Source: an uncultured Acidobacteriia bacterium (GTDB lineage Bacteria; Acidobacteriota; Terriglobia; Bryobacterales; Bryobacteraceae). From it: a DNA stretch of 64,000 bases. Below are positions 1-64,000 of the stretch, piece after piece. The notes beneath the pieces are model-generated. The model had not been told where the DNA came from and ran no database searches. It saw only the letters and a program-made list of their open reading frames with translations. The stretch is from assembly GCA_903851195.1 (NCBI GenBank), contig CAINNJ010000049.1, positions 1 to 64,000 on the forward strand, written 5' to 3'. The first letter of the stretch is position 1. Each line of letters begins with the position of its first letter. The translations under genes and the position numbers were made by a program.

Positions 1-111
1 AAACTCAACGCCATCGACCCGGAAGCCTATCTCCGTAACGTCATCGCACGCATTGCCCAGCATCCCATGCGCAAATTACACGAACTCTTGCCTTGGAATA
101 TTACCCTGTGA
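1..111 (+). mobile_element. IS66-family transposase, C-terminal end (cut by window start)
   Basis: Frame 1 is open from the first base to TGA at 109-111 and encodes 36 residues containing DPEAYLRNVIARIAQHP and ending HELLPWNITL. This matches, from memory of the family, the conserved C-terminus of IS66-type TnpC (DPEAYLR...IADHP...ELLPW). The rest of the element lies outside the window. A run ending GCTTAC at 136-141 could be the terminal inverted repeat, since IS66 ends often finish this way. Immediately after it a kinase reading frame begins mid-protein, so the element appears to have inserted into that gene. The target duplication cannot be checked without the other end. Confidence 0.75.
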
Positions 112-142
112 TACATAGTGCGGTGTAAGCCTTACGCTTACT

Positions 143-556
143 CCGAAACGCACTATTCTTCTCCACGTCTCGGGAGATCTGAAAGGCACATGGGATAAGG
201 CCCGCATCGGGCAGGTCTTCTCGAATCTGATTGGCAATGCGATACAGTATAGCTTCAAGGACTCGCCTATTGACGTAACTGTAAAAGGCACCTCAGAAGA
301 GGTACTACTATCCGTGCATAACGAAGGTGTGCCAATTCTGCCTAAAAAAATTGAAACCCTGTTTGATTCCTTCACCCGCGCAGTTACAGATGAAGGAGAC
401 CATCCGGAGGCAGCGGTTAATCTTGGCTTGGGGCTTTATATTATCAAGGATATCGTTACTTCCCATGGCGGGACAATTAATGTAGCCTCCTCTGAAGAGG
501 ATGGCACCACCTTTACCGCACTATTTCCTCGGCAGTATAAAGAGTTGCCAGATTAA
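143..556 (+). pseudogene. Histidine kinase, C-terminal ATPase fragment, truncated by IS66
   Basis: The frame runs from the presumed IS end to TAA at 554-556. It encodes a HATPase_c domain: N-box QVFSNLIGNAIQYS, a degenerate middle part (VHNEGVPI in place of the usual DxGxGI), an F-box-like LFDSFTRA, and the G2 box GLGLYIIKDIVTSHGGTI with the following FTALFP strand. The dimerisation/phospho-acceptor half is missing because the IS end sits directly upstream. The stretch is much richer in A+T than the rest of the window, suggesting foreign origin. It converges on a receiver-domain fragment, so both may be remains of one acquired two-component system. Without its N-terminus it cannot be a working sensor. 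Confidence 0.75.
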
Positions 557-571
557 ACCTTACCTCAGCTT

Positions 572-967
572 TTAGCCCAGTATCTTCTCTTTATCCAATA
601 CGGAAAGAATATTTTTTAGCGCTTCGATATTTACTGGTTTAACCAGATGATAATGAAAGCCAGCTTCCATGGCACGCTCCCGATGTTCTTTTTGCCCCCA
701 CCCGGTATGCGCTATAAAAATAGTATTCTGAAGGGCAGGTTCCTTACGCATAGCCTGACATGTTTCATAGCCACTCATTTCTGGCATTCCAATGTCAAGA
801 ATGACGAGATCAGGAGGAGAAGATTTGGCGAGCTCAATAGCGGTCTGTCTATCAAGGGCTAATTGTGCCGTATACCGTCCATTGAATCCACCGTCATTCT
901 GGCAAACCTGCCAGAAAACACGTGCGGTGACAAGATCGCGTATAGAAGAAAGGACTCCCCGCCGCGA
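572..967 (-). pseudogene. Response-regulator receiver domain fragment
   Basis: The C-terminal 90 residues are a good receiver domain: VILDIGMPEMSGYE with the phospho-acceptor Asp, IAHTGWG with the conserved Thr, and HYHLVKPVNIEAL with the conserved Lys before the final helix. The frame stays open upstream to a TAA at 968-970, but the N-terminal stretch (VFWQVCQNDGGFNGRYT) lacks the expected first strand and acidic DD pair, and contains no ATG or GTG start. I therefore read it as a degraded or frameshifted gene. It converges on the kinase fragment and shares its low G+C. A conventional ATG at 785-787 would start inside the phosphorylation loop and cannot give a folded domain. Confidence 0.65.
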
Positions 968-1712
968 TTACTGGAACCGAAACGAAAGCGCGCAGCTAAT
1001 GTTACTGCCACCGCTTATTTCAACAGAATAATGCTGAACAGCGCCGGCGACACCGGGCGTGCCGCTTGCCTTGAGACGGCTCACTGCCCTGTTACATGTG
1101 ACAGATTTGTGGTCCAAACGGATCGATTTGGTCCAAAACCGTTGGACGCGTTGCAATAAATTCAATAACTTGCAATCTTGTCAAGGGGATATCGTGATAC
1201 GAATCCTACCTGAGGAGCCAAATTCTGCGTATCGAAGATTTCCCCGCAGTACGTTGGCACAAACTCTCCTGTAGTCCCCGGCGGTATTTACAACACCACA
1301 AATTCTTTCGGAGTCTCTTCGCCCCGTTCCCGGTGGGAATATCCGGCGAGTCGCGGTAGGGCTCATTTCGCTCTCCAACGAGTAACTCCTCCGGTGTGCC
1401 GGAGACGACTGTGTCAAATCGCGGGTCGAAGTGGCTTCGGCTTGGTCGAATCGGCTCACAACAACCACCATCGTGTCGAAAGCTGAATCACGCAGCAAAG
1501 CGCAAACTGTCAAACCCGAAGAACTGAGGCGCGCCCCTGTGCCACCCCTGTGGAAATCCTCTTTCCCCCTCCGCGCCCGTGCTAAAATCGGGTGCAATGC
1601 AGGCGGGTTCGGTACAAATCACCCCTGATTTCTTCGTTTTCCCGCCGCAATTCCTCACGCCGTTTCAGCCGGCCTGACCGTTTCCCCCCTCGAACTGAAT
1701 CCATCACCAACC
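968..1712. other. Long stretch without recognisable genes
   Basis: About 745 bases separate the two-component debris from the MFS gene. Open frames exist on both strands (for example 1181-1597 minus), but their translations are rich in Arg/Ser and resemble no family I know. None has both a ribosome binding site and a plausible start. Base composition changes here from A+T-rich to the high G+C of the rest of the window, so this is probably a decayed junction. I see no RNA gene or long repeat. Confidence 0.5.
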
Positions 1713-2963
1713 ATGAGACGCATCTTCACTTTTAAAGTTTTCCGATACCTGCTGCTGGCGAGTTTCGGCTCGGAACTGGGATCCTGGATTCAGCTCGCCG
1801 GATCCGACTGGTTCGTCACCGGTCAAACACTCGATCCCCTGCAGGTCTCGCTCCTGGGCGCGGCGATGAACCTGCCCACCTTTCTCTTCGGCATTCCCGC
1901 GGGCGTGATGGCCGATATTCTGGGCAGGCGCAGGATGCTGCTCATCGCGCAACTCTGGATGGTGTCCACGGCGATCGTCATGACCGTGATGCTGAAGTCC
2001 GGCGCCCTGGCTCCGCCGGCCTTGATCCTGCTGACGTTTTTTCTCTACAGCGGCATGGCGATGCAGGAACCCGCGCTTTACGCCACTTTCCCGGAGGTGG
2101 TTCCGCGCGACCTGCTGCCGACGGCAGTCACGCTTCACGGAGCGGAGTGGGCCTCGGCGCGCGTTCTGGGCCCGATTGTCGGCGGCGCCATGATGGCGAG
2201 ATGGGGCATTCCCTCGGCCTTCTTCGCGAATGTCGTCTCCTACTTTGGCCTGATCGCATTCCTCCTCTCCTGGAAGCCCGAGAAGCAGATCCGTTCGACG
2301 GCGCCGCGGTTCCTCGAATTGTTTCAGGAAGGACTCCGGCTGATCCGGACCTCGGGACGCCTGAGAAGAATTCTGATGCTCAGCGGATTGATTTCGTTGG
2401 GCGGCATGCCCCCGCTGGTCCTGACGCCGCTTCTGGCGCGCACCACGCTGCACGTGGACAGCAAGGGATTCGGTTTGCTGATGTCCTGCCTGGGTTTCGG
2501 ATCGCTGCTGGGCACGCTGGCCTCGGCAGGCCTGATTCGGCGCTTCAGCGCCACAACGGTCGGCGTGGCCGGACTGGTCCTGGCTGCCGGCGCTATTTTG
2601 GCGCAGTCCGTGGTGCACACACCGGTTCTGTTCGGCGCGCTGCTGGTGAGCAGCAGTTTCGGCACGATCCTCGCAACCATGGCCGTTGCGGTGGCCATGC
2701 AGAGCTGCCTGCCGGGGAATGTGCGCGGACGGATTATGGGCTTTTATCTGGTGCTGTTTTCGGGCGGCGCTTCGTTCGGCGCCGTGCTGACGGGCTGGGT
2801 CGCCCGCGAAGCCGGCGTATCCACAACGCAATGGGCGGCGAGCGTGTTGTTGCTGGCGCTCGCCGCCTCCATTTTGTCATCGGGCCTGCCGGTGCAGAAC
2901 GCGCCGGCGCCGGTCACCGAGGCTGAGCCGGACGCGCAATTGGTTCAGCGGGCTTCGGCTTAA
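1713..2963 (+). CDS. MFS transporter, EntS/MFS_3-like exporter
   Basis: A 416-residue membrane protein with about 12 hydrophobic segments. The N-terminal pattern FRYLLLASFGSELGSWIQ, the loop FGIPAGVMADILGRRRML between helices 2 and 3 (MFS motif A), and PALYATFPEVVPRDLLPTAVTLHG are typical of the MFS_3/enterobactin-exporter-like group, often annotated as an efflux or macrolide-type transporter. The start ATG follows an untranslated region with no strong Shine-Dalgarno sequence. Its TAA overlaps the stop of the convergent receptor gene by four bases, so the two transcripts end inside each other. The substrate cannot be read from sequence; siderophore or drug export would be usual guesses. Confidence 0.85.
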   Translation: MRRIFTFKVFRYLLLASFGSELGSWIQLAGSDWFVTGQTLDPLQVSLLGAAMNLPTFLFGIPAGVMADILGRRRMLLIAQLWMVSTAIVMTVMLKSGALAPPALILLTFFLYSGMAMQEPALYATFPEVVPRDLLPTAVTLHGAEWASARVLGPIVGGAMMARWGIPSAFFANVVSYFGLIAFLLSWKPEKQIRSTAPRFLELFQEGLRLIRTSGRLRRILMLSGLISLGGMPPLVLTPLLARTTLHVDSKGFGLLMSCLGFGSLLGTLASAGLIRRFSATTVGVAGLVLAAGAILAQSVVHTPVLFGALLVSSSFGTILATMAVAVAMQSCLPGNVRGRIMGFYLVLFSGGASFGAVLTGWVAREAGVSTTQWAASVLLLALAASILSSGLPVQNAPAPVTEAEPDAQLVQRASA

Positions 2964-5900
2964 AAGTCGTAGCGAAGCCCGAACTGCATCACCCTCGGCG
3001 TGGTCAGCGTGCTGGTATATTTCCCGAACGTCGCCGTGTTGCCGACGTCCAGGCTGGCCGTGCCGATATCGAAACGAACGGCGTTGGGCAGGTTAAAGAC
3101 TTCCGCGCGGAACTGCACCGAATGGGTTTCGCGGAACGGCATGACGAACCGTTTGGAGAGACTCATATCCCAGGTGAAGAACCCGTCTCCTCGCAGCACG
3201 TTCCGGCTTCCCACCTGGCCCGCATAGGAATAATCGAATGCGGCCAGACCCAGTTTCGGATCCGAGAAGAGGTTCGGCCCCCCAACACCGCTCACCGCCG
3301 GCGCATTCTTCGAATTGGTCGTAGCCGGAGGGGTGCTGATCGCCGTGGCAAAGCCCGAGAAACTCCAGCTGGTCGGCCAGCTTCCCGAATTGAGTACGCT
3401 TCGCGGCAGGCCGCTGGTGGCCACAAGGATGCTTCCCACCTGCCATCCACCCACCGCGGTTTCGAGCGGCTTCGGCAGAGAGGAAAGGAACCGCTGTCCT
3501 TTTCCGACCGGCAACTGATAAACCACCGAGCCGTTGACGGAGTGGCGCACGTCGAAGTCGGAAACGCCGCGGTTCAGCGAGGCATTGTAGGGGCTCAGCA
3601 AAAGCGCCACGCCGTTGGAGAATTCGCTCTCCGGCGAGGAAGTCAGATCCGTCGATTTGGACATCGTGTAGTTGAAATCGACCAGCGTGCTGGACGAGCG
3701 CTTCGACACTCTCCACTGCATCGCGTGATAGTTGCCCTTGCCGACCGACCGGTAAGCGAAGAGCGCCGCGTACTGAGAGTTAAACATCGAGTGCGAACCC
3801 AGGTTGCTGCAGACGTAGCAGTAGACGTCCAGGTCGAAAAGGACGGAAGTCAGGTCGGTGGGATAGTAAGAGACTTCCTGCGCGTAGATCTGCTGCGTCG
3901 CGGTCAGGCCGCCCGAGGCATACTTCGAAAACATATTTTCGAAGAACGGCTGCGGCTTGATGGAAGACACCGGAGCATAGTGGCGGGCCTGCTGTGACAA
4001 GGCGTTGAGAGCGTCGTAATAGGTTTGGCCGCTTTTCGGATCCTTCAGATTCGTGGACTGCGCAAGATCGCCAATCGTGATCGACCGTCTGGACAGCCGT
4101 CCCACATAGGAGCCCTGCGCGAGCCAGCCGTGGGCGAATTCCCGGCTGATCGACAGATTGAGGTTGATTGTGTAAGGCTGCTTAATATCCTGGTCGATGG
4201 TGTTGGCGATGGAAAATGCGGGGCCGGGCACACTGGGGAATCCGCCCTGCGGAGCGGCGGGCAGGACTCCGGACGGAATCACGCCGTAGTCGGAGTATCT
4301 CGGCTGCGTGGCCAGCGGCGCGCCGAACGGGGAGCGGACCAGCGAGGTCAGACCCGGCGCGTTGGAATCGAAGTTCCGCATAATGCTCATGCCGAACAGT
4401 TCGTAGAACATCCCGGCGCCGGCCCGGATCGAAGTTTTACCGGGTCCGCCGAACAGAAAGCGGCCGAGTCCGCTCTCGGCGGAGGGCGAATAAACCACTG
4501 CCAGACGGGGAGCGAAATTTCGTTTCTGGGTGTCGTAGAGAGGCTTGGCTCCGTTCGAACCCGCGAGCAGGAAACCGATCTGGCCCGCATCGGCCTGTGA
4601 TTTGCCTTCATTGGCCAGTTCGCCGCGCTTATAGAACCAGTCGCCCAGATTAATCGAGGGCGACACCTGGTATCCGTTGGTTTCGTAGATGGGAGGCGCC
4701 AGCGAGTACCGCAGACCGTAGTTGACCGTCAGGCTCTTCGTGACGCGCCACGCGTCGGTCACATAGAACTCATACTCTTCCGCGCCAAAGCGCCGTTTCA
4801 GGCCCTGCCCGAAAGGAGCCAGATTGCCTTTCAGGTCGTAGGTGTAGGTGGCGCTCGCGAGCGTCACCGGGCCCAGCAGATCGACCGCCGCGTTGCGATA
4901 CGCCAGCGAATAGTTGTAATTCAGATCCGCCGGCACCAGACCGAAGCCGGCCTGTTCCAGGTAACCGGGCGCGACAGACGCGGTCGGATAAGCCGTGGCG
5001 AAGTTGACGGAACTGTTCCGGATCACCCGGACCACGCCGCCGAAACTCACGTCGTGTTTCCCGGCGGTCCAGACCATGTCCTCGCTGAAATGATTGACCG
5101 GGATGATCCGGGTAAGGTCCGTGCTGGTGGATTGCAGCGGGGAAAGCCCCTGCAGGGTCACGTAGGCGGAGCTCACGGCTCCGGTGTTTTCGTGCCCGTA
5201 ACGGGTCAGACCGTAGCGGAAGCTGCTCACCAGGCTGGCTTTGACAGGCAGCGTCCAGCCAAAAGCCATTCCTTTGCTGTGATCGAGACTGTTCGATGCC
5301 GCCGGCTGGCCCAGGAATTCGGGCAACTGGCCGGTTTTATCGCCCTGCAAATTGCCGCGTAAAAAGAAGTTGTTTCTGCCCGCCGCGTAGTCGAGTTTCG
5401 CGATATAGGTGTTCTGCGAGGTGGGGGTGGCCGCCGAGAACCGATAGCCCGCGGTGTTCAGACCGTCGCCCTGCGTGTTGTCGTTGGGCATCGGATATTT
5501 ATTCAGGGTCGCGAGGACGGCCGAACTGACGCCTTTCCCCTGCGGGTCGAGCGCGCGGAGCTGCGCGGGTGAGATTGTCGAAACGCCACCCGCCGCGGTC
5601 AGATATTGCAGAGTTCCCTGACGGAATGCGGCGGTGGGCACCAGCCGGACCGCGGTGCTCTCGCTCGTGTCCCGCCGGCCTTCGTAATTCGCAAAAAGAA
5701 ACAGGTGGTCTTTCTTCAGCGGTCCGCCGACCGATCCGCCCGCGACGTTCCGGTTCAGTTTCTGACGCGGCAGCCCGGAGAGATTATTGAAGAACGTGTT
5801 GGCGCTGGTCGCTGTATTGCGGTTGAATTCGTAGAGAGATCCGTGAATGGTGTTGGTGCCGCCCCGGGTAACAAGGGCGATCTGCGCGCCGGACGTCCGA

Positions 5901-6601
5901 CCCTGGTCGGCCGTGGGGTTCTGGGTGGTGGTGCGGAATTCCTGGACGGAATCGAGGGTCACCCGCAGCACGGAGTTCAGGGGCGACCGGGTGTTCTGGT
6001 CGTTGACATCGACGCCGTCGAGCGTGATGTTGTTCTGATCCGGCTTCGACCCGTTGACCGAACCGTTCAGCCGCGACGCGGAGCTGTTGGGGTTGTCGGT
6101 TTCGCTGCCATAGTAGGTGACGCCGCCCTGCAGCGTGAGCAGCAGAGTCGGGTTTCGCGCTTCCAGGGGCAATTCGAGTATCGGGCGGGAGCCGATGGCA
6201 TTTCCGAGGGAAGCGTCCGTCAGATTGATCTGAGATGCATTCTCCTCCACGCTGATCGCGGTGCTTACGCTTCCCAGTTCCAGCTGGACCGGGAGAGTGG
6301 TCGGCGTATTGACCAGGAGTTCGATTCCGGTATAAGTGCGTTCGGCGAAAGACGCGGCTTTGGCCGAAAGGCGATACTTTCCGGGCAGCATTTGAGGAAA
6401 TCCGTAAAAGCCGCTTTCGTCCGTGACCGTTTTGCGCGTCAGAGGCGCTTCCAGGGCTGTCAGAGTGATTTCGGCGCGCGGGATAACCCGACCCGTCGGG
6501 TCGACCACCGTTCCGGTTAAACTGCTGAGCGACTGGCAGAACGCCGGGCCGGTCAGGAGAAGCGAAAACAAGATTTTCGGGACGAGGGCAGGGCGAGACA
6601 T
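2960..6601 (-). CDS. Oar-like TonB-dependent receptor with carboxypeptidase-regulatory domain (1)
   Basis: About 1213 residues. A signal peptide (ILFSLLLTGPAFCQ) is followed by a carboxypeptidase-regulatory-like beta-sandwich at about residues 25-110 (LTGTVVDPTGRVIPRAEITL, ESGFYGFPQMLPGKYRL). Then come a plug-like region with SVNGSKPDQNNITLDGVDVND and a long beta-barrel ending in RVMQFGLRYDF, the usual aromatic outer-membrane C-terminus. This is the Oar/SusC-like architecture abundant in Acidobacteriota, presumably importing oligosaccharide or peptide ligands across the outer membrane with TonB energy. I chose ATG 6601; an in-frame ATG six codons upstream (6619) is possible. It is clearly paralogous to the gene at 12272-15955, and the two bracket the formate dehydrogenase operon. 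Confidence 0.9.
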   Translation of the reverse strand: MSRPALVPKILFSLLLTGPAFCQSLSSLTGTVVDPTGRVIPRAEITLTALEAPLTRKTVTDESGFYGFPQMLPGKYRLSAKAASFAERTYTGIELLVNTPTTLPVQLELGSVSTAISVEENASQINLTDASLGNAIGSRPILELPLEARNPTLLLTLQGGVTYYGSETDNPNSSASRLNGSVNGSKPDQNNITLDGVDVNDQNTRSPLNSVLRVTLDSVQEFRTTTQNPTADQGRTSGAQIALVTRGGTNTIHGSLYEFNRNTATSANTFFNNLSGLPRQKLNRNVAGGSVGGPLKKDHLFLFANYEGRRDTSESTAVRLVPTAAFRQGTLQYLTAAGGVSTISPAQLRALDPQGKGVSSAVLATLNKYPMPNDNTQGDGLNTAGYRFSAATPTSQNTYIAKLDYAAGRNNFFLRGNLQGDKTGQLPEFLGQPAASNSLDHSKGMAFGWTLPVKASLVSSFRYGLTRYGHENTGAVSSAYVTLQGLSPLQSTSTDLTRIIPVNHFSEDMVWTAGKHDVSFGGVVRVIRNSSVNFATAYPTASVAPGYLEQAGFGLVPADLNYNYSLAYRNAAVDLLGPVTLASATYTYDLKGNLAPFGQGLKRRFGAEEYEFYVTDAWRVTKSLTVNYGLRYSLAPPIYETNGYQVSPSINLGDWFYKRGELANEGKSQADAGQIGFLLAGSNGAKPLYDTQKRNFAPRLAVVYSPSAESGLGRFLFGGPGKTSIRAGAGMFYELFGMSIMRNFDSNAPGLTSLVRSPFGAPLATQPRYSDYGVIPSGVLPAAPQGGFPSVPGPAFSIANTIDQDIKQPYTINLNLSISREFAHGWLAQGSYVGRLSRRSITIGDLAQSTNLKDPKSGQTYYDALNALSQQARHYAPVSSIKPQPFFENMFSKYASGGLTATQQIYAQEVSYYPTDLTSVLFDLDVYCYVCSNLGSHSMFNSQYAALFAYRSVGKGNYHAMQWRVSKRSSSTLVDFNYTMSKSTDLTSSPESEFSNGVALLLSPYNASLNRGVSDFDVRHSVNGSVVYQLPVGKGQRFLSSLPKPLETAVGGWQVGSILVATSGLPRSVLNSGSWPTSWSFSGFATAISTPPATTNSKNAPAVSGVGGPNLFSDPKLGLAAFDYSYAGQVGSRNVLRGDGFFTWDMSLSKRFVMPFRETHSVQFRAEVFNLPNAVRFDIGTASLDVGNTATFGKYTSTLTTPRVMQFGLRYDF

Positions 6602-6816
6602 TGTATCAATATGGCACAATTGCCTCGCATTCTCCAGAACAAAGTTGTTTAGGCCGCGTATTTGCTCCGGCGGTGGGTCGCCATGCCCGATGAATTACAG
6701 AAATGTGACAGCCTTTTCATCATGGGGCGGGCGCCGAAGCCCCCCGCCGCGCCCGCGCGTCCGGTTTCGAACACTGCCATCCCCATCGGAAGCCAATTTC
6801 TTCATATCCTGAGGAC
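6602..6816. other. Divergent intergenic region, receptor / formate dehydrogenase
   Basis: 215 bases separate the divergent starts. The dehydrogenase ATG at 6817 has TGAGG about 4 bases upstream as ribosome binding site. I see no confident -35/-10 pair and no obvious sigma-54 site (no GG-N10-GC element I could be sure of), so regulation is unresolved. Confidence 0.4.
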
Positions 6817-9800
6817 ATGGAACCCACGCCCGCCAGAGCCGCCGCCAGCCAGACGTTCAGCCCGAATTCCACCGCGAAGGGCCCCCGCACCCGCGGCGCC
6901 ACCGTCGTCCCGAGCGTCTGCCCGTACTGCGCGGTCGGCTGCGGGCAGCACATCTACGTCAAAGACGGCCGCGTGATCGATATCGAAGGCAATCCGGACA
7001 GCCCCATTAACGAAGGCACTCTTTGTCCGAAGGGCGCCAATACGTTCCAGCTGTCGGTCAACCCGCACCGCATTACCCAGGTTCTGTATCGCGCTCCTTA
7101 TTCCGAACGCTGGGAGCACAAGCCTCTGGACTGGGCGGTGAGCCGGATCGCCGAAAGAGTGAAGGAAACCCGCGATCGCGACTTCATCGAAGAGCGCGAG
7201 GGCACGGTGATGAATCACCTCACCACCATTGCGTCGCTGGGCGGCGCCACCATGGACAACGAAGAGAACTATCTGATCAAGAAACTCTTCAACGGCGGGC
7301 TGGGAATTCTGCCGATCGAAAATCAGGCCCGTATTTGACACAGCGCATCGGTGCCCGGTCTGGGCACCACCATGGGCCGCGGCGCGGCCACCAGTTTTCA
7401 GGAGGATCTGCGGAATTCCGACTGCATCCTGATTATGGGCTCAAACATGGCGGAAGCGCACCCGGTCGGGTTCCGCTTCCCCATGAAGGCGCGGGAACGC
7501 GGCGCGCAACTGATCCACGTGGATCCGCACTTCACGCGCACCTCGGCCATGTGTCAGCAGTACGTGCCGATCCGGACGGGCAGCGACATTGCCTTCCTTG
7601 GCGGGCTGATCCGCTACGTGCTCGACAACGACCGCTGGTTCCGCGAGTACGTTCTGGCATACACGAACGCCGCGACCATCATTAATGAGGAGTTTCAGGA
7701 CGCCGAAGATCTGGAGGGCATGTTCTCCGGCTTCGACACGAAGACGAAAGCCTACGATTACAAGAAGGCCGGCTGGTCGTATGAGGGCGAGGAGGTGGCG
7801 AAATCGGAACCGCCTCCGGAGATTAAGACGGAGTCGTTCAGCCAGCGTCTTGCCTCATTGCGGAATCCCACGCCGCCTTCCGACCCGGAGCTGAAGCATC
7901 CGCGCTGCGTGATGAATATCGTGCGGCGGCATTATGAGCGCTACACGCCGGAGATGGTGGCGGCGACGTGTGGCTGCAGCGTCGAGGAGTTTCTGCGCGT
8001 GGCGGAAACGCTGTGCGCGAATTCGGGGCGGGAGCGCACGTCCGCGATCGTTTACGCCGTGGGCTGGACGCAACACAGCGTCGGCGTGCAGATCATCCGA
8101 GCGGCGGGCATTCTGCAGCTTTTGCTGGGAAACATCGGCAGGCCGGGCGGCGGGATCATGGCGATGCGGGGTCATGCGAGCATTCAGGGCTCCACCGACG
8201 TGCCGACGCTTTACGATCTGCTGCCCGGCTACATTCCGCAGCCCGCCGTGATGCGCGACCATGCCGACCTGCACGGCTATCTGGAACAGGAAAAGGTCAC
8301 GCACGGCTACTGGGCGAATCTGCCGAAATTCATGGTCAGCCTGCTGAAGGCCTGGTACGGACCGGCGGCGACCAAAGACAACGACTTCGGCTACAGCTGG
8401 ATTCCCCGGCTCGACAACAACTACTCGCAGCTGCCGACATTTCTGCGCATGGCGGAAGGCAAGGTGCGGGGGCTGTTTCTCTTCGGACAGAATCCGGCTG
8501 CGGGTGCGCCGAACGCGAAACTGCACCGGGCGGCGATGCGGCAACTGGACTGGCTGGTGGTTCGCGACTGGTTCGAGATCGAGAGCGCCTGTTACTGGTA
8601 CAAAGGCCCGGAAGGCGTGGATCCGAAGACCGTCCCGACCGAGATTTTCTTCATGCCGGCCGCTTCGTCGCCGGAAAAGGACGGCACGCTCACCAATACG
8701 CAACGGCTGCTGCAATGGCACGACAAGGCAATCGATCCGACAGGCGACTGCCGCTCCGACCTGGGTTTTCTGTTCGATCTGGGCAAGCGGCTGAAAGCGC
8801 TCTACGCGGGGTCGGACAAGGCGCGCGATCAGGGTCTGCTCAACCTCACGTGGGATTACGGTTTCGACAGCCCGCCGATGCTGCCCGACGGCCGTCCGAG
8901 CCGCCTGCCGGATGAGCCGGACGCCGAAAAGGTGTTGCGCGAGATCAACGGCTATACGGTTGCGGACAACAGGCAGGTGAAAGGTTTTTCCGAGCTGAAG
9001 GACGATGGGTCCACTGCCTGCGGCTGCTGGATTTACAGCGGCGTGTATCCGGCCCCGGGTTACAACCGGGCGCGGGAGCGGAAGCGCAATCCGGACAATT
9101 ACACCAGCCCGAACTGGGGTTTCGCGTGGCCGCACAACCGGCGCATGATGTACAACCGCGCGTCGGCGGATCCCGAGGGGCGGCCGTGGTCGGAGCGCAA
9201 AAAATATATCTGGTGGGACGAGGCGGCGAAGCGCTGGACCGGCGTGGACGAGCCGGATTTCGAGCCCGACAAAGCGCCTTCGTACCGCCCGCCGGAGGGC
9301 GCCACGGGCATGGCTTCCATCGCGGGCAATTCGCCGTTCATTATGAAGCCGGACGGCAAGGGCTGGCTGTACGCGCCGGCGGGAACGAAAGACGGACCGC
9401 TGCCGACGCACTACGAGCCGATCGAATCGCCGGTCGCGAATCTGTTGTACCGGCAGCAGGAGAATCCGACTATCGAACGCTACGATGTTCCGATGAATGC
9501 GAAATCGGCGCCGCTCGATCCGGAGTATCCGATTGTCGCGACCACGTTCCGCCTGACCGAGCATTATCTGAGCGGTCCGATGAGCCGGTTCAACAGCTGG
9601 CTGAACGAACTGCAGCCGGCGATGTTCATCGAACTCAGCCCGGAACTGGCGGCGGAGCGCGGCATCGAACATGGCGGCTGGCTGGTGGCGTGGAACAAGC
9701 GCGGGGCCATTGAGGCGCGCGCCATGGTCACCCGGCGGGTGCGGCCGCTGCAGGTGGACGGGCGGACCGTGCACCAGATCGCCATCCCGTTTCATTGGGG

Positions 9801-10020
9801 CTTCGCGGGCGAGGTGGTGGGTTCATCGGCCAACGATCTGACGTCGATTGTGGCGGATGCCAATGTCAGCATGCATGAGGCGAAGGCCTTCGTGGTGAAC
9901 GTTCGGCCCGGCCGCGTGGAAGACTTCAAAGATCTGCCGCTGCGGGCCGCGCCGTGGCCGACATACCGGGCGGCGCCCGATGCGCCGCGCTCCGCGCAGC
10001 CGGAAGGACAGGAAGATTGA
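6817..10020 (+). CDS. fdhA: Formate dehydrogenase catalytic subunit, selenocysteine-containing (UGA at 7336-7338)
   Basis: Two open frames, 6817-7338 and 7339-10020, are in the same phase and separated only by TGA. Reading it as selenocysteine gives a 1067-residue protein with Sec at position 174 in ENQARI-Sec-HSASVPGLGTT. This aligns with the E. coli FdnG motif DNQARV-Sec-HGPTVASL. Cys35, Cys38, Cys42 and Cys70 (CPYCAVGC...LCPKG) bind one [4Fe-4S] cluster. NMAEAHPVGFRFPMKARE, GWTQHSVGVQIIRA and GNIGRPGGGIMAMRGHASIQG are molybdopterin-binding segments of the DMSO-reductase family. It oxidises formate to CO2 (or the reverse) at a Mo/W bis-pterin site. Unlike FdnG the N-terminus shows no twin-arginine signal, so a cytoplasmic orientation is inferred. 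The next gene starts within its stop codon (TTGA). Confidence 0.95.
7336..7368 (+). promoter_or_regulatory. Bacterial SECIS element directing Sec insertion
   Basis: Directly after the UGA is a perfect 7-bp hairpin, ggtgccc / gggcacc (7350-7356 with 7362-7368), closed by the loop GGTCT (7357-7361). The loop starts at nucleotide 22 counted from the U of UGA, the same spacing I count in the E. coli fdhF SECIS, whose loop also carries GGUCU. The flanking bases TGACAC...CATCGG are also shared. SelB should bind this loop; selA, selB and selC are not in the window. Confidence 0.92.
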
Positions 10021-10850
10021 ACGCGAATCCTTTCACTCTCGAAATGCTGGACGTCTGGAAGCGTCCGGAGCCGCCGAAGCAGCAGGTGGAGACCGGGTTC
10101 TTCACGGACACCACGCTGTGCATCGGCTGCAAGGCCTGCGAGGTGGCCTGCAAGCAGTGGAATCAGTTGCCCGGCGACGGTTTTCACTGGACCGGCAACA
10201 GCTACGACAACACGAGCGCCCTTTCGGCGACTACCTGGCGGCACGTCGCGTTCGTGGAGCAGATGGACGGCACGGGCGGCCACGTTCCCCGCTGGCTGAT
10301 GATGAGCGACGTCTGCAAGCACTGCGTGCAGGCGCCGTGTCAGGAGGCGTGCCCCACCGGATCGCTGATTTACAACGAATTCGGCAATGTTTACGTGCAG
10401 CAGGATATCTGCAACGGCTGCGCCTACTGCGTGGTGGCGTGCCCGTTCGGCGTGCTGGACCGCAATCATCAGGACGGCAAAGCCCATAAGTGCACGCTTT
10501 GCTACGACCGGCAGAAAGACGGGATGACGCCCGCCTGCGCGAAATCCTGCCCGACCGCTTCGATTCAGTTCGGGCCTGTGGAAGAACTGCGCGAACGAGC
10601 GCGGAAACGCGTGGAGGAGTTGCAGGCGCGCGGCGAGACCGACGCCTATCTGTATGGGGCGGAGGCGACGGAAGAGTACAGCGCGCTGAACTCTTTCTTC
10701 CTGCTGAAAGACAAGCCGACCGTTTACAATCTGCCGGAGGCGCCGAAGCGTCCGGTGGACAATCTGAAAACCAATTATCTGGTGAGTTTCGCGACGGCCG
10801 TGGGCCTGACTGTGCTCTCCGCGCTGTGTTTTTCGAGGGGGAAGAAATGA
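10017..10850 (+). CDS. fdhB: Formate dehydrogenase iron-sulfur (beta) subunit
   Basis: 277 residues with four cysteine clusters of the FdnH/HycB type: CIGCKACEVACKQW (35-45), CKHCVQAPCQEACP, CNGCAYCVVACPFGV and CTLCYDRQKDGMTPACAKSCP. A single C-terminal hydrophobic helix (NYLVSFATAVGLTVLSAL) should anchor it to the membrane. It relays electrons from the catalytic subunit to the membrane subunit. I chose the TTG at 10017, which overlaps the upstream TGA as TTGA and has AGGA-rich sequence just before it; longer starts would run into the upstream gene. Its own stop overlaps the next ATG (ATGA), so translation of the three genes is coupled. Confidence 0.93.
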   Translation: MNANPFTLEMLDVWKRPEPPKQQVETGFFTDTTLCIGCKACEVACKQWNQLPGDGFHWTGNSYDNTSALSATTWRHVAFVEQMDGTGGHVPRWLMMSDVCKHCVQAPCQEACPTGSLIYNEFGNVYVQQDICNGCAYCVVACPFGVLDRNHQDGKAHKCTLCYDRQKDGMTPACAKSCPTASIQFGPVEELRERARKRVEELQARGETDAYLYGAEATEEYSALNSFFLLKDKPTVYNLPEAPKRPVDNLKTNYLVSFATAVGLTVLSALCFSRGKK

Positions 10851-11791
10851 CGCCGGCGGTAGAAGGCTATTACAACCTGCCGATGCTGAAACGGCCGTTG
10901 TGGGGCTGGGAAATCGCGCTGTATTTCTTTTCCGAAGGAATCAGCTCGGGGACGTTCATTCTCGCGACGCTCGCGGACGTTTGCGGCTCGGGCCGCTATG
11001 CGGCATTGATTTCGCAGGCACACGCCGTGGCGTTCGTGTCGTTGCTGCCGTGCCCGCCGTTATTGATCGCGGATCTGGGCCGGCCGGAACGCTTCCACCA
11101 CATGCTGCGGACGTTCAAAATCAGTTCGCCGATGAGCGTAGGCGCGTGGGCGCTGCTCGGATTCAGCGCGCCGGTAACGCTGCTCGCTCTGACCCGGTTC
11201 CGTTGGTTTCGCTGGATTCCGGCGAAGGCCGTCGGCTTGGCCGGCATGCCGTTTGCGCTGTTCATGCTCGGCTATCCGGGAGTCTTGCTTTCCACGACCA
11301 GCATTCCGGTGTGGTCGCAGTCGAGATGGCTTGGGGCTTTGCTGACAGCCAGTTCGATGGCTTGCGGCGCCAGCGCGTTGGCGATCGCCACGGCGCTTCA
11401 TCCCGCGGGTAAGGCGCCGGCGCGGGAAGCGATTCACCGGATCGAAGGGTTGGTCAACGTGGCGGAAGCCGCGGTTCTCGCCGGTTATGTCTATACGGCC
11501 GGACCCGCGGCGCACCCTCTGACCAAAGGCAGGCAGTCGAAACTGTTTTTGTTCGGAGCGGTGGTGGCGGGCCTGGCGCTGCCGGCGCTGATCACGGCGA
11601 CGCGGAAGAAGCCAGGCCGGAGTTCCACGATTCTCTCCGGAGCCCTGTCGCTGGCAGGGGCACTGGCGCTGAAATGGTCGATCGTTCACGCGGGGCGGGA
11701 ATCGGCGGACGATGCGGCGGGGACGCGGGCGGTGACGAGAGCAACACCGACAAACCGGGGCTGGCGTCAGCCGGAGGCGGCGCGGTCCTGA
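10847..11791 (+). CDS. NrfD/PsrC-type membrane subunit of formate dehydrogenase
   Basis: 314 residues with about eight hydrophobic helices. The N-terminus YYNLPMLKRPLWGWEIALYFFSEGISSGTFILATLAD and the sequence LIADLGRPERFHHMLRTFKISSPMSVGAW are hallmarks of NrfD/PsrC quinone-interacting membrane subunits, not of the cytochrome b FdnI type (no paired haem histidines seen). It should exchange electrons with the quinone pool. The ATG overlaps the stop of the Fe-S subunit (ATGA) and is preceded by GAGGGGG. The C-terminal ~25 residues are charged and non-hydrophobic. Together the three genes form an FdhABC respiratory complex with an NrfD-type anchor. Confidence 0.92.
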   Translation: MTPAVEGYYNLPMLKRPLWGWEIALYFFSEGISSGTFILATLADVCGSGRYAALISQAHAVAFVSLLPCPPLLIADLGRPERFHHMLRTFKISSPMSVGAWALLGFSAPVTLLALTRFRWFRWIPAKAVGLAGMPFALFMLGYPGVLLSTTSIPVWSQSRWLGALLTASSMACGASALAIATALHPAGKAPAREAIHRIEGLVNVAEAAVLAGYVYTAGPAAHPLTKGRQSKLFLFGAVVAGLALPALITATRKKPGRSSTILSGALSLAGALALKWSIVHAGRESADDAAGTRAVTRATPTNRGWRQPEAARS

Positions 11792-11860
11792 TCTAAATCG
11801 CGAAAATTCGGGCAACCCCGCGTCGGCGTTCAGCGTCTCAAGCGGTTCGTATCACTATCA

Positions 11861-12253
11861 TTGAACTTGGGAAAAGCAACGCACTTTCGACGATTTCGGC
11901 TTTTATTCGCCGCGGGACTGCTGGCGATCGCTCTCGCATTCGCGCAAACTCCCCCGCCGGCCGAAGAGCCGGTCTATCAGATGGGGCCGGGCGTGACCCC
12001 GCCGCGCGTGGTCCGGCAAGTACAGCCCGAGCACCCCACGAAGGGCTTCCGGATTTCGGGAACCGTGGGAATTGGGCTGATCGTGAGTTCGGCGGGCGAG
12101 CCGAAGGATGTCCATGTGGTGAAATCGCTCGAAAAGGACGTGGACCAGAGCGCCGTGGACGCCGTGCAGAAATGGCGGTTCGAGCCGGCCAGAAAAGACG
12201 GCCAGCCCGTCGCCGTGAAGGTCAGCGTGGAGATCCGCTTCCACGATATGTAG
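11861..12253 (+). CDS. Exported TonB C-terminal-domain protein
   Basis: 130 residues: a signal-like hydrophobic stretch (LLFAAGLLAIALAFAQ), a proline-rich linker, then a TonB-family C-terminal domain (PPRVVRQVQPEHPTKGF...GTVGIGLIVSSAGEPKDVHVVKSLEKDVDQSAVDAVQKWRFEPA). This is the stand-alone energy-transducer or periplasmic TonB-like form common in Acidobacteriota. The start used is TTG 11861, about 70 nt after the NrfD gene; it is uncertain. It sits beside a large TonB-dependent receptor on the opposite strand, so a role in energising such receptors is plausible. It lacks the long cytoplasmic-membrane-spanning TonB spacer. Confidence 0.8.
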   Translation: MNLGKATHFRRFRLLFAAGLLAIALAFAQTPPPAEEPVYQMGPGVTPPRVVRQVQPEHPTKGFRISGTVGIGLIVSSAGEPKDVHVVKSLEKDVDQSAVDAVQKWRFEPARKDGQPVAVKVSVEIRFHDM

Positions 12254-12271
12254 CGGAAGCGGATCCGTGTC

Positions 12272-15200
12272 CTAGAATTCGTAACGCAAACCGAACTGCA
12301 TCACGCGGGGCTGGGTGAGCAGGGAAGTGTACTTGCCGAACGTGCCGGTATTTCCCACGTCCAGACTGGCGCTGTTGACATCGAAACGAACCGCGTTCGG
12401 CACGTTGAAGACTTCCCAGCGGAACTGCATGCTGTGCGTGTCTTTGTACGGCATGACGAAGCGCTTGGAGAGCGTCATATCGATGGTGAAGAAGCCGTCG
12501 CCGCGGATCCCGTTGCGCTGGCCGGCCTCACCGGCGTACGAGTAATCATAAGCGGCGCGCGCGGGCGTGGGATTGGCGAAGATGTTCGGACCGGCTGACC
12601 CGTCGATCCCAGGAGCATTCCGCGTGGTGGCCGGTGAGGGCACCACGCCGATCTGTGTCGCGAAGCCGGAATAATTCCAGTTCGTCGGCCAGCTGCCGGA
12701 GTTATTCACGCTGCGGGGGAGTCCGCTGGTGATGTTATACAGACCGGAGACCTGCCAGCCTCCGATGATCCCGTTCACCACCTTGTTTGCGCCGCCGAAC
12801 AGCTTCTGGCCCTTGCCAACCGGCAACTGATAAACCGCGAAGCCGCTGACTGAGTGGCGGACGTCGAAATCGGAAACGCCTTTATTCAGGGCGGTGTTGT
12901 ACGGGTTGAGCAGGATGCCGTAAGAGGAGTTATTGAAGTCGCTCTCGGAATTCGAGGTCAAATCGATGGATTTCGCCAGCGTGTAATTGAAATCGAACAG
13001 CAGTCCGTTGGAGAATTTCTTGCGGACCGTCCACTGCATCGCGTGATAGTAGCCTTTGCCGATGGACCGGTAAGCGAACAGGGAAGCGTACTGCGCGTTG
13101 AACATCGAGTTCGCGCCCAGGGTGCTGCAGGAACTGCCGTCGCACAGTTCGTCGATATCGAGCAGGCCCGAAGTAATGTCGGTGGGATAGGAGGAGAACT
13201 CAGAATCGTAGATGCCCTGGGTCGCGGTCAGACCGCCCCCCGCGTAGCCCGGAAAGAGGTTTTCCCAGAACGCGTTGGTCTTGATTTGCGATGTCGGGAC
13301 ACCGGCGCGGGCCGCGCGGGCCAGATCGTTGACGGCCTGCCAGTAGGTGATGCCGCTCTTCGGGTCTTTCAGATTGGTGGGCTGGGCGAGATCGGTCACC
13401 ACGAGCGAGCGGCGGGAGAGACGCCCCACGTAGGACCCCTGCACGAAGAAGCCGTGGCTGAACTCGCGGCCGATGCTGAAGTTCAGATTCATCGTGTAGG
13501 GCTGCTTCAGATGCTGATCGATGGAATTGGAAATCGCAAAGCCGTGGTCGGTATCGCTGGGCGCATAGTACGGGAAGCCGCCCTTCGGCGCCGTGGGCAG
13601 CAAGCCGGCGGGCAGCGACGAGTAGCCGGTGAAGCGCGGCGTGGTGGCCAGGGAAGCGCTGGCGGGCGACTGGAATTCCGTGCTTAGTCCCGGCGCGTTG
13701 GAATCGAAGTTGCGCATGAGGCTCATGCCGAACAGATCGTAGAACATGCCGAAGCCGGCGCGAATGGACGTCTTCCCGGCATCGCCGAACAGGGTTTTTG
13801 CCAGACCGGAACTTGCCTGCGGAGAGTAGGCCAGCGCCAGCCGTGGCGAGAAGTTCTTCTTCGGCGTGTCATAGAGCGGCTTGCCCTGGGCGCTGCTTGC
13901 CAGCACGAAACCCACGGGACCGGCCAGCGCCTGGCTCTTGCCCGCGTTGGCCAGGTTGCCGCGCAGCGCGAACCAGTCGCCCAGGTCCACGTTCGGGGAC
14001 ACCTGGTAGCCATTGGCCTCATGAATGGCCGGAGCCAGTGAGTAACGCAGGCCGTAAGTCACGGTGAAGCTTTTTGCCACGCGCCAGCTGTCGCTCACAT
14101 ACAACTCGTATTCGTTGCCGACGTACTTTCTCTGCACCGGGGCGCCGAACGGAAGCACACTGCCGTCGAGCTTGTAGTTATAAGTAACGTCTCCGAAAGA
14201 GACCGGCCCCAACAGATCCACCGCGGCGACGCGGTACGAAGTACTGAAGCTGGAGGATAAGTCGGCCGGTTTCAGGGAAGCGCCGGTGCCCGCGAGATAC
14301 GAGTAAGTCACGGAGCCGTTCGGGTAAGACGTCGCGTAATTGGTGGAGTTGTTGCTGATCAGCCGCACAATCCCGCCGAACTTCACGTCGTGACTTCCCT
14401 TGCTCCAGGAAAGATCGTCGCTGAACTGGTGCACCGGAATGATGCGGGTCACACCGGTCGTGGTGGAGTTCAGCGTGGAAAGTCCGCGGAACGAAACGTA
14501 GGGCGAGTTCTGAATGCCGGTATTCTCGTGTCCGGACCTCGTGTAGCCGTAGCGAACCGTGCTCACCAGACGGGGGCTGATCACCGACGTCCAACCGGCT
14601 GCGTAGCCCTTGCTGTTATCGAGCGTCACCGACGAGGGCGCCTGTCCGGGAAACTGAGGCAGGCCACCCAGATTGTCGTTCTGCAGATTGCCTCGCCAGA
14701 AGACCATGTTCCGGCTGTTCTTATCCACCGCGTAATCCACCTTGGCGATGTAAGTCGCGAGGCGGACGGGCTGCGAGGCTTTAAAGCGATAGCCGGAGGT
14801 ATTGAAGCCGTCGCCCTGCGTGTCGTCATTCGGCCGGGGGTACTGATTCAGCACCTGCAGAACCGCCGGATTCACCCCCAGACCCGCGGGATCGATCTGC
14901 TTGAGCTGAGCGGCAGTCAGCGTGGAAACACCACCCGAGTTGTTCAGGTACTTCACGATTCCCTGCCGGAAAGAAGCGGTGGGAACGATACGGGTTGCGG
15001 TGCCGTCGCTCGCGTCCCGCCGGCCTTCGTAATTCAGAAAGTAGAACAGGCGGTTCTGCTTCACCGGACCGCCGACCGACGCGCCGAACGTGTTCCGGAT
15101 CAGCTTCTGCCGTTCCACGCCGGACCGGTTGTTGAAGAAGCTGTTGGCGCTCGTGATGGTGTTGCGGTGGTACTCGTAGAGCGAGCCGTGCAGCGTGTTC

Positions 15201-15955
15201 GTGCCGCTCTTCGTCACCAGAGCGATCTGCGCGCCGGAGCCTCGCCCCTGTTCGGCGGTCGCGTTCTGGGTAGTGGTGCGGAACTCCTGGACCGAATCCA
15301 GCGTCACGCGGAGCACGCTCTGGAAGGCGCTGCGCGTGTTCTGGTCGTTGACATCCACGCCATCGAGAGTGATGTTGTTCTGGTCCGGCTTGCTGCCGTT
15401 TACCGAGCCGTTCAGGCGATCCGCCGTGCCGATGGTGCCGCCCGTGGGACGTCCATATGTAGCACCCTGCCCGAAGTACGTGACGCCGGGCTGCAGCGCG
15501 AGCAGACTCGCCGGATTGCGCGCTTCGAAGGGCAGCTGAATAATCGCGTCGGTGGTGACCGCGTTGCCGAGCGAGGCATCCACGGTGTTTACCTGAGCCG
15601 CTTCGGAGACTACGGAAACGGTCTCGCTTACGGAACCCACGGTGAGTTTCAGCGGAACGGTGGCAGGCGTATTGACCTCGAGCGTCAGGTTGTCCATGGT
15701 GACCACCGCGAAACCCGGCGCGGTCGCCGTGAGCTTATACTTGCCCGGCGTGAGCTGGCCGAAGGAGTAGAGCCCGGACGCATCGGAAAGCACGCTGCGT
15801 TTCGCGGCCGTTTCCAGATTGAGCGTGTCCACCACCGCTCCGGCGACGGCGGCTCCCGAAGGATCCGTCACCCTGCCGTTCAGCGAGGTGAAACTCTGGC
15901 TGAAAGAAATTCCGGCACTGAGGCCGATTAAAAAGACCGTCCGTACGAAAGTCAT
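12272..15955 (-). CDS. Oar-like TonB-dependent receptor with carboxypeptidase-regulatory domain (2)
   Basis: 1227 residues. Signal peptide (VFLIGLSAGISFSQ), a carboxypeptidase-regulatory-like domain (LNGRVTDPSGAAVAGAVVD...SGLYSFGQLTPGKYKL), the plug segment SVNGSKPDQNNITLDGVDVND identical to receptor 1, and a barrel ending VMQFGLRYEF. Similarity to 2960-6601 is visible along the whole length (for example DSVQEFRTTTQNATAEQGR against DSVQEFRTTTQNPTADQGR), so they are paralogues from an old duplication. The ATG at 15955 has AGGGGA a few bases upstream. The ligand is unknown; the neighbouring TonB C-terminal protein may supply energy coupling. Confidence 0.9.
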   Translation of the reverse strand: MTFVRTVFLIGLSAGISFSQSFTSLNGRVTDPSGAAVAGAVVDTLNLETAAKRSVLSDASGLYSFGQLTPGKYKLTATAPGFAVVTMDNLTLEVNTPATVPLKLTVGSVSETVSVVSEAAQVNTVDASLGNAVTTDAIIQLPFEARNPASLLALQPGVTYFGQGATYGRPTGGTIGTADRLNGSVNGSKPDQNNITLDGVDVNDQNTRSAFQSVLRVTLDSVQEFRTTTQNATAEQGRGSGAQIALVTKSGTNTLHGSLYEYHRNTITSANSFFNNRSGVERQKLIRNTFGASVGGPVKQNRLFYFLNYEGRRDASDGTATRIVPTASFRQGIVKYLNNSGGVSTLTAAQLKQIDPAGLGVNPAVLQVLNQYPRPNDDTQGDGFNTSGYRFKASQPVRLATYIAKVDYAVDKNSRNMVFWRGNLQNDNLGGLPQFPGQAPSSVTLDNSKGYAAGWTSVISPRLVSTVRYGYTRSGHENTGIQNSPYVSFRGLSTLNSTTTGVTRIIPVHQFSDDLSWSKGSHDVKFGGIVRLISNNSTNYATSYPNGSVTYSYLAGTGASLKPADLSSSFSTSYRVAAVDLLGPVSFGDVTYNYKLDGSVLPFGAPVQRKYVGNEYELYVSDSWRVAKSFTVTYGLRYSLAPAIHEANGYQVSPNVDLGDWFALRGNLANAGKSQALAGPVGFVLASSAQGKPLYDTPKKNFSPRLALAYSPQASSGLAKTLFGDAGKTSIRAGFGMFYDLFGMSLMRNFDSNAPGLSTEFQSPASASLATTPRFTGYSSLPAGLLPTAPKGGFPYYAPSDTDHGFAISNSIDQHLKQPYTMNLNFSIGREFSHGFFVQGSYVGRLSRRSLVVTDLAQPTNLKDPKSGITYWQAVNDLARAARAGVPTSQIKTNAFWENLFPGYAGGGLTATQGIYDSEFSSYPTDITSGLLDIDELCDGSSCSTLGANSMFNAQYASLFAYRSIGKGYYHAMQWTVRKKFSNGLLFDFNYTLAKSIDLTSNSESDFNNSSYGILLNPYNTALNKGVSDFDVRHSVSGFAVYQLPVGKGQKLFGGANKVVNGIIGGWQVSGLYNITSGLPRSVNNSGSWPTNWNYSGFATQIGVVPSPATTRNAPGIDGSAGPNIFANPTPARAAYDYSYAGEAGQRNGIRGDGFFTIDMTLSKRFVMPYKDTHSMQFRWEVFNVPNAVRFDVNSASLDVGNTGTFGKYTSLLTQPRVMQFGLRYEF

Positions 15956-16113
15956 GCTGTCCCCTGAACAGGTGAGTCTGGAAAACCTGCACTGACAGCG
16001 GAGTCAGACCGCGGCGACGAACGGGCGGGGTGGGTCGGCCGAAGATTCCTTCAATATTGCCTGCCCCCTGGCGGAAAGTCAAATGCCGCCGTTTCGGAAC
16101 GCTTCGCCTGCGT

Positions 16114-16119
16114 TACGAT
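16114..16119 (+). promoter_or_regulatory. TANNNT (-10-like) hexamer, leaderless start candidate
   Basis: TACGAT lies 6 nt before ATG 16126. Transcription from it would begin near the start codon. Confidence 0.3.
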
Positions 16120-16125
16120 TTCAGG

Positions 16126-17373
16126 ATGGCAGCGGGAACCAACGCAACGGGCTCGGGCACACAGATGGCGATGCGGGAAGTGCTTGCCATCGTGCCCCTG
16201 CGCAAACTGACCGCCGCGCAACTGGTCAGTCTTTTCGGCGATTTTCTGGCGATTTTCGCCATTTTCAGTATCGTTTCTTTCCGGCTGCACGGCTCACCGG
16301 CCCAGGTGAGCGGCATCATGGTGGCGTATATGCTGCCGCAGGCGTTTGTCGGACCCGTGGCGGGCGTCTTCGCGGACCGCTGGAACGTGAAGACGACCAT
16401 GATCGCGAGCGATCTGATTCGCGCCGCGCTGGTGGTTCCTCTGGTCTACTCGGCTTCGGTCTGGCAGATTTACGCGGTGCTTGTGGCGCTGAGCGTGGTA
16501 TCGGCCTTCTTTACGCCCGCTCAGACTATCGGCCTGCGTTCCCTGGTTCCCCTGGAAGGGCTCATGTCAGCCAACGCCCTGATGATGCAGATGTACCAGC
16601 TGGCGCAGATTCTGAGCCCCGCATTGGCCGCGCTGCTGATCCGGCTGATCGGGGAATCCGCCTGTTTCTGGCTGGACAGCGCCAGTTTCCTGATGTCCGC
16701 GGCAATCCTCTCCACCCTGCCGATCGGGCGGAAGGCGGCGGCGGCTTCCAAAGAATTCTCCTCGGTCTTTTCGGAACTGATTAAGGGCGTGCGCTTCATC
16801 TTCACCCACGCGACGCTGGCCTTCACGATCCTGTCGATGGGCGCCGGCCTGTTCGCGGTGCGCTGCTACAGCGCCCTGATCGCGCTCTATGTGCGCGACA
16901 TTCTGCACCGGTCCACGGGCCTGTTCGGAACGCTGAGCACGCTGGTCGGAGTGGGCATGATCGCCGGAACGCAGGTGGTTACCCGGCTCGCGAAAACGCG
17001 CTCGCGGGAACGTCTGATGATGAGCGGTCTTTTCCTGGTGGCGGGGGGGATTCTGACGCTGGCGATCTTTGGCAACGTGCCCGTGACGGTGGTGGCGACT
17101 CTGGTGCTCGGTGTCGGCGTGGCGCTCGTAATTATTTCCGCGCAGACTCTGATGCAGGGTCAGACGCCGATGGAGATGCTCGGCCGCGTAACCAGCAGTC
17201 TGATGTCCGTGCTGGCCGTGGCGCAGGTGTTCGGACTGGTTGTTTCCGGCTCCATCGCCCAGGTGATCGGAATCCGCAATTCGTACTTTGCGACGTCGGC
17301 TCTGCTGGGGCTGATCGCGGCGGCGGGCTGGCGGGTGGTGGAACAACGCCGCGAGCGGGCCGGGTCGCAATAG
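16126..17373 (+). CDS. MFS transporter, MFS_3/EntS-like
   Basis: 415 residues with about 12 membrane segments: FGDFLAIFAIFSIVSFRLHG, PQAFVGPVAGVFADRWNVKTTMIASDLIRAALV (motif A region) and FFTPAQTIGLRSLVPLEGLMSANALMMQMYQLAQILSPALAALLI. These are typical of the EntS-like efflux family, related to but distinct from the gene at 1713. I placed the start at ATG 16126 because the 32 codons upstream are Arg-rich and not membrane-like. A TACGAT hexamer six bases before it fits a leaderless promoter. Substrate unknown. Confidence 0.85.
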   Translation: MAAGTNATGSGTQMAMREVLAIVPLRKLTAAQLVSLFGDFLAIFAIFSIVSFRLHGSPAQVSGIMVAYMLPQAFVGPVAGVFADRWNVKTTMIASDLIRAALVVPLVYSASVWQIYAVLVALSVVSAFFTPAQTIGLRSLVPLEGLMSANALMMQMYQLAQILSPALAALLIRLIGESACFWLDSASFLMSAAILSTLPIGRKAAAASKEFSSVFSELIKGVRFIFTHATLAFTILSMGAGLFAVRCYSALIALYVRDILHRSTGLFGTLSTLVGVGMIAGTQVVTRLAKTRSRERLMMSGLFLVAGGILTLAIFGNVPVTVVATLVLGVGVALVIISAQTLMQGQTPMEMLGRVTSSLMSVLAVAQVFGLVVSGSIAQVIGIRNSYFATSALLGLIAAAGWRVVEQRRERAGSQ

Positions 17374-17401
17374 CCCCTCCGTTCCGGGAATCGGGCCGGG
17401 A

Positions 17402-18115
17402 TCATGCGGCCAGAGCCGTGCGGAACCATTCCTTGCGAGCGGAGCGATCAAGTTCAATGCCGCGCCGGGAATAGCGCAGGAAACCCTGGCGGCGGAAATC
17501 GTTCATGTGGTGGGTGATGATCTCGCGCGAGGTGCCCACATACTGCGAGAGGAATTCGTGAGTCAGCGGAATCATCTGGATGGACCCGTCCGGGTTCTTC
17601 TCCCCGAGCCGGTCCGAAAGCACCAGCAGACTGCGGGCCAGCCGTTGCGGAATGGTATCCACGGAAAAGCTCTCGATGCGGGCTGCCATATCGAAAGACC
17701 TCTGCGCCACTAACTGCAACAACGCGATGCCGAGCCGGGGCTTCCTGATCATGAGTTCCTCGACTTCGGCGATCTCCCAATCCATCACCCGGGCATGATC
17801 GAGGGCCACGGCCGATTCCGGATGCGTGCCGAAAGGAACGAAGGCTCGTTCGTTAAACAAATCGTCGGTCTGGTAGATATCGACGATTACCGGGCGGGAT
17901 TCGGAGGTTACCAGCGAGACCGCGACGCGGCCCTCCACAACCAGATACAGATATCGCGACGCCTGTTCATGTCCGTAGATGACGTCGCCCTTTCTGAATT
18001 CCAGAGTCCGCCCGCGGGGAAGATGAACCAGCGGGTCTTCTGTCTGCGGCACGGGAGAAGGCTTCGGCGCTCTGGCAGGAACTCCGGAAACCGTTTCGGG
18101 ATAAGTGATTGGCAT
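17402..18115 (-). CDS. Crp/FNR-family transcriptional regulator
   Basis: 237 residues from ATG 18115. The N-terminal half is a cyclic-nucleotide-binding-type beta-roll (LEFRKGDVIYGHEQASRYLYLVVEGRVAVSLVT, then FNERAFVPFGTHPESAVALDHARVMDWEIAEVEEL). The C-terminal half has the dimer helix and a winged helix-turn-helix (LTHEFLSQYVGTSREIITHHMNDFRRQGFLRYSRRGIEL). No cysteine motif for an FNR-type cluster is visible in the N-terminus, and the canonical cAMP-pocket RxS motif is not evident, so the ligand is unknown. Ligand-independent members also exist. It lies tail to tail with the MFS gene and divergent from 18346; its targets cannot be read from the sequence. Confidence 0.87.
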   Translation of the reverse strand: MPITYPETVSGVPARAPKPSPVPQTEDPLVHLPRGRTLEFRKGDVIYGHEQASRYLYLVVEGRVAVSLVTSESRPVIVDIYQTDDLFNERAFVPFGTHPESAVALDHARVMDWEIAEVEELMIRKPRLGIALLQLVAQRSFDMAARIESFSVDTIPQRLARSLLVLSDRLGEKNPDGSIQMIPLTHEFLSQYVGTSREIITHHMNDFRRQGFLRYSRRGIELDRSARKEWFRTALAA

Positions 18116-18333
18116 GATTCCGCACAGATTGCATGCGGAGAACCAAAGATAACTTTCGTAAGTTGCGCTACTTACTAAGTCAGACACGTGAGTGCCAGCG
18201 GGCACTTAGATACATGAGGATACAGGAGGCGGGTCCGGCGCAATCCGTGGGATTCGGCACATTCTACCTGGCTGTAGCAAAATTGCCGCATCGTCCTGAG
18301 ACGGTTTTACCGGGTCGGCCTCCCACTTGGTTA

Positions 18334-18339
18334 TAAGCT
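18334..18339 (+). promoter_or_regulatory. TANNNT (-10-like) hexamer, leaderless start candidate
   Basis: TAAGCT lies 6 nt, and the overlapping TATAAG 8 nt, before ATG 18346. There is no Shine-Dalgarno sequence. Confidence 0.3.
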
Positions 18340-18345
18340 TTCCTT

Positions 18346-19632
18346 ATGCTTGCCGCCGCCCTGCTGATCGCGATGTACCCCGATTGGGTACCCATGCGCT
18401 GGCCTTCCGCGGACCCGAAATCACTGGAACTGCTGGCCCACACGCCTGTCAATTGCCTTTGGCTGGAGAGGCCGGAGTGGTCGTCGGACCGGGCGACTGC
18501 ATTTGCCGCCGAAGCCGCCAGAAGAGGAATCGCCACACTCGGGGTAATCCGCCGGGAGGGAGACCCGATCGAAGCGGCGCGCGCTCTGGCGAAATCCGGC
18601 CTGACCGGTGGCGTGGCGGAGGGGGAATTCGACGGCTACTCGCTGATGCTGGTAACGGGCACGCTCGCGAAGGCGAAGATGATGTACCTTGAAACCGGGC
18701 CGCGGAGCGCGCTCCGGTTCGAGGCGCCGGTGCCCATTCTGGCTACGTCGCAGGGGATGTGGCCTGGCATCCATGTGGAAAATGGCGGGTCGGCGACGGC
18801 CGGACCGACGGCGAACCCGTGGATCGATACGAATACGGGGTTCCTGCGGCATGCCCGTGCCTCCACGGAGGCTACCCTCTGGATTGCCGTGCGGCCGCCC
18901 GCGGGGAGCGTTTATCCGGTGCAGCGATATCTGCAGGCCGTGGGAGATGCCGCGATGAACGGCGCCCGCTGGGTGGTCGCTCTCGACGCCGATCTGGAGC
19001 GCCGGTTATTGGCGCGGGAGTCCAAAGCGCTGGCCGACTGGGGGAAAATCGCGGCGGCGCTGCAGCATTATGAGGATCACCGCGAGTGGCGGGCGGCGGC
19101 GCCGGCCGGGCAGATCGGCATTGTGCAGGAGGACGCGCAGGCGCGGCTCTCCGGAGGGCTGTTCGATATGCTGGCAGCCAAACACATGTCCGTGGTGGCG
19201 GTCCCGGGCGCGAGGCGCGGAGAAGTGAGCGGTGGCGGCAGGCTGGTGTTCGACGCCCCGGCTGTGCCTGCGGGAGTTACCGACGAGGACTTTATCTACG
19301 ACCCGCGCGACACCGGCGCGAACACCGTCTGGCAGAAGGTGGCCGGAGCGGTCGGAAGGCAGAACAAAGGAGCACGGCTCTTCAACGTGTCGAGCATGCT
19401 CTCGCACGTGGTTCAGTTGCGGGGACAGCGGCAGCTGGTGCTGCATCTGGTGAATTACTCGGATTATCCGACTTCCGGCATCACGGCCCGCGTCCTCGGC
19501 ACGTATCGCCGCGCGCGGCTCTACAGGCCCGGCGAAGCCCCTGTGGACATCGAGACCGAAAAGGTGGAAGACGGGACGGGATTCGCGATCGACGAAAGGA
19601 TCACGACCATCGCTACCGTCGTACTGGAATAA
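18346..19632 (+). CDS. Hypothetical protein, possibly sugar-hydrolase-like
   Basis: 428 residues that I do not recognise. The N-terminus has a short hydrophobic run (LAAALLIAMY). The body alternates in a way that suggests an alpha/beta barrel (TPVNCLWLERPEW...IATLGVIRREGDPIEAARALAKSGLTGGVAEGEFDG...PVPILATSQGMWPGIHVE). The last ~80 residues resemble the beta-sandwich found after the barrel of some glycosidases (QLRGQRQLVLHLVNYSDYP...RARLYRPGEAPVDIE). No catalytic pair can be assigned. A TATAAG/TAAGCT element ends 6-8 bases before the ATG, with no Shine-Dalgarno sequence. It is divergent from the Crp/FNR regulator at 17402-18115, which might control it. Confidence 0.7.
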   Translation: MLAAALLIAMYPDWVPMRWPSADPKSLELLAHTPVNCLWLERPEWSSDRATAFAAEAARRGIATLGVIRREGDPIEAARALAKSGLTGGVAEGEFDGYSLMLVTGTLAKAKMMYLETGPRSALRFEAPVPILATSQGMWPGIHVENGGSATAGPTANPWIDTNTGFLRHARASTEATLWIAVRPPAGSVYPVQRYLQAVGDAAMNGARWVVALDADLERRLLARESKALADWGKIAAALQHYEDHREWRAAAPAGQIGIVQEDAQARLSGGLFDMLAAKHMSVVAVPGARRGEVSGGGRLVFDAPAVPAGVTDEDFIYDPRDTGANTVWQKVAGAVGRQNKGARLFNVSSMLSHVVQLRGQRQLVLHLVNYSDYPTSGITARVLGTYRRARLYRPGEAPVDIETEKVEDGTGFAIDERITTIATVVLE

Positions 19633-19670
19633 GTTCCGGGTACGGCGGCGGCGATGAGGAGACGACGGGA

Positions 19671-19841
19671 CTAAGCCTGGGAATCGGCCTGTGAATCGGC
19701 TGCGGAATCGGTTTTGGCCGGAGCGGCTTCCGGAGAGGAAGCAGCTACAGCTTTCCTGAGCGCGGCGTGCGTGGCGCGGCGCGCGAGCTTTTGCTTTCGC
19801 ATTCTGTGATGGCGGGCCTTATCGCCGTTACGTGCAGACAT
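19671..19841 (-). CDS. Small basic hypothetical protein, 56 aa
   Basis: A 57-codon frame from ATG 19841 to TAG 19671. The first 30 residues are strongly basic (MSARNGDKARHHRMRKQKLA then RRATHAALRK). The tail is Ala/Pro/Ser/Asp-rich and ends in near-repeats (DSAADSQADSQA). The basic head resembles short uncharacterised proteins of the NGDKAR...RRK type that I recall in Acidobacteriota, possibly nucleic-acid-binding, but I cannot confirm a family. GATAAT lies at 19848-19853, six bases before the ATG, a -10-like element suiting a leaderless start. It is 59 bases downstream of the MFS gene on the same strand. The neighbouring intergenic bases hold nothing else. Confidence 0.6.
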   Translation of the reverse strand: MSARNGDKARHHRMRKQKLARRATHAALRKAVAASSPEAAPAKTDSAADSQADSQA

Positions 19842-19900
19842 ATTTCGATTATCGCCCGATTACGCCCGGACGGTGTAAGAAAAATGCCGATTATTTTTGG

Positions 19901-21208
19901 TCAGGCGTGCTGCGGCAGTTCGTCCCGGTCGATGGGAGTCACCGGATCGATCGCCAGCCACATAAAGAAACCGGTCAGATAGACGGCGGCGCCCATCAGC
20001 AGCACGGCATTCCAGTCGTGATTGCTGTAGGTCAGCACCAGACCGGCGGCGGGTCCGTAAAGCGCGCCGCCCAGGTTCCCCATCATGTTCATGGTGCCGG
20101 AAAGGGTGCCGGAGTAGCCGCCCGCCACGTCCATCACGGTGCCCCAGGAGGTCGGCATCACCAGATCGTTGCAGAAACTGGAAAATCCGATGGCGAGCAC
20201 GCCGACGAAGGGTTCGTGCATCATGGTGGCGATCACGAGACACGCGCTGGCGCCGACGAAGCCGACGCAGCCGAGAATCTTCCGGGTGGTCCTGATGCTG
20301 CCGGTCAGCCGGGTCAGCGGCGCGGAGATGAGACCGGAAAAAAACGAACCGAGGCCGCCCAGCAGCAACGGGAGCGTCTTCAGCCACATGCTCTTATTGA
20401 CGTCCACGTGAAAGCGTTCGTCGATGAAGGTCGGCGCCCAGGTGATCAGGAAGTACCAGGGGAAGCTCAAAGCGAAGTACTGCCCGCAGAGCAGCCAAAC
20501 CGTTTTAGACGAGGCGAATTTCCCCCACGGCACACTGCCATGGCCGCCGGAGCGAACGTTATGGCGCAGCAGGTCGAGTTCGCCCTGATTGACGCCTGCT
20601 TTGTCACGCGGGTCGTCGCGGAACCACAGGTAAAAGGAGATGGCCCACGCCACGCCCAGAAGACCGAAGCAGCCGAACGCCTGTCGCCACGTGAGGAAGC
20701 GGAAGAGAAAGCCGACCAGAAGCGGGGTAAAAGCGCCGCCCCACCGCGCGCTCAGCCAGATGATGCCCTGCGAGCGGACACGTTCCGATTGCGGCAGCCA
20801 GTTGGAAAACGCGCGCGTGATATTCGGGAAACAGCCGGCTTCACCCGCGCCGAAGAACAACTGGGTGACGTAAAGGGAGATGAAGTTCCACGTCATGCCG
20901 GTGAGCGCCGTGAAAGCCGACCACCAGATTACGATCCGCATGAGCACGCGCCGCGGCCCCCACTTGTCGCCCATCCAGCCGCTGGGAATTTCAAACAATG
21001 CGTACGAAAGAGCAAAAGCGCCGAAGACGAGGCCCATCTGGGCGTCGGTCAGGTGCAGATCCGCGGCTACCTGTTTGCGGGAGAGCGACAGGGCCACACG
21101 ATCTATATAAGTGACGATGGAAAGCGTAACAGCGAAGAAAATTACCCAGTAGCGAACTTTGCTGGGGCGTTCCGTCGTGCGCATTGCATCGGGTGCCGTG
21201 GATGCCAT
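19901..21208 (-). CDS. MFS transporter, anion:cation symporter (ACS) family
   Basis: 435 residues, about 12 helices. YWVIFFAVTLSIVTYIDRVALSLSRKQVAADLHLTDAQMGLVFGAFALSYALFEIPSGWMGDKWGPRRVLM is a textbook N-terminus of the ACS family (ExuT, GudP, DgoT), which import hexuronates, galactonate or similar acidic sugars with protons. The NYxDR-like motif appears here as TYIDR. Further on come FGAGEAGCFPNITRAFSNWLPQSERVRSQGIIW and a large central loop. The ATG at 21208 has TATGAT eight bases upstream, overlapping the -10 of the divergent GNAT gene. The precise substrate is not readable. Confidence 0.9.
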   Translation of the reverse strand: MASTAPDAMRTTERPSKVRYWVIFFAVTLSIVTYIDRVALSLSRKQVAADLHLTDAQMGLVFGAFALSYALFEIPSGWMGDKWGPRRVLMRIVIWWSAFTALTGMTWNFISLYVTQLFFGAGEAGCFPNITRAFSNWLPQSERVRSQGIIWLSARWGGAFTPLLVGFLFRFLTWRQAFGCFGLLGVAWAISFYLWFRDDPRDKAGVNQGELDLLRHNVRSGGHGSVPWGKFASSKTVWLLCGQYFALSFPWYFLITWAPTFIDERFHVDVNKSMWLKTLPLLLGGLGSFFSGLISAPLTRLTGSIRTTRKILGCVGFVGASACLVIATMMHEPFVGVLAIGFSSFCNDLVMPTSWGTVMDVAGGYSGTLSGTMNMMGNLGGALYGPAAGLVLTYSNHDWNAVLLMGAAVYLTGFFMWLAIDPVTPIDRDELPQHA

Positions 21209-21216
21209 AGTCTTGC

Positions 21217-21226
21217 ATCATATCCT
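21217..21226. promoter_or_regulatory. Overlapping divergent -10-like hexamers
   Basis: ATCATATCCT contains TATGAT (minus strand, 21217-21222, 8 nt from ATG 21208) and TATCCT (plus strand, 21221-21226, 7 nt from ATG 21234). The gap between the two starts is only 25 bases, so RNA polymerase could serve only one direction at a time. Confidence 0.45.
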
Positions 21227-21233
21227 GCCCACG

Positions 21234-22022
21234 ATGGACTTTCATCCGGTTGAAGCAAATTTACGCCAATCCTTTCGCCTGCTGGCCCTGGCGCGCGCCC
21301 GGGCGGACGTGGCGGAACTCCCTGGCATGACCATCGCGTCCTCCGACGTGACGTTCCGGATGTTTAACGCGGCGTTTCTCAGCGCCCCGGTGCGGACGCC
21401 GGAAGAACTGGAGTACCGGCTCGACCGGGCGCGGCGGCACTTCGAATCGCGCGGGCTGCCGTGGTCGTTCTGGTGCTGCGAAGACTGGCTGGAGAGGCGG
21501 GTTCGGCCGCGCTTGTCGCCCCTCTGCGCGGCGCGCAATCTCCGTCTGGCTTCGGAACTGCCGGGAATGCAGGCACGGGAACTGTATAAACAAAGGCGCG
21601 CGCTGCCGCAGCCGGAGGTCCGCCGGGTGGAGAACTTCTCCACGCTGCAGGATTTCCGGACCATTTGCAGTCTGTGCTTCCACGTGCCTCCGGCATGGTT
21701 CTCCGAGGTGTTTCACGACAACATCGTGACGAGCGCGCCGGATTTCGTGTGCTGGGTGGGCTACGACCAGGGACGGCCGATCGCGACGGCGGCGACCGTG
21801 ACTTCCGGGGAAGCGATCGGCATCTACAACATCGGGGTGGCGACAGGCTATCGTGGCCGGGGCGTGGCGGAGGGAATTACGCGGCACGCCGTTGAGGCGG
21901 CACAGGCAGGCGTCCGGGATCTGCCCCTGATTCTGCAGTCCACGTCGCTGGGGCAACGCATGTACCAGAAGATGGGCTTCCGTGAAGTGACGCGGATTCT
22001 GGTTTACAATTCCGTGTCGTGA
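21234..22022 (+). CDS. GNAT-family N-acetyltransferase
   Basis: 262 residues. The C-terminal half carries the GNAT core: SEAIGIYNIGVATGYRGRGVAEGITRHAVEAA (beta4 strand plus the acetyl-CoA pyrophosphate loop in the R/Q-x-x-G-x-G/A form, here RGRGVA) and QSTSLGQRMYQKMGFREVTRILVY (final strands). The N-terminal ~130 residues are a separate alpha/beta part with WSFWCCEDWL, probably substrate-binding. The ATG 21234 was chosen over upstream in-frame starts because those would overlap the divergent transporter, and TATCCT sits 7 bases before it. The acceptor substrate is unknown. Confidence 0.85.
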   Translation: MDFHPVEANLRQSFRLLALARARADVAELPGMTIASSDVTFRMFNAAFLSAPVRTPEELEYRLDRARRHFESRGLPWSFWCCEDWLERRVRPRLSPLCAARNLRLASELPGMQARELYKQRRALPQPEVRRVENFSTLQDFRTICSLCFHVPPAWFSEVFHDNIVTSAPDFVCWVGYDQGRPIATAATVTSGEAIGIYNIGVATGYRGRGVAEGITRHAVEAAQAGVRDLPLILQSTSLGQRMYQKMGFREVTRILVYNSVS

Positions 22023-22052
22023 CGCGCGCGCAATTCCCTGTGCCGGACAGAA

Positions 22053-22058
22053 TAAACT
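22053..22058 (+). promoter_or_regulatory. TANNNT (-10-like) hexamer, leaderless start candidate
   Basis: TAAACT lies 7 nt before ATG 22066, with no Shine-Dalgarno sequence in between. Confidence 0.3.
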
Positions 22059-22065
22059 AGTGCCC

Positions 22066-22947
22066 ATGCGCATTGCGGTTATTTTTCTGGCATTCTCGCT
22101 ATCCGGGTTCGCGGCGAGCACGCCCTATCCGATGAAAGGTCAGACGGTGCTGCTGTGGCCGGATGGCGCGCCGGGGTCCGAGGGCAAGACGGCGCCCGAG
22201 CGCTGGATCGAAGGCGCGACTCCCGATGCCTTCCACCGTGTGACCGACATTCACAAGCCGTCGATCACCGTGTACCTGCCTCCGAAAGAGAAGGCCACCG
22301 GCGCCGCCTTCGTCATCGCGCCCGGCGGCGGCCATCGCTATCTGGTGATGGATCTGGAGGGTGAACTGGTCGCGAAGAAGCTGAATGAGATGGGCGTGGC
22401 CGCGTTTGTGCTGAAGAACCGCCTCGCGAAAGCCGAGGGTTCAACGTATAAAGCGGATGTCGAATCGGTGGCGGATATGCAGCGGGCCGTGCGGATTGTT
22501 CGCAATCGTTCCAGGGAATGGGGTATCGACGAGTCGCGCGTGGGCGTGATGGGCTTTTCGGCCGGCGGCTATCTGGCGGCACTTGCGGCGAACCGGGGCG
22601 ACGCCGGGCGGCCCGACGCGGCCGATCCCGCCGAGCGCATGAGTTCGAAACCGGATTTCGCGGTGCTCGGTTACCCGGGAATCGCCAACTGGACCGAAGG
22701 CGTGACGAAAGACGTTCCGCCCACGTTTATTTTCGTGAACAGCGACGATAACCTGTCGGTCGCCGCGGCGGAGTACTATCTGGCCGTGAAGAAGGCGGGC
22801 GCCATCGCGGAACTGCATGTGTTCCGGCGCGGCGGGCATGGCGTCGGCATGACCGGGCGCACGGCCGACTTCGCCAAAATGCCGGAATCCCGCTGGCCCG
22901 AACTGCTGCATGCGTGGATGAGCGATCTGGGTCTGCTGAAGCGCTGA
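22066..22947 (+). CDS. Exported alpha/beta-hydrolase, acetyl-xylan-esterase-like
   Basis: 293 residues with a signal peptide (MRIAVIFLAFSLSGFAAS). Alpha/beta-hydrolase landmarks are present: the oxyanion region FVIAPGGGHRYL, the nucleophile elbow GVMGFSAGGYLAALAA (Ser in GFSAG), a late acid in FIFVNSDDNLSVA, and His in FRRGGHGVGM. This arrangement is that of the BD-FAE/DLH-like esterases often annotated as xylanase-associated acetylesterases. It probably deacetylates plant polysaccharide fragments in the periplasm. The start could also be GTG 22060. Its stop overlaps the next ATG (TGATG), which begins a three-gene overlapping run with amidase and SGNH genes. Confidence 0.87.
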   Translation: MRIAVIFLAFSLSGFAASTPYPMKGQTVLLWPDGAPGSEGKTAPERWIEGATPDAFHRVTDIHKPSITVYLPPKEKATGAAFVIAPGGGHRYLVMDLEGELVAKKLNEMGVAAFVLKNRLAKAEGSTYKADVESVADMQRAVRIVRNRSREWGIDESRVGVMGFSAGGYLAALAANRGDAGRPDAADPAERMSSKPDFAVLGYPGIANWTEGVTKDVPPTFIFVNSDDNLSVAAAEYYLAVKKAGAIAELHVFRRGGHGVGMTGRTADFAKMPESRWPELLHAWMSDLGLLKR

Positions 22948-24353
22948 TGCCGGAGACAATCTGCGAACTGAGCGCGGCGTCGATGGCGCGGCGGATCCGC
23001 GCGGGCGAGCTTTCGGCGCGCGAAGTGACGGAGGCGCACCTCCGGCGGATCGGGGAAGTGAATCCGCGGGTCAACGCGATCGTCACCCTGGTGGCGGAGA
23101 AAGCGCTCGACGCCGCTGCCGAAGCCGATGAGTCGCAGGCCCGGGGCGCCGCCCTGGGACCGCTGCACGGCTTGCCCGTGGTGCATAAAGACCTGCAGCC
23201 AACCAAGGGAATCCGCACCACGTGGGGCTCGCCGCTTTTTCGGGATTTTGTCCCGGAGGCGGATTCGCTGCTGGTGGAGCGCACCCGCGCCGCCGGGGCC
23301 ATCACACTGGGCAAATCCAACACGCCGGAGTTCGGTGCCGGTTCGCAGACATTCAATAGGGTCTTCGGAGCCACGCGAAATCCCTGGGATCTCACGAAGA
23401 CGTGTGGCGGCAGCACGGGCGGCGGCGCGGTGTCGCTTGCGTGCGGCATGGCGGCTCTGGCGGACGGCAGCGACCTGGGTGGAAGCCTGCGCAATCCCGC
23501 GAGTTTTTGCGGCGTGGTGGGGCTGCGGCCGTCCCCGGGGCGGGTGCCCGCATGGCCCGTGCCGATGGCCTGGTCGCCGCTGAGCGTGGAAGGTCCCATG
23601 GGGCGAACGGTGGAAGACGTAGCGCTGTTTCTTTCCGCGCTGGCCGGTCCCGACGCGCGGGCTCCGTTGTCGGACGAGACGCCCGGGGCCGTCTTCGCGG
23701 GAGATCTGAGCCGCGATTTCAGAGGCGTGCGCGTGGCCTGGTGGAAAGATCTGGGCGGCGTTCCGGTGGATCCGCAGGTGCGGCGGATTACCAACGCGCA
23801 GCGCACGGTTTTTGAACAACTGGGCTGCATCGTGGAAGAAGCCGAGCCCGATTGGGCCGGCGTGGACGAAACCTTCCGCACGCTCCGGCTCTGGGCCCGC
23901 GAACTCCAGATGGGCGAACTGGTGAAACAGCACCCGGAGTTCATTAAAGAAACGATCCGGTGGGAGGTGGAGCAGGCGACCGGCCTGACCGCGCACGACG
24001 CCGGTGTCGCGCTGCTGCGGCAGACCGAAATCTATCACCGGATGCGGCAGTTCCTGTCGCGTTATGAGTTCTTCGTGCTGCCCGTCAGCCAGGTGCCGCC
24101 ATTCGATGTAACGACGGAATACCCGGCGGAAATTGACGGCGTCCGCTTGGACACCTACATCGACTGGATGAAGAGCTGTTACTACATCTCCCTGACCGGC
24201 GCGCCCGCCATGTCCGTGCCGTGCGGCTTCACTGCGGAGGGGCTGCCGGTGGGGATCCAGATCGTGGGCCGGCATCGCGACGACTTCGGTTTGCTGCAGA
24301 TGGCGCATGCGTTCGAGCAGGCAGTCGGGATTCAGGGGAGACCAAATCTTTGA
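22947..24353 (+). CDS. Amidase-signature family hydrolase
   Basis: 468 residues spanning the amidase signature family. The Ser-cisSer-Lys triad is visible: Lys in LPVVHKD, the cis-Ser in KTCGGSTGGGA, and the nucleophile Ser in DGSDLGGSLRNPASFCG. The C-terminal part, DWMKSCYYISLTGAPAMSVPCGF...GLPVGIQIVGRHRDDFGLLQMAHAFE, is also typical. It hydrolyses a carboxamide (GatA-like fold, but no gatB or gatC nearby, so not a tRNA amidotransferase). It is translationally coupled to the esterase upstream (TGATG) and to the SGNH gene downstream (TTGA). No signal peptide is seen. Confidence 0.9.
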   Translation: MPETICELSAASMARRIRAGELSAREVTEAHLRRIGEVNPRVNAIVTLVAEKALDAAAEADESQARGAALGPLHGLPVVHKDLQPTKGIRTTWGSPLFRDFVPEADSLLVERTRAAGAITLGKSNTPEFGAGSQTFNRVFGATRNPWDLTKTCGGSTGGGAVSLACGMAALADGSDLGGSLRNPASFCGVVGLRPSPGRVPAWPVPMAWSPLSVEGPMGRTVEDVALFLSALAGPDARAPLSDETPGAVFAGDLSRDFRGVRVAWWKDLGGVPVDPQVRRITNAQRTVFEQLGCIVEEAEPDWAGVDETFRTLRLWARELQMGELVKQHPEFIKETIRWEVEQATGLTAHDAGVALLRQTEIYHRMRQFLSRYEFFVLPVSQVPPFDVTTEYPAEIDGVRLDTYIDWMKSCYYISLTGAPAMSVPCGFTAEGLPVGIQIVGRHRDDFGLLQMAHAFEQAVGIQGRPNL

Positions 24354-25645
24354 GACTTTTCACATGGTTGCTGCTTGCGGGAATGCTGGCGATGAGCGCG
24401 CCTGCTGCGGACAAGTGGGTAGCCGCGTGGACCGGCGCTTCCCACGGTCCATATCCTTCGGGCAATGCTGTCGCGCAGCCGGATCTCGCGGCGCTGCTGC
24501 CCGGCGCGGTGGCGAATGACCAGAGTTTCCGCCTGATCGTGCGGCCCGGCCTCTGGGGAAGCCGCGCGCGGATCCGCCTCAGCAATGTGTTCGGCTCGCA
24601 GCCTGTCACGCTGGACGGCGTCTTCATCGGCGTTCACGGCATGGGCGGTAGTCTGGTCCCGGGCACGAACCGCCCCGTCAAGTTCGCGGGCGGCAAGACC
24701 GGCGTGACCATTGCGCCCGGAGCGCTGGTCTGGTCGGAAGCCGTCGACTTGCCGTTCGTGAAGAAGGCGGCCAGCGCCGAATGGATGGGCCGGAAGCTGG
24801 CGGTCAGCTTTCATGTGGCCGGCAAATCCGGACCGATGACCTGGCACGCCAAGGCCATGCAGACGTCTTACCTCTCGCGGCCTGGCGGCGGGTCGCACGG
24901 CGCGGAAGAGAGCGCGGACGGCTTTCCGTTTTCCACCACCTCCTGGTACTTCCTGGACGCCGTGGAATTGATGGCTCCGGCCGCCACGCAGGTGGTGATG
25001 GGCTTTGGCGACTCCATCACGGACGGCACGAATTCCACCCTCAACGGCGACGACCGCTGGCCGGATTTTCTGGCGCAACGCCTGCACGCTGCGTTCGGTG
25101 CGCGGGTGACAGTGGTGAACGCGGGCATCGGCGGGAATCAGGTGGTGGGACCGCCCACCTATGACCCGGCCAAACCGATCGGCGGCGGGCCTTCCGCGCT
25201 GGAACGTCTGGAACGCGACGTTCTGACGGTTTCCGGGGTCACCACGGTGGTCTGGCTGGAGGGGATCAACGACCTGGGCGCGGCGAAGGCTTCGGCGGAA
25301 GACGTGATCGAGGGTTTTCGGCGTGGGGTGGAGAGGCTGCACGCGAAAGGGATTCGCGTGGTTGGGGCGACCATCACGTCGGCCCTGAACAGCACGCCGG
25401 CGCAGGGGACAGCCGAGGTGGATGCGAAGCGGAAGGCGATCAACGAATTCATCCGGCACGGCGGTGTGTTCGACGGTGTGGCGGATTTCGATGCGGCCAC
25501 GCTCGATCCGCAAACCGGGGCGTTGCGCGCCGAGTTCCGCCCGGGCAGTTCCGTGGGCGGGCCAGGCGACGGACTGCATCCGAACCGCGCCGGTTATCAG
25601 GCGATGGCGAACAGCATCGACTTAAAGACGCTCCTACCGCGCTGA
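24350..25645 (+). CDS. Exported SGNH/GDSL hydrolase
   Basis: 431 residues with a signal peptide (MRLFTWLLLAGMLAMSAPAA). An N-terminal beta-sandwich (WVAAWTGASHGPYPS...RARIRLSNVFGSQPVTLDGVFIG) precedes an SGNH domain: block I GFGDSITDGTNS (Ser), Gly in NAGIGGNQVVG, Asn in WLEGINDLG, and the Asp/His pair in GDGLHPNRAGY. Members of this layout are annotated as lysophospholipase or rhamnogalacturonan-acetylesterase-like enzymes. I used TTG 24350, which overlaps the amidase stop as TTGA and is preceded by GGGGAG; upstream starts would lie inside the amidase. The 3' end overlaps the convergent cyclophilin gene by 12 bases. Confidence 0.88.
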   Translation: MRLFTWLLLAGMLAMSAPAADKWVAAWTGASHGPYPSGNAVAQPDLAALLPGAVANDQSFRLIVRPGLWGSRARIRLSNVFGSQPVTLDGVFIGVHGMGGSLVPGTNRPVKFAGGKTGVTIAPGALVWSEAVDLPFVKKAASAEWMGRKLAVSFHVAGKSGPMTWHAKAMQTSYLSRPGGGSHGAEESADGFPFSTTSWYFLDAVELMAPAATQVVMGFGDSITDGTNSTLNGDDRWPDFLAQRLHAAFGARVTVVNAGIGGNQVVGPPTYDPAKPIGGGPSALERLERDVLTVSGVTTVVWLEGINDLGAAKASAEDVIEGFRRGVERLHAKGIRVVGATITSALNSTPAQGTAEVDAKRKAINEFIRHGGVFDGVADFDAATLDPQTGALRAEFRPGSSVGGPGDGLHPNRAGYQAMANSIDLKTLLPR

Positions 25646-26254
25646 TGCGGCCTTGACCACGCGGCGAATGGTCACGCGATTCAGCAGTACCGGCTCCACC
25701 GGCTTCTCGCCGACCGTGCGCACCCGGTTGAGTTTCGAGACAACCGCCTGCCCGGAAACCACCTGGCCGAAAATCGTGTACTTGTTGTTCCAGGAAGGCA
25801 CGGCCTGATCGGTAATAAAGAACTGGCAGGCGCCGGAATCGGGCTTCCCCGTATTCGCCACGGCCAGCCGGCCGGGACGGTCGAACATCAGGCCGGGCAG
25901 AAACTCGTCCCGAATGGTGAACCCGCAGTTGTGCGTGCCCAAACCGGTGGGATCGCCCGACTGAATCATCTCTTCGCGGACGATGCGGTGGAAGGTGATG
26001 CCGTTGAACATGGCGCGCTTCACCCAGCCTTTGACCTTGGGATCCCACCAGGGCTTGACACCCGTCGCCAGGCCGACGAAGTTATTCACCGCCAGAGGCG
26101 TGTATTTCTCATAAAGCACGGCCGTGAAGGAGCCTTGCGGCGTATCGAAAACGGCGTAAAGGCCCGGTTTGAGCTCGGCATCCGGCTGCGCCTGCGCCAG
26201 GCCGGCAAGCGCGAACAGCAGAGCGGCAAGGCCCGGAATGAACGGTTTCCCCAT
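25634..26254 (-). CDS. Cyclophilin-type peptidyl-prolyl cis-trans isomerase, exported
   Basis: 206 residues: signal peptide (LAALLFALAGLAQAQ), then a cyclophilin domain. FNGITFHRIVREEMIQSGDPTGLGTHNCGFTIRDEF contains the FHR active-site Arg and the Q-S/G-GDP motif. GRLAVANTGKPDSGACQFFITDQAVPSWNNKYTIFGQVVSG is the PNSxGSQFFI...FGxV core, with Ala-Cys-Gln in the usual Gly-Ser-Gln position. It should assist folding in the periplasm. A TATAAT at 26265-26270 lies 10-11 bases upstream of the ATG. It is divergent from the beta-lactamase-fold gene at 26297. Confidence 0.92.
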   Translation of the reverse strand: MGKPFIPGLAALLFALAGLAQAQPDAELKPGLYAVFDTPQGSFTAVLYEKYTPLAVNNFVGLATGVKPWWDPKVKGWVKRAMFNGITFHRIVREEMIQSGDPTGLGTHNCGFTIRDEFLPGLMFDRPGRLAVANTGKPDSGACQFFITDQAVPSWNNKYTIFGQVVSGQAVVSKLNRVRTVGEKPVEPVLLNRVTIRRVVKAASAR

Positions 26255-26296
26255 GACTGTTCCGAATTATAAGTGGCGGCCTGAACCGGAAGGCTT

Positions 26297-27466
26297 ATGA
26301 TGTGTTCCATGTTCGATAAGAAGCTGCGTGTACCGCTGCCGTTCGCGTGCGTCCTGCTCATGGCGGGCGGCGCGCTGCCGGTTCCGGCCCAGAAAACCTA
26401 CTTCCCCGCCCCCGGCAAATGGCAGCAGAAAGCGCCCGACGAGTTGGGCTTCGACGCCGCCAAACTGAGCGAAGCCGTGGCGTTCGCGCAGTCGCACGGC
26501 AGCGCCTGGGACTTCGAAAAAGATCAGGTGCGCACCTTCGGCACGCCGCTCGGCCCGTTGCCGAAACAGCGCGCCGCCACCAACGGCATCATCCTGCGGC
26601 ACGCCTACGTCGCGGCGACTTTCGGCGATATTAAAACCAACGACCCCGTCTACAGCGCCGCGAAGAGCTTTCTGTCCACCGTCTGCGGCATCGCGGTGGA
26701 GCGCGGTCTGATTAAAGACGTGAACGATCCGGTCGCGAATTCTATCCATGACGGCGGCTATGACTCCCCGCACAACGCGAAAATCACCTGGAAGAACCAC
26801 CTGCAGCAGGAGAGCGAGTGGGAAGGCAGCATGTGGGGGAAGAACGCGAATTTCATCGGCGCCGAGCAGTTCGGCCGCGGCGAGCGGAAGCCGCGCGAGA
26901 TTCAGGATCCCGGCACGTTCTACGAGTACAACGACGTGCGGATCAACCGGTTTTCGCTCTCCCTGCTGCGGCTGTTCGGGCGCGGAATTCCGGATGTCCT
27001 GAAGACGGAAATCATGGATCCCATCGGCGCTTCGCACGAGTGGAAGTGGGTGCCCTACGGCAACTCCACGGTGGAGATCGACGGCAAGCAGATTGGTTCC
27101 GTCAGCGGCGGCACGCGCTGGGGCGGGGGGCTCTGGATCAACTCGGAAGACATGGCGCGCTTCGGCCTGCTGATTCTGAACAAGGGCAAGTGGGACGGCA
27201 AACAGATCGTGTCGGAAAAGTGGCTGGAGCAGGCGGTGCAGCCGAGCGCGCATGGCCCGGATTACGGCTATCTCTGGTGGCTGAATACGAAGAAGAAGCA
27301 GTGGCCGAGCGCGCCGGCAAGCAGTTTCGCGGCGGTCGGCAACGGCGGCAACATTATCTGGATCGACCCGGAACACGACATCGTGGTGGTCTGGCACTGG
27401 CACGAAAATTCCGCCGTGGACGGGATGCTGCAGCGCGTGGTGGCCGCGGTGAAGGCGGGTTCGTAA
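26297..27466 (+). CDS. Exported class-C beta-lactamase-fold serine hydrolase
   Basis: 389 residues, signal peptide included (LPFACVLLMAGGALPVPAQ). The SxxK nucleophile is in VYSAAKSFLSTVCG. The second motif is the YND variant in TFYEYNDVRINRFSLSLL, as in 6-aminohexanoate-dimer-hydrolase-like members. The third strand motif is not a clear KTG. SGGTRWGGGLWINSEDMARFGLLILNKGKW is the typical C-terminal core. This group contains esterases, amidases and peptidases, and true beta-lactamase activity is unlikely. GGAAGG precedes the ATG pair at 26297/26300, the latter at better spacing. Confidence 0.86.
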   Translation: MMCSMFDKKLRVPLPFACVLLMAGGALPVPAQKTYFPAPGKWQQKAPDELGFDAAKLSEAVAFAQSHGSAWDFEKDQVRTFGTPLGPLPKQRAATNGIILRHAYVAATFGDIKTNDPVYSAAKSFLSTVCGIAVERGLIKDVNDPVANSIHDGGYDSPHNAKITWKNHLQQESEWEGSMWGKNANFIGAEQFGRGERKPREIQDPGTFYEYNDVRINRFSLSLLRLFGRGIPDVLKTEIMDPIGASHEWKWVPYGNSTVEIDGKQIGSVSGGTRWGGGLWINSEDMARFGLLILNKGKWDGKQIVSEKWLEQAVQPSAHGPDYGYLWWLNTKKKQWPSAPASSFAAVGNGGNIIWIDPEHDIVVVWHWHENSAVDGMLQRVVAAVKAGS

Positions 27467-27475
27467 GCGGCGCTG

Positions 27476-27862
27476 TTAGCCGATCCCCCGGCTGGAAACG
27501 GAGACCGAGTTCCCGGCCGGATCTTTGATGTTCGCAAATTCGATGTTCGCGAATTCCAGGCCCGGGCCGTGATCTACACGGTGCACCGGGCCGAACGGCA
27601 GTCCCTTGCGGGCGGCTTCTTCCGTGAACGCGCGCACGTCTTTCACGCCGAAGACGAGTTTCATGGCGGCGCCGCTTTTTTGCGATTTGGCTGCCTGATG
27701 GAGCGCCACCAGACAGCCACCGGAAAGGCTCCGCAACTCCAGCCAGCCGCGCCCTTCCGATTCGATCCGCTCCATCCCGAAGAGCGTTTCGTAGAAGAGC
27801 GCGACCTTTTCAATATCCCGGACGTACAGAATGACGCGGCTGATCGCAGGCGTTATCGACAT
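27476..27862 (-). CDS. VOC (glyoxalase/bleomycin-resistance) superfamily protein
   Basis: 128 residues in the two-module betaalphabetabetabeta pattern: ISRVILYVRDIEKVALFYETLFGMERI at the start of module 1, then LVFGVKDVRAFTEEAARKGLPFGP and DPAGNSVSVSSRG in module 2. The usual metal ligands are only partly present (no His at the first strand), so it may be a binding protein rather than a lyase. The last module contains an EFANI-EFANI duplication caused by a 15-bp tandem repeat at 27527-27556. It is four bases upstream of the M28 peptidase stop and on the same strand as that gene, hence probably a read-through partner. Confidence 0.85.
   Translation of the reverse strand: MSITPAISRVILYVRDIEKVALFYETLFGMERIESEGRGWLELRSLSGGCLVALHQAAKSQKSGAAMKLVFGVKDVRAFTEEAARKGLPFGPVHRVDHGPGLEFANIEFANIKDPAGNSVSVSSRGIG
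27527..27556. repeat. 15-bp tandem duplication inside the VOC gene
   Basis: GATGTTCGC(A/G)AATTC occurs twice head to tail (27527-27541 and 27542-27556) with one mismatch. It is in frame and duplicates the residues EFANI at the start of the last beta-strand. Confidence 0.9.
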
Positions 27863-27866
27863 GCGA

Positions 27867-29525
27867 TCAGAACGCCGGAATGGCGACCGGGGCGGGCATC
27901 TTGTCTTTCGCGAAGCGCGGAATCATTTCGTCCCGCGTTGCCACGTGCCACACCGAGGCCGCCAGAATCGCCGCGGCTTTCTTCACATCGTCCGGGATGA
28001 TCCGTTCGTACGTGTCGAGGTTGGTGTGATGCGTCATGGTGCCGTATTCAATCGGATCCTGCGACATACCGATGCCCGGCAGTCCGGCGTTGTTGAAGGA
28101 TGTGCTGTCGGTGCCGCCCACCGCGCGGCTGTTGCTCGCGCTGGCGCCATAGATGCCCCATTCGGAGAACTGCGCCAGTACCGGACGCAGTACAGCCGCC
28201 GCTTCCGGAGGACCGAACACGCCCGCGCCGCGCAGACGGCCAGTGCCCGAATCGACGTTGAAATAGCCATCGAGCTTGAACCACTCGGGCTTTGGCGCTT
28301 CGGCGGTGCCGAAGTGCTCCTTCACGTAAGCCAGTGAGCCCAGCAGGCCCTCTTCTTCACCGGACCAGAGAGCCACGCGAATCGTCCGGCGCGGCTTCAG
28401 GCCGGCGTTCTGAATCAACCGAGCGGCCTCCATCATGATGGAGCAGCCGATCGCGTTGTCGGTGGCTCCGGTGCCGGAATGCCAGGAGTCCAGATGGCCA
28501 CCGAGCATCACCACTTCATCGGCCTTATCCGAACCGGGGATCTCCGCCACCACGTTGTAACTCGTCTTGCCTTCGGGATAGATTTTATTCGTGATCTCGA
28601 ACTGCATCTTCACGTCTTCACCATCGGCGAGCAGACGCTCCACGCGGCCGTAATCGTCGTTCCGCAGGATCACGGTGGGCACGGCCGTCGCGATATCGTA
28701 ACCGCGATGCTGCACGGCCACGATCACGCCCTCGCCGCGCGCGGCATCGTTAACCTTCACCAGAGCGCCGCCCGCCACCAGCATGGCGTCGATCTGCGCT
28801 GTGACCTCGTTCGGCGTGTAACGCTCGGGATCGGGTTTCGCCGCCGGACCGCGACCGAAACCGCCGCGTCCGCCGTTGGGATTCGCCGGGTCATACATAG
28901 CCTTCACCTGGTCGTCGGGTCGCCGCTTGGACGGCGCATCGAAGTTGACCGGGATCACCGCGGCTTTACCCACCAGCACCACCTTGCCCCGCACCTTGTC
29001 TTTGTTCGCGGCAATCCACTGCGTCAGTTCGGTCTTCAGCGGACCGAGCGGCGCGGGCGCGCCACGTCCACCGCCGAACGCCGCCGCTGCGGCCGCGGCA
29101 GCCGGATCGACGGGCGGCACCGGACCCTGCGGCGGCACCAGCTGAATCGCGGAGGCCATGACTTTGCCGTTCGTGGAAGGCGTCCACGCCAGCACTTCGA
29201 ATTTGACGTTCTCTTTGACCGGCGCGACGATGTGGGCCGTCGCATACTCGTTCAGCCAGCCCGGATGTCCGAACTCCCAGGGCTCCAGATGCGCGTTTTT
29301 GAAACCCCACTGCGTCAGTTGCGTGACCGCCCACTTCGCCGCCAGTTCGTGGTTCGGCGTGCCCGTGACGCGCGGACCGTAGCGGTCGGTCAGCACATGC
29401 AGCGTGTGCATGATCTGCGAATGCTCCAGTTCCTCGCTCCGCATTTTCGCGGAATTCACGTCGTCAACTTTTTCCTGGGCGGTCAGGACGAGCGCCGCGC
29501 CCAGCACGAGTGTCAACTTCTTCAT
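27867..29525 (-). CDS. Exported M28-family zinc metallopeptidase
   Basis: 552 residues from ATG 29525, with signal peptide MKKLTLVLGAALVLTAQ. A protease-associated-like insert with Pro/Ala/Gly-rich loops is followed by the M28 catalytic core. This carries VVMLGGHLDSWHSGTGATDNAIG (His and Asp metal ligands, bridging Asp), RVALWSGEEEGLLGS (Glu pair), GYFNVDSGTGR (Asp) and MTHHTNLDTYERI (His). It resembles carboxypeptidase Q-type aminopeptidases and should process peptides in the periplasm. A TATTCT hexamer lies nine bases before the ATG. The VOC gene follows directly downstream. Confidence 0.92.
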   Translation of the reverse strand: MKKLTLVLGAALVLTAQEKVDDVNSAKMRSEELEHSQIMHTLHVLTDRYGPRVTGTPNHELAAKWAVTQLTQWGFKNAHLEPWEFGHPGWLNEYATAHIVAPVKENVKFEVLAWTPSTNGKVMASAIQLVPPQGPVPPVDPAAAAAAAAFGGGRGAPAPLGPLKTELTQWIAANKDKVRGKVVLVGKAAVIPVNFDAPSKRRPDDQVKAMYDPANPNGGRGGFGRGPAAKPDPERYTPNEVTAQIDAMLVAGGALVKVNDAARGEGVIVAVQHRGYDIATAVPTVILRNDDYGRVERLLADGEDVKMQFEITNKIYPEGKTSYNVVAEIPGSDKADEVVMLGGHLDSWHSGTGATDNAIGCSIMMEAARLIQNAGLKPRRTIRVALWSGEEEGLLGSLAYVKEHFGTAEAPKPEWFKLDGYFNVDSGTGRLRGAGVFGPPEAAAVLRPVLAQFSEWGIYGASASNSRAVGGTDSTSFNNAGLPGIGMSQDPIEYGTMTHHTNLDTYERIIPDDVKKAAAILAASVWHVATRDEMIPRFAKDKMPAPVAIPAF

Positions 29526-29534
29526 GATCGAATT

Positions 29535-29540
29535 AGAATA
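29535..29540 (-). promoter_or_regulatory. TANNNT (-10-like) hexamer, leaderless start candidate
   Basis: TATTCT on the minus strand lies 9 nt before ATG 29525. Confidence 0.3.
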
Positions 29541-29675
29541 ACCCGATCCGGGCGGCTGAAACCACAAGGCCCAAAAAATGCCGGTAAGTCAGTAGAATCT
29601 GACCAGCGGCTAAGCCGATAAATATCAGAACTGTCATCTGTTCTGTCTATTGAGAGCATAAAAGGCAGCCCTGGC

Positions 29676-29705
29676 TTGACACGACGTCTCTGCCTCGGCT
29701 AACCT
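29676..29705 (+). promoter_or_regulatory. Possible promoter of the receptor operon
   Basis: A perfect -35 TTGACA (29676-29681) is followed after 18 bases by TAACCT (29700-29705), a weak -10. It is 105 bases upstream of the receptor start; the rest of the 29526-29809 intergenic region shows nothing else clear. Confidence 0.35.
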
Positions 29706-29809
29706 TCGATCTACCCTGTAAACCGGCAATCGCTCCGCTGCGGCTCCCGGTGGATTCCCACGTAGTTTTCCCTTCGTTCTTATCAAATTCCGATTCTCTG
29801 GAGGCATCT

Positions 29810-32800
29810 ATGTGGAAAATACCGGCCCTTGTGGCCCTTCTCGCGTCGGGCGGGTTCGCCCAAACGTTTCGCGGCGATATCGCCGGCACGGTCACCGATC
29901 CCAGCGGCGCGGCGCTGGTCAACGCGATTATCAAGCTCGAAAATCCCGCCACCGGCTTCAGCCGCGCTCTTCCCACGGGCGCCAACGGAAACTTCCTGTT
30001 CGCCGAACTGCCGACCGGCATTTACCGGATCGCGGCATCGATGCCGGGTTTCGAAGTCAAAGAAATCGGCCGCATTGAAGTCTCCGTCGCCAAGACGACA
30101 AACATTCCGATCCAGTTAGGCGTGGCCCAGCAGCAATCGGTTGTGGAAGTCTCGGCCTCCGCGGTGTCTCTCGAGACCACGTCCACATCACTGGTTGCGG
30201 TGGTGGATGAGAAAGCCGTGCACGACCTGCCGATGAACGGCCGCGACTTCAAACAGATGGTGAAACTCGCCCCCGGCGTCACGCCGTCCGGCACTTCAGT
30301 AAATGGGATGCGCACCAACGGCGCGAACTACCAGATCGATGGCGCGGATAACAACGACGCCTACTCCAACGCCGTCGCGGTCAATCAGGGCGGTGTTTCC
30401 GGTATCGCCGGCGCCCTGGTTCCGGTGGAAGCGATCGAGCAGTTCTCGGTTTCCACGAACGCCAGCGCCGACACCGGCCGCAACGGCGGCGCGTCCGTTC
30501 AGATGGTCATCAAGTCCGGCACCAACAGCCTGCATGGCGATCTCTTTTTTTTCGATCGCAACGAAGCGCTGGCCTCGCCCTCCCCGGTGCAGCCTTCCAC
30601 CAGCCCGAAGCAGGAGATCCGCAATAACCAGTTCGGGTTCGCCACGGGCGGTCCGATTCTGAAGAACAGGACCTTCTTCTTCCTCACCGGCGAAGTGCAG
30701 TTGGCGGTCGCCGGCCTCTCCGTTCTCGATACCTCTCCTTCCGCCGCCTGGGTCGCTTCGGCGCAGAACGTACTGCAGAAGTACGGCGTGCCGGTCAGTC
30801 AGGTGTCGCTGAACCTGCTCAGTATGTTTCCGGCCAACAGCCGCACCGGTCCGGCCACCGCCAATAACTATCTGGCGAACTCACTCAACACTTACAACAG
30901 CTACAACGGCATCGTGAAGATCGATCACCGCTTCAACGACAAGCATTCCGTGGCCGTGCGTTATCTGGGCGGCACCGGCACACAGGTCGCGGACGTCGGC
31001 TCGCACTTCAAAGACTACTTCCAGGCCGCGCCCATGCACGTCCATAATTACTCCGTGGTGGAGAATTCGATTCTCTCGCCGAAGATGGTCAATCAGGTGA
31101 CTCTGGGCGTCAACTACTTCCTGCAGACCTTCGGCGATTACAACACCAGCTTCAACCCGGGCGCTCTTGGCCTGAACACCGGCGTTACGGACCCGCACTA
31201 TTCCGGCGCTCCGGCGCTGCGCATCAGCGGCTTCGATGTCACCGGTTCCACGCCGCCGCTGGGCCGCATCGACACCACGGGTCACATCACCGACAACCTT
31301 TCCTGGACGCTCGGCCGGCATCAGATCAAGCTGGGCGGCGAGTTCCGCCGCGCCGTGGTGGATGTCGCGTACTTCAGCAACTCCCGCGGCACGTTCACGT
31401 TCGATGGCACCCGCGGACCCTGGGCCACCGATTCCACCGTGTCCGGCACCTTGCGCGCCATGGCCGATTACCTGGCCGGCGAACCGAGCAATTCCAACGG
31501 CGCGACCATTATTCGCGGCACACCGCAGCGCGTCTATCACGTGAACTCCGGCGACGGCTGGGCGCACGACACGTTTGAAATGAGCCCCACGCTGACGCTG
31601 AACTACGGCGTCCGCTATACCTTCCAGGGAGCGCCCCACACCGTGGAAGCGCCCATCTACAATTTCCAGCCCTCCACCGGCTTCACCACGGCGCCGCTCT
31701 ACACGCCGAACAAACTGAACCTGGCGCCCCGCTTCGGCTTTGCATGGAGCCCCAAACGCAGCAGCAAGTGGGTGGTTCGCGGCAGTTACGGCATCTTCTA
31801 CGATGTGCCCAGCGTGAGTGAGTTCACCGCGGGCGGCGGCACGGGCAACGGCGGCGCATCCGGCGCGGCCTACAATCCCGCGGGGGACAATCCGGTCTTC
31901 ACGCTGAGCGCGAAGAACGTCGTGTTCGCTCCCGGCGTGCCGGTCTTCGGCTCCGCCGCGGCGACACCACCGTTCGGCGCTTACTCGGTCAATCCCAACT
32001 TCACGATGCCGCACATCCAGAACTACAACCTCAATGTGCAGCGTCAGGTGACCAGCTCTACTCTTGTGCAGGCCGGTTACGTGGGCAGTCAGGGCCGCAA
32101 GCTCGCGGCGGTGCTCGATATGAACCAGCTGGTGAACGGCGTGCGTCCGCTGGCCGCGCAGTATCCGAACCTCACCGCCATCAATCAGCTCAATTCCATC
32201 GCGGATTCCAACTACAACTCACTGCAGGTCACCGTGCGGCAGCAGGTCTGGAAGGGTCTGACCGCCAACGTAAATTACACCTACAGCCACGCGCTCGACG
32301 ACGCTTCGTCCGTCGGCACGCCGACCAACAGCTACAACCTGAAGAACGACTACGGTTCCAGCACCTTCGACACGCGCCAGATTCTCACCAGCTTCCTGAG
32401 TTATGACGTGCCGCGCTGGACGAACCACCTCTCCCGCCTGACCAACGGCTGGCAGGTCAACTCGCTGCTGACCTTCACGAGCGGTTCCCCCATCAACCTG
32501 ACCGCAGGCACCAACGTCAGCGGCACCAGCGAAGGCAAAGACCGCGTGGATCTGGTGGGCGACCCCTACTCGAACATCCCGGTGCTCTCCAACACGCTGG
32601 CGCGGCAGTACTTTAACCCGGCCGCCTTCGCGAAACCGGCAGCCGGCACCTTCGGTAACCTGGGGCGCGATGTGCTCTACGGACCGGGCTTCGGCGCCGT
32701 CGATTTCTCCGCGTTCAAGAAGATTCCGATTACCGAGAGAATCGCCATGCAATTCCGCGTGGAAATCTTCAACCTGACGAATCGCATCAACTGGGCCAAC

Positions 32801-32926
32801 CCGACTACCACGCTGACCAGCGCCACCTTCGGGCAACTCACGCAGACCAAGAACGGCACTTCGGCGCCGGGCCTTGGCTTCGGCGAACCGCGCAACATCC
32901 AACTGGCTCTGAAACTGAGCTTTTAA
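29810..32926 (+). CDS. Oar-like TonB-dependent receptor (3), first gene of a three-gene operon
   Basis: 1038 residues, shorter than the other two receptors. Signal peptide MWKIPALVALLASGGFAQ, carboxypeptidase-regulatory domain (FRGDIAGTVTDPSGAALVNAIIKLENPATG...GNFLFAELPTGIYRIAA), a plug with DLPMNGRDFKQMVKLAPGVTPSG and YQIDGADNNDAY, and a barrel ending NIQLALKLSF. The start ATG 29810 has GGAGG (29800-29804) at good spacing, unlike many genes here, which argues for a real leader. The next two genes follow after 12 and 18 bases, so its ligand may be a substrate of the exported amidase-like and propeller proteins. Confidence 0.92.
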   Translation: MWKIPALVALLASGGFAQTFRGDIAGTVTDPSGAALVNAIIKLENPATGFSRALPTGANGNFLFAELPTGIYRIAASMPGFEVKEIGRIEVSVAKTTNIPIQLGVAQQQSVVEVSASAVSLETTSTSLVAVVDEKAVHDLPMNGRDFKQMVKLAPGVTPSGTSVNGMRTNGANYQIDGADNNDAYSNAVAVNQGGVSGIAGALVPVEAIEQFSVSTNASADTGRNGGASVQMVIKSGTNSLHGDLFFFDRNEALASPSPVQPSTSPKQEIRNNQFGFATGGPILKNRTFFFLTGEVQLAVAGLSVLDTSPSAAWVASAQNVLQKYGVPVSQVSLNLLSMFPANSRTGPATANNYLANSLNTYNSYNGIVKIDHRFNDKHSVAVRYLGGTGTQVADVGSHFKDYFQAAPMHVHNYSVVENSILSPKMVNQVTLGVNYFLQTFGDYNTSFNPGALGLNTGVTDPHYSGAPALRISGFDVTGSTPPLGRIDTTGHITDNLSWTLGRHQIKLGGEFRRAVVDVAYFSNSRGTFTFDGTRGPWATDSTVSGTLRAMADYLAGEPSNSNGATIIRGTPQRVYHVNSGDGWAHDTFEMSPTLTLNYGVRYTFQGAPHTVEAPIYNFQPSTGFTTAPLYTPNKLNLAPRFGFAWSPKRSSKWVVRGSYGIFYDVPSVSEFTAGGGTGNGGASGAAYNPAGDNPVFTLSAKNVVFAPGVPVFGSAAATPPFGAYSVNPNFTMPHIQNYNLNVQRQVTSSTLVQAGYVGSQGRKLAAVLDMNQLVNGVRPLAAQYPNLTAINQLNSIADSNYNSLQVTVRQQVWKGLTANVNYTYSHALDDASSVGTPTNSYNLKNDYGSSTFDTRQILTSFLSYDVPRWTNHLSRLTNGWQVNSLLTFTSGSPINLTAGTNVSGTSEGKDRVDLVGDPYSNIPVLSNTLARQYFNPAAFAKPAAGTFGNLGRDVLYGPGFGAVDFSAFKKIPITERIAMQFRVEIFNLTNRINWANPTTTLTSATFGQLTQTKNGTSAPGLGFGEPRNIQLALKLSF

Positions 32927-32938
32927 TATAGGACAGCC

Positions 32939-34219
32939 GTGAAAACCTGCCTCCCTCTGCTCTGCCTGCTGCTCGCCCCGGCGCTCTGCCGGGGCGCGGA
33001 TCTCAACGGCGACTGGATCGCCGAAATCAATGGCCCCGGCGATCCGCAGTACGCCCGCGTCTCGCTCCAGGTGTCGGCCGGGAAAGTCTCCGGCAGTTGG
33101 GGAGGCGCGAAGGTCGAGGGCACGGCGGAGGGGGATCAGGTCACGCTCTCCGTGCTGCGCGGGAGTCTGGAAGGCAAAGCGGTAAGCGACACCTGGACCG
33201 GCCAGGGGACACTCGCCGGTGGACGCGGACGCGGCGGCGGTGGGACCACGCTGCAGAACGTCATGTGGAAACTCACGCGCGCTTCGCACCCTCCCGCCGG
33301 TGGTCCGCGCACTGTCGATTTCGACCCGAAAGGCTTCTCCGGCTACTACTCCGCCGCCATCCCCCCGGTTCTCCACGTATTCGCGGGCGACACCATCCGC
33401 ACGCGCACGTACGATGCCGGCGGCAAAGATCACGACGTTCGTTCACCGGGCGCCAACCCGGAAACCGGTCCCTTTTATATTGAAGGCGCTCTGCCCGGCG
33501 ATACGCTCGTCGTCAAACTGAACAAGGTCCGCGTGAATCGCGACACGGCGCGTCAGGGAAATCGCATCAACGGCCGTACCGTGACGCCGCAGTTCGTCGC
33601 GGCTGCCAAATATGCGGACGCCTTCGACAGCGAGTGGAAACTCGATCTCGCCAAAGGCACGGCCATGCTCGCTCACCCCACCGAGCGTATGAAGAATTTC
33701 ACGGTGCCGATTCTCCCCATGATCGGCTGCCTTGCCACCGCACCCGCGGGAAATCTTTCGTACCGGGCCACCGACCTCGGCCCCTACGGCGGCAACATGG
33801 ATTACAACCAGATGGGCGAGGGCGCCACGCTCTACCTGCCGGTGTTTCAGCCCGGCGCGCTCTTCTTCCTGGGGGACGGCCACGCGGCCATGGGCGATGG
33901 CGAACTCACGGGCAGCGCGCTTGAAACCTCGCTCGACGTGGAATTCACCGTGACTGTCCAGCCCGGTTTCGCCACCGCCAATCCGCGTCTCGAAAACGCC
34001 GGCTATCTGATGTCGATGGGCATCGCCGGTTCCGTCGCGGATTCCATTCAGCTTGCCACCGCGCAACTCGCGACCTGGCTCAAGACAGACTATAAACTGG
34101 ACGACAACGAAGTGGCTGTTTTGTTGGGCGCAGTTCTGAAATACGACATTACCGAGATGGTGGATTCCCAGTTCAACGTGGTCGCGAAAGTTCCGAAAAG
34201 CGCCCTTGCCGGGTTTTGA
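32939..34219 (+). CDS. Exported acetamidase/formamidase-family protein
   Basis: 426 residues. A signal peptide (MKTCLPLLCLLLAPALCRG) and a ~90-residue beta-rich extra domain precede an FmdA/AmdA-type domain. This domain runs from AGDTIRTRTYDAGGKDH through PGANPETGPFYIEGALPGDTLVVKLNKVRVN and IGCLATAP to GPYGGNMDYNQMGEGATLYLPVFQPGALFFLGDGHAAMGDGELTGSALETS. Family members hydrolyse short amides to ammonia and carboxylate; an exported form is common in Acidobacteriota, substrate unknown. GTG start at 32939, 12 bases after the receptor stop, preceded by AGGACA. Followed after 18 bases by the propeller gene, so one operon. Confidence 0.88.
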   Translation: MKTCLPLLCLLLAPALCRGADLNGDWIAEINGPGDPQYARVSLQVSAGKVSGSWGGAKVEGTAEGDQVTLSVLRGSLEGKAVSDTWTGQGTLAGGRGRGGGGTTLQNVMWKLTRASHPPAGGPRTVDFDPKGFSGYYSAAIPPVLHVFAGDTIRTRTYDAGGKDHDVRSPGANPETGPFYIEGALPGDTLVVKLNKVRVNRDTARQGNRINGRTVTPQFVAAAKYADAFDSEWKLDLAKGTAMLAHPTERMKNFTVPILPMIGCLATAPAGNLSYRATDLGPYGGNMDYNQMGEGATLYLPVFQPGALFFLGDGHAAMGDGELTGSALETSLDVEFTVTVQPGFATANPRLENAGYLMSMGIAGSVADSIQLATAQLATWLKTDYKLDDNEVAVLLGAVLKYDITEMVDSQFNVVAKVPKSALAGF

Positions 34220-34237
34220 ACTCTCGGAGGAGCATAC

Positions 34238-37078
34238 ATGAGTTTTCGAAGCCGCTGGATGATCTTCATCCCCTCTCTGCTCGCGCTGGCATTTGCGCAG
34301 CCGAATAATCCCGGAGGCCAGTACCCAAACAGCCTGCTCGCGGGCCTTACCTGGCGCGACGTCGGGCCCATGCGCGGCGGCCGGACTTTCGGGGTCGCGG
34401 GCCACGTCAGTCAGCCGGACACCTTTTATTTCGGCTCGGTCGGCGGGGGTGTGTGGAAGACGGAAAATTCCGGTCGCACCTGGTTTCCCATCTCCGATGA
34501 AGGGATTCCGATCGGTTCCATTGGCGCGATCGCGGTGGCGCCCTCGAACCCCAACATTCTTTATGTGGGCACCGGCGAAACCGACATCCGCAGCCAGAAC
34601 TCCTACGGCATCGGGATGTTCAAATCGATCGACGCCGGGAAGACCTGGACGCACATCGGTCTCGAAGGCACGCGGCAGATCGGCCGCGTGGTGGTGGATC
34701 CCGTCAACCCCAACCGTGTCTATGTCGCGGCGCTCGGCCACATCTACGGACCGAATGCGGACCGCGGCGTTTATCGGACGCTCGACGGCGGCGCGCACTG
34801 GAAGAAGATTCTCTCGAGCGCCACCGATCCGGAGAACGTCGGCGCGATCGATCTTGCGGTCAATCTGAAGAATCCGCGTATCCTGTATGCCTCGATGTGG
34901 GGCACGCGGCGTCCGCCATGGTCCGTCTATGCCCCTACCAATCTGCCAGGCGGCGGCCTGTTCAAATCCATCGACGGCGGGGACACATGGAAGCGCCTCG
35001 CGGGCGGCCTGCCCGCGGATAACTTCGTCGGGCGCATCGGCATCGCGGTGTCGCCCGTGAATCCGAACCGGGTCTGGGCGATTGTGGATGACAACGGCAG
35101 CGCCGTTCCCCCGGTTCGCGGCAGAGGCGGCGCGGCCACCGCGCAGGCCACAACCGGAGGCGGACTCTACCTGTCCGACGATGCCGGCGCCACCTGGAAA
35201 CTGGTCAACGCCGAGAATCGTCTGTGGGGCCGCGGCTGGTACTTCAACGGCGTCACCGCCGACACCACCAACCCCGATCGCGTCTACGTCATCAATACGG
35301 CGACTTACATGAGCACCGATGCTGGAAAGAGCTTCGTGCCGGTGAAAGGCGCGCCCGGCGGCGACGACTATCACCAGCTCTGGATCAATCCCAAAGACAG
35401 CAACCGCATGGTGCTGAGCAGCGACCAGGGCACCGTGGTCAGCGTGGATGGCGCGAAAACCTGGAGCACCTGGTACAACCAGCCGACCGCGCAGCTTTAT
35501 CACGTGGCCGCCGACAACCGCTTCCCGTATTGGCTCTACGGCGCGCAGCAGGATAGCGGCGGCGTGGGCGTCAGCACGCTGTCCCGCGAAGGCGTCCTCT
35601 CCTTCCGCAACTGGGAACCTACCTGCGAGGCCGGCGAAAGCGCCACCGTTGTGCCCGACCCGAAGGACGGCAACATTCTCTATGGCAATGGCAACGGGCG
35701 CTGCGATCAGGCCCTGAACGTTCCCGCGCCGCTGGGCGGCGAACTGCCTCCGCCCGACCCCTCCAATCCGAACCGCAAAACGTGGACGCTGCCGCAGGTG
35801 TTCTCGCTGGCCGATGAAGCGCTCTACTACTCCAACCAGTTCGTGATGCGGTCGCGCGATCGCGGCAAGACGTGGGCGAAGATCAGCCCGGATCTTTCCC
35901 GCGTCCGGCCGCCCGTGCCCGCGACGCTCGATCCCGCTACCGCCAAAGACATCGACCAGCCGATGACGGAACGTTTCGGCGTCGTTTATACATTGGCCCC
36001 GTCGCCGCTGCAGGCCACCTTGCTCTGGGCGGGCACAGATGACGGCCTGATCCACGTCACCCGCGACGACGGCAAGACCTGGACCGACGTGACGCCGCCC
36101 GCCATGACGCCGTGGAGCAAAGTCTCGCAACTGGAGGCCGGGCACTTCGATGTCGCAACCGCTTATGCCGCCGTGGATCGCCATCGCCTCACCGACGACA
36201 AACCGTACATCTACCGCACCCACGATGGCGGCAAGACCTGGCAGAACGTGACGGCGGGCATTCCGGTGGGCGCTTACGTGAATTCCGTCAAAGAGGACAC
36301 GAACGTGAAAGGCCTGCTCTTCGCCGCCACCGAACTGCGCGTTTACGTGTCGTTCAACGATGGCGACCAGTGGCAGCCGCTGCAGAACAACATGCCGGTC
36401 ACCTCGATTCGCGATCTCGTGGTTCATGGCGATGATCTTGCGATCGCCACGCACGGGCGCGGTTTCTGGGTTCTCGATCAGATGACCCCGCTGCGTGAGA
36501 TTGCCGCGCAGGGTCCGCAGATCGTTTCTTCCGCCGGCTGGCTGTTCCGCCCGGGCGAAACCATCGCGGTGCGCGAGGGCAGCATGAACGGCACTCCGTT
36601 GCCGCACGAGGAACCGCAGGAACTGAATCCGCCGGCCGGCCTTCTGGTCTACTATGCGCTGAAGACGGCGGCCGCGCAGCCTCTAAAGCTGGAACTCCTC
36701 GATGGCGCGGGAGCCGTGCGGGCCTGCGCGGCGAGCGATACACCGGTACGCCCGCCGGATACCGAAACGCTGAACGTTCAGGCGGTCTGGGAACAGCCTG
36801 CGCAACCGCCTTCGGCCGCGGCGGGAATGCACCGCTTCGCCCTGGGCGGCGCCTGCAGTGCGCGATGCCTGCACAACGGCTGCCAACACGACGGCTCCGG
36901 CGGGTGGACGCGGCGGCGGTCGTGGCGGTCGCGGGGCGACCGGTCTGCAGCCGGGTCAGTTCACGGTCCGGCTCACGGTGGACGGAAAGACGTACACACA
37001 ACCGGTCACGGTGAAGGCGGATCCGCGGGGCCAGCGAATTATGTAATCCGGCTTATCCGGAAAAGAACTGGATATTAA
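34238..37078 (+). CDS. Sortilin/VPS10-like beta-propeller exoprotein, C-terminus frameshifted
   Basis: 946 residues as read. A signal peptide (WMIFIPSLLALAFAQ) is followed by repeated BNR/sortilin propeller blades with Asp-box motifs (GGVWKTENSGRTWFP, GMFKSIDAGKTWTHIG, GVYRTLDGGAHWKK, GLFKSIDGGDTWKRL, GLYLSDDAGATWKL, GLIHVTRDDGKTWTDV, YIYRTHDGGKTWQNV). Such proteins are annotated as glycosyl-hydrolase-like and are abundant in Acidobacteriota; the true activity is unknown. After GMHRFA (about 36841) the frame turns into Arg/His/Gly-rich sequence. The +1 frame from TGG 36843 continues with the expected GQFTVRLTVDGKTYTQPVTVKADPR and ends at TAA 37044-37046. One extra C near 36842 thus appears to have shifted the tail. 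SD GGAGG precedes the ATG. Confidence 0.88.
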   Translation: MSFRSRWMIFIPSLLALAFAQPNNPGGQYPNSLLAGLTWRDVGPMRGGRTFGVAGHVSQPDTFYFGSVGGGVWKTENSGRTWFPISDEGIPIGSIGAIAVAPSNPNILYVGTGETDIRSQNSYGIGMFKSIDAGKTWTHIGLEGTRQIGRVVVDPVNPNRVYVAALGHIYGPNADRGVYRTLDGGAHWKKILSSATDPENVGAIDLAVNLKNPRILYASMWGTRRPPWSVYAPTNLPGGGLFKSIDGGDTWKRLAGGLPADNFVGRIGIAVSPVNPNRVWAIVDDNGSAVPPVRGRGGAATAQATTGGGLYLSDDAGATWKLVNAENRLWGRGWYFNGVTADTTNPDRVYVINTATYMSTDAGKSFVPVKGAPGGDDYHQLWINPKDSNRMVLSSDQGTVVSVDGAKTWSTWYNQPTAQLYHVAADNRFPYWLYGAQQDSGGVGVSTLSREGVLSFRNWEPTCEAGESATVVPDPKDGNILYGNGNGRCDQALNVPAPLGGELPPPDPSNPNRKTWTLPQVFSLADEALYYSNQFVMRSRDRGKTWAKISPDLSRVRPPVPATLDPATAKDIDQPMTERFGVVYTLAPSPLQATLLWAGTDDGLIHVTRDDGKTWTDVTPPAMTPWSKVSQLEAGHFDVATAYAAVDRHRLTDDKPYIYRTHDGGKTWQNVTAGIPVGAYVNSVKEDTNVKGLLFAATELRVYVSFNDGDQWQPLQNNMPVTSIRDLVVHGDDLAIATHGRGFWVLDQMTPLREIAAQGPQIVSSAGWLFRPGETIAVREGSMNGTPLPHEEPQELNPPAGLLVYYALKTAAAQPLKLELLDGAGAVRACAASDTPVRPPDTETLNVQAVWEQPAQPPSAAAGMHRFALGGACSARCLHNGCQHDGSGGWTRRRSWRSRGDRSAAGSVHGPAHGGRKDVHTTGHGEGGSAGPANYVIRLIRKRTGY

Positions 37079-38043
37079 TAACCGGCGCGCTTGTCGACCA
37101 CGTTCTTCAGCGGCTCCCCTTTCACGAAGCGCCCGAACTGCTCCATGAAGAACGCCACGGAATCGTGCAGCCAGGTTTGCGTGTGGTCGGCGGTGTGAGC
37201 GGAGATCAGCACGTTCTCCATATCCCACAGAGGACTCTCAGAGCCCAGCGGCTCCACCTCGAACACGTCGAGCGCGGCGCCGCGGATCACGCCGGTCCGT
37301 AAAGCCTCCGCGAGGGCTGCTTCGTCGATCACGGGGCCGCGGCCCACGTTCATCACCACCGCCGAAGGCTTCATCTTCGCGAACTCGGCGGTGCTCAGCA
37401 TGTGCTTCGTGGCGGGCGTCAGCGGTGCCGTGGCCACCACGTAGTCGCACTCCGGCAGCATCTCATGCAACTGTTCGGTGGCATAGAGGCGATCCACATC
37501 CTCATCGCCCGGCCGGGGCGAAATATCGCGGCGCAGAGCCAGCACCCGCATTCCCATGGCTTTGGCGCGGCGCGCGGCGGCCCTTCCGATATCGCCATGG
37601 CCGACGATGCCCATCGTCTGCGTGCTCAGTTCGAAGACGTCGAACACATCCCAGCGGTGTTCCGCTTTGCTGCGCAGCATGCGCGGCAGATCTTTTGCGA
37701 AATACAGCGCGCCGGCGATTACAAATTCGCCCAGCGACTGGCTGAACACGCCGCTGCCGTTGGTGAGCGGAATCGGGCTCTCGATCAGTTCGGGCGTGAG
37801 GAATGAATCCAGACCCGCGCTGCGCGACTGGATCCATTCCAGTTTCGGCGCGCGCTCCACAATCTTCGCGATCTCCTGCCGGTTTCCGATGCAGCTATAA
37901 AGGATGCGCGCCTCCGGCAACGCCTCCGCCAGTCCGTCCGCGGTCTTCGCGATCGAGAGCCGGACAGCGGGACCGAGTTCATCCAGCTTCTTCAGCGCCA
38001 GTTCGGCGGGATCGCCCAGCACAACAACGGTAATTTGGTCCAT
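37075..38043 (-). CDS. D-2-hydroxyacid dehydrogenase (NAD-dependent)
   Basis: 322 residues from ATG 38043. The Rossmann nucleotide-binding motif is MGIVGHGDIGRAAARRAKAMGM. The catalytic residues are visible: Arg in VVMNVGRGPVIDE, Glu in LDVFEVEPLGSESPLW, and His in NVLISAHTADHTQTW. It reduces a 2-ketoacid or oxidises a D-2-hydroxyacid; glyoxylate/hydroxypyruvate reductase-like specificity is possible but not fixed. An in-frame upstream extension is Arg/Lys/Pro-rich and was rejected. TAGTTT lies 7 bases before the ATG. Its stop overlaps the shifted end of the propeller gene. Confidence 0.9.
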   Translation of the reverse strand: MDQITVVVLGDPAELALKKLDELGPAVRLSIAKTADGLAEALPEARILYSCIGNRQEIAKIVERAPKLEWIQSRSAGLDSFLTPELIESPIPLTNGSGVFSQSLGEFVIAGALYFAKDLPRMLRSKAEHRWDVFDVFELSTQTMGIVGHGDIGRAAARRAKAMGMRVLALRRDISPRPGDEDVDRLYATEQLHEMLPECDYVVATAPLTPATKHMLSTAEFAKMKPSAVVMNVGRGPVIDEAALAEALRTGVIRGAALDVFEVEPLGSESPLWDMENVLISAHTADHTQTWLHDSVAFFMEQFGRFVKGEPLKNVVDKRAGY

Positions 38044-38050
38044 CAGGAGA

Positions 38051-38056
38051 AAACTA
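38051..38056 (-). promoter_or_regulatory. TANNNT (-10-like) hexamer, leaderless start candidate
   Basis: TAGTTT on the minus strand lies 7 nt before ATG 38043. Confidence 0.3.
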
Positions 38057-38125
38057 CCACAACGCGTGCATTTCCTGCGAACCCGCCCCTTCCGCCGTGC
38101 GTAATCATGGGGCAGAGGCAAATGT

Positions 38126-38659
38126 ATGGCAGTCACGAAAGACCCCCGGCGCGGCGGCATTCTGGGCGGTTTGCTTTTCACCGTTTTCGCGATCTTCGTT
38201 CTTCTGGTTGCAGGCGGACTCTTCATCGCGAGGAACGTAAGGATTCAGACCGCGCACGGTCATGGCGGCGACAATGTCTCGATCGAAACGCCCGGCGGCC
38301 ATCTCAGCATCCGCGCGCACGAAGATCTCGATCCCGCCGTCATCGGTCTGCCCGTTTATCCCGGCGCCAGCAGGACGAAGGATTCCGGCATGGCAACCTT
38401 CGAATGGACCTCGCCGGACGGCAAACAGGACAAGGGAATGGCCGTTGGCGGCGGCAGCCTGATTACGGACGACCCGCAGTCGAAGGTTCTGGCCTGGTAT
38501 CGCGAGCAACTGCCGAACTGGATCGTGATCACCGACAGGGACGGTTCCACACGTTTCGAACTGAACAAAGGCGGCTTTAAACGTATGGTGATTATCCACG
38601 AGAAAAGCGACGGCACGCACATCGGGGTTGCCTCCGTGGGAGACCCTGCGTCAAACTGA
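38126..38659 (+). CDS. Membrane-anchored hypothetical protein
   Basis: 177 residues. One N-terminal transmembrane helix (GLLFTVFAIFVLLVAGGLFIA) follows a short basic cytoplasmic tail (MAVTKDPRRGG), so the bulk is outside the cytoplasm. The rest is a small alpha/beta domain with LPVYPGASRTKDSG and VLAWYREQLPNWIV. This pattern (vYPGA ... v..wYr..l..W) I recall from uncharacterised acidobacterial proteins, probably a ligand-binding or structural fold. No catalytic motif. It is divergent from the dehydrogenase and 31 bases upstream of a zinc-ribbon membrane protein, likely co-transcribed. Confidence 0.75.
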   Translation: MAVTKDPRRGGILGGLLFTVFAIFVLLVAGGLFIARNVRIQTAHGHGGDNVSIETPGGHLSIRAHEDLDPAVIGLPVYPGASRTKDSGMATFEWTSPDGKQDKGMAVGGGSLITDDPQSKVLAWYREQLPNWIVITDRDGSTRFELNKGGFKRMVIIHEKSDGTHIGVASVGDPASN

Positions 38660-38690
38660 AGATGTGCCCGGCGTTGCCGGGCCAGTCCTC

Positions 38691-39332
38691 ATGTCTGAAC
38701 AAAGCCAGTCTGAACAAAGCCAGCCTCAACAAAGACTGTCTGAAGAAATCGAATACTGCACCTGCGGAACGCGGCTCGTGGAAGCCGCCCGCTTCTGCCA
38801 TCGTTGTGGCCGCCCTACCTCCGAACCCGAATTCGTCGCGCCTCCGCCCCCGCCGCCACCTCCCACGCTGCAGGCGAAACTGGCGCAACTGCCGGTCAGC
38901 TTCAGCAATCCCATCGCTCTGCGGGTGAGTTTTCTGATGTCCCTGGCGATCATGTTCCTGGACATGATTCCGGTAATCAATATTCTTTTCCCCGTCTGGT
39001 GGCTGGGCGCCGGCTCCTGCGGCGTGTTGCTTTACCGGCGGCTCACCGGAAAATCGCTCAGCGTGTCGGCGGGGGCTCGCCTCGGCTCCATCACGGGCGT
39101 GCTGGCCTTCGTCAGCATGGCCATCGTGTTCACGCTGACCATTGTTTTCACCGGCAAACAGTTCATGGAGCTGATGGTTCAGCAGGACCCGCGCATGTCA
39201 CAGATCATCAACGATCCCCCGATGCTCGCGGCCGGATTTCTGTTTTTCCTGTTCATCGCCTTCACCTCGGTGGTCGGCATCTGCGCGGCGGGCGGAGCGC
39301 TCGGCGCGCGGTTCAGCGCCCCGAAAGCGTAA
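38691..39332 (+). CDS. Zinc-ribbon membrane protein
   Basis: 213 residues from ATG 38691. After a Gln/Ser-rich start comes a double-CxxC zinc ribbon (YCTCGTRLVEAARFCHRCG), then a polyproline linker (PPPPPPPP) and four hydrophobic segments (LMSLAIMFLDMIPVINILF, WWLGAGSCGVLLY, GVLAFVSMAIVFTLTIVFTG, AAGFLFFLFIAFTSVVGICAAGG). The function is unknown; this architecture is frequent in Acidobacteriota. The first codons contain a 15-bp tandem repeat giving SEQSQ-SEQSQ. Its TAA is directly adjacent to the stop of the convergent gene, with no spacer. Confidence 0.75.
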   Translation: MSEQSQSEQSQPQQRLSEEIEYCTCGTRLVEAARFCHRCGRPTSEPEFVAPPPPPPPPTLQAKLAQLPVSFSNPIALRVSFLMSLAIMFLDMIPVINILFPVWWLGAGSCGVLLYRRLTGKSLSVSAGARLGSITGVLAFVSMAIVFTLTIVFTGKQFMELMVQQDPRMSQIINDPPMLAAGFLFFLFIAFTSVVGICAAGGALGARFSAPKA

Positions 39333-39662
39333 TCATCGCGAAAAGGCATACGCGCGCTCCACTTTTGCGACGCGCAGTTCGAAGTGCTCGTACCAGTCCC
39401 GCTTCCCCCGGTTCTGGGCTTCCTGGTGTTCGGATTCCGCTTTCCAGTTGGCGATGGCGTCTTCGCAGGCCCAGTACGACACGGTGATTCCCAGCCCGTC
39501 CGCCCCTCGAGCGCTCTCGATTCCCAGATAGCCGGGCATCTGTTTCGCCAGTTCCGACATGCGATCCGCCATCTCACCGTAGCCCTCCGCCGGCGCGCGC
39601 AGCTTCGACGTGAAAATCACGGCATAGTAGGGTGCTTCCGGCGTTTCCGCGAACAGGCTCAT
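39333..39662 (-). CDS. Antibiotic-biosynthesis-monooxygenase (ABM) domain protein
   Basis: 109 residues in the dimeric alpha-beta barrel pattern: YYAVIFTSKLRAPAEGYGEMADRMSELAKQMPGYLGIESARGADGLGITVSYWACEDAIANWKAESEHQEAQNRGKRDWYEHFELRVAKVERAYAF. This matches the ABM/DUF-type small monooxygenase-like family (sequence split across domains: strand, helix, strand, strand, helix, strand). The activity is not predictable: some members oxidise quinones, others degrade haem. TACTCT lies 7 bases before the ATG and overlaps the -10 of the divergent gene at 39683. Confidence 0.83.
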   Translation of the reverse strand: MSLFAETPEAPYYAVIFTSKLRAPAEGYGEMADRMSELAKQMPGYLGIESARGADGLGITVSYWACEDAIANWKAESEHQEAQNRGKRDWYEHFELRVAKVERAYAFSR

Positions 39663-39668
39663 GGACTA

Positions 39669-39675
39669 TAGAGTA
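39669..39675. promoter_or_regulatory. Fully overlapping divergent -10-like hexamers
   Basis: TAGAGTA contains TAGAGT (plus strand, 8 nt from ATG 39683) and TACTCT (minus strand, 7 nt from ATG 39662). The whole gap between the two starts is 20 bases. Confidence 0.45.
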
Positions 39676-39682
39676 AAAGATC

Positions 39683-40603
39683 ATGCAGCACTCCAGAAGA
39701 GCCTTTCTGCTTCGTTCCGCGCTGATTCCGGGCGCGTGCGCCGTCGCCCGGGCGGCAACACCGGCTATCCGCTTTCCCACCGCGCCGCGCGAACGCCTGG
39801 CCATCGCGTCCTATAGTTTCCGGTCTTTGATGGACACGCCGCGCAACCGGGCACGCATGCCGCAGGCGGAACTGATCGCCCTGAAGGACTTCCCTGCCCG
39901 CATGGCGCAGAAGTACAACGTGCACGCCGTGGAGTTGCTGAGCCAGCACTTCCCCTCCGTCGAGCCGGCGTATTTGCAGGAACTGCGGGACGCGGTTCGC
40001 GCCGCCGGGTCCCGCATCGTGAATCTACCGACCAGCCTCGGCGCCAGCGTCTACGACGCTGAAGAGTCTCGCCGCACGCTGGCCGTGGAAACCGCGAAGC
40101 AGTGGGTGGACCGCGCGGTCGCGCTCGACTGCCCCAGCATTCGCGTCCACATCCAGGGCGCGAAAGGCGTGACGCCGGATGCCGCTCTCACCGCGCAAAG
40201 CCTGCGCTCCATAGCGGCGTACGGGGAAGCAAAAGGCGTGGTCGTGAATCTGGAAAACGACGATCCGACGACGGAGGACGCGTTCTTCATCGCCAAAGTC
40301 ATCGACGAGGTCCGTACGCCCTGGCTGCGCGCGCTGCCCGATTTCTGCAATTCCATGCTGAAGGGCGATGAGAAGTTCAACTACGGGGCGGTGGCCGCGA
40401 TGTTTCAGCGCGCTTACAACATCAGCCACGTGAAAGATTCCGAAGTGGACGGCGAGAAGACTTTTCGCGTCGACCTGGCCCGCACCTTCGGCATCGCGAA
40501 GCAGGCCGGCTACAAAGGCTTTTTCTCCATCGAATGGGAAGGCGCGGGCGACGTTTGGGAAGAGAACGGCAGACTCATCGGGCAGAGCCTGCGTTATCTG
40601 TGA
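39683..40603 (+). CDS. Tat-exported sugar-phosphate isomerase/epimerase-like TIM-barrel protein
   Basis: 306 residues. The twin-arginine start HSRRAFLLRSALIPGACAVARA predicts Tat export. The body is an AP-endonuclease-2-type TIM barrel: AIASYSFRSLM, VHAVELLSQHFPS, IVNLPTSLGASVY, SIRVHIQGAKG, VVNLENDDPTTED, ISHVKDSEVDGE and FFSIEWEGAG, with Glu/His/Glu residues at strand ends that could bind a divalent metal. It probably acts on a sugar or polyol in the periplasm; the substrate is unknown. The 3' end overlaps the convergent ABC permease gene by 29 bases. Confidence 0.85.
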   Translation: MQHSRRAFLLRSALIPGACAVARAATPAIRFPTAPRERLAIASYSFRSLMDTPRNRARMPQAELIALKDFPARMAQKYNVHAVELLSQHFPSVEPAYLQELRDAVRAAGSRIVNLPTSLGASVYDAEESRRTLAVETAKQWVDRAVALDCPSIRVHIQGAKGVTPDAALTAQSLRSIAAYGEAKGVVVNLENDDPTTEDAFFIAKVIDEVRTPWLRALPDFCNSMLKGDEKFNYGAVAAMFQRAYNISHVKDSEVDGEKTFRVDLARTFGIAKQAGYKGFFSIEWEGAGDVWEENGRLIGQSLRYL

Positions 40604-42185
40604 TGGTTCCCATTGCTTTCGCGTAAGTCGTGTTCATTTCCAGCTTCGCGAACAGGCGATCGAGCAGGATCGCCAGACCGGCGATCACCAGCAGGGAAAT
40701 CCCCGCCGTGGCGGCAATGCTTTCGGGCAGCACTCTCCAGAGGCTTTGTACCCAGATTTCGAGTCCGATATTCGGCCGCAAACCAGGCAAAACTAATTGA
40801 GGCAGGCTGATCAGCGTAACCAGCACCGCAATCGGACCGAAAGTGACGAACTGAAACAGAACCGGCCGCGAACCCTGCAGCGGAGGCCATTGCGGCAGGA
40901 ATCCCAGAATGATCATGATGAACGCCACTGTCACCACGGTGGTCAGCATGTACAGGCGCGCCCGCGGACCGCTCACCACCGGCTGCATTCGCAACAGATC
41001 GTCGGATCGGTTCAGCGGAACTTCCTGGCCGTAGATTTGTTTTGTCGCCCGCCGGAACTGCCAGTCCCGAAAGCGTCGCGAATTGTCCTGAGCCACCGAA
41101 TACGGGTTGTAATAGCGGGCCAGCAATACGCGTCGGACTTCCGGCCGGTTGGTTTCTCCCCACGGCGAAGTGATTACGGGCGCGGATGCCGACGCTCGTT
41201 CCCAATAGGAGAACGGGACCTGCATCTGATCCCGCTCCGCCACCTGAACCACAAGAATCCGCTGGTTCAACTGACGGAAAGGCGAAACATCGCGTAGCAC
41301 GAAGGAAGCCGTGAGGACAACGAAGAATGGGCACAGCGCGATGGCGAGGATTGCTCGCCGCGGCAACGGAAGCGTCATGGACCAGTTCATGCCGGGTATC
41401 GCCTGCGCAAACACGGCATTCCCGTAAAACAGGCCGAACAGAGGGTTGTTCATCATCACGGGGAAGACGAGCGTAAACGCCAGCCACATCACGCTCTTCC
41501 ACGGATACAAGGCCCGGATCAGGGGCACCCACTGCATGGCGGAATGCAGGGCCAACGGGACGTCCGCGGAACCGCGGCGCCTGGAGCCCGCTTTCCTCCC
41601 CGGCGAACCCGCTACCGTGAGCGGCGCGCACGTAAACGACAGCGGCTCTCCCGGCCATATCCAGCCGAGCCACAGCAGACCCGCCACAGCGCTCATGGCG
41701 GTTGTCAGCCAGTACACCCGTTCCGGCATTTTCCAGAATTCCAGCAGAAACGCCCCGAGGCACGCACCGAACACCAGCGCGGCTTCCGTCTGACCAACGC
41801 GAAACTCCGGTAGCCGGCGGGTCTGCAACACGATTACGGCCAGGCTCTCCGCCACGCCAAGGCCCATCAGGATTCCGGTCAGGTGCGCGTCTCTCTTATG
41901 CAGGATTTCCCCTGTCAGCAACGCCGCGCAGATGGGCATCCAGACGCAAAGCATCATGCTGAAGAGGCGGGCCTGCAGCAGTTCGCGGCCGTCCACCGGA
42001 AGCGCGGCTTCGAAAAGACCCACGCGATGGTACATCCTGAGGGCAACGAGCAGACCGCCCGCCAGTCCGCCTAACATAGCGGCGATGCCGTTCGATCCCA
42101 ACCACAGAGTGAGCAACACACTGCCGGCCGTGGCGTACGGAAGCACCTGCCACGCCGGGTCGCGACGGATGAGTGTCAGGATCAT
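40575..42185 (-). CDS. ABC transporter permease, YtrC/D-like
   Basis: 536 residues with about 10-12 hydrophobic segments, including VLPYATAGSVLLTLWLG, MLCVWMPICAALLTGEIL, YMLTTVVTVAFIMIILGFL and a C-terminal pair ending IAATAGISLLVIAGLAILL. A long soluble insert (about residues 315-390) separates two helical bundles. No strong family motif is seen; the assignment rests on hydropathy and on position behind the ATPase gene with a 4-base overlap. With that ATPase and the GntR regulator it forms a Ytr-type export or resistance operon. Confidence 0.85.
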   Translation of the reverse strand: MILTLIRRDPAWQVLPYATAGSVLLTLWLGSNGIAAMLGGLAGGLLVALRMYHRVGLFEAALPVDGRELLQARLFSMMLCVWMPICAALLTGEILHKRDAHLTGILMGLGVAESLAVIVLQTRRLPEFRVGQTEAALVFGACLGAFLLEFWKMPERVYWLTTAMSAVAGLLWLGWIWPGEPLSFTCAPLTVAGSPGRKAGSRRRGSADVPLALHSAMQWVPLIRALYPWKSVMWLAFTLVFPVMMNNPLFGLFYGNAVFAQAIPGMNWSMTLPLPRRAILAIALCPFFVVLTASFVLRDVSPFRQLNQRILVVQVAERDQMQVPFSYWERASASAPVITSPWGETNRPEVRRVLLARYYNPYSVAQDNSRRFRDWQFRRATKQIYGQEVPLNRSDDLLRMQPVVSGPRARLYMLTTVVTVAFIMIILGFLPQWPPLQGSRPVLFQFVTFGPIAVLVTLISLPQLVLPGLRPNIGLEIWVQSLWRVLPESIAATAGISLLVIAGLAILLDRLFAKLEMNTTYAKAMGTITDNAGSAR

Positions 42186-43081
42186 GCGTGCAAACTGCCC
42201 CCCACCAGTTCCACGAACAGGTCCTCCAGGGGCACGCGGGAACAGCGAAATTCCTCCGCGCCAAAGTGTTCACTCAGCCTTGCGGCCACCTGCGCGGGCT
42301 CGCCTTCGAACACCGCGTGCACGTCCTCACCCACCAGACGCGTCCGCAGACAGCCAGGCATCCGTTCCATCGAACCCGACTGCGCACTTGCCGCCGGCGC
42401 CAGCGCGACACAGAACTTTTCGTGCAGCGAATCGAGTTCCCGGTCCAGCAGCACCTTGCCCTTGTCGAGCAGAATCACCCGGCCGCCCAGCCGCTCCACA
42501 TCGCCCATGTGATGCGACGAAAACAGAATGGCGCTGCCCTCCCGGTTCAGCAACTGGATGGACGCTTCCAGAAATTCGCGGCGGGCGGCCGGATACAGCC
42601 CGCCCGCCGGCTCATCCAGAATCAGAAGTTCCGGCCGGTGGCAGATCGCGCACAACAGCGCCACCTGCCGCGCCTGGCCTTTGCTGAGCTGGTGGATTTT
42701 GTCCGCCGGCCGAAGTCCGAAGCGGTCCAGCAATTGCTTCTCGAGCGAAGCGTCCCAGGTGGCGAACAGCTTGCGGTGAAACGCGATCAGTTCCGCTACG
42801 GTGGATCGCGGAGGCAGCGCCTGGTCTTCGGAGACGTACCCGATCCGCCGTTTCACCTCCACCGGGTCGAGCATCGGCGAGAGCCCGAACACCAGCACCT
42901 CGCCGCGCTGCGGCTGCAGCATGCCCATGGCGATGCGGATCAGCGTCGTCTTGCCCGCTCCGTTGCGCCCCAGAAGGCCCACCACCTCGCCCTCCCGCAT
43001 CTGAAAGCTGACGCCGTCCAGAACGGTCTCGCCTTTCCGGTAAGCCCTCGCGATGTCTTTGAACTCCAGAACCGGTGTCAT
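42182..43081 (-). CDS. ABC transporter ATP-binding protein
   Basis: 299 residues: Walker A GLLGRNGAGKTTLIRI, Q-loop region YVSEDQALP, signature LSKGQARQVALLCAI, Walker B LLILDEPAGGLYPAARREFL and switch His in LFSSHHMGDVERLGGRVILL. The C-terminal ~80 residues are an accessory region seen in CcmA/NatA-like exporters. It overlaps the regulator upstream and the permease downstream by 4 bases each, so the three are translationally coupled. Likely exports a drug, peptide or lipid, or senses envelope stress like YtrBC. Confidence 0.92.
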   Translation of the reverse strand: MTPVLEFKDIARAYRKGETVLDGVSFQMREGEVVGLLGRNGAGKTTLIRIAMGMLQPQRGEVLVFGLSPMLDPVEVKRRIGYVSEDQALPPRSTVAELIAFHRKLFATWDASLEKQLLDRFGLRPADKIHQLSKGQARQVALLCAICHRPELLILDEPAGGLYPAARREFLEASIQLLNREGSAILFSSHHMGDVERLGGRVILLDKGKVLLDRELDSLHEKFCVALAPAASAQSGSMERMPGCLRTRLVGEDVHAVFEGEPAQVAARLSEHFGAEEFRCSRVPLEDLFVELVGGSLHA

Positions 43082-43503
43082 GGCTTCTCCTTTTTCGCGG
43101 AAACGGCCTCGCGGACTCTGCGTCCCTGCGCCATCTCCTGCTCCGCTTCCCGCAGCGCGGCGATGGCCTCTTTCATCCCGAGGCCCGCCAGATACGTTTG
43201 CGACAGCAGATTGCGCGCGGCGGCTTTCAGGTGCTCCCGGTTAGCGTCGGGATCGGGCTCCGGCAGCTGCGCTGAGACGAAAGTCCCGCGCCCCCGCTGC
43301 GTCTCGATGAACCCCTCCGCTTCGAGTTCGTCGTACGCCTTCTTTACCGTCAGCGGCGCGATGACCAGTTGTTCCGCCAGATCGCGATGCGACGGCAACC
43401 GGTCGCCGGATTTGAGCCGGCCGCCGGCAATCGCCTCCGTGATCTGCCGCATGATCTGGCGGTAGATGGAAAGCTCTCCGGCCGCGCTGACGAAGATTTG
43501 CAC
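43078..43503 (-). CDS. GntR-family regulator, YtrA subfamily
   Basis: 141 residues. A GntR winged helix (IYRQIMRQITEAIAGGRLKSGDRLPSHRDLAEQLVIAPLTVKKAYDELEAEGFIETQRGRGTFV, split as helix 1, recognition region and wing) is followed by a short C-terminal helical tail, not a large effector domain, which is the YtrA form. Start GTG 43503. A 24-bp palindrome lies just upstream and overlaps the predicted -10, so autorepression of the GntR-ABC operon is likely. The same promoter region is divergent from the sugar ABC operon at 43593. Confidence 0.9.
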   Translation of the reverse strand: MQIFVSAAGELSIYRQIMRQITEAIAGGRLKSGDRLPSHRDLAEQLVIAPLTVKKAYDELEAEGFIETQRGRGTFVSAQLPEPDPDANREHLKAAARNLLSQTYLAGLGMKEAIAALREAEQEMAQGRRVREAVSAKKEKP

Positions 43504-43506
43504 CTA

Positions 43507-43541
43507 AGCGATATATAACTCTATATCACTGTTGCAGTCAA
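43507..43541 (-). promoter_or_regulatory. Promoter with palindromic GntR operator
   Basis: On the minus strand TTGACT (43536-43541) is followed after 18 bases by TATATA (43512-43517), 8 bases before GTG 43503. The palindrome AGCGATATA-N6-TATATCACT (43507-43530, 8 of 9 paired) covers the -10. Its size and AT-rich centre fit YtrA-type operators; binding would block polymerase. Confidence 0.7.
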
Positions 43542-43579
43542 GAGATTCCTTTTACGGCAGGCAGGACGCGACCCTGATG

Positions 43580-43585
43580 TACACT
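43580..43585 (+). promoter_or_regulatory. TANNNT (-10-like) hexamer, leaderless start candidate
   Basis: TACACT lies 7 nt before the TTG at 43593. Confidence 0.3.
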
Positions 43586-43592
43586 AACGCCT

Positions 43593-45079
<1,487 letters not shown>

Positions 45080-45083
<4 letters not shown>

Positions 45084-46018
45084 AGCTGAAAGCCGGCATG
45101 TTGCAGCGGTTGCTGCCCTTCCTGAGTCTCATCATTCTCTTTGTGGCGCTGTCGATCGCCTCGCCCTACTTTCTGACGGCGAACAATCTCACCAGCGTGG
45201 CGCGCCAGACCGCCGTGTTCAACACCATGGCGCTCGGCATGACCATCGTCATCATCTCGGGCGGCATCGATCTGTCGGTCGGCTCCATTCTGGGCCTGAG
45301 CGGACTCGTCGGTACCATGGCGCTGGAGGCCGGCTATCCCATCGTGGTGGGCGTGCTGGCAGGCATCGTGATCGGGATGTTGTGCGGTTTTCTCAACGGT
45401 CTGCTCGTCACCCGGCTGCGCATTCCGCCGTTCGTGGTCACGCTCGGCACGCTCGGTATCTACCGCGGTCTGGCGCTGATCTTTTCGAACGGACTGCCGG
45501 TGCATAAGATCCCGGCGGCGTTTTCGTTCCTGGGCGAAGGCAACCTGCTCGGCATCCCGTTTGTCGCGTGGATGCTGGTGATCTGCGCGGTGCTGGTTCA
45601 CGTCGTGCTGGAGCATACGCGCCTGGGGCGCTACGCCTTCGCCATCGGCAGCAACAAGATCGCGTCCATCTACGCGGGCATCCCGGTGGACTTCCACATC
45701 ACGGCCGTCTACGCCATCGGCGGCGCGCTCACTGGTCTCGCCGGCATGATCGAGGCGTCGCGGCTGATGACCGGGCAGCCCACTGCGGGACAAGGCTACG
45801 AACTGCAGGCCATCGCGGCGGTGGTTATCGGCGGCGGCAGTCTGAACGGTGGCGAGGGCAGCGTCGTCGGGACACTGATCGGCGCGTTCATCATGGGCCT
45901 GCTCTCGAACGGAGCGGACCTGCTGAACATCTCGAACTACTGGCAGCAGGTGATCATCGGCTCCGTGATCATCCTCGCCGTGACGCTGGACGAAGTTCGC
46001 AAACGCCGCGCGGTCTAG
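45080..46018 (+). CDS. Sugar ABC importer permease (RbsC type)
   Basis: 312 residues with about ten hydrophobic helices. RbsC-family landmarks: NNLTSVARQTAVFNTMALGMTIVIISGGIDLSVGSILGLSG, GFLNGLLVTRLRIPPFVVTLGTLGIYRGLALI and IGSNKIASIYAGIPVDFHITAVYAIGGALTGLAGMI, then GYELQAIAAVVIGGGSLNGGEGSVVGTLIGAFIMG. It is the CUT2 transmembrane subunit, working as a homodimer with the ATPase encoded upstream (ATGA overlap). The next gene on the strand, a Tat-exported isomerase-like protein, starts 26 bases later. Confidence 0.93.
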
Positions 46019-46029
46019 GCGATAACCGA

Positions 46030-46035
46030 TAGACT
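46030..46035 (+). promoter_or_regulatory. TANNNT (-10-like) hexamer, leaderless start candidate
   Basis: TAGACT lies 9 nt before ATG 46045, suggesting an internal promoter after the permease gene. Confidence 0.25.
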
Positions 46036-46044
46036 GTTGTGAGC

Positions 46045-46998
46045 ATGAATCGCCGCACATTTCTGCAATCCGCCGCCGCGCTCGCGGCCGCCGCACCGCT
46101 CTCCGCTCAGCTTTCCGCCCAACAACCGGCCGCGCCAAAACTCAAACTCGCCATCTTCTCGAAGCATCTGGAGTTCCTCGAAGGCGAGCAACTCGCGAAG
46201 AACGTGAAGGAACTCGGCTTCGACGGCATCGATCTCGCCGTGCGCGCCAAAGGGCACGTGGAGCCGGAGCGCGTTCGCCAGGACCTGCCGCCGCTGGTGT
46301 CCCTGATTCGCGCGCACGGTCTCGAAGTTCCCATGCTGACCACCGACATCGCGGATGCGGACACGCCGTTCGCCGCGGACATCCTCGGGGTGATGACGGA
46401 CCTCGGCATCCATCATTACCGCTGGGGCGGTTACAAATGGGTTGCGGGTAAACCGCTCGCGAAACAGATTGAAGAGTTCAGGCCGCGCGTCGCGAAACTG
46501 GCCGCGCTCAACAGTAAATATCAGGCCTCGGCCATGTACCACACGCATTCGGGAGTGGATCTGGTCGGCGCCTCCATCTGGGACCTGCACGAGATTCTGA
46601 ACGGCTTCGACCCGAGGCTGGTGGGCGTGAACTATGACATCGGCCACGCCACCATCGAAGGCGGCATGGGCGGCTGGATCGAAAGCTTCCGCATTACCGG
46701 CGAGTATCTGCGCGGCGTGGCCGTGAAGGACTTCCTCTGGGAGAAGGACGCGAAGGGCCAGTGGAAAGCGGAGTGGAAGCCGATCGGCCAGGGCATGGTG
46801 AAGTTCCCGCGCTTCTTCGACATGCTCCGTGAAGCGCGCTTCGACGGGCCGCTGCAACTGCACTTCGAGTACCCGCTGGGCGGGGCGGAGAACGGAAAGA
46901 AGAAAGACCTCACCATGAGCAACGCGGACATCTTCGCGGCGATGAAGAAGGACGTCACCGCTCTTCGCGGTTTGCTCGGCGCCGCGCGTCTGGTCTGA
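46045..46998 (+). CDS. Tat-exported sugar-phosphate isomerase/epimerase-like TIM-barrel protein
   Basis: 317 residues from ATG 46045 (GTG 46039 is an alternative). The start MNRRTFLQSAAALAAAAPLSAQ is a clear twin-arginine signal. The TIM-barrel segments LAIFSKHLEFLEGEQLAKNVKELGFDGIDLAV, LGIHHYRWGGYKWV, VGVNYDIGHATIEGGMGGWIE, RGVAVKDFLWEKD and PLQLHFEYPLGG provide acidic and His residues for a metal site. It probably isomerises or epimerises a sugar acid or inositol-like compound in the periplasm. Its position behind the sugar importer suggests it prepares or handles the same substrate; that is inference. Confidence 0.85.
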   Translation: MNRRTFLQSAAALAAAAPLSAQLSAQQPAAPKLKLAIFSKHLEFLEGEQLAKNVKELGFDGIDLAVRAKGHVEPERVRQDLPPLVSLIRAHGLEVPMLTTDIADADTPFAADILGVMTDLGIHHYRWGGYKWVAGKPLAKQIEEFRPRVAKLAALNSKYQASAMYHTHSGVDLVGASIWDLHEILNGFDPRLVGVNYDIGHATIEGGMGGWIESFRITGEYLRGVAVKDFLWEKDAKGQWKAEWKPIGQGMVKFPRFFDMLREARFDGPLQLHFEYPLGGAENGKKKDLTMSNADIFAAMKKDVTALRGLLGAARLV

Positions 46999-47015
46999 CG
47001 TTCAAAGCTTCGCCG

Positions 47016-47058
47016 CAAAACGAAAAAGGCCCCGTTTCCGGGGCCTTTTGTCGTTTTG
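47016..47058. terminator. Strong bidirectional terminator
   Basis: A perfect 11-bp stem (47024-47034 with 47039-47049, AAAAGGCCCCG / CGGGGCCTTTT, loop TTTC) is extended by eight further pairs (47016-47023 with 47051-47058) after one bulged G. T- and A-rich flanks make it work on both strands. It separates the isomerase gene from the microgene on the minus strand. Confidence 0.9.
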
Positions 47059-47085
47059 CTGAGCGCCCGACGGCGCCGGTGAAGA

Positions 47086-47148
47086 CTACTTCTTCTTCTT
47101 TGCAGGAGCCGCCTTCTTAGCAGCGGCTTTCTTGGTTGCGTTCTTCAT
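47086..47148 (-). CDS. 20-residue Lys/Ala-rich microprotein
   Basis: ATG 47148 to TAG 47086 encodes MKNATKKAAAKKAAPAKKKK: ten lysines and seven alanines in 20 residues. The sequence resembles the tail of histone-H1-like or AlgP-type basic proteins, so nucleic-acid binding is a possible role. Support for a real gene: GGGAG about 10 bases before the ATG, a near-consensus promoter at 47206-47234, and a strong terminator just after its stop at 47016-47058. It is far below the usual length cut-off, so gene finders would miss it. It may instead be the stub of a longer basic protein. Confidence 0.55.
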   Translation of the reverse strand: MKNATKKAAAKKAAPAKKKK

Positions 47149-47461
47149 CGAAGTGATTCTCCCTATCTCGAATTCAGCGATTCCAAAAAATCGCAGTGTG
47201 ATTCATATATAGAGTTACTCCGCGAGAATGTCAAGAAAAAAGTTCCACGTGCGGCAGGCGTGAAAAACACGCGCGCCGGCTTGCGTCAAACGTTCCGATC
47301 CGGTCCTCTCGTCCGACATCCGGCGCTCCCGCGTTTACGTATTCCGGACTGTGAGGATGAGCACGGCACATCACGCGGCTCGCTCTTTTCGTGCCTTCGC
47401 GGGACTCTGTTCCTGCACGTTCCCGCTCATACCGAGGTATCCTGGTCACAGTGCCGAACGC
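47149..47461. other. Intergenic region, microgene / ECF sigma gene
   Basis: 313 bases between divergent starts. The left part holds the microgene leader and promoter. The rest (47235-47461) includes a small GCGTG-AAAAA-CACGC hairpin and open but unconvincing upstream codons of the sigma gene. No clear promoter for the sigma operon was found. Confidence 0.5.
47206..47234 (-). promoter_or_regulatory. Strong sigma-70-like promoter of the microgene
   Basis: On the minus strand a perfect -35 TTGACA (47229-47234), a 17-base spacer and TATATA (47206-47211). Transcription should start near 47199, giving a ~50-nt leader to ATG 47148. This is the best promoter by eye in the window. Confidence 0.7.
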
Positions 47462-48055
47462 ATGTTGATACCGGGCCTGATACTCGCGCTGGAACTGAGC
47501 GGAGAGAACGACGAGGAACTCGCGCGCCGCCTGCAGCGAAGAGAGCCGCAGGCCATGGCGGATCTCTACGACCGCTTCGGCCGCCTTGCTTATTCCGTAA
47601 TCCTGTCGATCGTGAGAGACGCCTCGCTCGCCGAAGACCTGGTGCAGGAAACCTTCCTCCGTGTCTGGAATCGGGCGAGCGCCTTCGAAGCCGGCCGCGG
47701 CGCGCTGGGGCCGTGGCTGCTCACCATCGCGCGCAACCGCGCCATCGACCACATCCGCTCGGTAGGTTCGCGCATTCAGCGCAACTCCTTCGAGTTCGAT
47801 GCGCGCGAACACCCGTCGCTCTTTGTCGATATGGAGCGCGACATTCTCAACACGGATCACGGCCGCGTGATTCGCAAGGCTCTCTCCAAACTCAGCGAGA
47901 ACCAGCGGCAGGTGATCGAACTCGCTTACTACGAGGGGCTCTCGCAGACCGAGATGGCGGAGCGGATGGGGCAACCGCTCGGCACCATCAAGACCTGGGT
48001 GCGCAGCGCGCTCAAACAACTGCGGACGGAGCTTGGCCAGGAGGTCGCCGCGTGA
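47462..48055 (+). CDS. ECF sigma factor (sigma-70 family)
   Basis: 197 residues from ATG 47462. Region 2: MADLYDRFGRLAYSVILSIVRDASLAEDLVQETFLRVWNRASAF. Region 4 helix-turn-helix: LSENQRQVIELAYYEGLSQTEMAERMGQPLGTIKTWVRSALKQL. The two-domain length is that of an extracytoplasmic-function sigma, close to the RskA/SigK-linked group. The anti-sigma gene overlaps its stop (GTGA), so the pair is made together. The longer upstream frame lacks sigma motifs and was not used. Targets are unknown; a chlorite-dismutase-family gene lies directly downstream of the pair. Confidence 0.92.
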   Translation: MLIPGLILALELSGENDEELARRLQRREPQAMADLYDRFGRLAYSVILSIVRDASLAEDLVQETFLRVWNRASAFEAGRGALGPWLLTIARNRAIDHIRSVGSRIQRNSFEFDAREHPSLFVDMERDILNTDHGRVIRKALSKLSENQRQVIELAYYEGLSQTEMAERMGQPLGTIKTWVRSALKQLRTELGQEVAA

Positions 48056-48741
48056 CCTGCGAGGAACTGCGGCCCGAGTACGGCGCGTACGCGCTGGGTA
48101 TCGCGGAAGAGCCCGAACTCGGCGAACTCGCGGGCCATCTGGGGCGCAGTTGCCCGGTGTGCGTGCCGGGCGTGCGCAGCGCGATGGTCACCGTGACCGC
48201 GCTCTCGGCGAGCGTGAAGTCCGTCGCGCCCCCGCGGCGGCTGCGCGGGCGCGTGGTGGCGATGGTGGCTCCGCGGCCCCACTGGCGTCGCGCCTCCGTC
48301 TGGATACCCTGGGCTCTGGCCGGCGCGCTCACGCTGGTGTTGCTCTCGATAGCCCTGCCCGCACGAATGCGTCGCGCGGGCGATGCCGGCGCCGTCCGCT
48401 TTGAAGAGGTGCTGAGCGTCCTCAACGATCCTTCCACGCGCGACGTCGCCTTCGGCGATCCGGCCGCACGGGGCCGCTTCTTCGTGAACCCCTCGAAAGG
48501 CATCGTCTTCGTTGCCGCGCACCTTCCGCGCCTTGATCGCGGCCGCACCTTCGAGATGTGGACCATCGGACCGGATGGCAAGCCCGCCCCCGCCGGAACG
48601 TTCGACGCGCGGCCCGATTCCACCGGCGTGCATGTGCGCCCCGGTCCGGTGGGCAACGTCACGGCCATGGCTATATCCATCGAACCCTCCGGCGGCTCCG
48701 CGCAGCCAACCACCACGCCGATCGTGATTTCGAAGCTCTGA
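48052..48741 (+). CDS. Anti-sigma factor, RskA family
   Basis: 229 residues from GTG 48052. The N-terminal cytoplasmic part has LRPEYGAYALG and a zinc-type HLGRSCPVC (H-x4-C-x2-C). One transmembrane helix (VWIPWALAGALTLVLLSIALP, about residues 84-104) precedes a periplasmic beta-domain of the RskA/anti-sigma-K type (VRFEEVLSVLNDPSTRDVAF...RGRFFVNPSKGIVFVAAHLPRLDRGRTFEMWTIG...VTAMAISIEPSGGS). It should hold the ECF sigma at the membrane until a periplasmic signal triggers proteolysis. A 4-base overlap with the sigma gene supports co-function. Confidence 0.88.
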   Translation: MTCEELRPEYGAYALGIAEEPELGELAGHLGRSCPVCVPGVRSAMVTVTALSASVKSVAPPRRLRGRVVAMVAPRPHWRRASVWIPWALAGALTLVLLSIALPARMRRAGDAGAVRFEEVLSVLNDPSTRDVAFGDPAARGRFFVNPSKGIVFVAAHLPRLDRGRTFEMWTIGPDGKPAPAGTFDARPDSTGVHVRPGPVGNVTAMAISIEPSGGSAQPTTTPIVISKL

Positions 48742-48764
48742 GCGGGTTCGGCGGCAGCATCCCT

Positions 48765-48770
48765 TATGCT
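48765..48770 (+). promoter_or_regulatory. TANNNT (-10-like) hexamer, leaderless start candidate
   Basis: TATGCT lies 6 nt before GTG 48777. Confidence 0.3.
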
Positions 48771-48776
48771 GGTGAC

Positions 48777-49484
48777 GTGGAACAACTCGACCTCAGAGAA
48801 AAAGGCGGCATACGCGCGGGACAGCAGCAGACGCTGGATCGTCGCCTCTTCATGCAGTTGCTGGCCTTCGGCAACTCACGCGACACCGCCCGGCTCACCG
48901 CCGCGCTGACCGCGTCCGGCCTCGAAGCCGTGCTCTATGAAGACGCCAACGATCCGCAGGGGGTGGCGCTGTTGACGTGGAGCGACAACCCGGACCACTT
49001 CGTCACCGCCGTGCGTCCCCTGCTCAACCAGGATGCGTTTCGCGAACTGGTGCTGAAGCCGGAATACACGATGATGGGCCGGACCTACGCGCTGGGGCAT
49101 GAGCCGAATCTGGAAGAGTGGCTGATCGATCGCTCCCGCAAAGCCGTTACCGACCCCGAGTGGCTCTGGGCAGTCTGGTATCCGCTGCGGCGCAAAGGCG
49201 AGTTCAACGCGCTGCCTCCGGAAGAACAAACGTCGATTCTGCGGGAACACGGCCGCATCGGGCACAGCTTCGGCGAAGCGGGCTTCGCGAAGGACGTGCG
49301 CCTGGCGTGCTTCGGCATCGACAAGATGGACAACGATTTCGTGATCGGACTGATTGGCAAAGAACTGTTCCCGCTCTCGGCCTGCGTGCAGGCGATGCGG
49401 AAGACGCGGCAGACCTCCAGCTTCATGCAGGATATGGGGCCGTTCTTTATCGGCCGCGCGATCTGGCAGAAGATGGCGGAGTAG
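48777..49484 (+). CDS. Chlorite-dismutase-family haem protein
   Basis: 235 residues. The C-terminal ferredoxin-like half carries family landmarks: VWYPLRRKGEFNALPPEEQTSILREHGRIGHSFG (proximal-His region around the REHGRIGH segment), RLACFGIDKMDNDFVIGLIGKELFPLSACVQAMRKTRQTSSFMQDMGPFFIGRAIW. This matches the Cld/HemQ fold. The distal Arg needed for true chlorite dismutase is not evident, so haem binding, peroxidase-like or haem-biosynthetic (HemQ-like) roles are all possible. The start GTG 48777 is 35 bases after the anti-sigma gene. The 3' end overlaps the convergent DUF2063 gene by 38 bases. Confidence 0.8.
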   Translation: MEQLDLREKGGIRAGQQQTLDRRLFMQLLAFGNSRDTARLTAALTASGLEAVLYEDANDPQGVALLTWSDNPDHFVTAVRPLLNQDAFRELVLKPEYTMMGRTYALGHEPNLEEWLIDRSRKAVTDPEWLWAVWYPLRRKGEFNALPPEEQTSILREHGRIGHSFGEAGFAKDVRLACFGIDKMDNDFVIGLIGKELFPLSACVQAMRKTRQTSSFMQDMGPFFIGRAIWQKMAE

Positions 49485-50277
49485 TGGTTCGAACGGGATG
49501 GCAGAGCCATCCCAGTTGTGCCCAGGCCGCGACCCAGCTTCGCAGGCTGTTTTGCAATTCCTCGGGCATCGGGGCGGAGCGAAGCGCGCGTGTAACGACT
49601 TTCTCCAGCGTCCCGCCGCGCTGCAGTGACCGGAGGACGGCGAACTCGCCAGGCTCCAGGCGCCGGTAGTAAACGTCTCCCTCGCTGCGATGCACGGCGA
49701 CGAACACGGCCTGCTTCCGAACTCGCGTGACGCCGGTGCGCGGGGACGTGGCCTTGGCCTGAATGCGCAGTTCGTCCACCGGATACCGCAGGTCCAGCAA
49801 CCGGACGTAAGGCTGCAGCGCGAGAACCAGTTCCGGATTGTATTCAGCAAGGTCCTCCGGCCCGATGACTTTCCCCTCCGCCTCATCGAACGCTTCGATG
49901 TGCGCCCATTCCAGCCGGACCATGTCCAGTGCCGGTTCGACGCGGCGGCCCACCCTGGCAGGGTTTTCCCGCATCCAGCCTTCCAGCTTCGAGCCCAGAT
50001 TGCGCATCGTGTACGAAGTGGAGGGACACGCGCTCAGATACGCTTCCGACAGCGCCGTGAATTTCCGGTCTCCCACGATGTCGCGCAGACCCGGAAAATC
50101 CTCGTGCAGGGAATCGAGCAGCCGGTACCAAACGGAGCGCCGGTAGATTTCCAGTCTCTCGACGGAGGTGAGCCGGTCGTTCGGCTTCAGATATTCCGCG
50201 ACACCTTTCGACAGCGGACGGTCCAGCGGACGCAGCAGATCTTCGGCCATCCGCCGCTGCAGTTCGGCCAGTTTCAC
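49447..50277 (-). CDS. DUF2063 protein, bufferin maturation partner (BufC-like)
   Basis: 276 residues from GTG 50277, which overlaps the stop of the maturase gene (GTGA). The N-terminal DUF2063 domain reads LAELQRRMAEDLLRPL, LEIYRRSVWYRLLDSLHEDFPGLRDIVGDRKFTALSEAYLSACPSTSYTMRNLG and MVRLEWAHIEAFDEAEG. The C-terminal half is a winged-helix-like region ending in RTTTPPSSARSRGR. DUF2063 proteins accompany DUF692 (MNIO) enzymes as the RiPP-recognition and substrate-binding partner. It lies last in the precursor-maturase-partner run. Confidence 0.88.
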   Translation of the reverse strand: MKLAELQRRMAEDLLRPLDRPLSKGVAEYLKPNDRLTSVERLEIYRRSVWYRLLDSLHEDFPGLRDIVGDRKFTALSEAYLSACPSTSYTMRNLGSKLEGWMRENPARVGRRVEPALDMVRLEWAHIEAFDEAEGKVIGPEDLAEYNPELVLALQPYVRLLDLRYPVDELRIQAKATSPRTGVTRVRKQAVFVAVHRSEGDVYYRRLEPGEFAVLRSLQRGGTLEKVVTRALRSAPMPEELQNSLRSWVAAWAQLGWLCHPVRTTTPPSSARSRGR

Positions 50278-51134
50278 CGGACGACTTCCAGGTCTGACGG
50301 CGCCGGCGCCAGGCGATACCGCTCCGCCTTCATGGCCTCCGCCTGCACCTCGGTAAATGAAGGAATGTGGTCGTCCCACTCCAGCAGCGTTGCCGTATTC
50401 CCGCAACGCTTCGTCGCGTGCGCGTACAGATCCCATACCGGATCGATCACCGGATGATCGTGCGTATCCAGAATGTACTTCTCGAACTTCGAATGCCCCG
50501 CGATATGGATCTGCGCCACACGCTCCGCCGGCACGCTGTTCAGGTACTCGTAAGGATCGAAACTGTGATTCCGCGACGACACATAGATGTTATTGACGTC
50601 GAGCAAAATCCCGCAATCGGCCCGCTCCACTACTTCACTGAGAAACTCCCACTCCGTCATTTCCGACATGTGGAATTCCGCGTAGCTGCTGACGTTCTCC
50701 ACCGCGATGGGCACTTCCAGAAAGTCCTGCGCCTCGCGAATCTTGCGTGCCGTGACACGGGCAGCCTCGAACGTATACGGCATCGGCAGCAGGTCATGCG
50801 TGTAGCGTCCGTCCACGCTGCCCCAGCAAAGATGATCGGTCAGCCACGGCGTCCCGGTGCGTTTCACCAGCGCTTTCAGACGGCGCAGGTGTTCGCGGTT
50901 GAGCCGGTCGGTGGATCCGAAATACATCGACACCCCATGCTGCACCACGCGGTAGCGTTCGAGGATCTGATCGAGCACGGCCAGCGGCCTGCCGCCATCC
51001 ACCAGGAAGTTTTCCGAGATAATCTCGAACCAGTCGACGACGGGCCGGTGCGTGAAGATGTGCTGGTAATGCGGGATACGCAAACCAATCCCGACACCCA
51101 GATCCGTGTGGCCGTTGAAACGATTGGCCGGCAT
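50274..51134 (-). CDS. DUF692/MNIO-family bufferin maturase (BufB-like)
   Basis: 286 residues. Multinuclear non-haem iron oxidase (MbnB-like) TIM barrel with conserved segments GVGIGLRIPHYQHIF, WFEIISENFLVDGG, QHGVSMYFGSTDR, WLTDHLCWGS, PIAVENVSSYAEF, GILLDVNNIYVSS, QIHIAGHSKFEKYILDTHDHPV and LLEWDDHIPSFTE. The His, Asp and Glu residues in these form the iron site. Known family members modify cysteines of RiPP precursors (thiooxazole-type in bufferins). It is 58 bases downstream of the Cys-containing exported precursor and coupled to the DUF2063 gene. Confidence 0.92.
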   Translation of the reverse strand: MPANRFNGHTDLGVGIGLRIPHYQHIFTHRPVVDWFEIISENFLVDGGRPLAVLDQILERYRVVQHGVSMYFGSTDRLNREHLRRLKALVKRTGTPWLTDHLCWGSVDGRYTHDLLPMPYTFEAARVTARKIREAQDFLEVPIAVENVSSYAEFHMSEMTEWEFLSEVVERADCGILLDVNNIYVSSRNHSFDPYEYLNSVPAERVAQIHIAGHSKFEKYILDTHDHPVIDPVWDLYAHATKRCGNTATLLEWDDHIPSFTEVQAEAMKAERYRLAPAPSDLEVVR

Positions 51135-51192
51135 GGTGAAGTCCCGACCGCCGGGCCGGGGTATGCGCCGCCGGCCCGGATCGGGAAAATGA

Positions 51193-51423
51193 CTACTTAT
51201 TGGAGCCGTCGGTGGCGCAGCCGCCCTTGCCTTTGCAGGTGTTCTTGCCCTTGCAGGCGTGTTTTTCCGTTTTTGCGCTGACAGCGTCGGCCAGCTGACC
51301 CGCCACGCCGATCTTCGCGCCGGAAGCCGAACCGCTCGGAGCCGCGCTCACCCGGCTCGCCGTGCCGCTGAGAAGACCCGCAAACGCCGCCGTCAGGGCG
51401 AGTGATTTTTTCGAAGCTTTCAT
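51193..51423 (-). CDS. Bufferin-like RiPP precursor (DUF2282-type), exported
   Basis: 76 residues. A Sec-type signal peptide (MKASKKSLALTAAFAGLLSG, cleavage probably near residue 27 after VSA) is followed by a spacer and a core EKHACKGKNTCKGKGGC with Cys57, Cys63 and Cys69 at regular five-residue intervals, then a short hydrophilic tail. Its size, signal, Lys/Gly/Cys pattern and the adjacent DUF692-DUF2063 genes identify it as a bufferin-type copper-related peptide whose cysteines the maturase would modify. The ATG has AGGAGA at good spacing, and a promoter lies at 51507-51536. Confidence 0.88.
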   Translation of the reverse strand: MKASKKSLALTAAFAGLLSGTASRVSAAPSGSASGAKIGVAGQLADAVSAKTEKHACKGKNTCKGKGGCATDGSNK

Positions 51424-51506
51424 ATTTCTGTCTCCTGAATAAAAGTTCTGCCGAGCGCGGGACCGGCGATCACTCCTCCGCCCACAGACTTCTCACAGAC
51501 CTTCCT

Positions 51507-51536
51507 ATTATCCCCGAAGCCGGGTTGTTTTGTCAG
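51507..51536 (-). promoter_or_regulatory. Promoter of the bufferin-like operon
   Basis: On the minus strand CTGACA (51531-51536) and GATAAT (51507-51512), each 5/6 to consensus, with an 18-base spacer. It sits in the gap after the 75-aa Cys-rich gene, giving a leader of about 75 nt to ATG 51423. No ECF-type motif was identified. Confidence 0.55.
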
Positions 51537-51542
51537 GCGGGG

Positions 51543-51770
51543 TCAGAACCGGCAACAACCGCGTTCGCCATGGCAGAGATCCGGCCGGACAGGCTGGCCG
51601 TCGGGTCCGAAGCCGGTTTGCGTGCTCACGCACCAGAATGCCGAGTTGTCGTAGGCATCGTAAAACGTCGCCTCATCCGGGTCCACCACCGCATGGATAT
51701 ACATGCTCTTGGTGCGGAGCTTGAGGCAGTGCACGCCTACGTGAATTTTGGGTGACGTCAGGGACAACAT
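51543..51770 (-). CDS. Small cysteine-rich hypothetical protein, 75 aa
   Basis: ATG 51770 is preceded by AAGGAGA at ideal spacing, which makes it a confident gene. The protein has no signal peptide. It contains Cys15, Cys47, Cys66, Cys72 and Cys73: KIHVGVHCLKLRTKSMYIHA, then FYDAYDNSAFWCVSTQTGFG and a C-terminal DLCHGERGCCRF, which could bind a metal or form a disulfide. I do not recognise a named family. It lies 32 bases after the FAD subunit of the molybdenum hydroxylase and so is probably the last gene of that operon, but it also sits directly before the bufferin-like operon. A role in either system is open. Confidence 0.75.
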   Translation of the reverse strand: MLSLTSPKIHVGVHCLKLRTKSMYIHAVVDPDEATFYDAYDNSAFWCVSTQTGFGPDGQPVRPDLCHGERGCCRF

Positions 51771-51802
51771 AGGGTCTCCTTTTTCGCAATCAGGTTTCGC
51801 GA

Positions 51803-52786
51803 TCAGGCGGTCTGCATTCCGGCGGCGCGCAAAATCGCCCGCTTGACGGCCACCTTCGCAACCTCGATTTTGTAAGCGTTCTGGCTCAGCGGATGGGCGT
51901 CGCGCAACGCGGCATCGGCCGCCGCCGCCGCGGTCGCTTCCGTGATCGTCTTTCCCGCAAGGAACTGCTCCGCCGCGCGCGCCCGCCACGGCACCGGGGC
52001 CACGGCGCCCATCACCACGCGGGCCGTCCGGACCTTCCCGCCCTGCATGCTCAGCAGCACGGTGGCAAAGGCAATCGGCCAGTCATGCGACGTTTTGTAG
52101 CGCACTTCGTAATGCCCGCTCCGCAGTTCTCCCGGCGCCGGCAGCATCACGTGTGTCAGCAGTTCATCGGGCGCCAGCACATTCTCCGTGCGCAGGTTCT
52201 TCGTCGGCAGCGTGAAGTAGTCCGCCGCGGGCACAAGCCGCTCGCCCTTTGGACCGGAGAGCCGGAACGTCGCGCCGTAAGCCAGCATCGGCACCGCCAG
52301 GCTGGAGGGATGCACAATGAAGCTCGGGCCGCCGCCCAGGATGGCGTGGAACTGATTTTCCCCCGCCGGCGAGAAGCAGGTGTTGCCGCCCTTCTTGAAG
52401 CAGACGAACTCCTCGTTACGGTAATACCAACAGCGGGGGCGCTGGTTGAGATTGCCGCCCACGGTCGCCTGATTCCGGATCTGCGGCGTTCCAACCTCAA
52501 TCGCGGCCGCGCTGATGGCGGGATACATGCGCGCCACTTCCGCGTGTTCGGAGAGATCCACCATCTTCATGGCGGCGCCAATCCGCAACCCGCCCTGGAA
52601 CGGCGTCACCGTCGATTCCAGCGCGCTCTTCACGTTGACAATCCGGTCCGGCTGCGTGACGTAGTCCTTCATCCGGGCCAGCAGATCCTGACCGCCGCCG
52701 ATCGGCATCGAGTGCTCGAGTTGCGGCGAGAGCGCGGCGACCGCGTCCTTCTCGTTCGTCGGGTTGACGTAAGCAAATGCCTTCAC
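51803..52786 (-). CDS. Molybdenum hydroxylase FAD subunit (PaoB/YagS-like)
   Basis: 327 residues. FAD-binding motifs MPIGGGQDLLARMKD and the TVGGN segment in ATVGGNLNQRPRCWYYRN. The insert RCWYYRNEEFVCFKKGGNTC with three cysteines resembles the extra [4Fe-4S] loop of PaoB. The C-terminal CO-dehydrogenase-flavoprotein domain follows (GHYEVRYKTSHDWPIAFATVLL). It passes electrons from the Mo and 2Fe-2S centres to an acceptor. It is the third gene in the order 2Fe-2S, Mo, FAD. Confidence 0.92.
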   Translation of the reverse strand: MKAFAYVNPTNEKDAVAALSPQLEHSMPIGGGQDLLARMKDYVTQPDRIVNVKSALESTVTPFQGGLRIGAAMKMVDLSEHAEVARMYPAISAAAIEVGTPQIRNQATVGGNLNQRPRCWYYRNEEFVCFKKGGNTCFSPAGENQFHAILGGGPSFIVHPSSLAVPMLAYGATFRLSGPKGERLVPAADYFTLPTKNLRTENVLAPDELLTHVMLPAPGELRSGHYEVRYKTSHDWPIAFATVLLSMQGGKVRTARVVMGAVAPVPWRARAAEQFLAGKTITEATAAAAADAALRDAHPLSQNAYKIEVAKVAVKRAILRAAGMQTA

Positions 52787-52813
52787 AGAAGCTCCTTCTT
52801 CCTCAAGCGCCGG

Positions 52814-54964
52814 TTATGCAATGCCCTGTCGCAGGGCTCCGAGAATTCTCGCGGGTGTCAGCGGCAGACTGCGCACGCTGACGCCGATGGCGTTTCGAAC
52901 TGCCAGAGTAATCGCGGCCGCCGTCGACACCGTCGGGGGCTCGCCCAGGCCGATCACACCGCGTTCCGGCTGGTTTTTCAGACGAACATCGATTCGCGGA
53001 ATGTCCGACATGCCGGCCAGCAAATACCACTCCATGTTCGGGTTCACCATCTGGCCGCTGTTGCGGTCGAGGATACGATCTTCGAACAGCGCGAAATTCA
53101 GCGAGCCGATCACGCCACCGTAACACTGGCTTTCCGCCGTCAGCCGGCTGACCACGAGACCGCAATCCTGCACCACCAGCACCCGCGTCACTTTGACGAT
53201 GCCGGTTTCGATATCGACCTTCACCTCGGCGAACTGCACGCCGCTTGTCGTGGTGGAGGACATGCCGGGACGCCAGTCGCCGTCGGAAGTAATCGATTGC
53301 GGGCCAATACGCTTGCACGCGTCGGCCCACGACATGCCCTTCGACGGATCGTCCTTCACGTGAATGCGGCCACCCGACGCCACCAGCGCGGCGGGCTCGA
53401 CTCCCAAAGACGGCGCGACTTTCTCCTTCAGAGCGTCCAGAGCCTTGACCGCGGCAACGCGAATGCCTGGGCTGATGCTGGCCGCCGTCGTGCTTCCGCC
53501 GGATGCCGGGCTGACGCCATACAGAGTGTCGCCGATCTCAGGTCTGACCTGAGTCGGCTGCAGGCCCAGCGCATCGGCCGTAATCACGGCCACCAGCGTC
53601 CGCGTTCCCGTGCCGATATCCTGCGTGCCGGCGCGCATCACTACGCCCCCGTCGGACGCGATCTCGCAGTGCGCCGGAGCCGGGCCGCGGCCGCCGCCAC
53701 CCCACGTGTGGATGGACACGCCCATGCCCGTCTTGATCGGGCCGGGAGTCTTGTCGCCGGTCGGATGCCGTTTGTCCCAGCCGAACTCCGCCGCGCCTTC
53801 GCGCAGATACGAACGCCACATGGCATTCGGCGCTTCCGGCGGCAGGTTCTTAATGCGGAACTCCACCGGGTCCATCTTTACCTTGTCGGCGAGTTCATCC
53901 ATCATGATCTCGGTGTTGAACGAGCCCTGCGGATGACCCGGCGCCCGCATGGGGCGCTGCTGCGCCGTGTTGGTAAAGACGTCTTTGTGTGCGCGCCGGC
54001 GGTTGGCGATCTGATAGATGTACGGCAACGGGAAACCGGCGGTGGCACCCGCGCCGCCGGTGCCCCAGGTGTCGCCATCAAAAGCGGTGATGATGCCCTC
54101 CGCCGAGACTCCCGCCTTAATTCGGGCGGTCGCGGAAGGACGGTTGCCGGTGGCCAGGTGCTCTTCCTTGCGATCGAGCATCAGCTTCACGGGCGCGTTG
54201 GCCGCTTTGGCGAGTCTCGCGCAGATCAGGCCTTCGGCCCCGACGCTCAGCGCCTTGCTGCCGAAGCCGCCGCCCATGTACTGGCAGATCACGCGCACAT
54301 TCGCCTGCGGAATACCCAAAGCGCTCGCGAAGTTTTCCCGCGCCCCGTTGATGCCCTGTGTGGAGATCCACGCGGTCAGCCTCTCGCCTTCCCACTCGCA
54401 GACCGTGCCATGCGTTTCCATGCAGGTGTGCGTGATCACCTGTGTTTCGTAGGTCTCTTCGATGGTATGCGCCGCCGCCCCGAAGCCTTTCGTCAGATCG
54501 CCCGTGGATTGCGGTTGCGCGGCCCGGACGTTCCCACCCGTGAAGACAGCCGGCGCGGTGCCCGCGAGAGCACGGTCTACCAGGGTGACATGCGGCAAAA
54601 CCTGGTATTCGACCTTGATCGCCCGCGCCGCGTCGATGGCGTGCTCTTCCGTGTCGGCCGCCACCGCCGCCACCTCGTCGCCCTGGAACATGACGAGATT
54701 GTTCTGCGTGTTGGCCGGATCGCGCCATACCAGCGTTGTCTTCACGCCCGGCATGCGGCTCGCCGCGGTCAAATCCACGGATACGACGCGGGCATGAGGA
54801 TAGGGCGACCGGACAATGCGGCCGTACAACATGCGGGGCCGTGAAATATCGAACGTGTATTTCGCGCGGCCCGTCACCTTTTCAGGACCGTCCATACGCT
54901 TGACGCGCGTTCCCAGCACGGAGGGAGTCGCCGGCCAGTTCAGAGGATCGATTGTTTCAGCCAC
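52814..54964 (-). CDS. Molybdenum hydroxylase Mo-cofactor subunit (PaoC/YagR-like)
   Basis: 716 residues of the xanthine-dehydrogenase/aldehyde-oxidase family. VTGRAKYTFDISRPRMLYGRIVRSPYPHARV at the start, GGGFGSKALSVGAE, RAPGHPQGSFNTEIMMDELA, AHCEIASDGGVVMRAGTQDIGTGTRT for molybdopterin binding, and the catalytic Glu in RGVIGLGEPPTVSTAA. It hydroxylates an aldehyde or N-heterocycle using water. The ATG overlaps the stop of the 2Fe-2S gene by 8 bases. Subunit order and the Tat-exported 2Fe-2S partner point to a periplasmic aldehyde oxidoreductase. Confidence 0.93.
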   Translation of the reverse strand: MAETIDPLNWPATPSVLGTRVKRMDGPEKVTGRAKYTFDISRPRMLYGRIVRSPYPHARVVSVDLTAASRMPGVKTTLVWRDPANTQNNLVMFQGDEVAAVAADTEEHAIDAARAIKVEYQVLPHVTLVDRALAGTAPAVFTGGNVRAAQPQSTGDLTKGFGAAAHTIEETYETQVITHTCMETHGTVCEWEGERLTAWISTQGINGARENFASALGIPQANVRVICQYMGGGFGSKALSVGAEGLICARLAKAANAPVKLMLDRKEEHLATGNRPSATARIKAGVSAEGIITAFDGDTWGTGGAGATAGFPLPYIYQIANRRRAHKDVFTNTAQQRPMRAPGHPQGSFNTEIMMDELADKVKMDPVEFRIKNLPPEAPNAMWRSYLREGAAEFGWDKRHPTGDKTPGPIKTGMGVSIHTWGGGGRGPAPAHCEIASDGGVVMRAGTQDIGTGTRTLVAVITADALGLQPTQVRPEIGDTLYGVSPASGGSTTAASISPGIRVAAVKALDALKEKVAPSLGVEPAALVASGGRIHVKDDPSKGMSWADACKRIGPQSITSDGDWRPGMSSTTTSGVQFAEVKVDIETGIVKVTRVLVVQDCGLVVSRLTAESQCYGGVIGSLNFALFEDRILDRNSGQMVNPNMEWYLLAGMSDIPRIDVRLKNQPERGVIGLGEPPTVSTAAAITLAVRNAIGVSVRSLPLTPARILGALRQGIA

Positions 54965-55571
54965 GCTGGCCTCCTTTTACACTCGAAACCGCTTCAAAAA
55001 TGCGGGGGAAGGTGCCGCACCGGCAGATGTTGCCGTCGAGGCCTTTCCGGATCTGTTCCGGCGTCGCGTTCGGATGTTTCTCCAGCAGGCCCACGCTCGC
55101 CATAATGAAGCCCGGCGTGCAGAACCCGCACATCAGCGCGTCGCGGTCGCAGAAAGCCTGCTGCACCGGATGCAGCTGATCTCCGTTGGCCAGACCATCC
55201 ACGGTGCGGATCTGTTTGCCCTGAACCTCGATCGCCAGCGTCGAACACGAGTAAACGGTTCGTCCGTCCACCAGCATGGTGCAGGCGCCACAGGTACCCC
55301 GGTCGCATCCGCGCTTGTTGCCGGTCAGATTGGCGCGCGTTCGCAGCGCGTCGAGCAGGGTGACCCGCGGTTCGATCATCAGATCGATCGGACGGCCGTT
55401 GACGTTCAGCCGCACGGGAACGTCGCCTGGTCCCACCGCGGCGGGTTCGCTCTGCGCGGCGGCGTCTCCCGGCGCGGCGACCGTTTCCGCCAGACCGACA
55501 ACGCCTGTGGATTTCAGAAAATTGCGGCGGTTAAACTTCATCCCGTCCGGCGAATCGTCTCGGGTGGCCAT
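54957..55571 (-). CDS. Molybdenum hydroxylase 2Fe-2S subunit, Tat-exported (PaoA/YagT-like)
   Basis: 204 residues from ATG 55571. The twin-arginine signal is KFNRRNFLKSTGVVGLAETVA. Two [2Fe-2S] domains follow: the plant-ferredoxin type GCDRGTCGACTMLVDGRTVYSC and the helical type ALMCGFCTPGFIMASVGLL...GNICRCGTFPRI. In PaoABC the signal on this subunit carries the folded heterotrimer to the periplasm, and the same is inferred here. AAGGAAG precedes the ATG. First gene of an operon that runs through the FAD subunit to the 75-aa Cys-rich protein. Confidence 0.92.
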   Translation of the reverse strand: MATRDDSPDGMKFNRRNFLKSTGVVGLAETVAAPGDAAAQSEPAAVGPGDVPVRLNVNGRPIDLMIEPRVTLLDALRTRANLTGNKRGCDRGTCGACTMLVDGRTVYSCSTLAIEVQGKQIRTVDGLANGDQLHPVQQAFCDRDALMCGFCTPGFIMASVGLLEKHPNATPEQIRKGLDGNICRCGTFPRIFEAVSSVKGGQRG

Positions 55572-55778
55572 TCGGATCTTCCTTCCTGCTGATGTGGCCT
55601 TCATGTTACCTGAGATGGCGAATGAGATCAACGGTGCCCGACACAGCGTGTCGCGCCGCGGACGCACTGCCGGATCCGTCACCCAATGTATTCGACGTTG
55701 CCTTTGCGGATTGAAATGGTTGGAATGGTAGTTGTTATAACCCTATGATTGGCTTTTTACAATCCTGACTTACCAATC

Positions 55779-57242
55779 ATGAAATTCACTTATCTGGCTC
55801 TTATCCTGTTCTGCGCCTTCGCGCGCGCTCAGACAGTCTATATTCCCGCGGGAGCGAGTATCCAGGCCGCCGTGGACGCGAACCCCGAGGGCTCTGTCTT
55901 TCAGCTCGCCCCCGGCACATACAGCATGCAAACCGTAGCCGTCAAATCAGGCGATCAGATTATCGGCGCTCTCGACGCGGGAGGTAACCGCCTGACAACA
56001 CTGAGCGGCGCCCAGCCGCTGACGTCGTTCACGCGGGACGGCTACGGGAATTATGTCGCCCTTACCACGCAGACGCAGCCGGGCCGCCTGGCGGGATACT
56101 GCAGCCCCGGATACCCGCGCTGTAACTTTCCTGAGGATTTCTTCTATGACGATCAGCCTTATCTGCACAGCAGTGTCGGCGGCGGCGCGCTGAGTCCGGG
56201 GCAATACTACTTCGACTATCCTAACGGCACAATTTATTTCAGGCCCCGGAACGCCGGTGACGACCCGGCTCAGCACAAGGTGGAATACAGCCGGATCCCC
56301 GTCGCGATCGCGGGAACCGCCACCAACGTGACCGTGAAAAATCTGATTGTCGAAAAATATGCGGTTCCGGACCAGTTTGGCGCCATTGGCGATCAGTTCG
56401 CCGGCGACAGCTGGGTCATTCAGAATAACGAAACACGCTTCAATCACGGCGCGGGTCTCCGCGTGTCCAGTAACGGCAGGGTTCTCGATAACTTCACTCA
56501 CGACAACGGCCAGCTGGGACTGGGCGGAAGCGGCGGCAATATTCTGGTGGAGGGCAATGAGATTGCCCACAATAATTACTCCGGCACCGACCACGACTTC
56601 GAGTGCGGAGGTATGAAATTCGCGGCCACGGACGGACTGACCGTCAGGAATAATTTCTCGCACGATAACATCGGCCCCGGGATGTGGAGCGACATCAGCA
56701 GCATCCACACTCTCTATGAAAACAACGTCATCATGAATAATTCAAGATCCGGTATCTTTTACGAAACCAGTTATGACGCGGTGATCCGGAACAATATGAT
56801 TCTGAGTAACGGTTCCATGGCGCCCGACGACTGGTTCTGGAACGCGCAGATTCAGATTGCGGCATCGCAGAACGTGGAAGCTTACGGCAATATCGTTCTG
56901 GTGGATTCGGCGAACAACGGGAACGGAATTATGCTGATTCAGCAGAACCGCAGCAGCGAACCCTGCGTGTACGGTCCGTGCCGGGTGATGAACGATTTCA
57001 TTCACGACAACTCCATCATCGTAGTCGGCACCCGGTGGCATGGCAGCACCGGCGGAACGCAGGATTATACCGGCCTGGGCGATTTGTTCGCGCCCTCCAG
57101 CAACAACCGGTTTACCGGAAACCAGTACTACGTAACGGATCTCAACAGCGCCGCTTACTGGCAGTGGGTCAACCTGTATCAGACGTTCGAAAATTTTCAG
57201 TCGTTCGGACTGGACACGTCTGGAGCGCTGCGTCCGAACTAG
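55779..57242 (+). CDS. Exported parallel beta-helix protein
   Basis: 487 residues with signal peptide MKFTYLALILFCAFARAQ. The start of the mature protein, VYIPAGASIQAAVDANPEGSVFQLAPGTYSMQTVAVKSGDQIIG, is typical of right-handed parallel beta-helix (pectate-lyase-like) proteins. It continues with repeated short strands (VTVKNLIVEKYAV, WVIQNNETRFN, ILVEGNEIAHNN, LTVRNNFSHDN, TLYENNVIMNN, AVIRNNMILSN). Likely a polysaccharide lyase, hydrolase or binding protein; no catalytic Lys/Arg/Asp set can be fixed. The 207-base upstream region is comparatively A+T-rich with no certain promoter. Confidence 0.87.
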   Translation: MKFTYLALILFCAFARAQTVYIPAGASIQAAVDANPEGSVFQLAPGTYSMQTVAVKSGDQIIGALDAGGNRLTTLSGAQPLTSFTRDGYGNYVALTTQTQPGRLAGYCSPGYPRCNFPEDFFYDDQPYLHSSVGGGALSPGQYYFDYPNGTIYFRPRNAGDDPAQHKVEYSRIPVAIAGTATNVTVKNLIVEKYAVPDQFGAIGDQFAGDSWVIQNNETRFNHGAGLRVSSNGRVLDNFTHDNGQLGLGGSGGNILVEGNEIAHNNYSGTDHDFECGGMKFAATDGLTVRNNFSHDNIGPGMWSDISSIHTLYENNVIMNNSRSGIFYETSYDAVIRNNMILSNGSMAPDDWFWNAQIQIAASQNVEAYGNIVLVDSANNGNGIMLIQQNRSSEPCVYGPCRVMNDFIHDNSIIVVGTRWHGSTGGTQDYTGLGDLFAPSSNNRFTGNQYYVTDLNSAAYWQWVNLYQTFENFQSFGLDTSGALRPN

Positions 57243-57275
57243 CGCCGGCTATCGGGATAACCGAACCCGACAGGT

Positions 57276-57281
57276 TATACT
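57276..57281 (+). promoter_or_regulatory. TANNNT (-10-like) hexamer, leaderless start candidate
   Basis: TATACT lies 7 nt before GTG 57289, with no Shine-Dalgarno sequence; the clearest leaderless case in the window. Confidence 0.4.
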
Positions 57282-57288
57282 GCGCAGC

Positions 57289-58287
57289 GTGTCCGACTCC
57301 CGCATTTCCCCCGCCATTCCGAAGGATCCTGTCAGCTGGCTGTACCCGCCCGTGGAGGCGTTCCGTACCGGCCGGCTGCAGGTGTCTCCGGTGCATGAAA
57401 TCTATTTCGAAGAGACCGGCAATCCGGCCGGCAAGCCCGTGATTTTCCTGCACGGCGGTCCCGGAGGAGGCTCCGATCCGAAACAACGGCGCTTCTTTCA
57501 TCCCGGCAAATACCGCATCGTGAACTTCGACCAGCGCGGGTGCGGCAAGAGCACGCCGTACGCCTCGCTCGAGGCGAACACCACCTGGGACCTGGTCGCC
57601 GATATCGAGAAGCTTCGTGAGCATCTCGGGATCGCGCGCTGGCAGGTGTTCGGCGGCTCGTGGGGCTCCACGCTCGCCCTCGCCTATGCCGAAACCCATC
57701 CGGAGCGCGTCACCGAACTGGTGCTGCGCGGGATTTTTCTGCTGCGGAAGCAGGAGATCGACTGGTTTTATCAGCGGGGCGCCTCGGCGATCTATCCCGA
57801 TGCGTGGGAGCCTTATCTGGCGCACATCCCGGCGGCGGAGCGCGGCGACATGCTCTCCGCCTATCACCGGCGTCTGACCAGCGACGACCCGGCCGTCCGC
57901 CTGGCCGCGGCGAAGATCTGGAGCGGTTGGGAAGGGGCGACTTCGAAGCTGCTGCCCGATGCGAGCTTCGCCGGCCACTACGAAGAAGACGAATTCGCGC
58001 TCGCCTTCGCCCGCATCGAGGCGCACTATTTCATCAACAAGGGCTTCCTCGATGCGGACGATCAGTTACTGCGCGACGCCTCGCGGATCCGTCACATCCC
58101 CGGCGTGATCGTACAAGGCCGTTACGACGTCGTGTGCCCGATGGAAAGCGCCTGGGCGCTGCACCGCGAGTGGCCGGAGGCGGAACTCATCGTCACGCCC
58201 GACAGCGGCCACAGCGCCTTCGACGCTCCCAACAGCCGGGCGCTGGTCGCGGCTACCGACAGGATGGCCGCGCTTCAGCCGGGGTAG
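57289..58287 (+). CDS. pip: Prolyl aminopeptidase
   Basis: 332 residues of the alpha/beta-hydrolase S33 family. VIFLHGGPGGGSDPKQRRFFHPGKYRIVNFDQRGCGKSTPY is the diagnostic PIP N-terminal block. The nucleophile Ser is in VFGGSWGSTLALAYAETHP, the Asp in VQGRYDVVCP and the His in TPDSGHSAFD. It removes N-terminal proline from peptides in the cytoplasm (no signal peptide). GTG start with TATACT 7 bases upstream and no ribosome binding site, hence a leaderless candidate. Length is normal for the family. Confidence 0.95.
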   Translation: MSDSRISPAIPKDPVSWLYPPVEAFRTGRLQVSPVHEIYFEETGNPAGKPVIFLHGGPGGGSDPKQRRFFHPGKYRIVNFDQRGCGKSTPYASLEANTTWDLVADIEKLREHLGIARWQVFGGSWGSTLALAYAETHPERVTELVLRGIFLLRKQEIDWFYQRGASAIYPDAWEPYLAHIPAAERGDMLSAYHRRLTSDDPAVRLAAAKIWSGWEGATSKLLPDASFAGHYEEDEFALAFARIEAHYFINKGFLDADDQLLRDASRIRHIPGVIVQGRYDVVCPMESAWALHREWPEAELIVTPDSGHSAFDAPNSRALVAATDRMAALQPG

Positions 58288-58335
58288 CGCTCGCGGCACG
58301 CACTGGAAAAGCTCCTCAGAGCCGCTTCAGGAACC

Positions 58336-59334
58336 TCAGAGCCTCTTGAGAAAGATATTGCGCGCCCACTGTTCCCCGGTCGCTTCCACTTCGAGGCCGA
58401 TCTTCCCGCCCGCGCGGAAATATGCCGGATCGTTATCGATGAACAGAGTCGTCAGGTGCCCGTTCATATAAATGGACGTCGTGTTTCCCTTGGCGACGAT
58501 GAGGAACTGGTTGTAGTCTTCTTTCTTAAACCACGAATCGAGCGTTGCTTTGTCGGCGATGGTCCCCAGGTCCTTCACCGGCTTGCCGGCTTCGGCGAGA
58601 ATCGCGTGACCGGGCATGGAGATGATGCCGCGGCCGCCCTGTTCATAGAACATCCCGCTGAAATTGTTGTTGCCGTCGAAATCGGCCTGCGGTCCATAGA
58701 GATCCCATTTGGCTTCTTCGCTGGCGGGCGGCGGCGTGCCCGGGTTCGCGCAGGCAGGGCCACGACCCGGCCCGCGACCACCAGGGCCGCCCGGACCACC
58801 GGGACCACCAGCCGCCGTCCCGCGTCCGCCAGGCGCACCGGGACCGCCCGGGCCTCTGCCACCGCCGCGTCCGGCGCGCGGGGGATAGCGGAATTCCACA
58901 TTGCTGTCCGCCGTGAGATAGCTGCGAAACTGCATGCCGCCATTAATTCCGGTGGTTCCTTTGAGTTCGTATTTCAGCGCGAAGTCGGCGGGCGCGCCGT
59001 TCTTCCAGATGGCGTAGATGGTGCCGGTGGGCTTTTCACAGGTCGGATTGACGTAAATCGCCCCATCTTTGATTGACCAGAACCGCGTATCGCCATCCCA
59101 GCCGTTCATCGTCTGGCCGTCGAACAGCGACTGCCAGCCTTCTCTATCCGCGTAATCGAACGGCGTGGCGGCGCCGCGGCCGAAGCCGCCACGTCCCCCG
59201 CCGGGCGCGCCGGGCTGCGCGGGGGCGCCTGCCGCGGGTGGCGCCGGAGCCTGCGAATGGGCGGCGGGAATCGTCAGAGTCAGCGCCGCGGCGCCGAGGG
59301 TGGTTGCGATAAGAAGGGGCTTCGTCAGTTTCAT
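58336..59334 (-). CDS. Exported DUF1080 (3-keto-disaccharide-hydrolase-like) protein
   Basis: 332 residues, signal peptide LLIATTLGAAALTLTIPAAHSQ. The DUF1080 jelly-roll reads GWQSLFDGQTMNGWDGDTRFWSIKDGAIYVNP, FALKYELKGTTGINGGMQFRS, WDLYGPQADFDGNNNFSGMFYEQGGRG, YNQFLIVAKGNTTSIYMNG and GKIGLEVEATGEQWARNIFLKRL. Two Gly/Arg/Pro low-complexity tracts (about residues 30-57 and 153-195) interrupt it. Relatives act on 3-keto-glycosides; here the activity is unproven. It is followed upstream in the operon by a ThuA protein, a pairing often seen with oxidoreductase-based sugar catabolism. Confidence 0.87.
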   Translation of the reverse strand: MKLTKPLLIATTLGAAALTLTIPAAHSQAPAPPAAGAPAQPGAPGGGRGGFGRGAATPFDYADREGWQSLFDGQTMNGWDGDTRFWSIKDGAIYVNPTCEKPTGTIYAIWKNGAPADFALKYELKGTTGINGGMQFRSYLTADSNVEFRYPPRAGRGGGRGPGGPGAPGGRGTAAGGPGGPGGPGGRGPGRGPACANPGTPPPASEEAKWDLYGPQADFDGNNNFSGMFYEQGGRGIISMPGHAILAEAGKPVKDLGTIADKATLDSWFKKEDYNQFLIVAKGNTTSIYMNGHLTTLFIDNDPAYFRAGGKIGLEVEATGEQWARNIFLKRL

Positions 59335-59352
59335 GTGAATATCTTTCTTCGG

Positions 59353-60336
59353 TTATTTCGCGGGACAGGCGTGGCCATACTCGGCAAGCCCCCACGCCAT
59401 GGCATTTTCGAGTAACTGGATGAGATGCGGTTCGGTGTACATCATGCCGCCGTGTCCCAGCGCGGAGTAAACGGCGTGCCCCTTGCCGACACAATGCCAC
59501 CACGCCAGAGGATGATCGGCCCCCATGGTGGCGCGGCCCGGCGTGTAGCTCTTTTCATCCGCGGACAGAAGCACGTGAAAACCCGGTTTCGCGCGAACCG
59601 ATTCCGTGAACGCGTACCATTCGTCGGAACGCCGCCACACAGCCGGCAATCCCTTCGTAATCGGGCTCTTCGCATCTTCGACGTGGATATCGCCGGGCAT
59701 GATGGCCGAGTGCGACGTGAACTGTGCGCCCAGCAGCGTTTCGATGAACCACTTCCACGTGGATACGGTGCGCGGAGCGGGGAATTCGACCGGGTCGCCG
59801 CCCGCGCCGTGCACGCCCAGCACCGAGCCGCCATTCTCCACCCAGGTCTTGAAGGCGGACTTCTGCGCGTCGCTGAGGGTGTCGCCGCTCGTGTTGTTCC
59901 AGATCACAAGCCTGAACTTCGCCAGTTGTTCGGCGTTCATCACCGCGCCGTTCTCAGTCACGAAGTTCGGCCAGCCATGTTCTTTCGCGATCACCGAAAG
60001 GGCGACGTCCGACGCCTGAATAGCGGCCTCTTCGCGAAAGCCGCTCGTCTTCGAAAAGATCAGGATGCCGCCAGGCTTGAGATCAGCCGGAAGTTCGGGT
60101 GGCGTGGTGTCGATGACCGGTGTGACGACGAAGCCGGCGGCCTGTCCGCCGAGCTGACCACGGCCCCGACCGCCCCCACGACCGGCTTCGCCCCGGCCTT
60201 CACCGATGCCCGGAAAACCGCCCCGGCCTTCCGGTGGCGGAGGCGGCTGCTGGGCTACCATCTGGGTGATCATCATAGTCGCGCCGGTGCCGAAAAGAGC
60301 CACCAGAGCGAGAGACCGCAGCTTCGAAAGCGTCAT
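59353..60336 (-). CDS. Exported ThuA-domain protein
   Basis: 327 residues: signal-anchor stretch (LALVALFGTGATMMITQMVAQ), a Gly/Arg/Pro-rich spacer, then a ThuA (class-I glutamine-amidotransferase-like) domain. The domain reads GGILIFSKTSGFREEAAIQASDVALSVIAKEHGW, FRLVIWNNTSGDTLSDAQKSAFKTWVENGGSVLGVHGAGGD, MPGDIHVEDAKSPITKGLP, RSDEWYAFTESVRAKPGFHVLLS and HPLAWWHCVGKGHAVYSALGHGGMMY. Such domains take part in disaccharide/trehalose utilisation or related 3-keto-sugar chemistry. It lies between DUF1080 and SGNH genes, 12-18 bases apart on one strand, so an operon. Confidence 0.88.
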   Translation of the reverse strand: MTLSKLRSLALVALFGTGATMMITQMVAQQPPPPPEGRGGFPGIGEGRGEAGRGGGRGRGQLGGQAAGFVVTPVIDTTPPELPADLKPGGILIFSKTSGFREEAAIQASDVALSVIAKEHGWPNFVTENGAVMNAEQLAKFRLVIWNNTSGDTLSDAQKSAFKTWVENGGSVLGVHGAGGDPVEFPAPRTVSTWKWFIETLLGAQFTSHSAIMPGDIHVEDAKSPITKGLPAVWRRSDEWYAFTESVRAKPGFHVLLSADEKSYTPGRATMGADHPLAWWHCVGKGHAVYSALGHGGMMYTEPHLIQLLENAMAWGLAEYGHACPAK

Positions 60337-60348
60337 ATTTCCCTTTCG

Positions 60349-61434
60349 CTACTTCAGCACCGGCCGCAGAACCCGTTCGAACTCCGCTGCCTGTCGCGTG
60401 AAACCCAGATCCGTGGGATGCGAGCCATCCACGGTGCCCTCGCCGTCGTCGCCCAGCAGGTTCGCGCCTTCCAGATAATAGATCTCCGGAATCTTCTCCG
60501 CCTGCAGCGCGGCGAACGCCTCACGCAACGCGGCATGGTTCGCGTCGTTCGCCTTGCGCCGGGCTTCCACCAGAAAACCGGTCTGCATGTTGCGATCTTC
60601 CACCAGCAGAATCGGCGTGCGCGGATGAGCCGCGCGCAGTTGTTTGACACCCGGCACCGTGCGCTCCGTGACCTGCTGCGGATTCATGTTCGGCAGGCAA
60701 TCCAGCACGAAAACGGCGGGGTCGAGTTCGGCCACGAACTTCACCACCTCCGGCTCCATGCGTCCGTTGCCGGAGAAGCCCAGGTTGATCACTTCGCGAT
60801 TGAACGTGCGCCCCAGCATCGCCACGTGCGTCATCCCCGAACGCGATGCCCCGATGCCGTGGGTGATCGACGTTCCGTAAAACACGATGGGCTTCGACCC
60901 CGTCGCGCGCGCCGGACCGGGCCGGATGGTGGATCCTTTGGGCACGCCGAATTCCAGCGACGTCACGCCATTGCGCAGGGGCAGATAGACCATGAACTCG
61001 CGCTCGGCCGCGGGAATCCCGGTGACCAGCGCGGCCGTGGTATCGGGAAACTTCGGCTGGCCCATGCCGAGCCAGCGCCATTTTCCGGCGTCCGTTTTGG
61101 CGTAGAGGTCCAGCCCGCTTGACGCGATCGCCGTAATGTTCGCGCCCGCCAGATTCTTATTGGTGACCGTCCAGCGCGCGTGAATTTCCGTCGTGGCGGC
61201 AGTGAAACGCACCAGCGCGCCCGCGGAATCGCGACTCAGATTCCACACCGGCGCCGGCACCACGCCTTCCGCTCGCCCGGGAAGCCGGTCGTAAGGAGAC
61301 TTCACATCCCGGAAACCGAGCCCTTCGACGGTGAGCTTTTTGGCGTCGGTCCACTCGAGATCCGGCGTAGGAGCGGCGGTCTGTGCCAGCAGCGGCGCGC
61401 TGGCCGCGGTGAAGAGGAACTGACGTCGTTTCAT
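60349..61434 (-). CDS. Exported SGNH/GDSL-family hydrolase
   Basis: 361 residues. A short twin-arginine-like start (MKRRQFLFTAASAPLLAQ) suggests Tat export. An N-terminal beta-sandwich (about residues 20-185) precedes the SGNH domain: Ser in IVFYGTSITHGIGASRSGM, Gly in NLGFSGNGRME, Asn in VLDCLPNMNP and the Asp/His pair in VDGSHPTDLGF. Probably an esterase or acetylesterase acting on carbohydrate. First gene of the SGNH-ThuA-DUF1080 run; TAGACT lies nine bases before the ATG. Confidence 0.88.
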   Translation of the reverse strand: MKRRQFLFTAASAPLLAQTAAPTPDLEWTDAKKLTVEGLGFRDVKSPYDRLPGRAEGVVPAPVWNLSRDSAGALVRFTAATTEIHARWTVTNKNLAGANITAIASSGLDLYAKTDAGKWRWLGMGQPKFPDTTAALVTGIPAAEREFMVYLPLRNGVTSLEFGVPKGSTIRPGPARATGSKPIVFYGTSITHGIGASRSGMTHVAMLGRTFNREVINLGFSGNGRMEPEVVKFVAELDPAVFVLDCLPNMNPQQVTERTVPGVKQLRAAHPRTPILLVEDRNMQTGFLVEARRKANDANHAALREAFAALQAEKIPEIYYLEGANLLGDDGEGTVDGSHPTDLGFTRQAAEFERVLRPVLK

Positions 61435-61443
61435 GCAGCAATC

Positions 61444-61449
61444 AGTCTA
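61444..61449 (-). promoter_or_regulatory. TANNNT (-10-like) hexamer, leaderless start candidate
   Basis: TAGACT on the minus strand lies 9 nt before ATG 61434. Confidence 0.25.
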
Positions 61450-61523
61450 TCCAGGGCGGACGCGCCACCCGGAAGGCGGCTAAAATGAGGCCCGAGAGCG
61501 GAAATGAAACTGACGGCGGTCTT

Positions 61524-61593
61524 TTTGAAAGTGCCCGTTTGAAAGTGGCCGTTTGAAAGTGCCCGTTTGAGAGTGCCCGTTTGAGAGTGCCCG
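61524..61593. repeat. 14-bp tandem array, five units
   Basis: Five consecutive 14-bp units of TTTGAAAGTGCCCG: 61524-61537, 61538-61551 (one change to GGCCG), 61552-61565, then two with GAGAG in place of GAAAG (61566-61579, 61580-61593). Every unit after the first puts an in-frame TGA in the HicB-like gene. Confidence 0.95.
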
Positions 61594-61663
61594 AAGGTTA
61601 TGCGGCATTCGTCGAAGAGCTTCCCGGGGCGAATACTCAGGGTGCAACACTTGAGGAAGCGCG

Positions 61664-61701
61664 GACAAATCTGCCCTGACAAATCTGCCCTGACAAATCT
61701 G
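61664..61701. repeat. Second 14-bp tandem array, 2.7 units
   Basis: GACAAATCTGCCCT at 61664-61677 and 61678-61691 followed by the partial unit GACAAATCTG at 61692-61701. It has the same 14-bp period as the first array but unrelated sequence. Confidence 0.95.
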
Positions 61702-61825
61702 GAAGAGGCCGTCATCATGGTCCTCGAAACGAACCGTGAGTTGTCTGAAGAGTCGCTGGCTGGCGCCGGCGTAATTCGGAAAAGTTTCATCCTCCCCGCC
61801 GCATGAGGACGGCCGTTAGCCGATC

Positions 61826-62788
61826 TCACCGTCCCCCGTCCGACTCCATCGCCGAAGCCCCGGCGGACCGCAGTGCCCGTACATCCCGGATCGGCGGCTG
61901 GCCGAATAACCGGCCGTACTCGCGACTGAACTGGCTCGCGCTTTCGTAACCCACCTCAAACGCCGCGCTGGCCGCGTCCAGACCGTCCACCAGCATCCGT
62001 CCCCGCGCCGCCTGGAGCCGCAACTGTTTCTGATACTGCATCGGGCTCATGGCCGTGATCGCCCGGAAATGGTGGTGCAGCGTCGAAACGCCCATCCCCG
62101 CCATCTGCGCCAGTTCCTCCACGCGCAGCGGTTTCGCATAGTTCGACCGGATCCACGCAATTGCCTTCGCTGTCCGATGGCTCTGGTCGCCCAGCGTGGC
62201 GATAGCCCGAAGCCGGACGCCCTCCGGCCCCCGCAGAATCCGGTACACGATTTCGCGCTGAATCAGGCCGCTCAGAAACGGAATGTCCCGCGGCGTGTCG
62301 AGAAGATCGAGCAGCCGGCAGCACGCGCTCAGGAACTCCGCCGTGATTTCACCCGTCGCCATCCCGTGCAGTTCAGAAGCCGGCTCCAGCGCGGACATCT
62401 CTTCCCGGCTCAAAAGCTCCCGGATGACCGGCATCTCCAGTTTCAGCGACATCGCCAGACACGGCGCCGCTTCGGTCGCTTCGACAATCTGGCTCACAAT
62501 CGGCAAATCGACGGAAGTGAGCAGATAGCGCGACTCACCGTAGAGGAAGGTCGTGCGGCCCAGGTCCACGCGTTTGCTCCCCTGCGCGATCACCGTTACG
62601 CCCGGCTCGTACGTCATGGAACAAGGCGTGGTGGGAGCGGTTCGCCGATGCAGAGTCAGGCCAGGAATCTCCGTTGCCCGATTCTCTGCCGCGCCCATGA
62701 ACGCGACAATCCTGCGGGCCAGTTCCGAGCGCAGTTCACGGATGCGCTCCGAATCGGCCGTATTGCGCGCATTGCCGTTCTTCACCAT
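61826..62788 (-). CDS. AraC-family transcriptional regulator
   Basis: 320 residues. The N-terminal AraC_N-type cupin reads LTLHRRTAPTTPCSMTYEPGVTVIAQGSKRVDLGRTTFLYGESRYLLTSVDLPIVSQI. The C-terminal double helix-turn-helix is AKAIAWIRSNYAKPLRVEELAQMAGMGVSTLHHHFRAITAMSPMQYQKQLRLQAARGRMLVDGLDAASAAFEVGYESASQFSREYGRLFGQPPIRDV. This family commonly controls a divergent oxidoreductase gene, and the aldo-keto reductase at 62995 is divergent with a 206-base gap. The inducer is unknown. Confidence 0.93.
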   Translation of the reverse strand: MVKNGNARNTADSERIRELRSELARRIVAFMGAAENRATEIPGLTLHRRTAPTTPCSMTYEPGVTVIAQGSKRVDLGRTTFLYGESRYLLTSVDLPIVSQIVEATEAAPCLAMSLKLEMPVIRELLSREEMSALEPASELHGMATGEITAEFLSACCRLLDLLDTPRDIPFLSGLIQREIVYRILRGPEGVRLRAIATLGDQSHRTAKAIAWIRSNYAKPLRVEELAQMAGMGVSTLHHHFRAITAMSPMQYQKQLRLQAARGRMLVDGLDAASAAFEVGYESASQFSREYGRLFGQPPIRDVRALRSAGASAMESDGGR

Positions 62789-62879
62789 TGAAGACCCACT
62801 CTCCCGCTGTACAGAATAGCGCTACCCGGAACACTTCGCCTCCGTCGCAAGAGAAAAAGGCAATAAACAGGAAGGATCG

Positions 62880-62911
62880 GGTTACCGAATTCGCCCTGTC
62901 GGCGCGTAACC
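62880..62911. promoter_or_regulatory. Inverted repeat, possible AraC-type operator
   Basis: GGTTAC (62880-62885) and GTAACC (62906-62911) form a perfect 6-bp inverted repeat with a 20-base spacer in the gap between the AraC gene and the reductase. Position suits a regulator site, but six matched bases are weak evidence. Confidence 0.3.
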
Positions 62912-62964
62912 TGAAATCGAGACAATGCGGACCCTCCGGCCCGCGCAGGTCAACCACTTGCTGA

Positions 62965-63987
<1,023 letters not shown>

Positions 63988-64000
63988 TAGGCCGCAGCAC

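Follow-up and report, generated by a model that had tools for sequence, protein, structure and literature searches.

A formate dehydrogenase gene of an acidobacterium with an in-frame UGA predicted to encode selenocysteine, and its relatives in other phyla

The stretch of DNA analyzed here (64,000 nucleotides of an uncultured member of the Bryobacteraceae, hereafter "the window") contains fdhA, a gene for the alpha subunit of a formate dehydrogenase, which on the sequence evidence is almost certainly a canonical bacterial selenoprotein gene, with the UGA codon at 7336 read as selenocysteine (Sec) by way of SelB and a SECIS hairpin, using the standard machinery. It is a sound and ordinary example of a well-known mechanism. 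The features are as follows:

6817..10020, plus strand: fdhA, formate dehydrogenase alpha subunit, 1067 residues with predicted Sec at position 174; presumed start ATG
7336..7338, plus strand: UGA codon predicted to be read as selenocysteine (Sec174, followed by His175)
7350..7368, plus strand: SECIS hairpin, arms 7350-7356 and 7362-7368, loop GGTCT at 7357-7361
10017..10850, plus strand: fdhB, iron-sulfur subunit, overlapping the end of fdhA; presumed start TTG
10847..11791, plus strand: NrfD-type membrane subunit, by Pfam match; ATG at 10847

Counted from the ATG at 6817, the in-frame TGA (7336-7338) is codon 174 of 1067, a conserved catalytic position. ORF finding alone splits fdhA into two ORFs of 173 aa (6817-7338) and 889 aa (from GTG, 7351-10020), much as the earlier note on this DNA had foreseen, and thereby loses the catalytic residue, which matters mostly for annotation. 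Searches against the PDB revealed homology that extends across both sides of the UGA, and the codon is aligned inside solved Sec-containing formate dehydrogenases. The highest-scoring solved relative is a selenocysteine-containing alpha subunit (PDB 9qm0, E-value 2.3e-235, residues 25-1030), to which about ten further entries, among them 8bqg and 6sdr, are near-identical. E. coli FdnG (PDB 1kqf; fdnG in NC_000913) is homologous over residues 21-1030 (E-value 2.3e-221), and the aligned codon of E. coli fdnG is itself UGA, which bears out the placement of the TGA at the Sec position of FdnG.

In order to assess the conservation of this codon we compared 128 loci. In a sample of 297 genomes of the phylum, 31 had FdhA matches (E <= 1e-150), 33 in all, of which 30 entered the comparison as loci; a sample of 150 genomes of the family contained 58 with a match (20 taken as loci, the window included); and a scan of genome contigs found 101 FdhA relatives, of which 79 loci were kept. 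All loci but one (L116, which begins after residue 174) have a match spanning this residue, and the codon is TGA in 127 of 127, a count that includes the window and two records occurring twice and hence stands for at most 125 different loci. As the query had Cys at residue 174, the search did not favour TGA; the comparison covers the nearest relatives, more distant Cys forms lying outside it. Among the listed rows, phylum and family matches without an internal stop begin after the Sec site, save one (G310), whose locus (L206) has TGA at the Sec codon after realignment. It could be argued that an error in sequencing or assembly turned TGC or TGT into TGA, or that fdhA is a pseudogene broken at this codon. 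We regard this as hardly credible, given the same codon in every spanning locus, the frame conserved on both sides of it and the covarying hairpin behind it (see below). The earlier note had reckoned with a sequencing error, which the 127 TGA codons rule out in practice, and with a lack of selB or selC, both of which are present in the genome.

In bacteria, a SECIS element is a hairpin just 3' of the UGA whose apical loop has a conserved GU. The window gene has a hairpin of this type with the loop GU at 7350-7368 (GGTGCCC-GGTCT-GGGCACC), in which the stem of 7 bp is perfect and the end at 7368 is exactly as reported before. We screened all 1620 TGA triplets of the window (812 and 808 on the two strands), and the one at 7336 is the sole site followed in the same register by an [AG]GT[CT]T loop with 6 or more of the 7 pairs formed, G-U included; it is also the sole site with 7/7 Watson-Crick pairs at that register, whatever the loop. 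The Rfam model SECIS_3 matched the hairpin (32.3 bits, E-value 1.2e-05) below its gathering score of 63, which is why a gathering-level Rfam scan of the window was empty. Since SECIS_3 models one SECIS class only, the missed gathering score does not define what kind of element this is. The fold of the single sequence is only mildly unusual (z = -1.69; 9 of 200 shuffles fold equally well), and better evidence than either the Rfam score or the single fold comes from covariation.

Across relatives the hairpin covaries. In 55 loci picked for diversity from 108, the seven SECIS pairs are formed in 91.7% of cells, against 76.8% in shuffled and 36-50% in slid alignments, and double-sided changes occur in 45 cells, against 14.9 in shuffles. 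Four of five covariation measures were matched by 0 of 500 shuffles, while the fifth, the number of pairs changed on both sides (4, against a shuffled mean of 2.9), was reached by 75 of 500; these figures are to be read with the caveat that kinship among sequences can beat shuffles without any structure. The outer pair 15-33 is weak, being unpaired in 20 of the 55 loci. Over the 108 loci the loop reads GGTCT (63), AGTCT (24), AGTTT (20) or GGGCT (1), with G23 in all of them and T24 in 107. With the U of UGA as position 1, the GGTCT of the window occupies positions 22-26, and so does the AGTCT of E. coli fdnG. The description of the element as near-identical to an E. coli-type SECIS therefore holds for the loop and for its distance, as measured against fdnG (the earlier note had likened the distance to that of E. 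coli fdhF), but not for the helix, which is bulge-free in the window and carries a bulged U17 in the fold of E. coli fdnG.

U17 is invariant over the 108 loci, and the opposite base is A (60), G (40), C (6) or T (2), so that in 100 of 108 it faces A or G, where E. coli fdnG has a bulge. A non-bulged U17 could possibly mean a difference in SelB recognition, and the helix with U17 opposite A31 or G31 may be a recognition variant of its own. Since U17 also forms the second position of a Val codon, its invariance is not attributable to RNA recognition alone. We built a SECIS model (R1) from the 55 fdhA loci and applied it to the genome; among the best 150 of 5055 first-look candidates, which were scored, the fdhA site was the only match. 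The model did not list the hairpin of selD described below, hence it is too narrow for surveying other selenoproteins.

The earlier note had predicted a working Sec system, and all four genes were found over cut-off: selA (491.1 bits, cut-off 267.9; contig C58), selB (347.3 bits, cut-off 242.25; contig C64), selC (tRNA-Sec, 69 bits, cut-off 47; contig C23) and selD (356.3 bits, cut-off 125; contig C23). They are dispersed, and none lies on the contig of the window (C49). SelB retains the winged-helix domains SelB-wing_2 and SelB-wing_3 (Pfam), and the tRNA-Sec has the anticodon TCA (ARAGORN) and an acceptor stem of 8 bp in its fold. The coding sequence of selD is likewise interrupted by an in-frame TGA, within the motif AAG-U-ASKLSP (L019:2389-2391, minus strand), followed by a 6-bp hairpin with the loop AGTTA, and selD is likely a second selenoprotein gene of this genome; Sec-type SelD is well known (PMC1794560).

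With these components, SelA would turn seryl-tRNA into Sec-tRNA with selenophosphate supplied by SelD, and at UGA 7336 the downstream hairpin would hold SelB with GTP and Sec-tRNA(Sec), so that the ribosome inserts selenocysteine instead of terminating. On the sequence evidence, Sec insertion at this codon is strongly supported. A different way to read through the codon would be a genome-wide reassignment of UGA (e.g. to tryptophan or glycine), which would make the TGA an ordinary sense codon. This is extremely improbable: fdhA itself ends in TGA (10018-10020), across which fdhB begins in another frame, selD is also terminated by TGA, and among the 8 loci scanned for tRNAs a tRNA-Trp(CCA) is present and the sole tRNA with a TCA anticodon is tRNA-Sec. 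It could further be proposed that the UGA acts as a partial, regulated stop and the 173-residue fragment is a real product, made in a ratio set by the selenium supply. At the Sec UGA codons of E. coli, SelB decoding and termination do compete, which lends this proposal some substance; yet the fragment would comprise the Fe4S4 domain (residues 29-78) and break off early in the molybdopterin domain match (140-585), and no sign in the sequence marks it as a separate product. We consider it improbable, and prefer selenocysteine as the product of decoding at this codon.

The tRNA-Sec gene (L009:1501-1595) is followed just behind by a tyrosine integrase gene (PF00589, 90.7 bits; L009:1620-2783, minus strand), which suggests that selC serves here as the integration site of a mobile element. 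In E. coli, selC is known as an integration site. When we looked for a repeat of the tRNA-Sec 3' end that could mark an attachment site, we recovered the tRNA itself only, on a contig that ends about 2.7 kb beyond.

The product of fdhA is best described by the NCBIfam model NF041513 (formate_DH_Act; 1493.3 bits, cut-off 1400, residues 13-1035), although the window comes from Acidobacteriota and we take "Act" to stand for Actinobacteria. TIGR01553, the model of the formate dehydrogenase-N alpha subunit, is also over its cut-off (999.6 bits vs 814.2). According to Pfam the protein contains the Fe4S4 and molybdopterin domains mentioned above. Cys 35, 38, 42 and 70, Sec174-His175 and the motif RGHASIQGSTD at 451 are all present, with roles for these cysteines, for Sec174-His175 and for Arg451 that we assume to be those of the E. 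coli enzymes. The product would thus be a Mo/W-pterin formate dehydrogenase alpha subunit with a formate site made up of Sec174, His175 and probably Arg451.

As in E. coli, the gene for an iron-sulfur subunit comes next. FdhB matches Fer4_11 (83.9 bits) and other Fer4 families of Pfam, and scores 176.9 bits with TIGR01582 (FDH-beta), under the cut-off of 334.7. The third gene matches PF03916 (NrfD, 88.9 bits, cut-off 25.8) and PF14589 (NrfD_2, 60.4 bits), and scores 53.8 bits with the NCBIfam nrfD model TIGR03148, under the cut-off of 347.6; its product is likely the quinone-reactive anchor. FdhA, FdhB and the NrfD-like membrane protein would then, most likely, pass electrons from formate to quinone. 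Downstream of fdhA, 69 of 127 loci have an FdhB-like as well as an NrfD-like gene; among the 70 loci whose sequence extends 4.5 kb or more beyond the Sec codon, 56 have the two. The loci without an NrfD match are mainly Methylobacterium-type and Tat-type.

The formate dehydrogenase-N of E. coli has a Tat signal on its alpha subunit and a cytochrome gamma subunit, FdnI. In the window, the 70 in-frame residues ahead of the first Fe-S cysteine of FdhA show no Tat pattern, and there is no RR between its ATG and that cysteine, and hence the catalytic side is probably cytoplasmic. Among 108 loci the Tat pattern was positive in 29, a rough figure, as the pattern is crude: it overlooks plain Tat-like starts (e.g. 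L042, L091) and accepts one or more questionable ones (L028). The name "FdnG" given before is consequently apt for the family of the catalytic subunit (TIGR01553), but NF041513 fits better, and the absence of a Tat motif and the NrfD-like partner set the protein apart from FdnG. An E. coli-type formate dehydrogenase-N complex was not recognized in the window by any of three features, namely a Tat signal, a TIGR01582 score over cut-off and an FdnI-type gamma subunit.

We gauged the distribution of the Sec trait by SelB, because the count of tRNA-Sec (206 of 297 phylum genomes, 28 of them with a best E-value of 1e-9 to 1e-8 by hand count) is probably too high: the search with the tRNA-Sec family lacks full specificity, as 5 of 14 control genomes also scored over cut-off, and of these five we take E. 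coli and M. jannaschii alone to be Sec users. SelB is over cut-off in 194 of the 297 genomes of the phylum and in 128 of the 150 of the family. The remark that selenoproteins are patchy in Acidobacteriota is thus true of the phylum sample but not of the window's family, Bryobacteraceae, in whose genomes the Sec trait is common. All four other sampled genomes of the window's genus have SelB, but only one has an FdhA match (43% identity). By hand tally, SelB was found at E <= 1e-60 in 27 of the 31 FdhA-bearing genomes of the phylum (all but G039, G055, G261 and G277) and in 53 of the 58 of the family (all but G299, G302, G335, G362 and G425), and tRNA-Sec at E <= 1e-8 in 28 of the 31 (all but G180, G253 and G261). 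G261 yielded neither SelB nor tRNA-Sec at these thresholds despite its FdhA; such gaps may be due to draft genomes. A table of 2006 gives the number of selenoprotein families in Acidobacteria as 3 and that of selenoproteins as 4 (PMC1794560, Table 2), and the main text of PMC5029168 does not mention Acidobacteria. Our literature searches found no paper joining formate dehydrogenase, selenocysteine and Acidobacteria with NrfD, and none joining formate dehydrogenase and selenocysteine with Solibacter.

In a quick FdhA tree of 50 rows, in which 10 of 47 inner branches are left open, Tat-type enzymes including E. coli FdnG split from a clade of 41 rows, to which the window belongs. The members of this clade are mostly Tat-less; Tat-like starts occur within it in Thermomicrobiota and a few others. 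The FdhA of the window clusters with three loci of Acidobacteriota (L117, L055, L054), next to which stand loci of Abditibacteriota, Planctomycetota and Eremiobacterota (Vulcanimicrobiota). Four further loci from the family of the window, together with L104, cluster with a locus of Geobacteraceae, and a third group of Acidobacteriota stands apart. Constrained trees, with two trees compared per test, were rejected both when the 13 Acidobacteriota rows of the clade were held together (p-AU 5.6e-53) and when the nine rows of the window's and the second group were (p-AU 2.0e-05, a set defined post hoc from the tree). A single type of Sec formate dehydrogenase is spread over several phyla. The pattern suggests that fdhA spread horizontally into lineages that were already Sec-capable. 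An ancient duplication with subsequent losses is a possible but less favoured explanation. Building on horizontal spread, we tentatively propose, as a possible rather than a probable reading, that the Tat-less fdhA-fdhB-nrfD operon forms a selenoprotein cassette in its own right and passes from phylum to phylum without sel genes, into lineages that are Sec-capable beforehand, and that its SECIS helix (U17 vs A31/G31) perhaps represents the recognition variant considered above.

The fdh operon of the window is flanked by two similar-looking long ORFs on the minus strand, at 2960-6619 and 12272-15955 (1219 and 1227 residues), which by eye appear TonB-receptor-like, with a carboxypeptidase-regulatory-like start.
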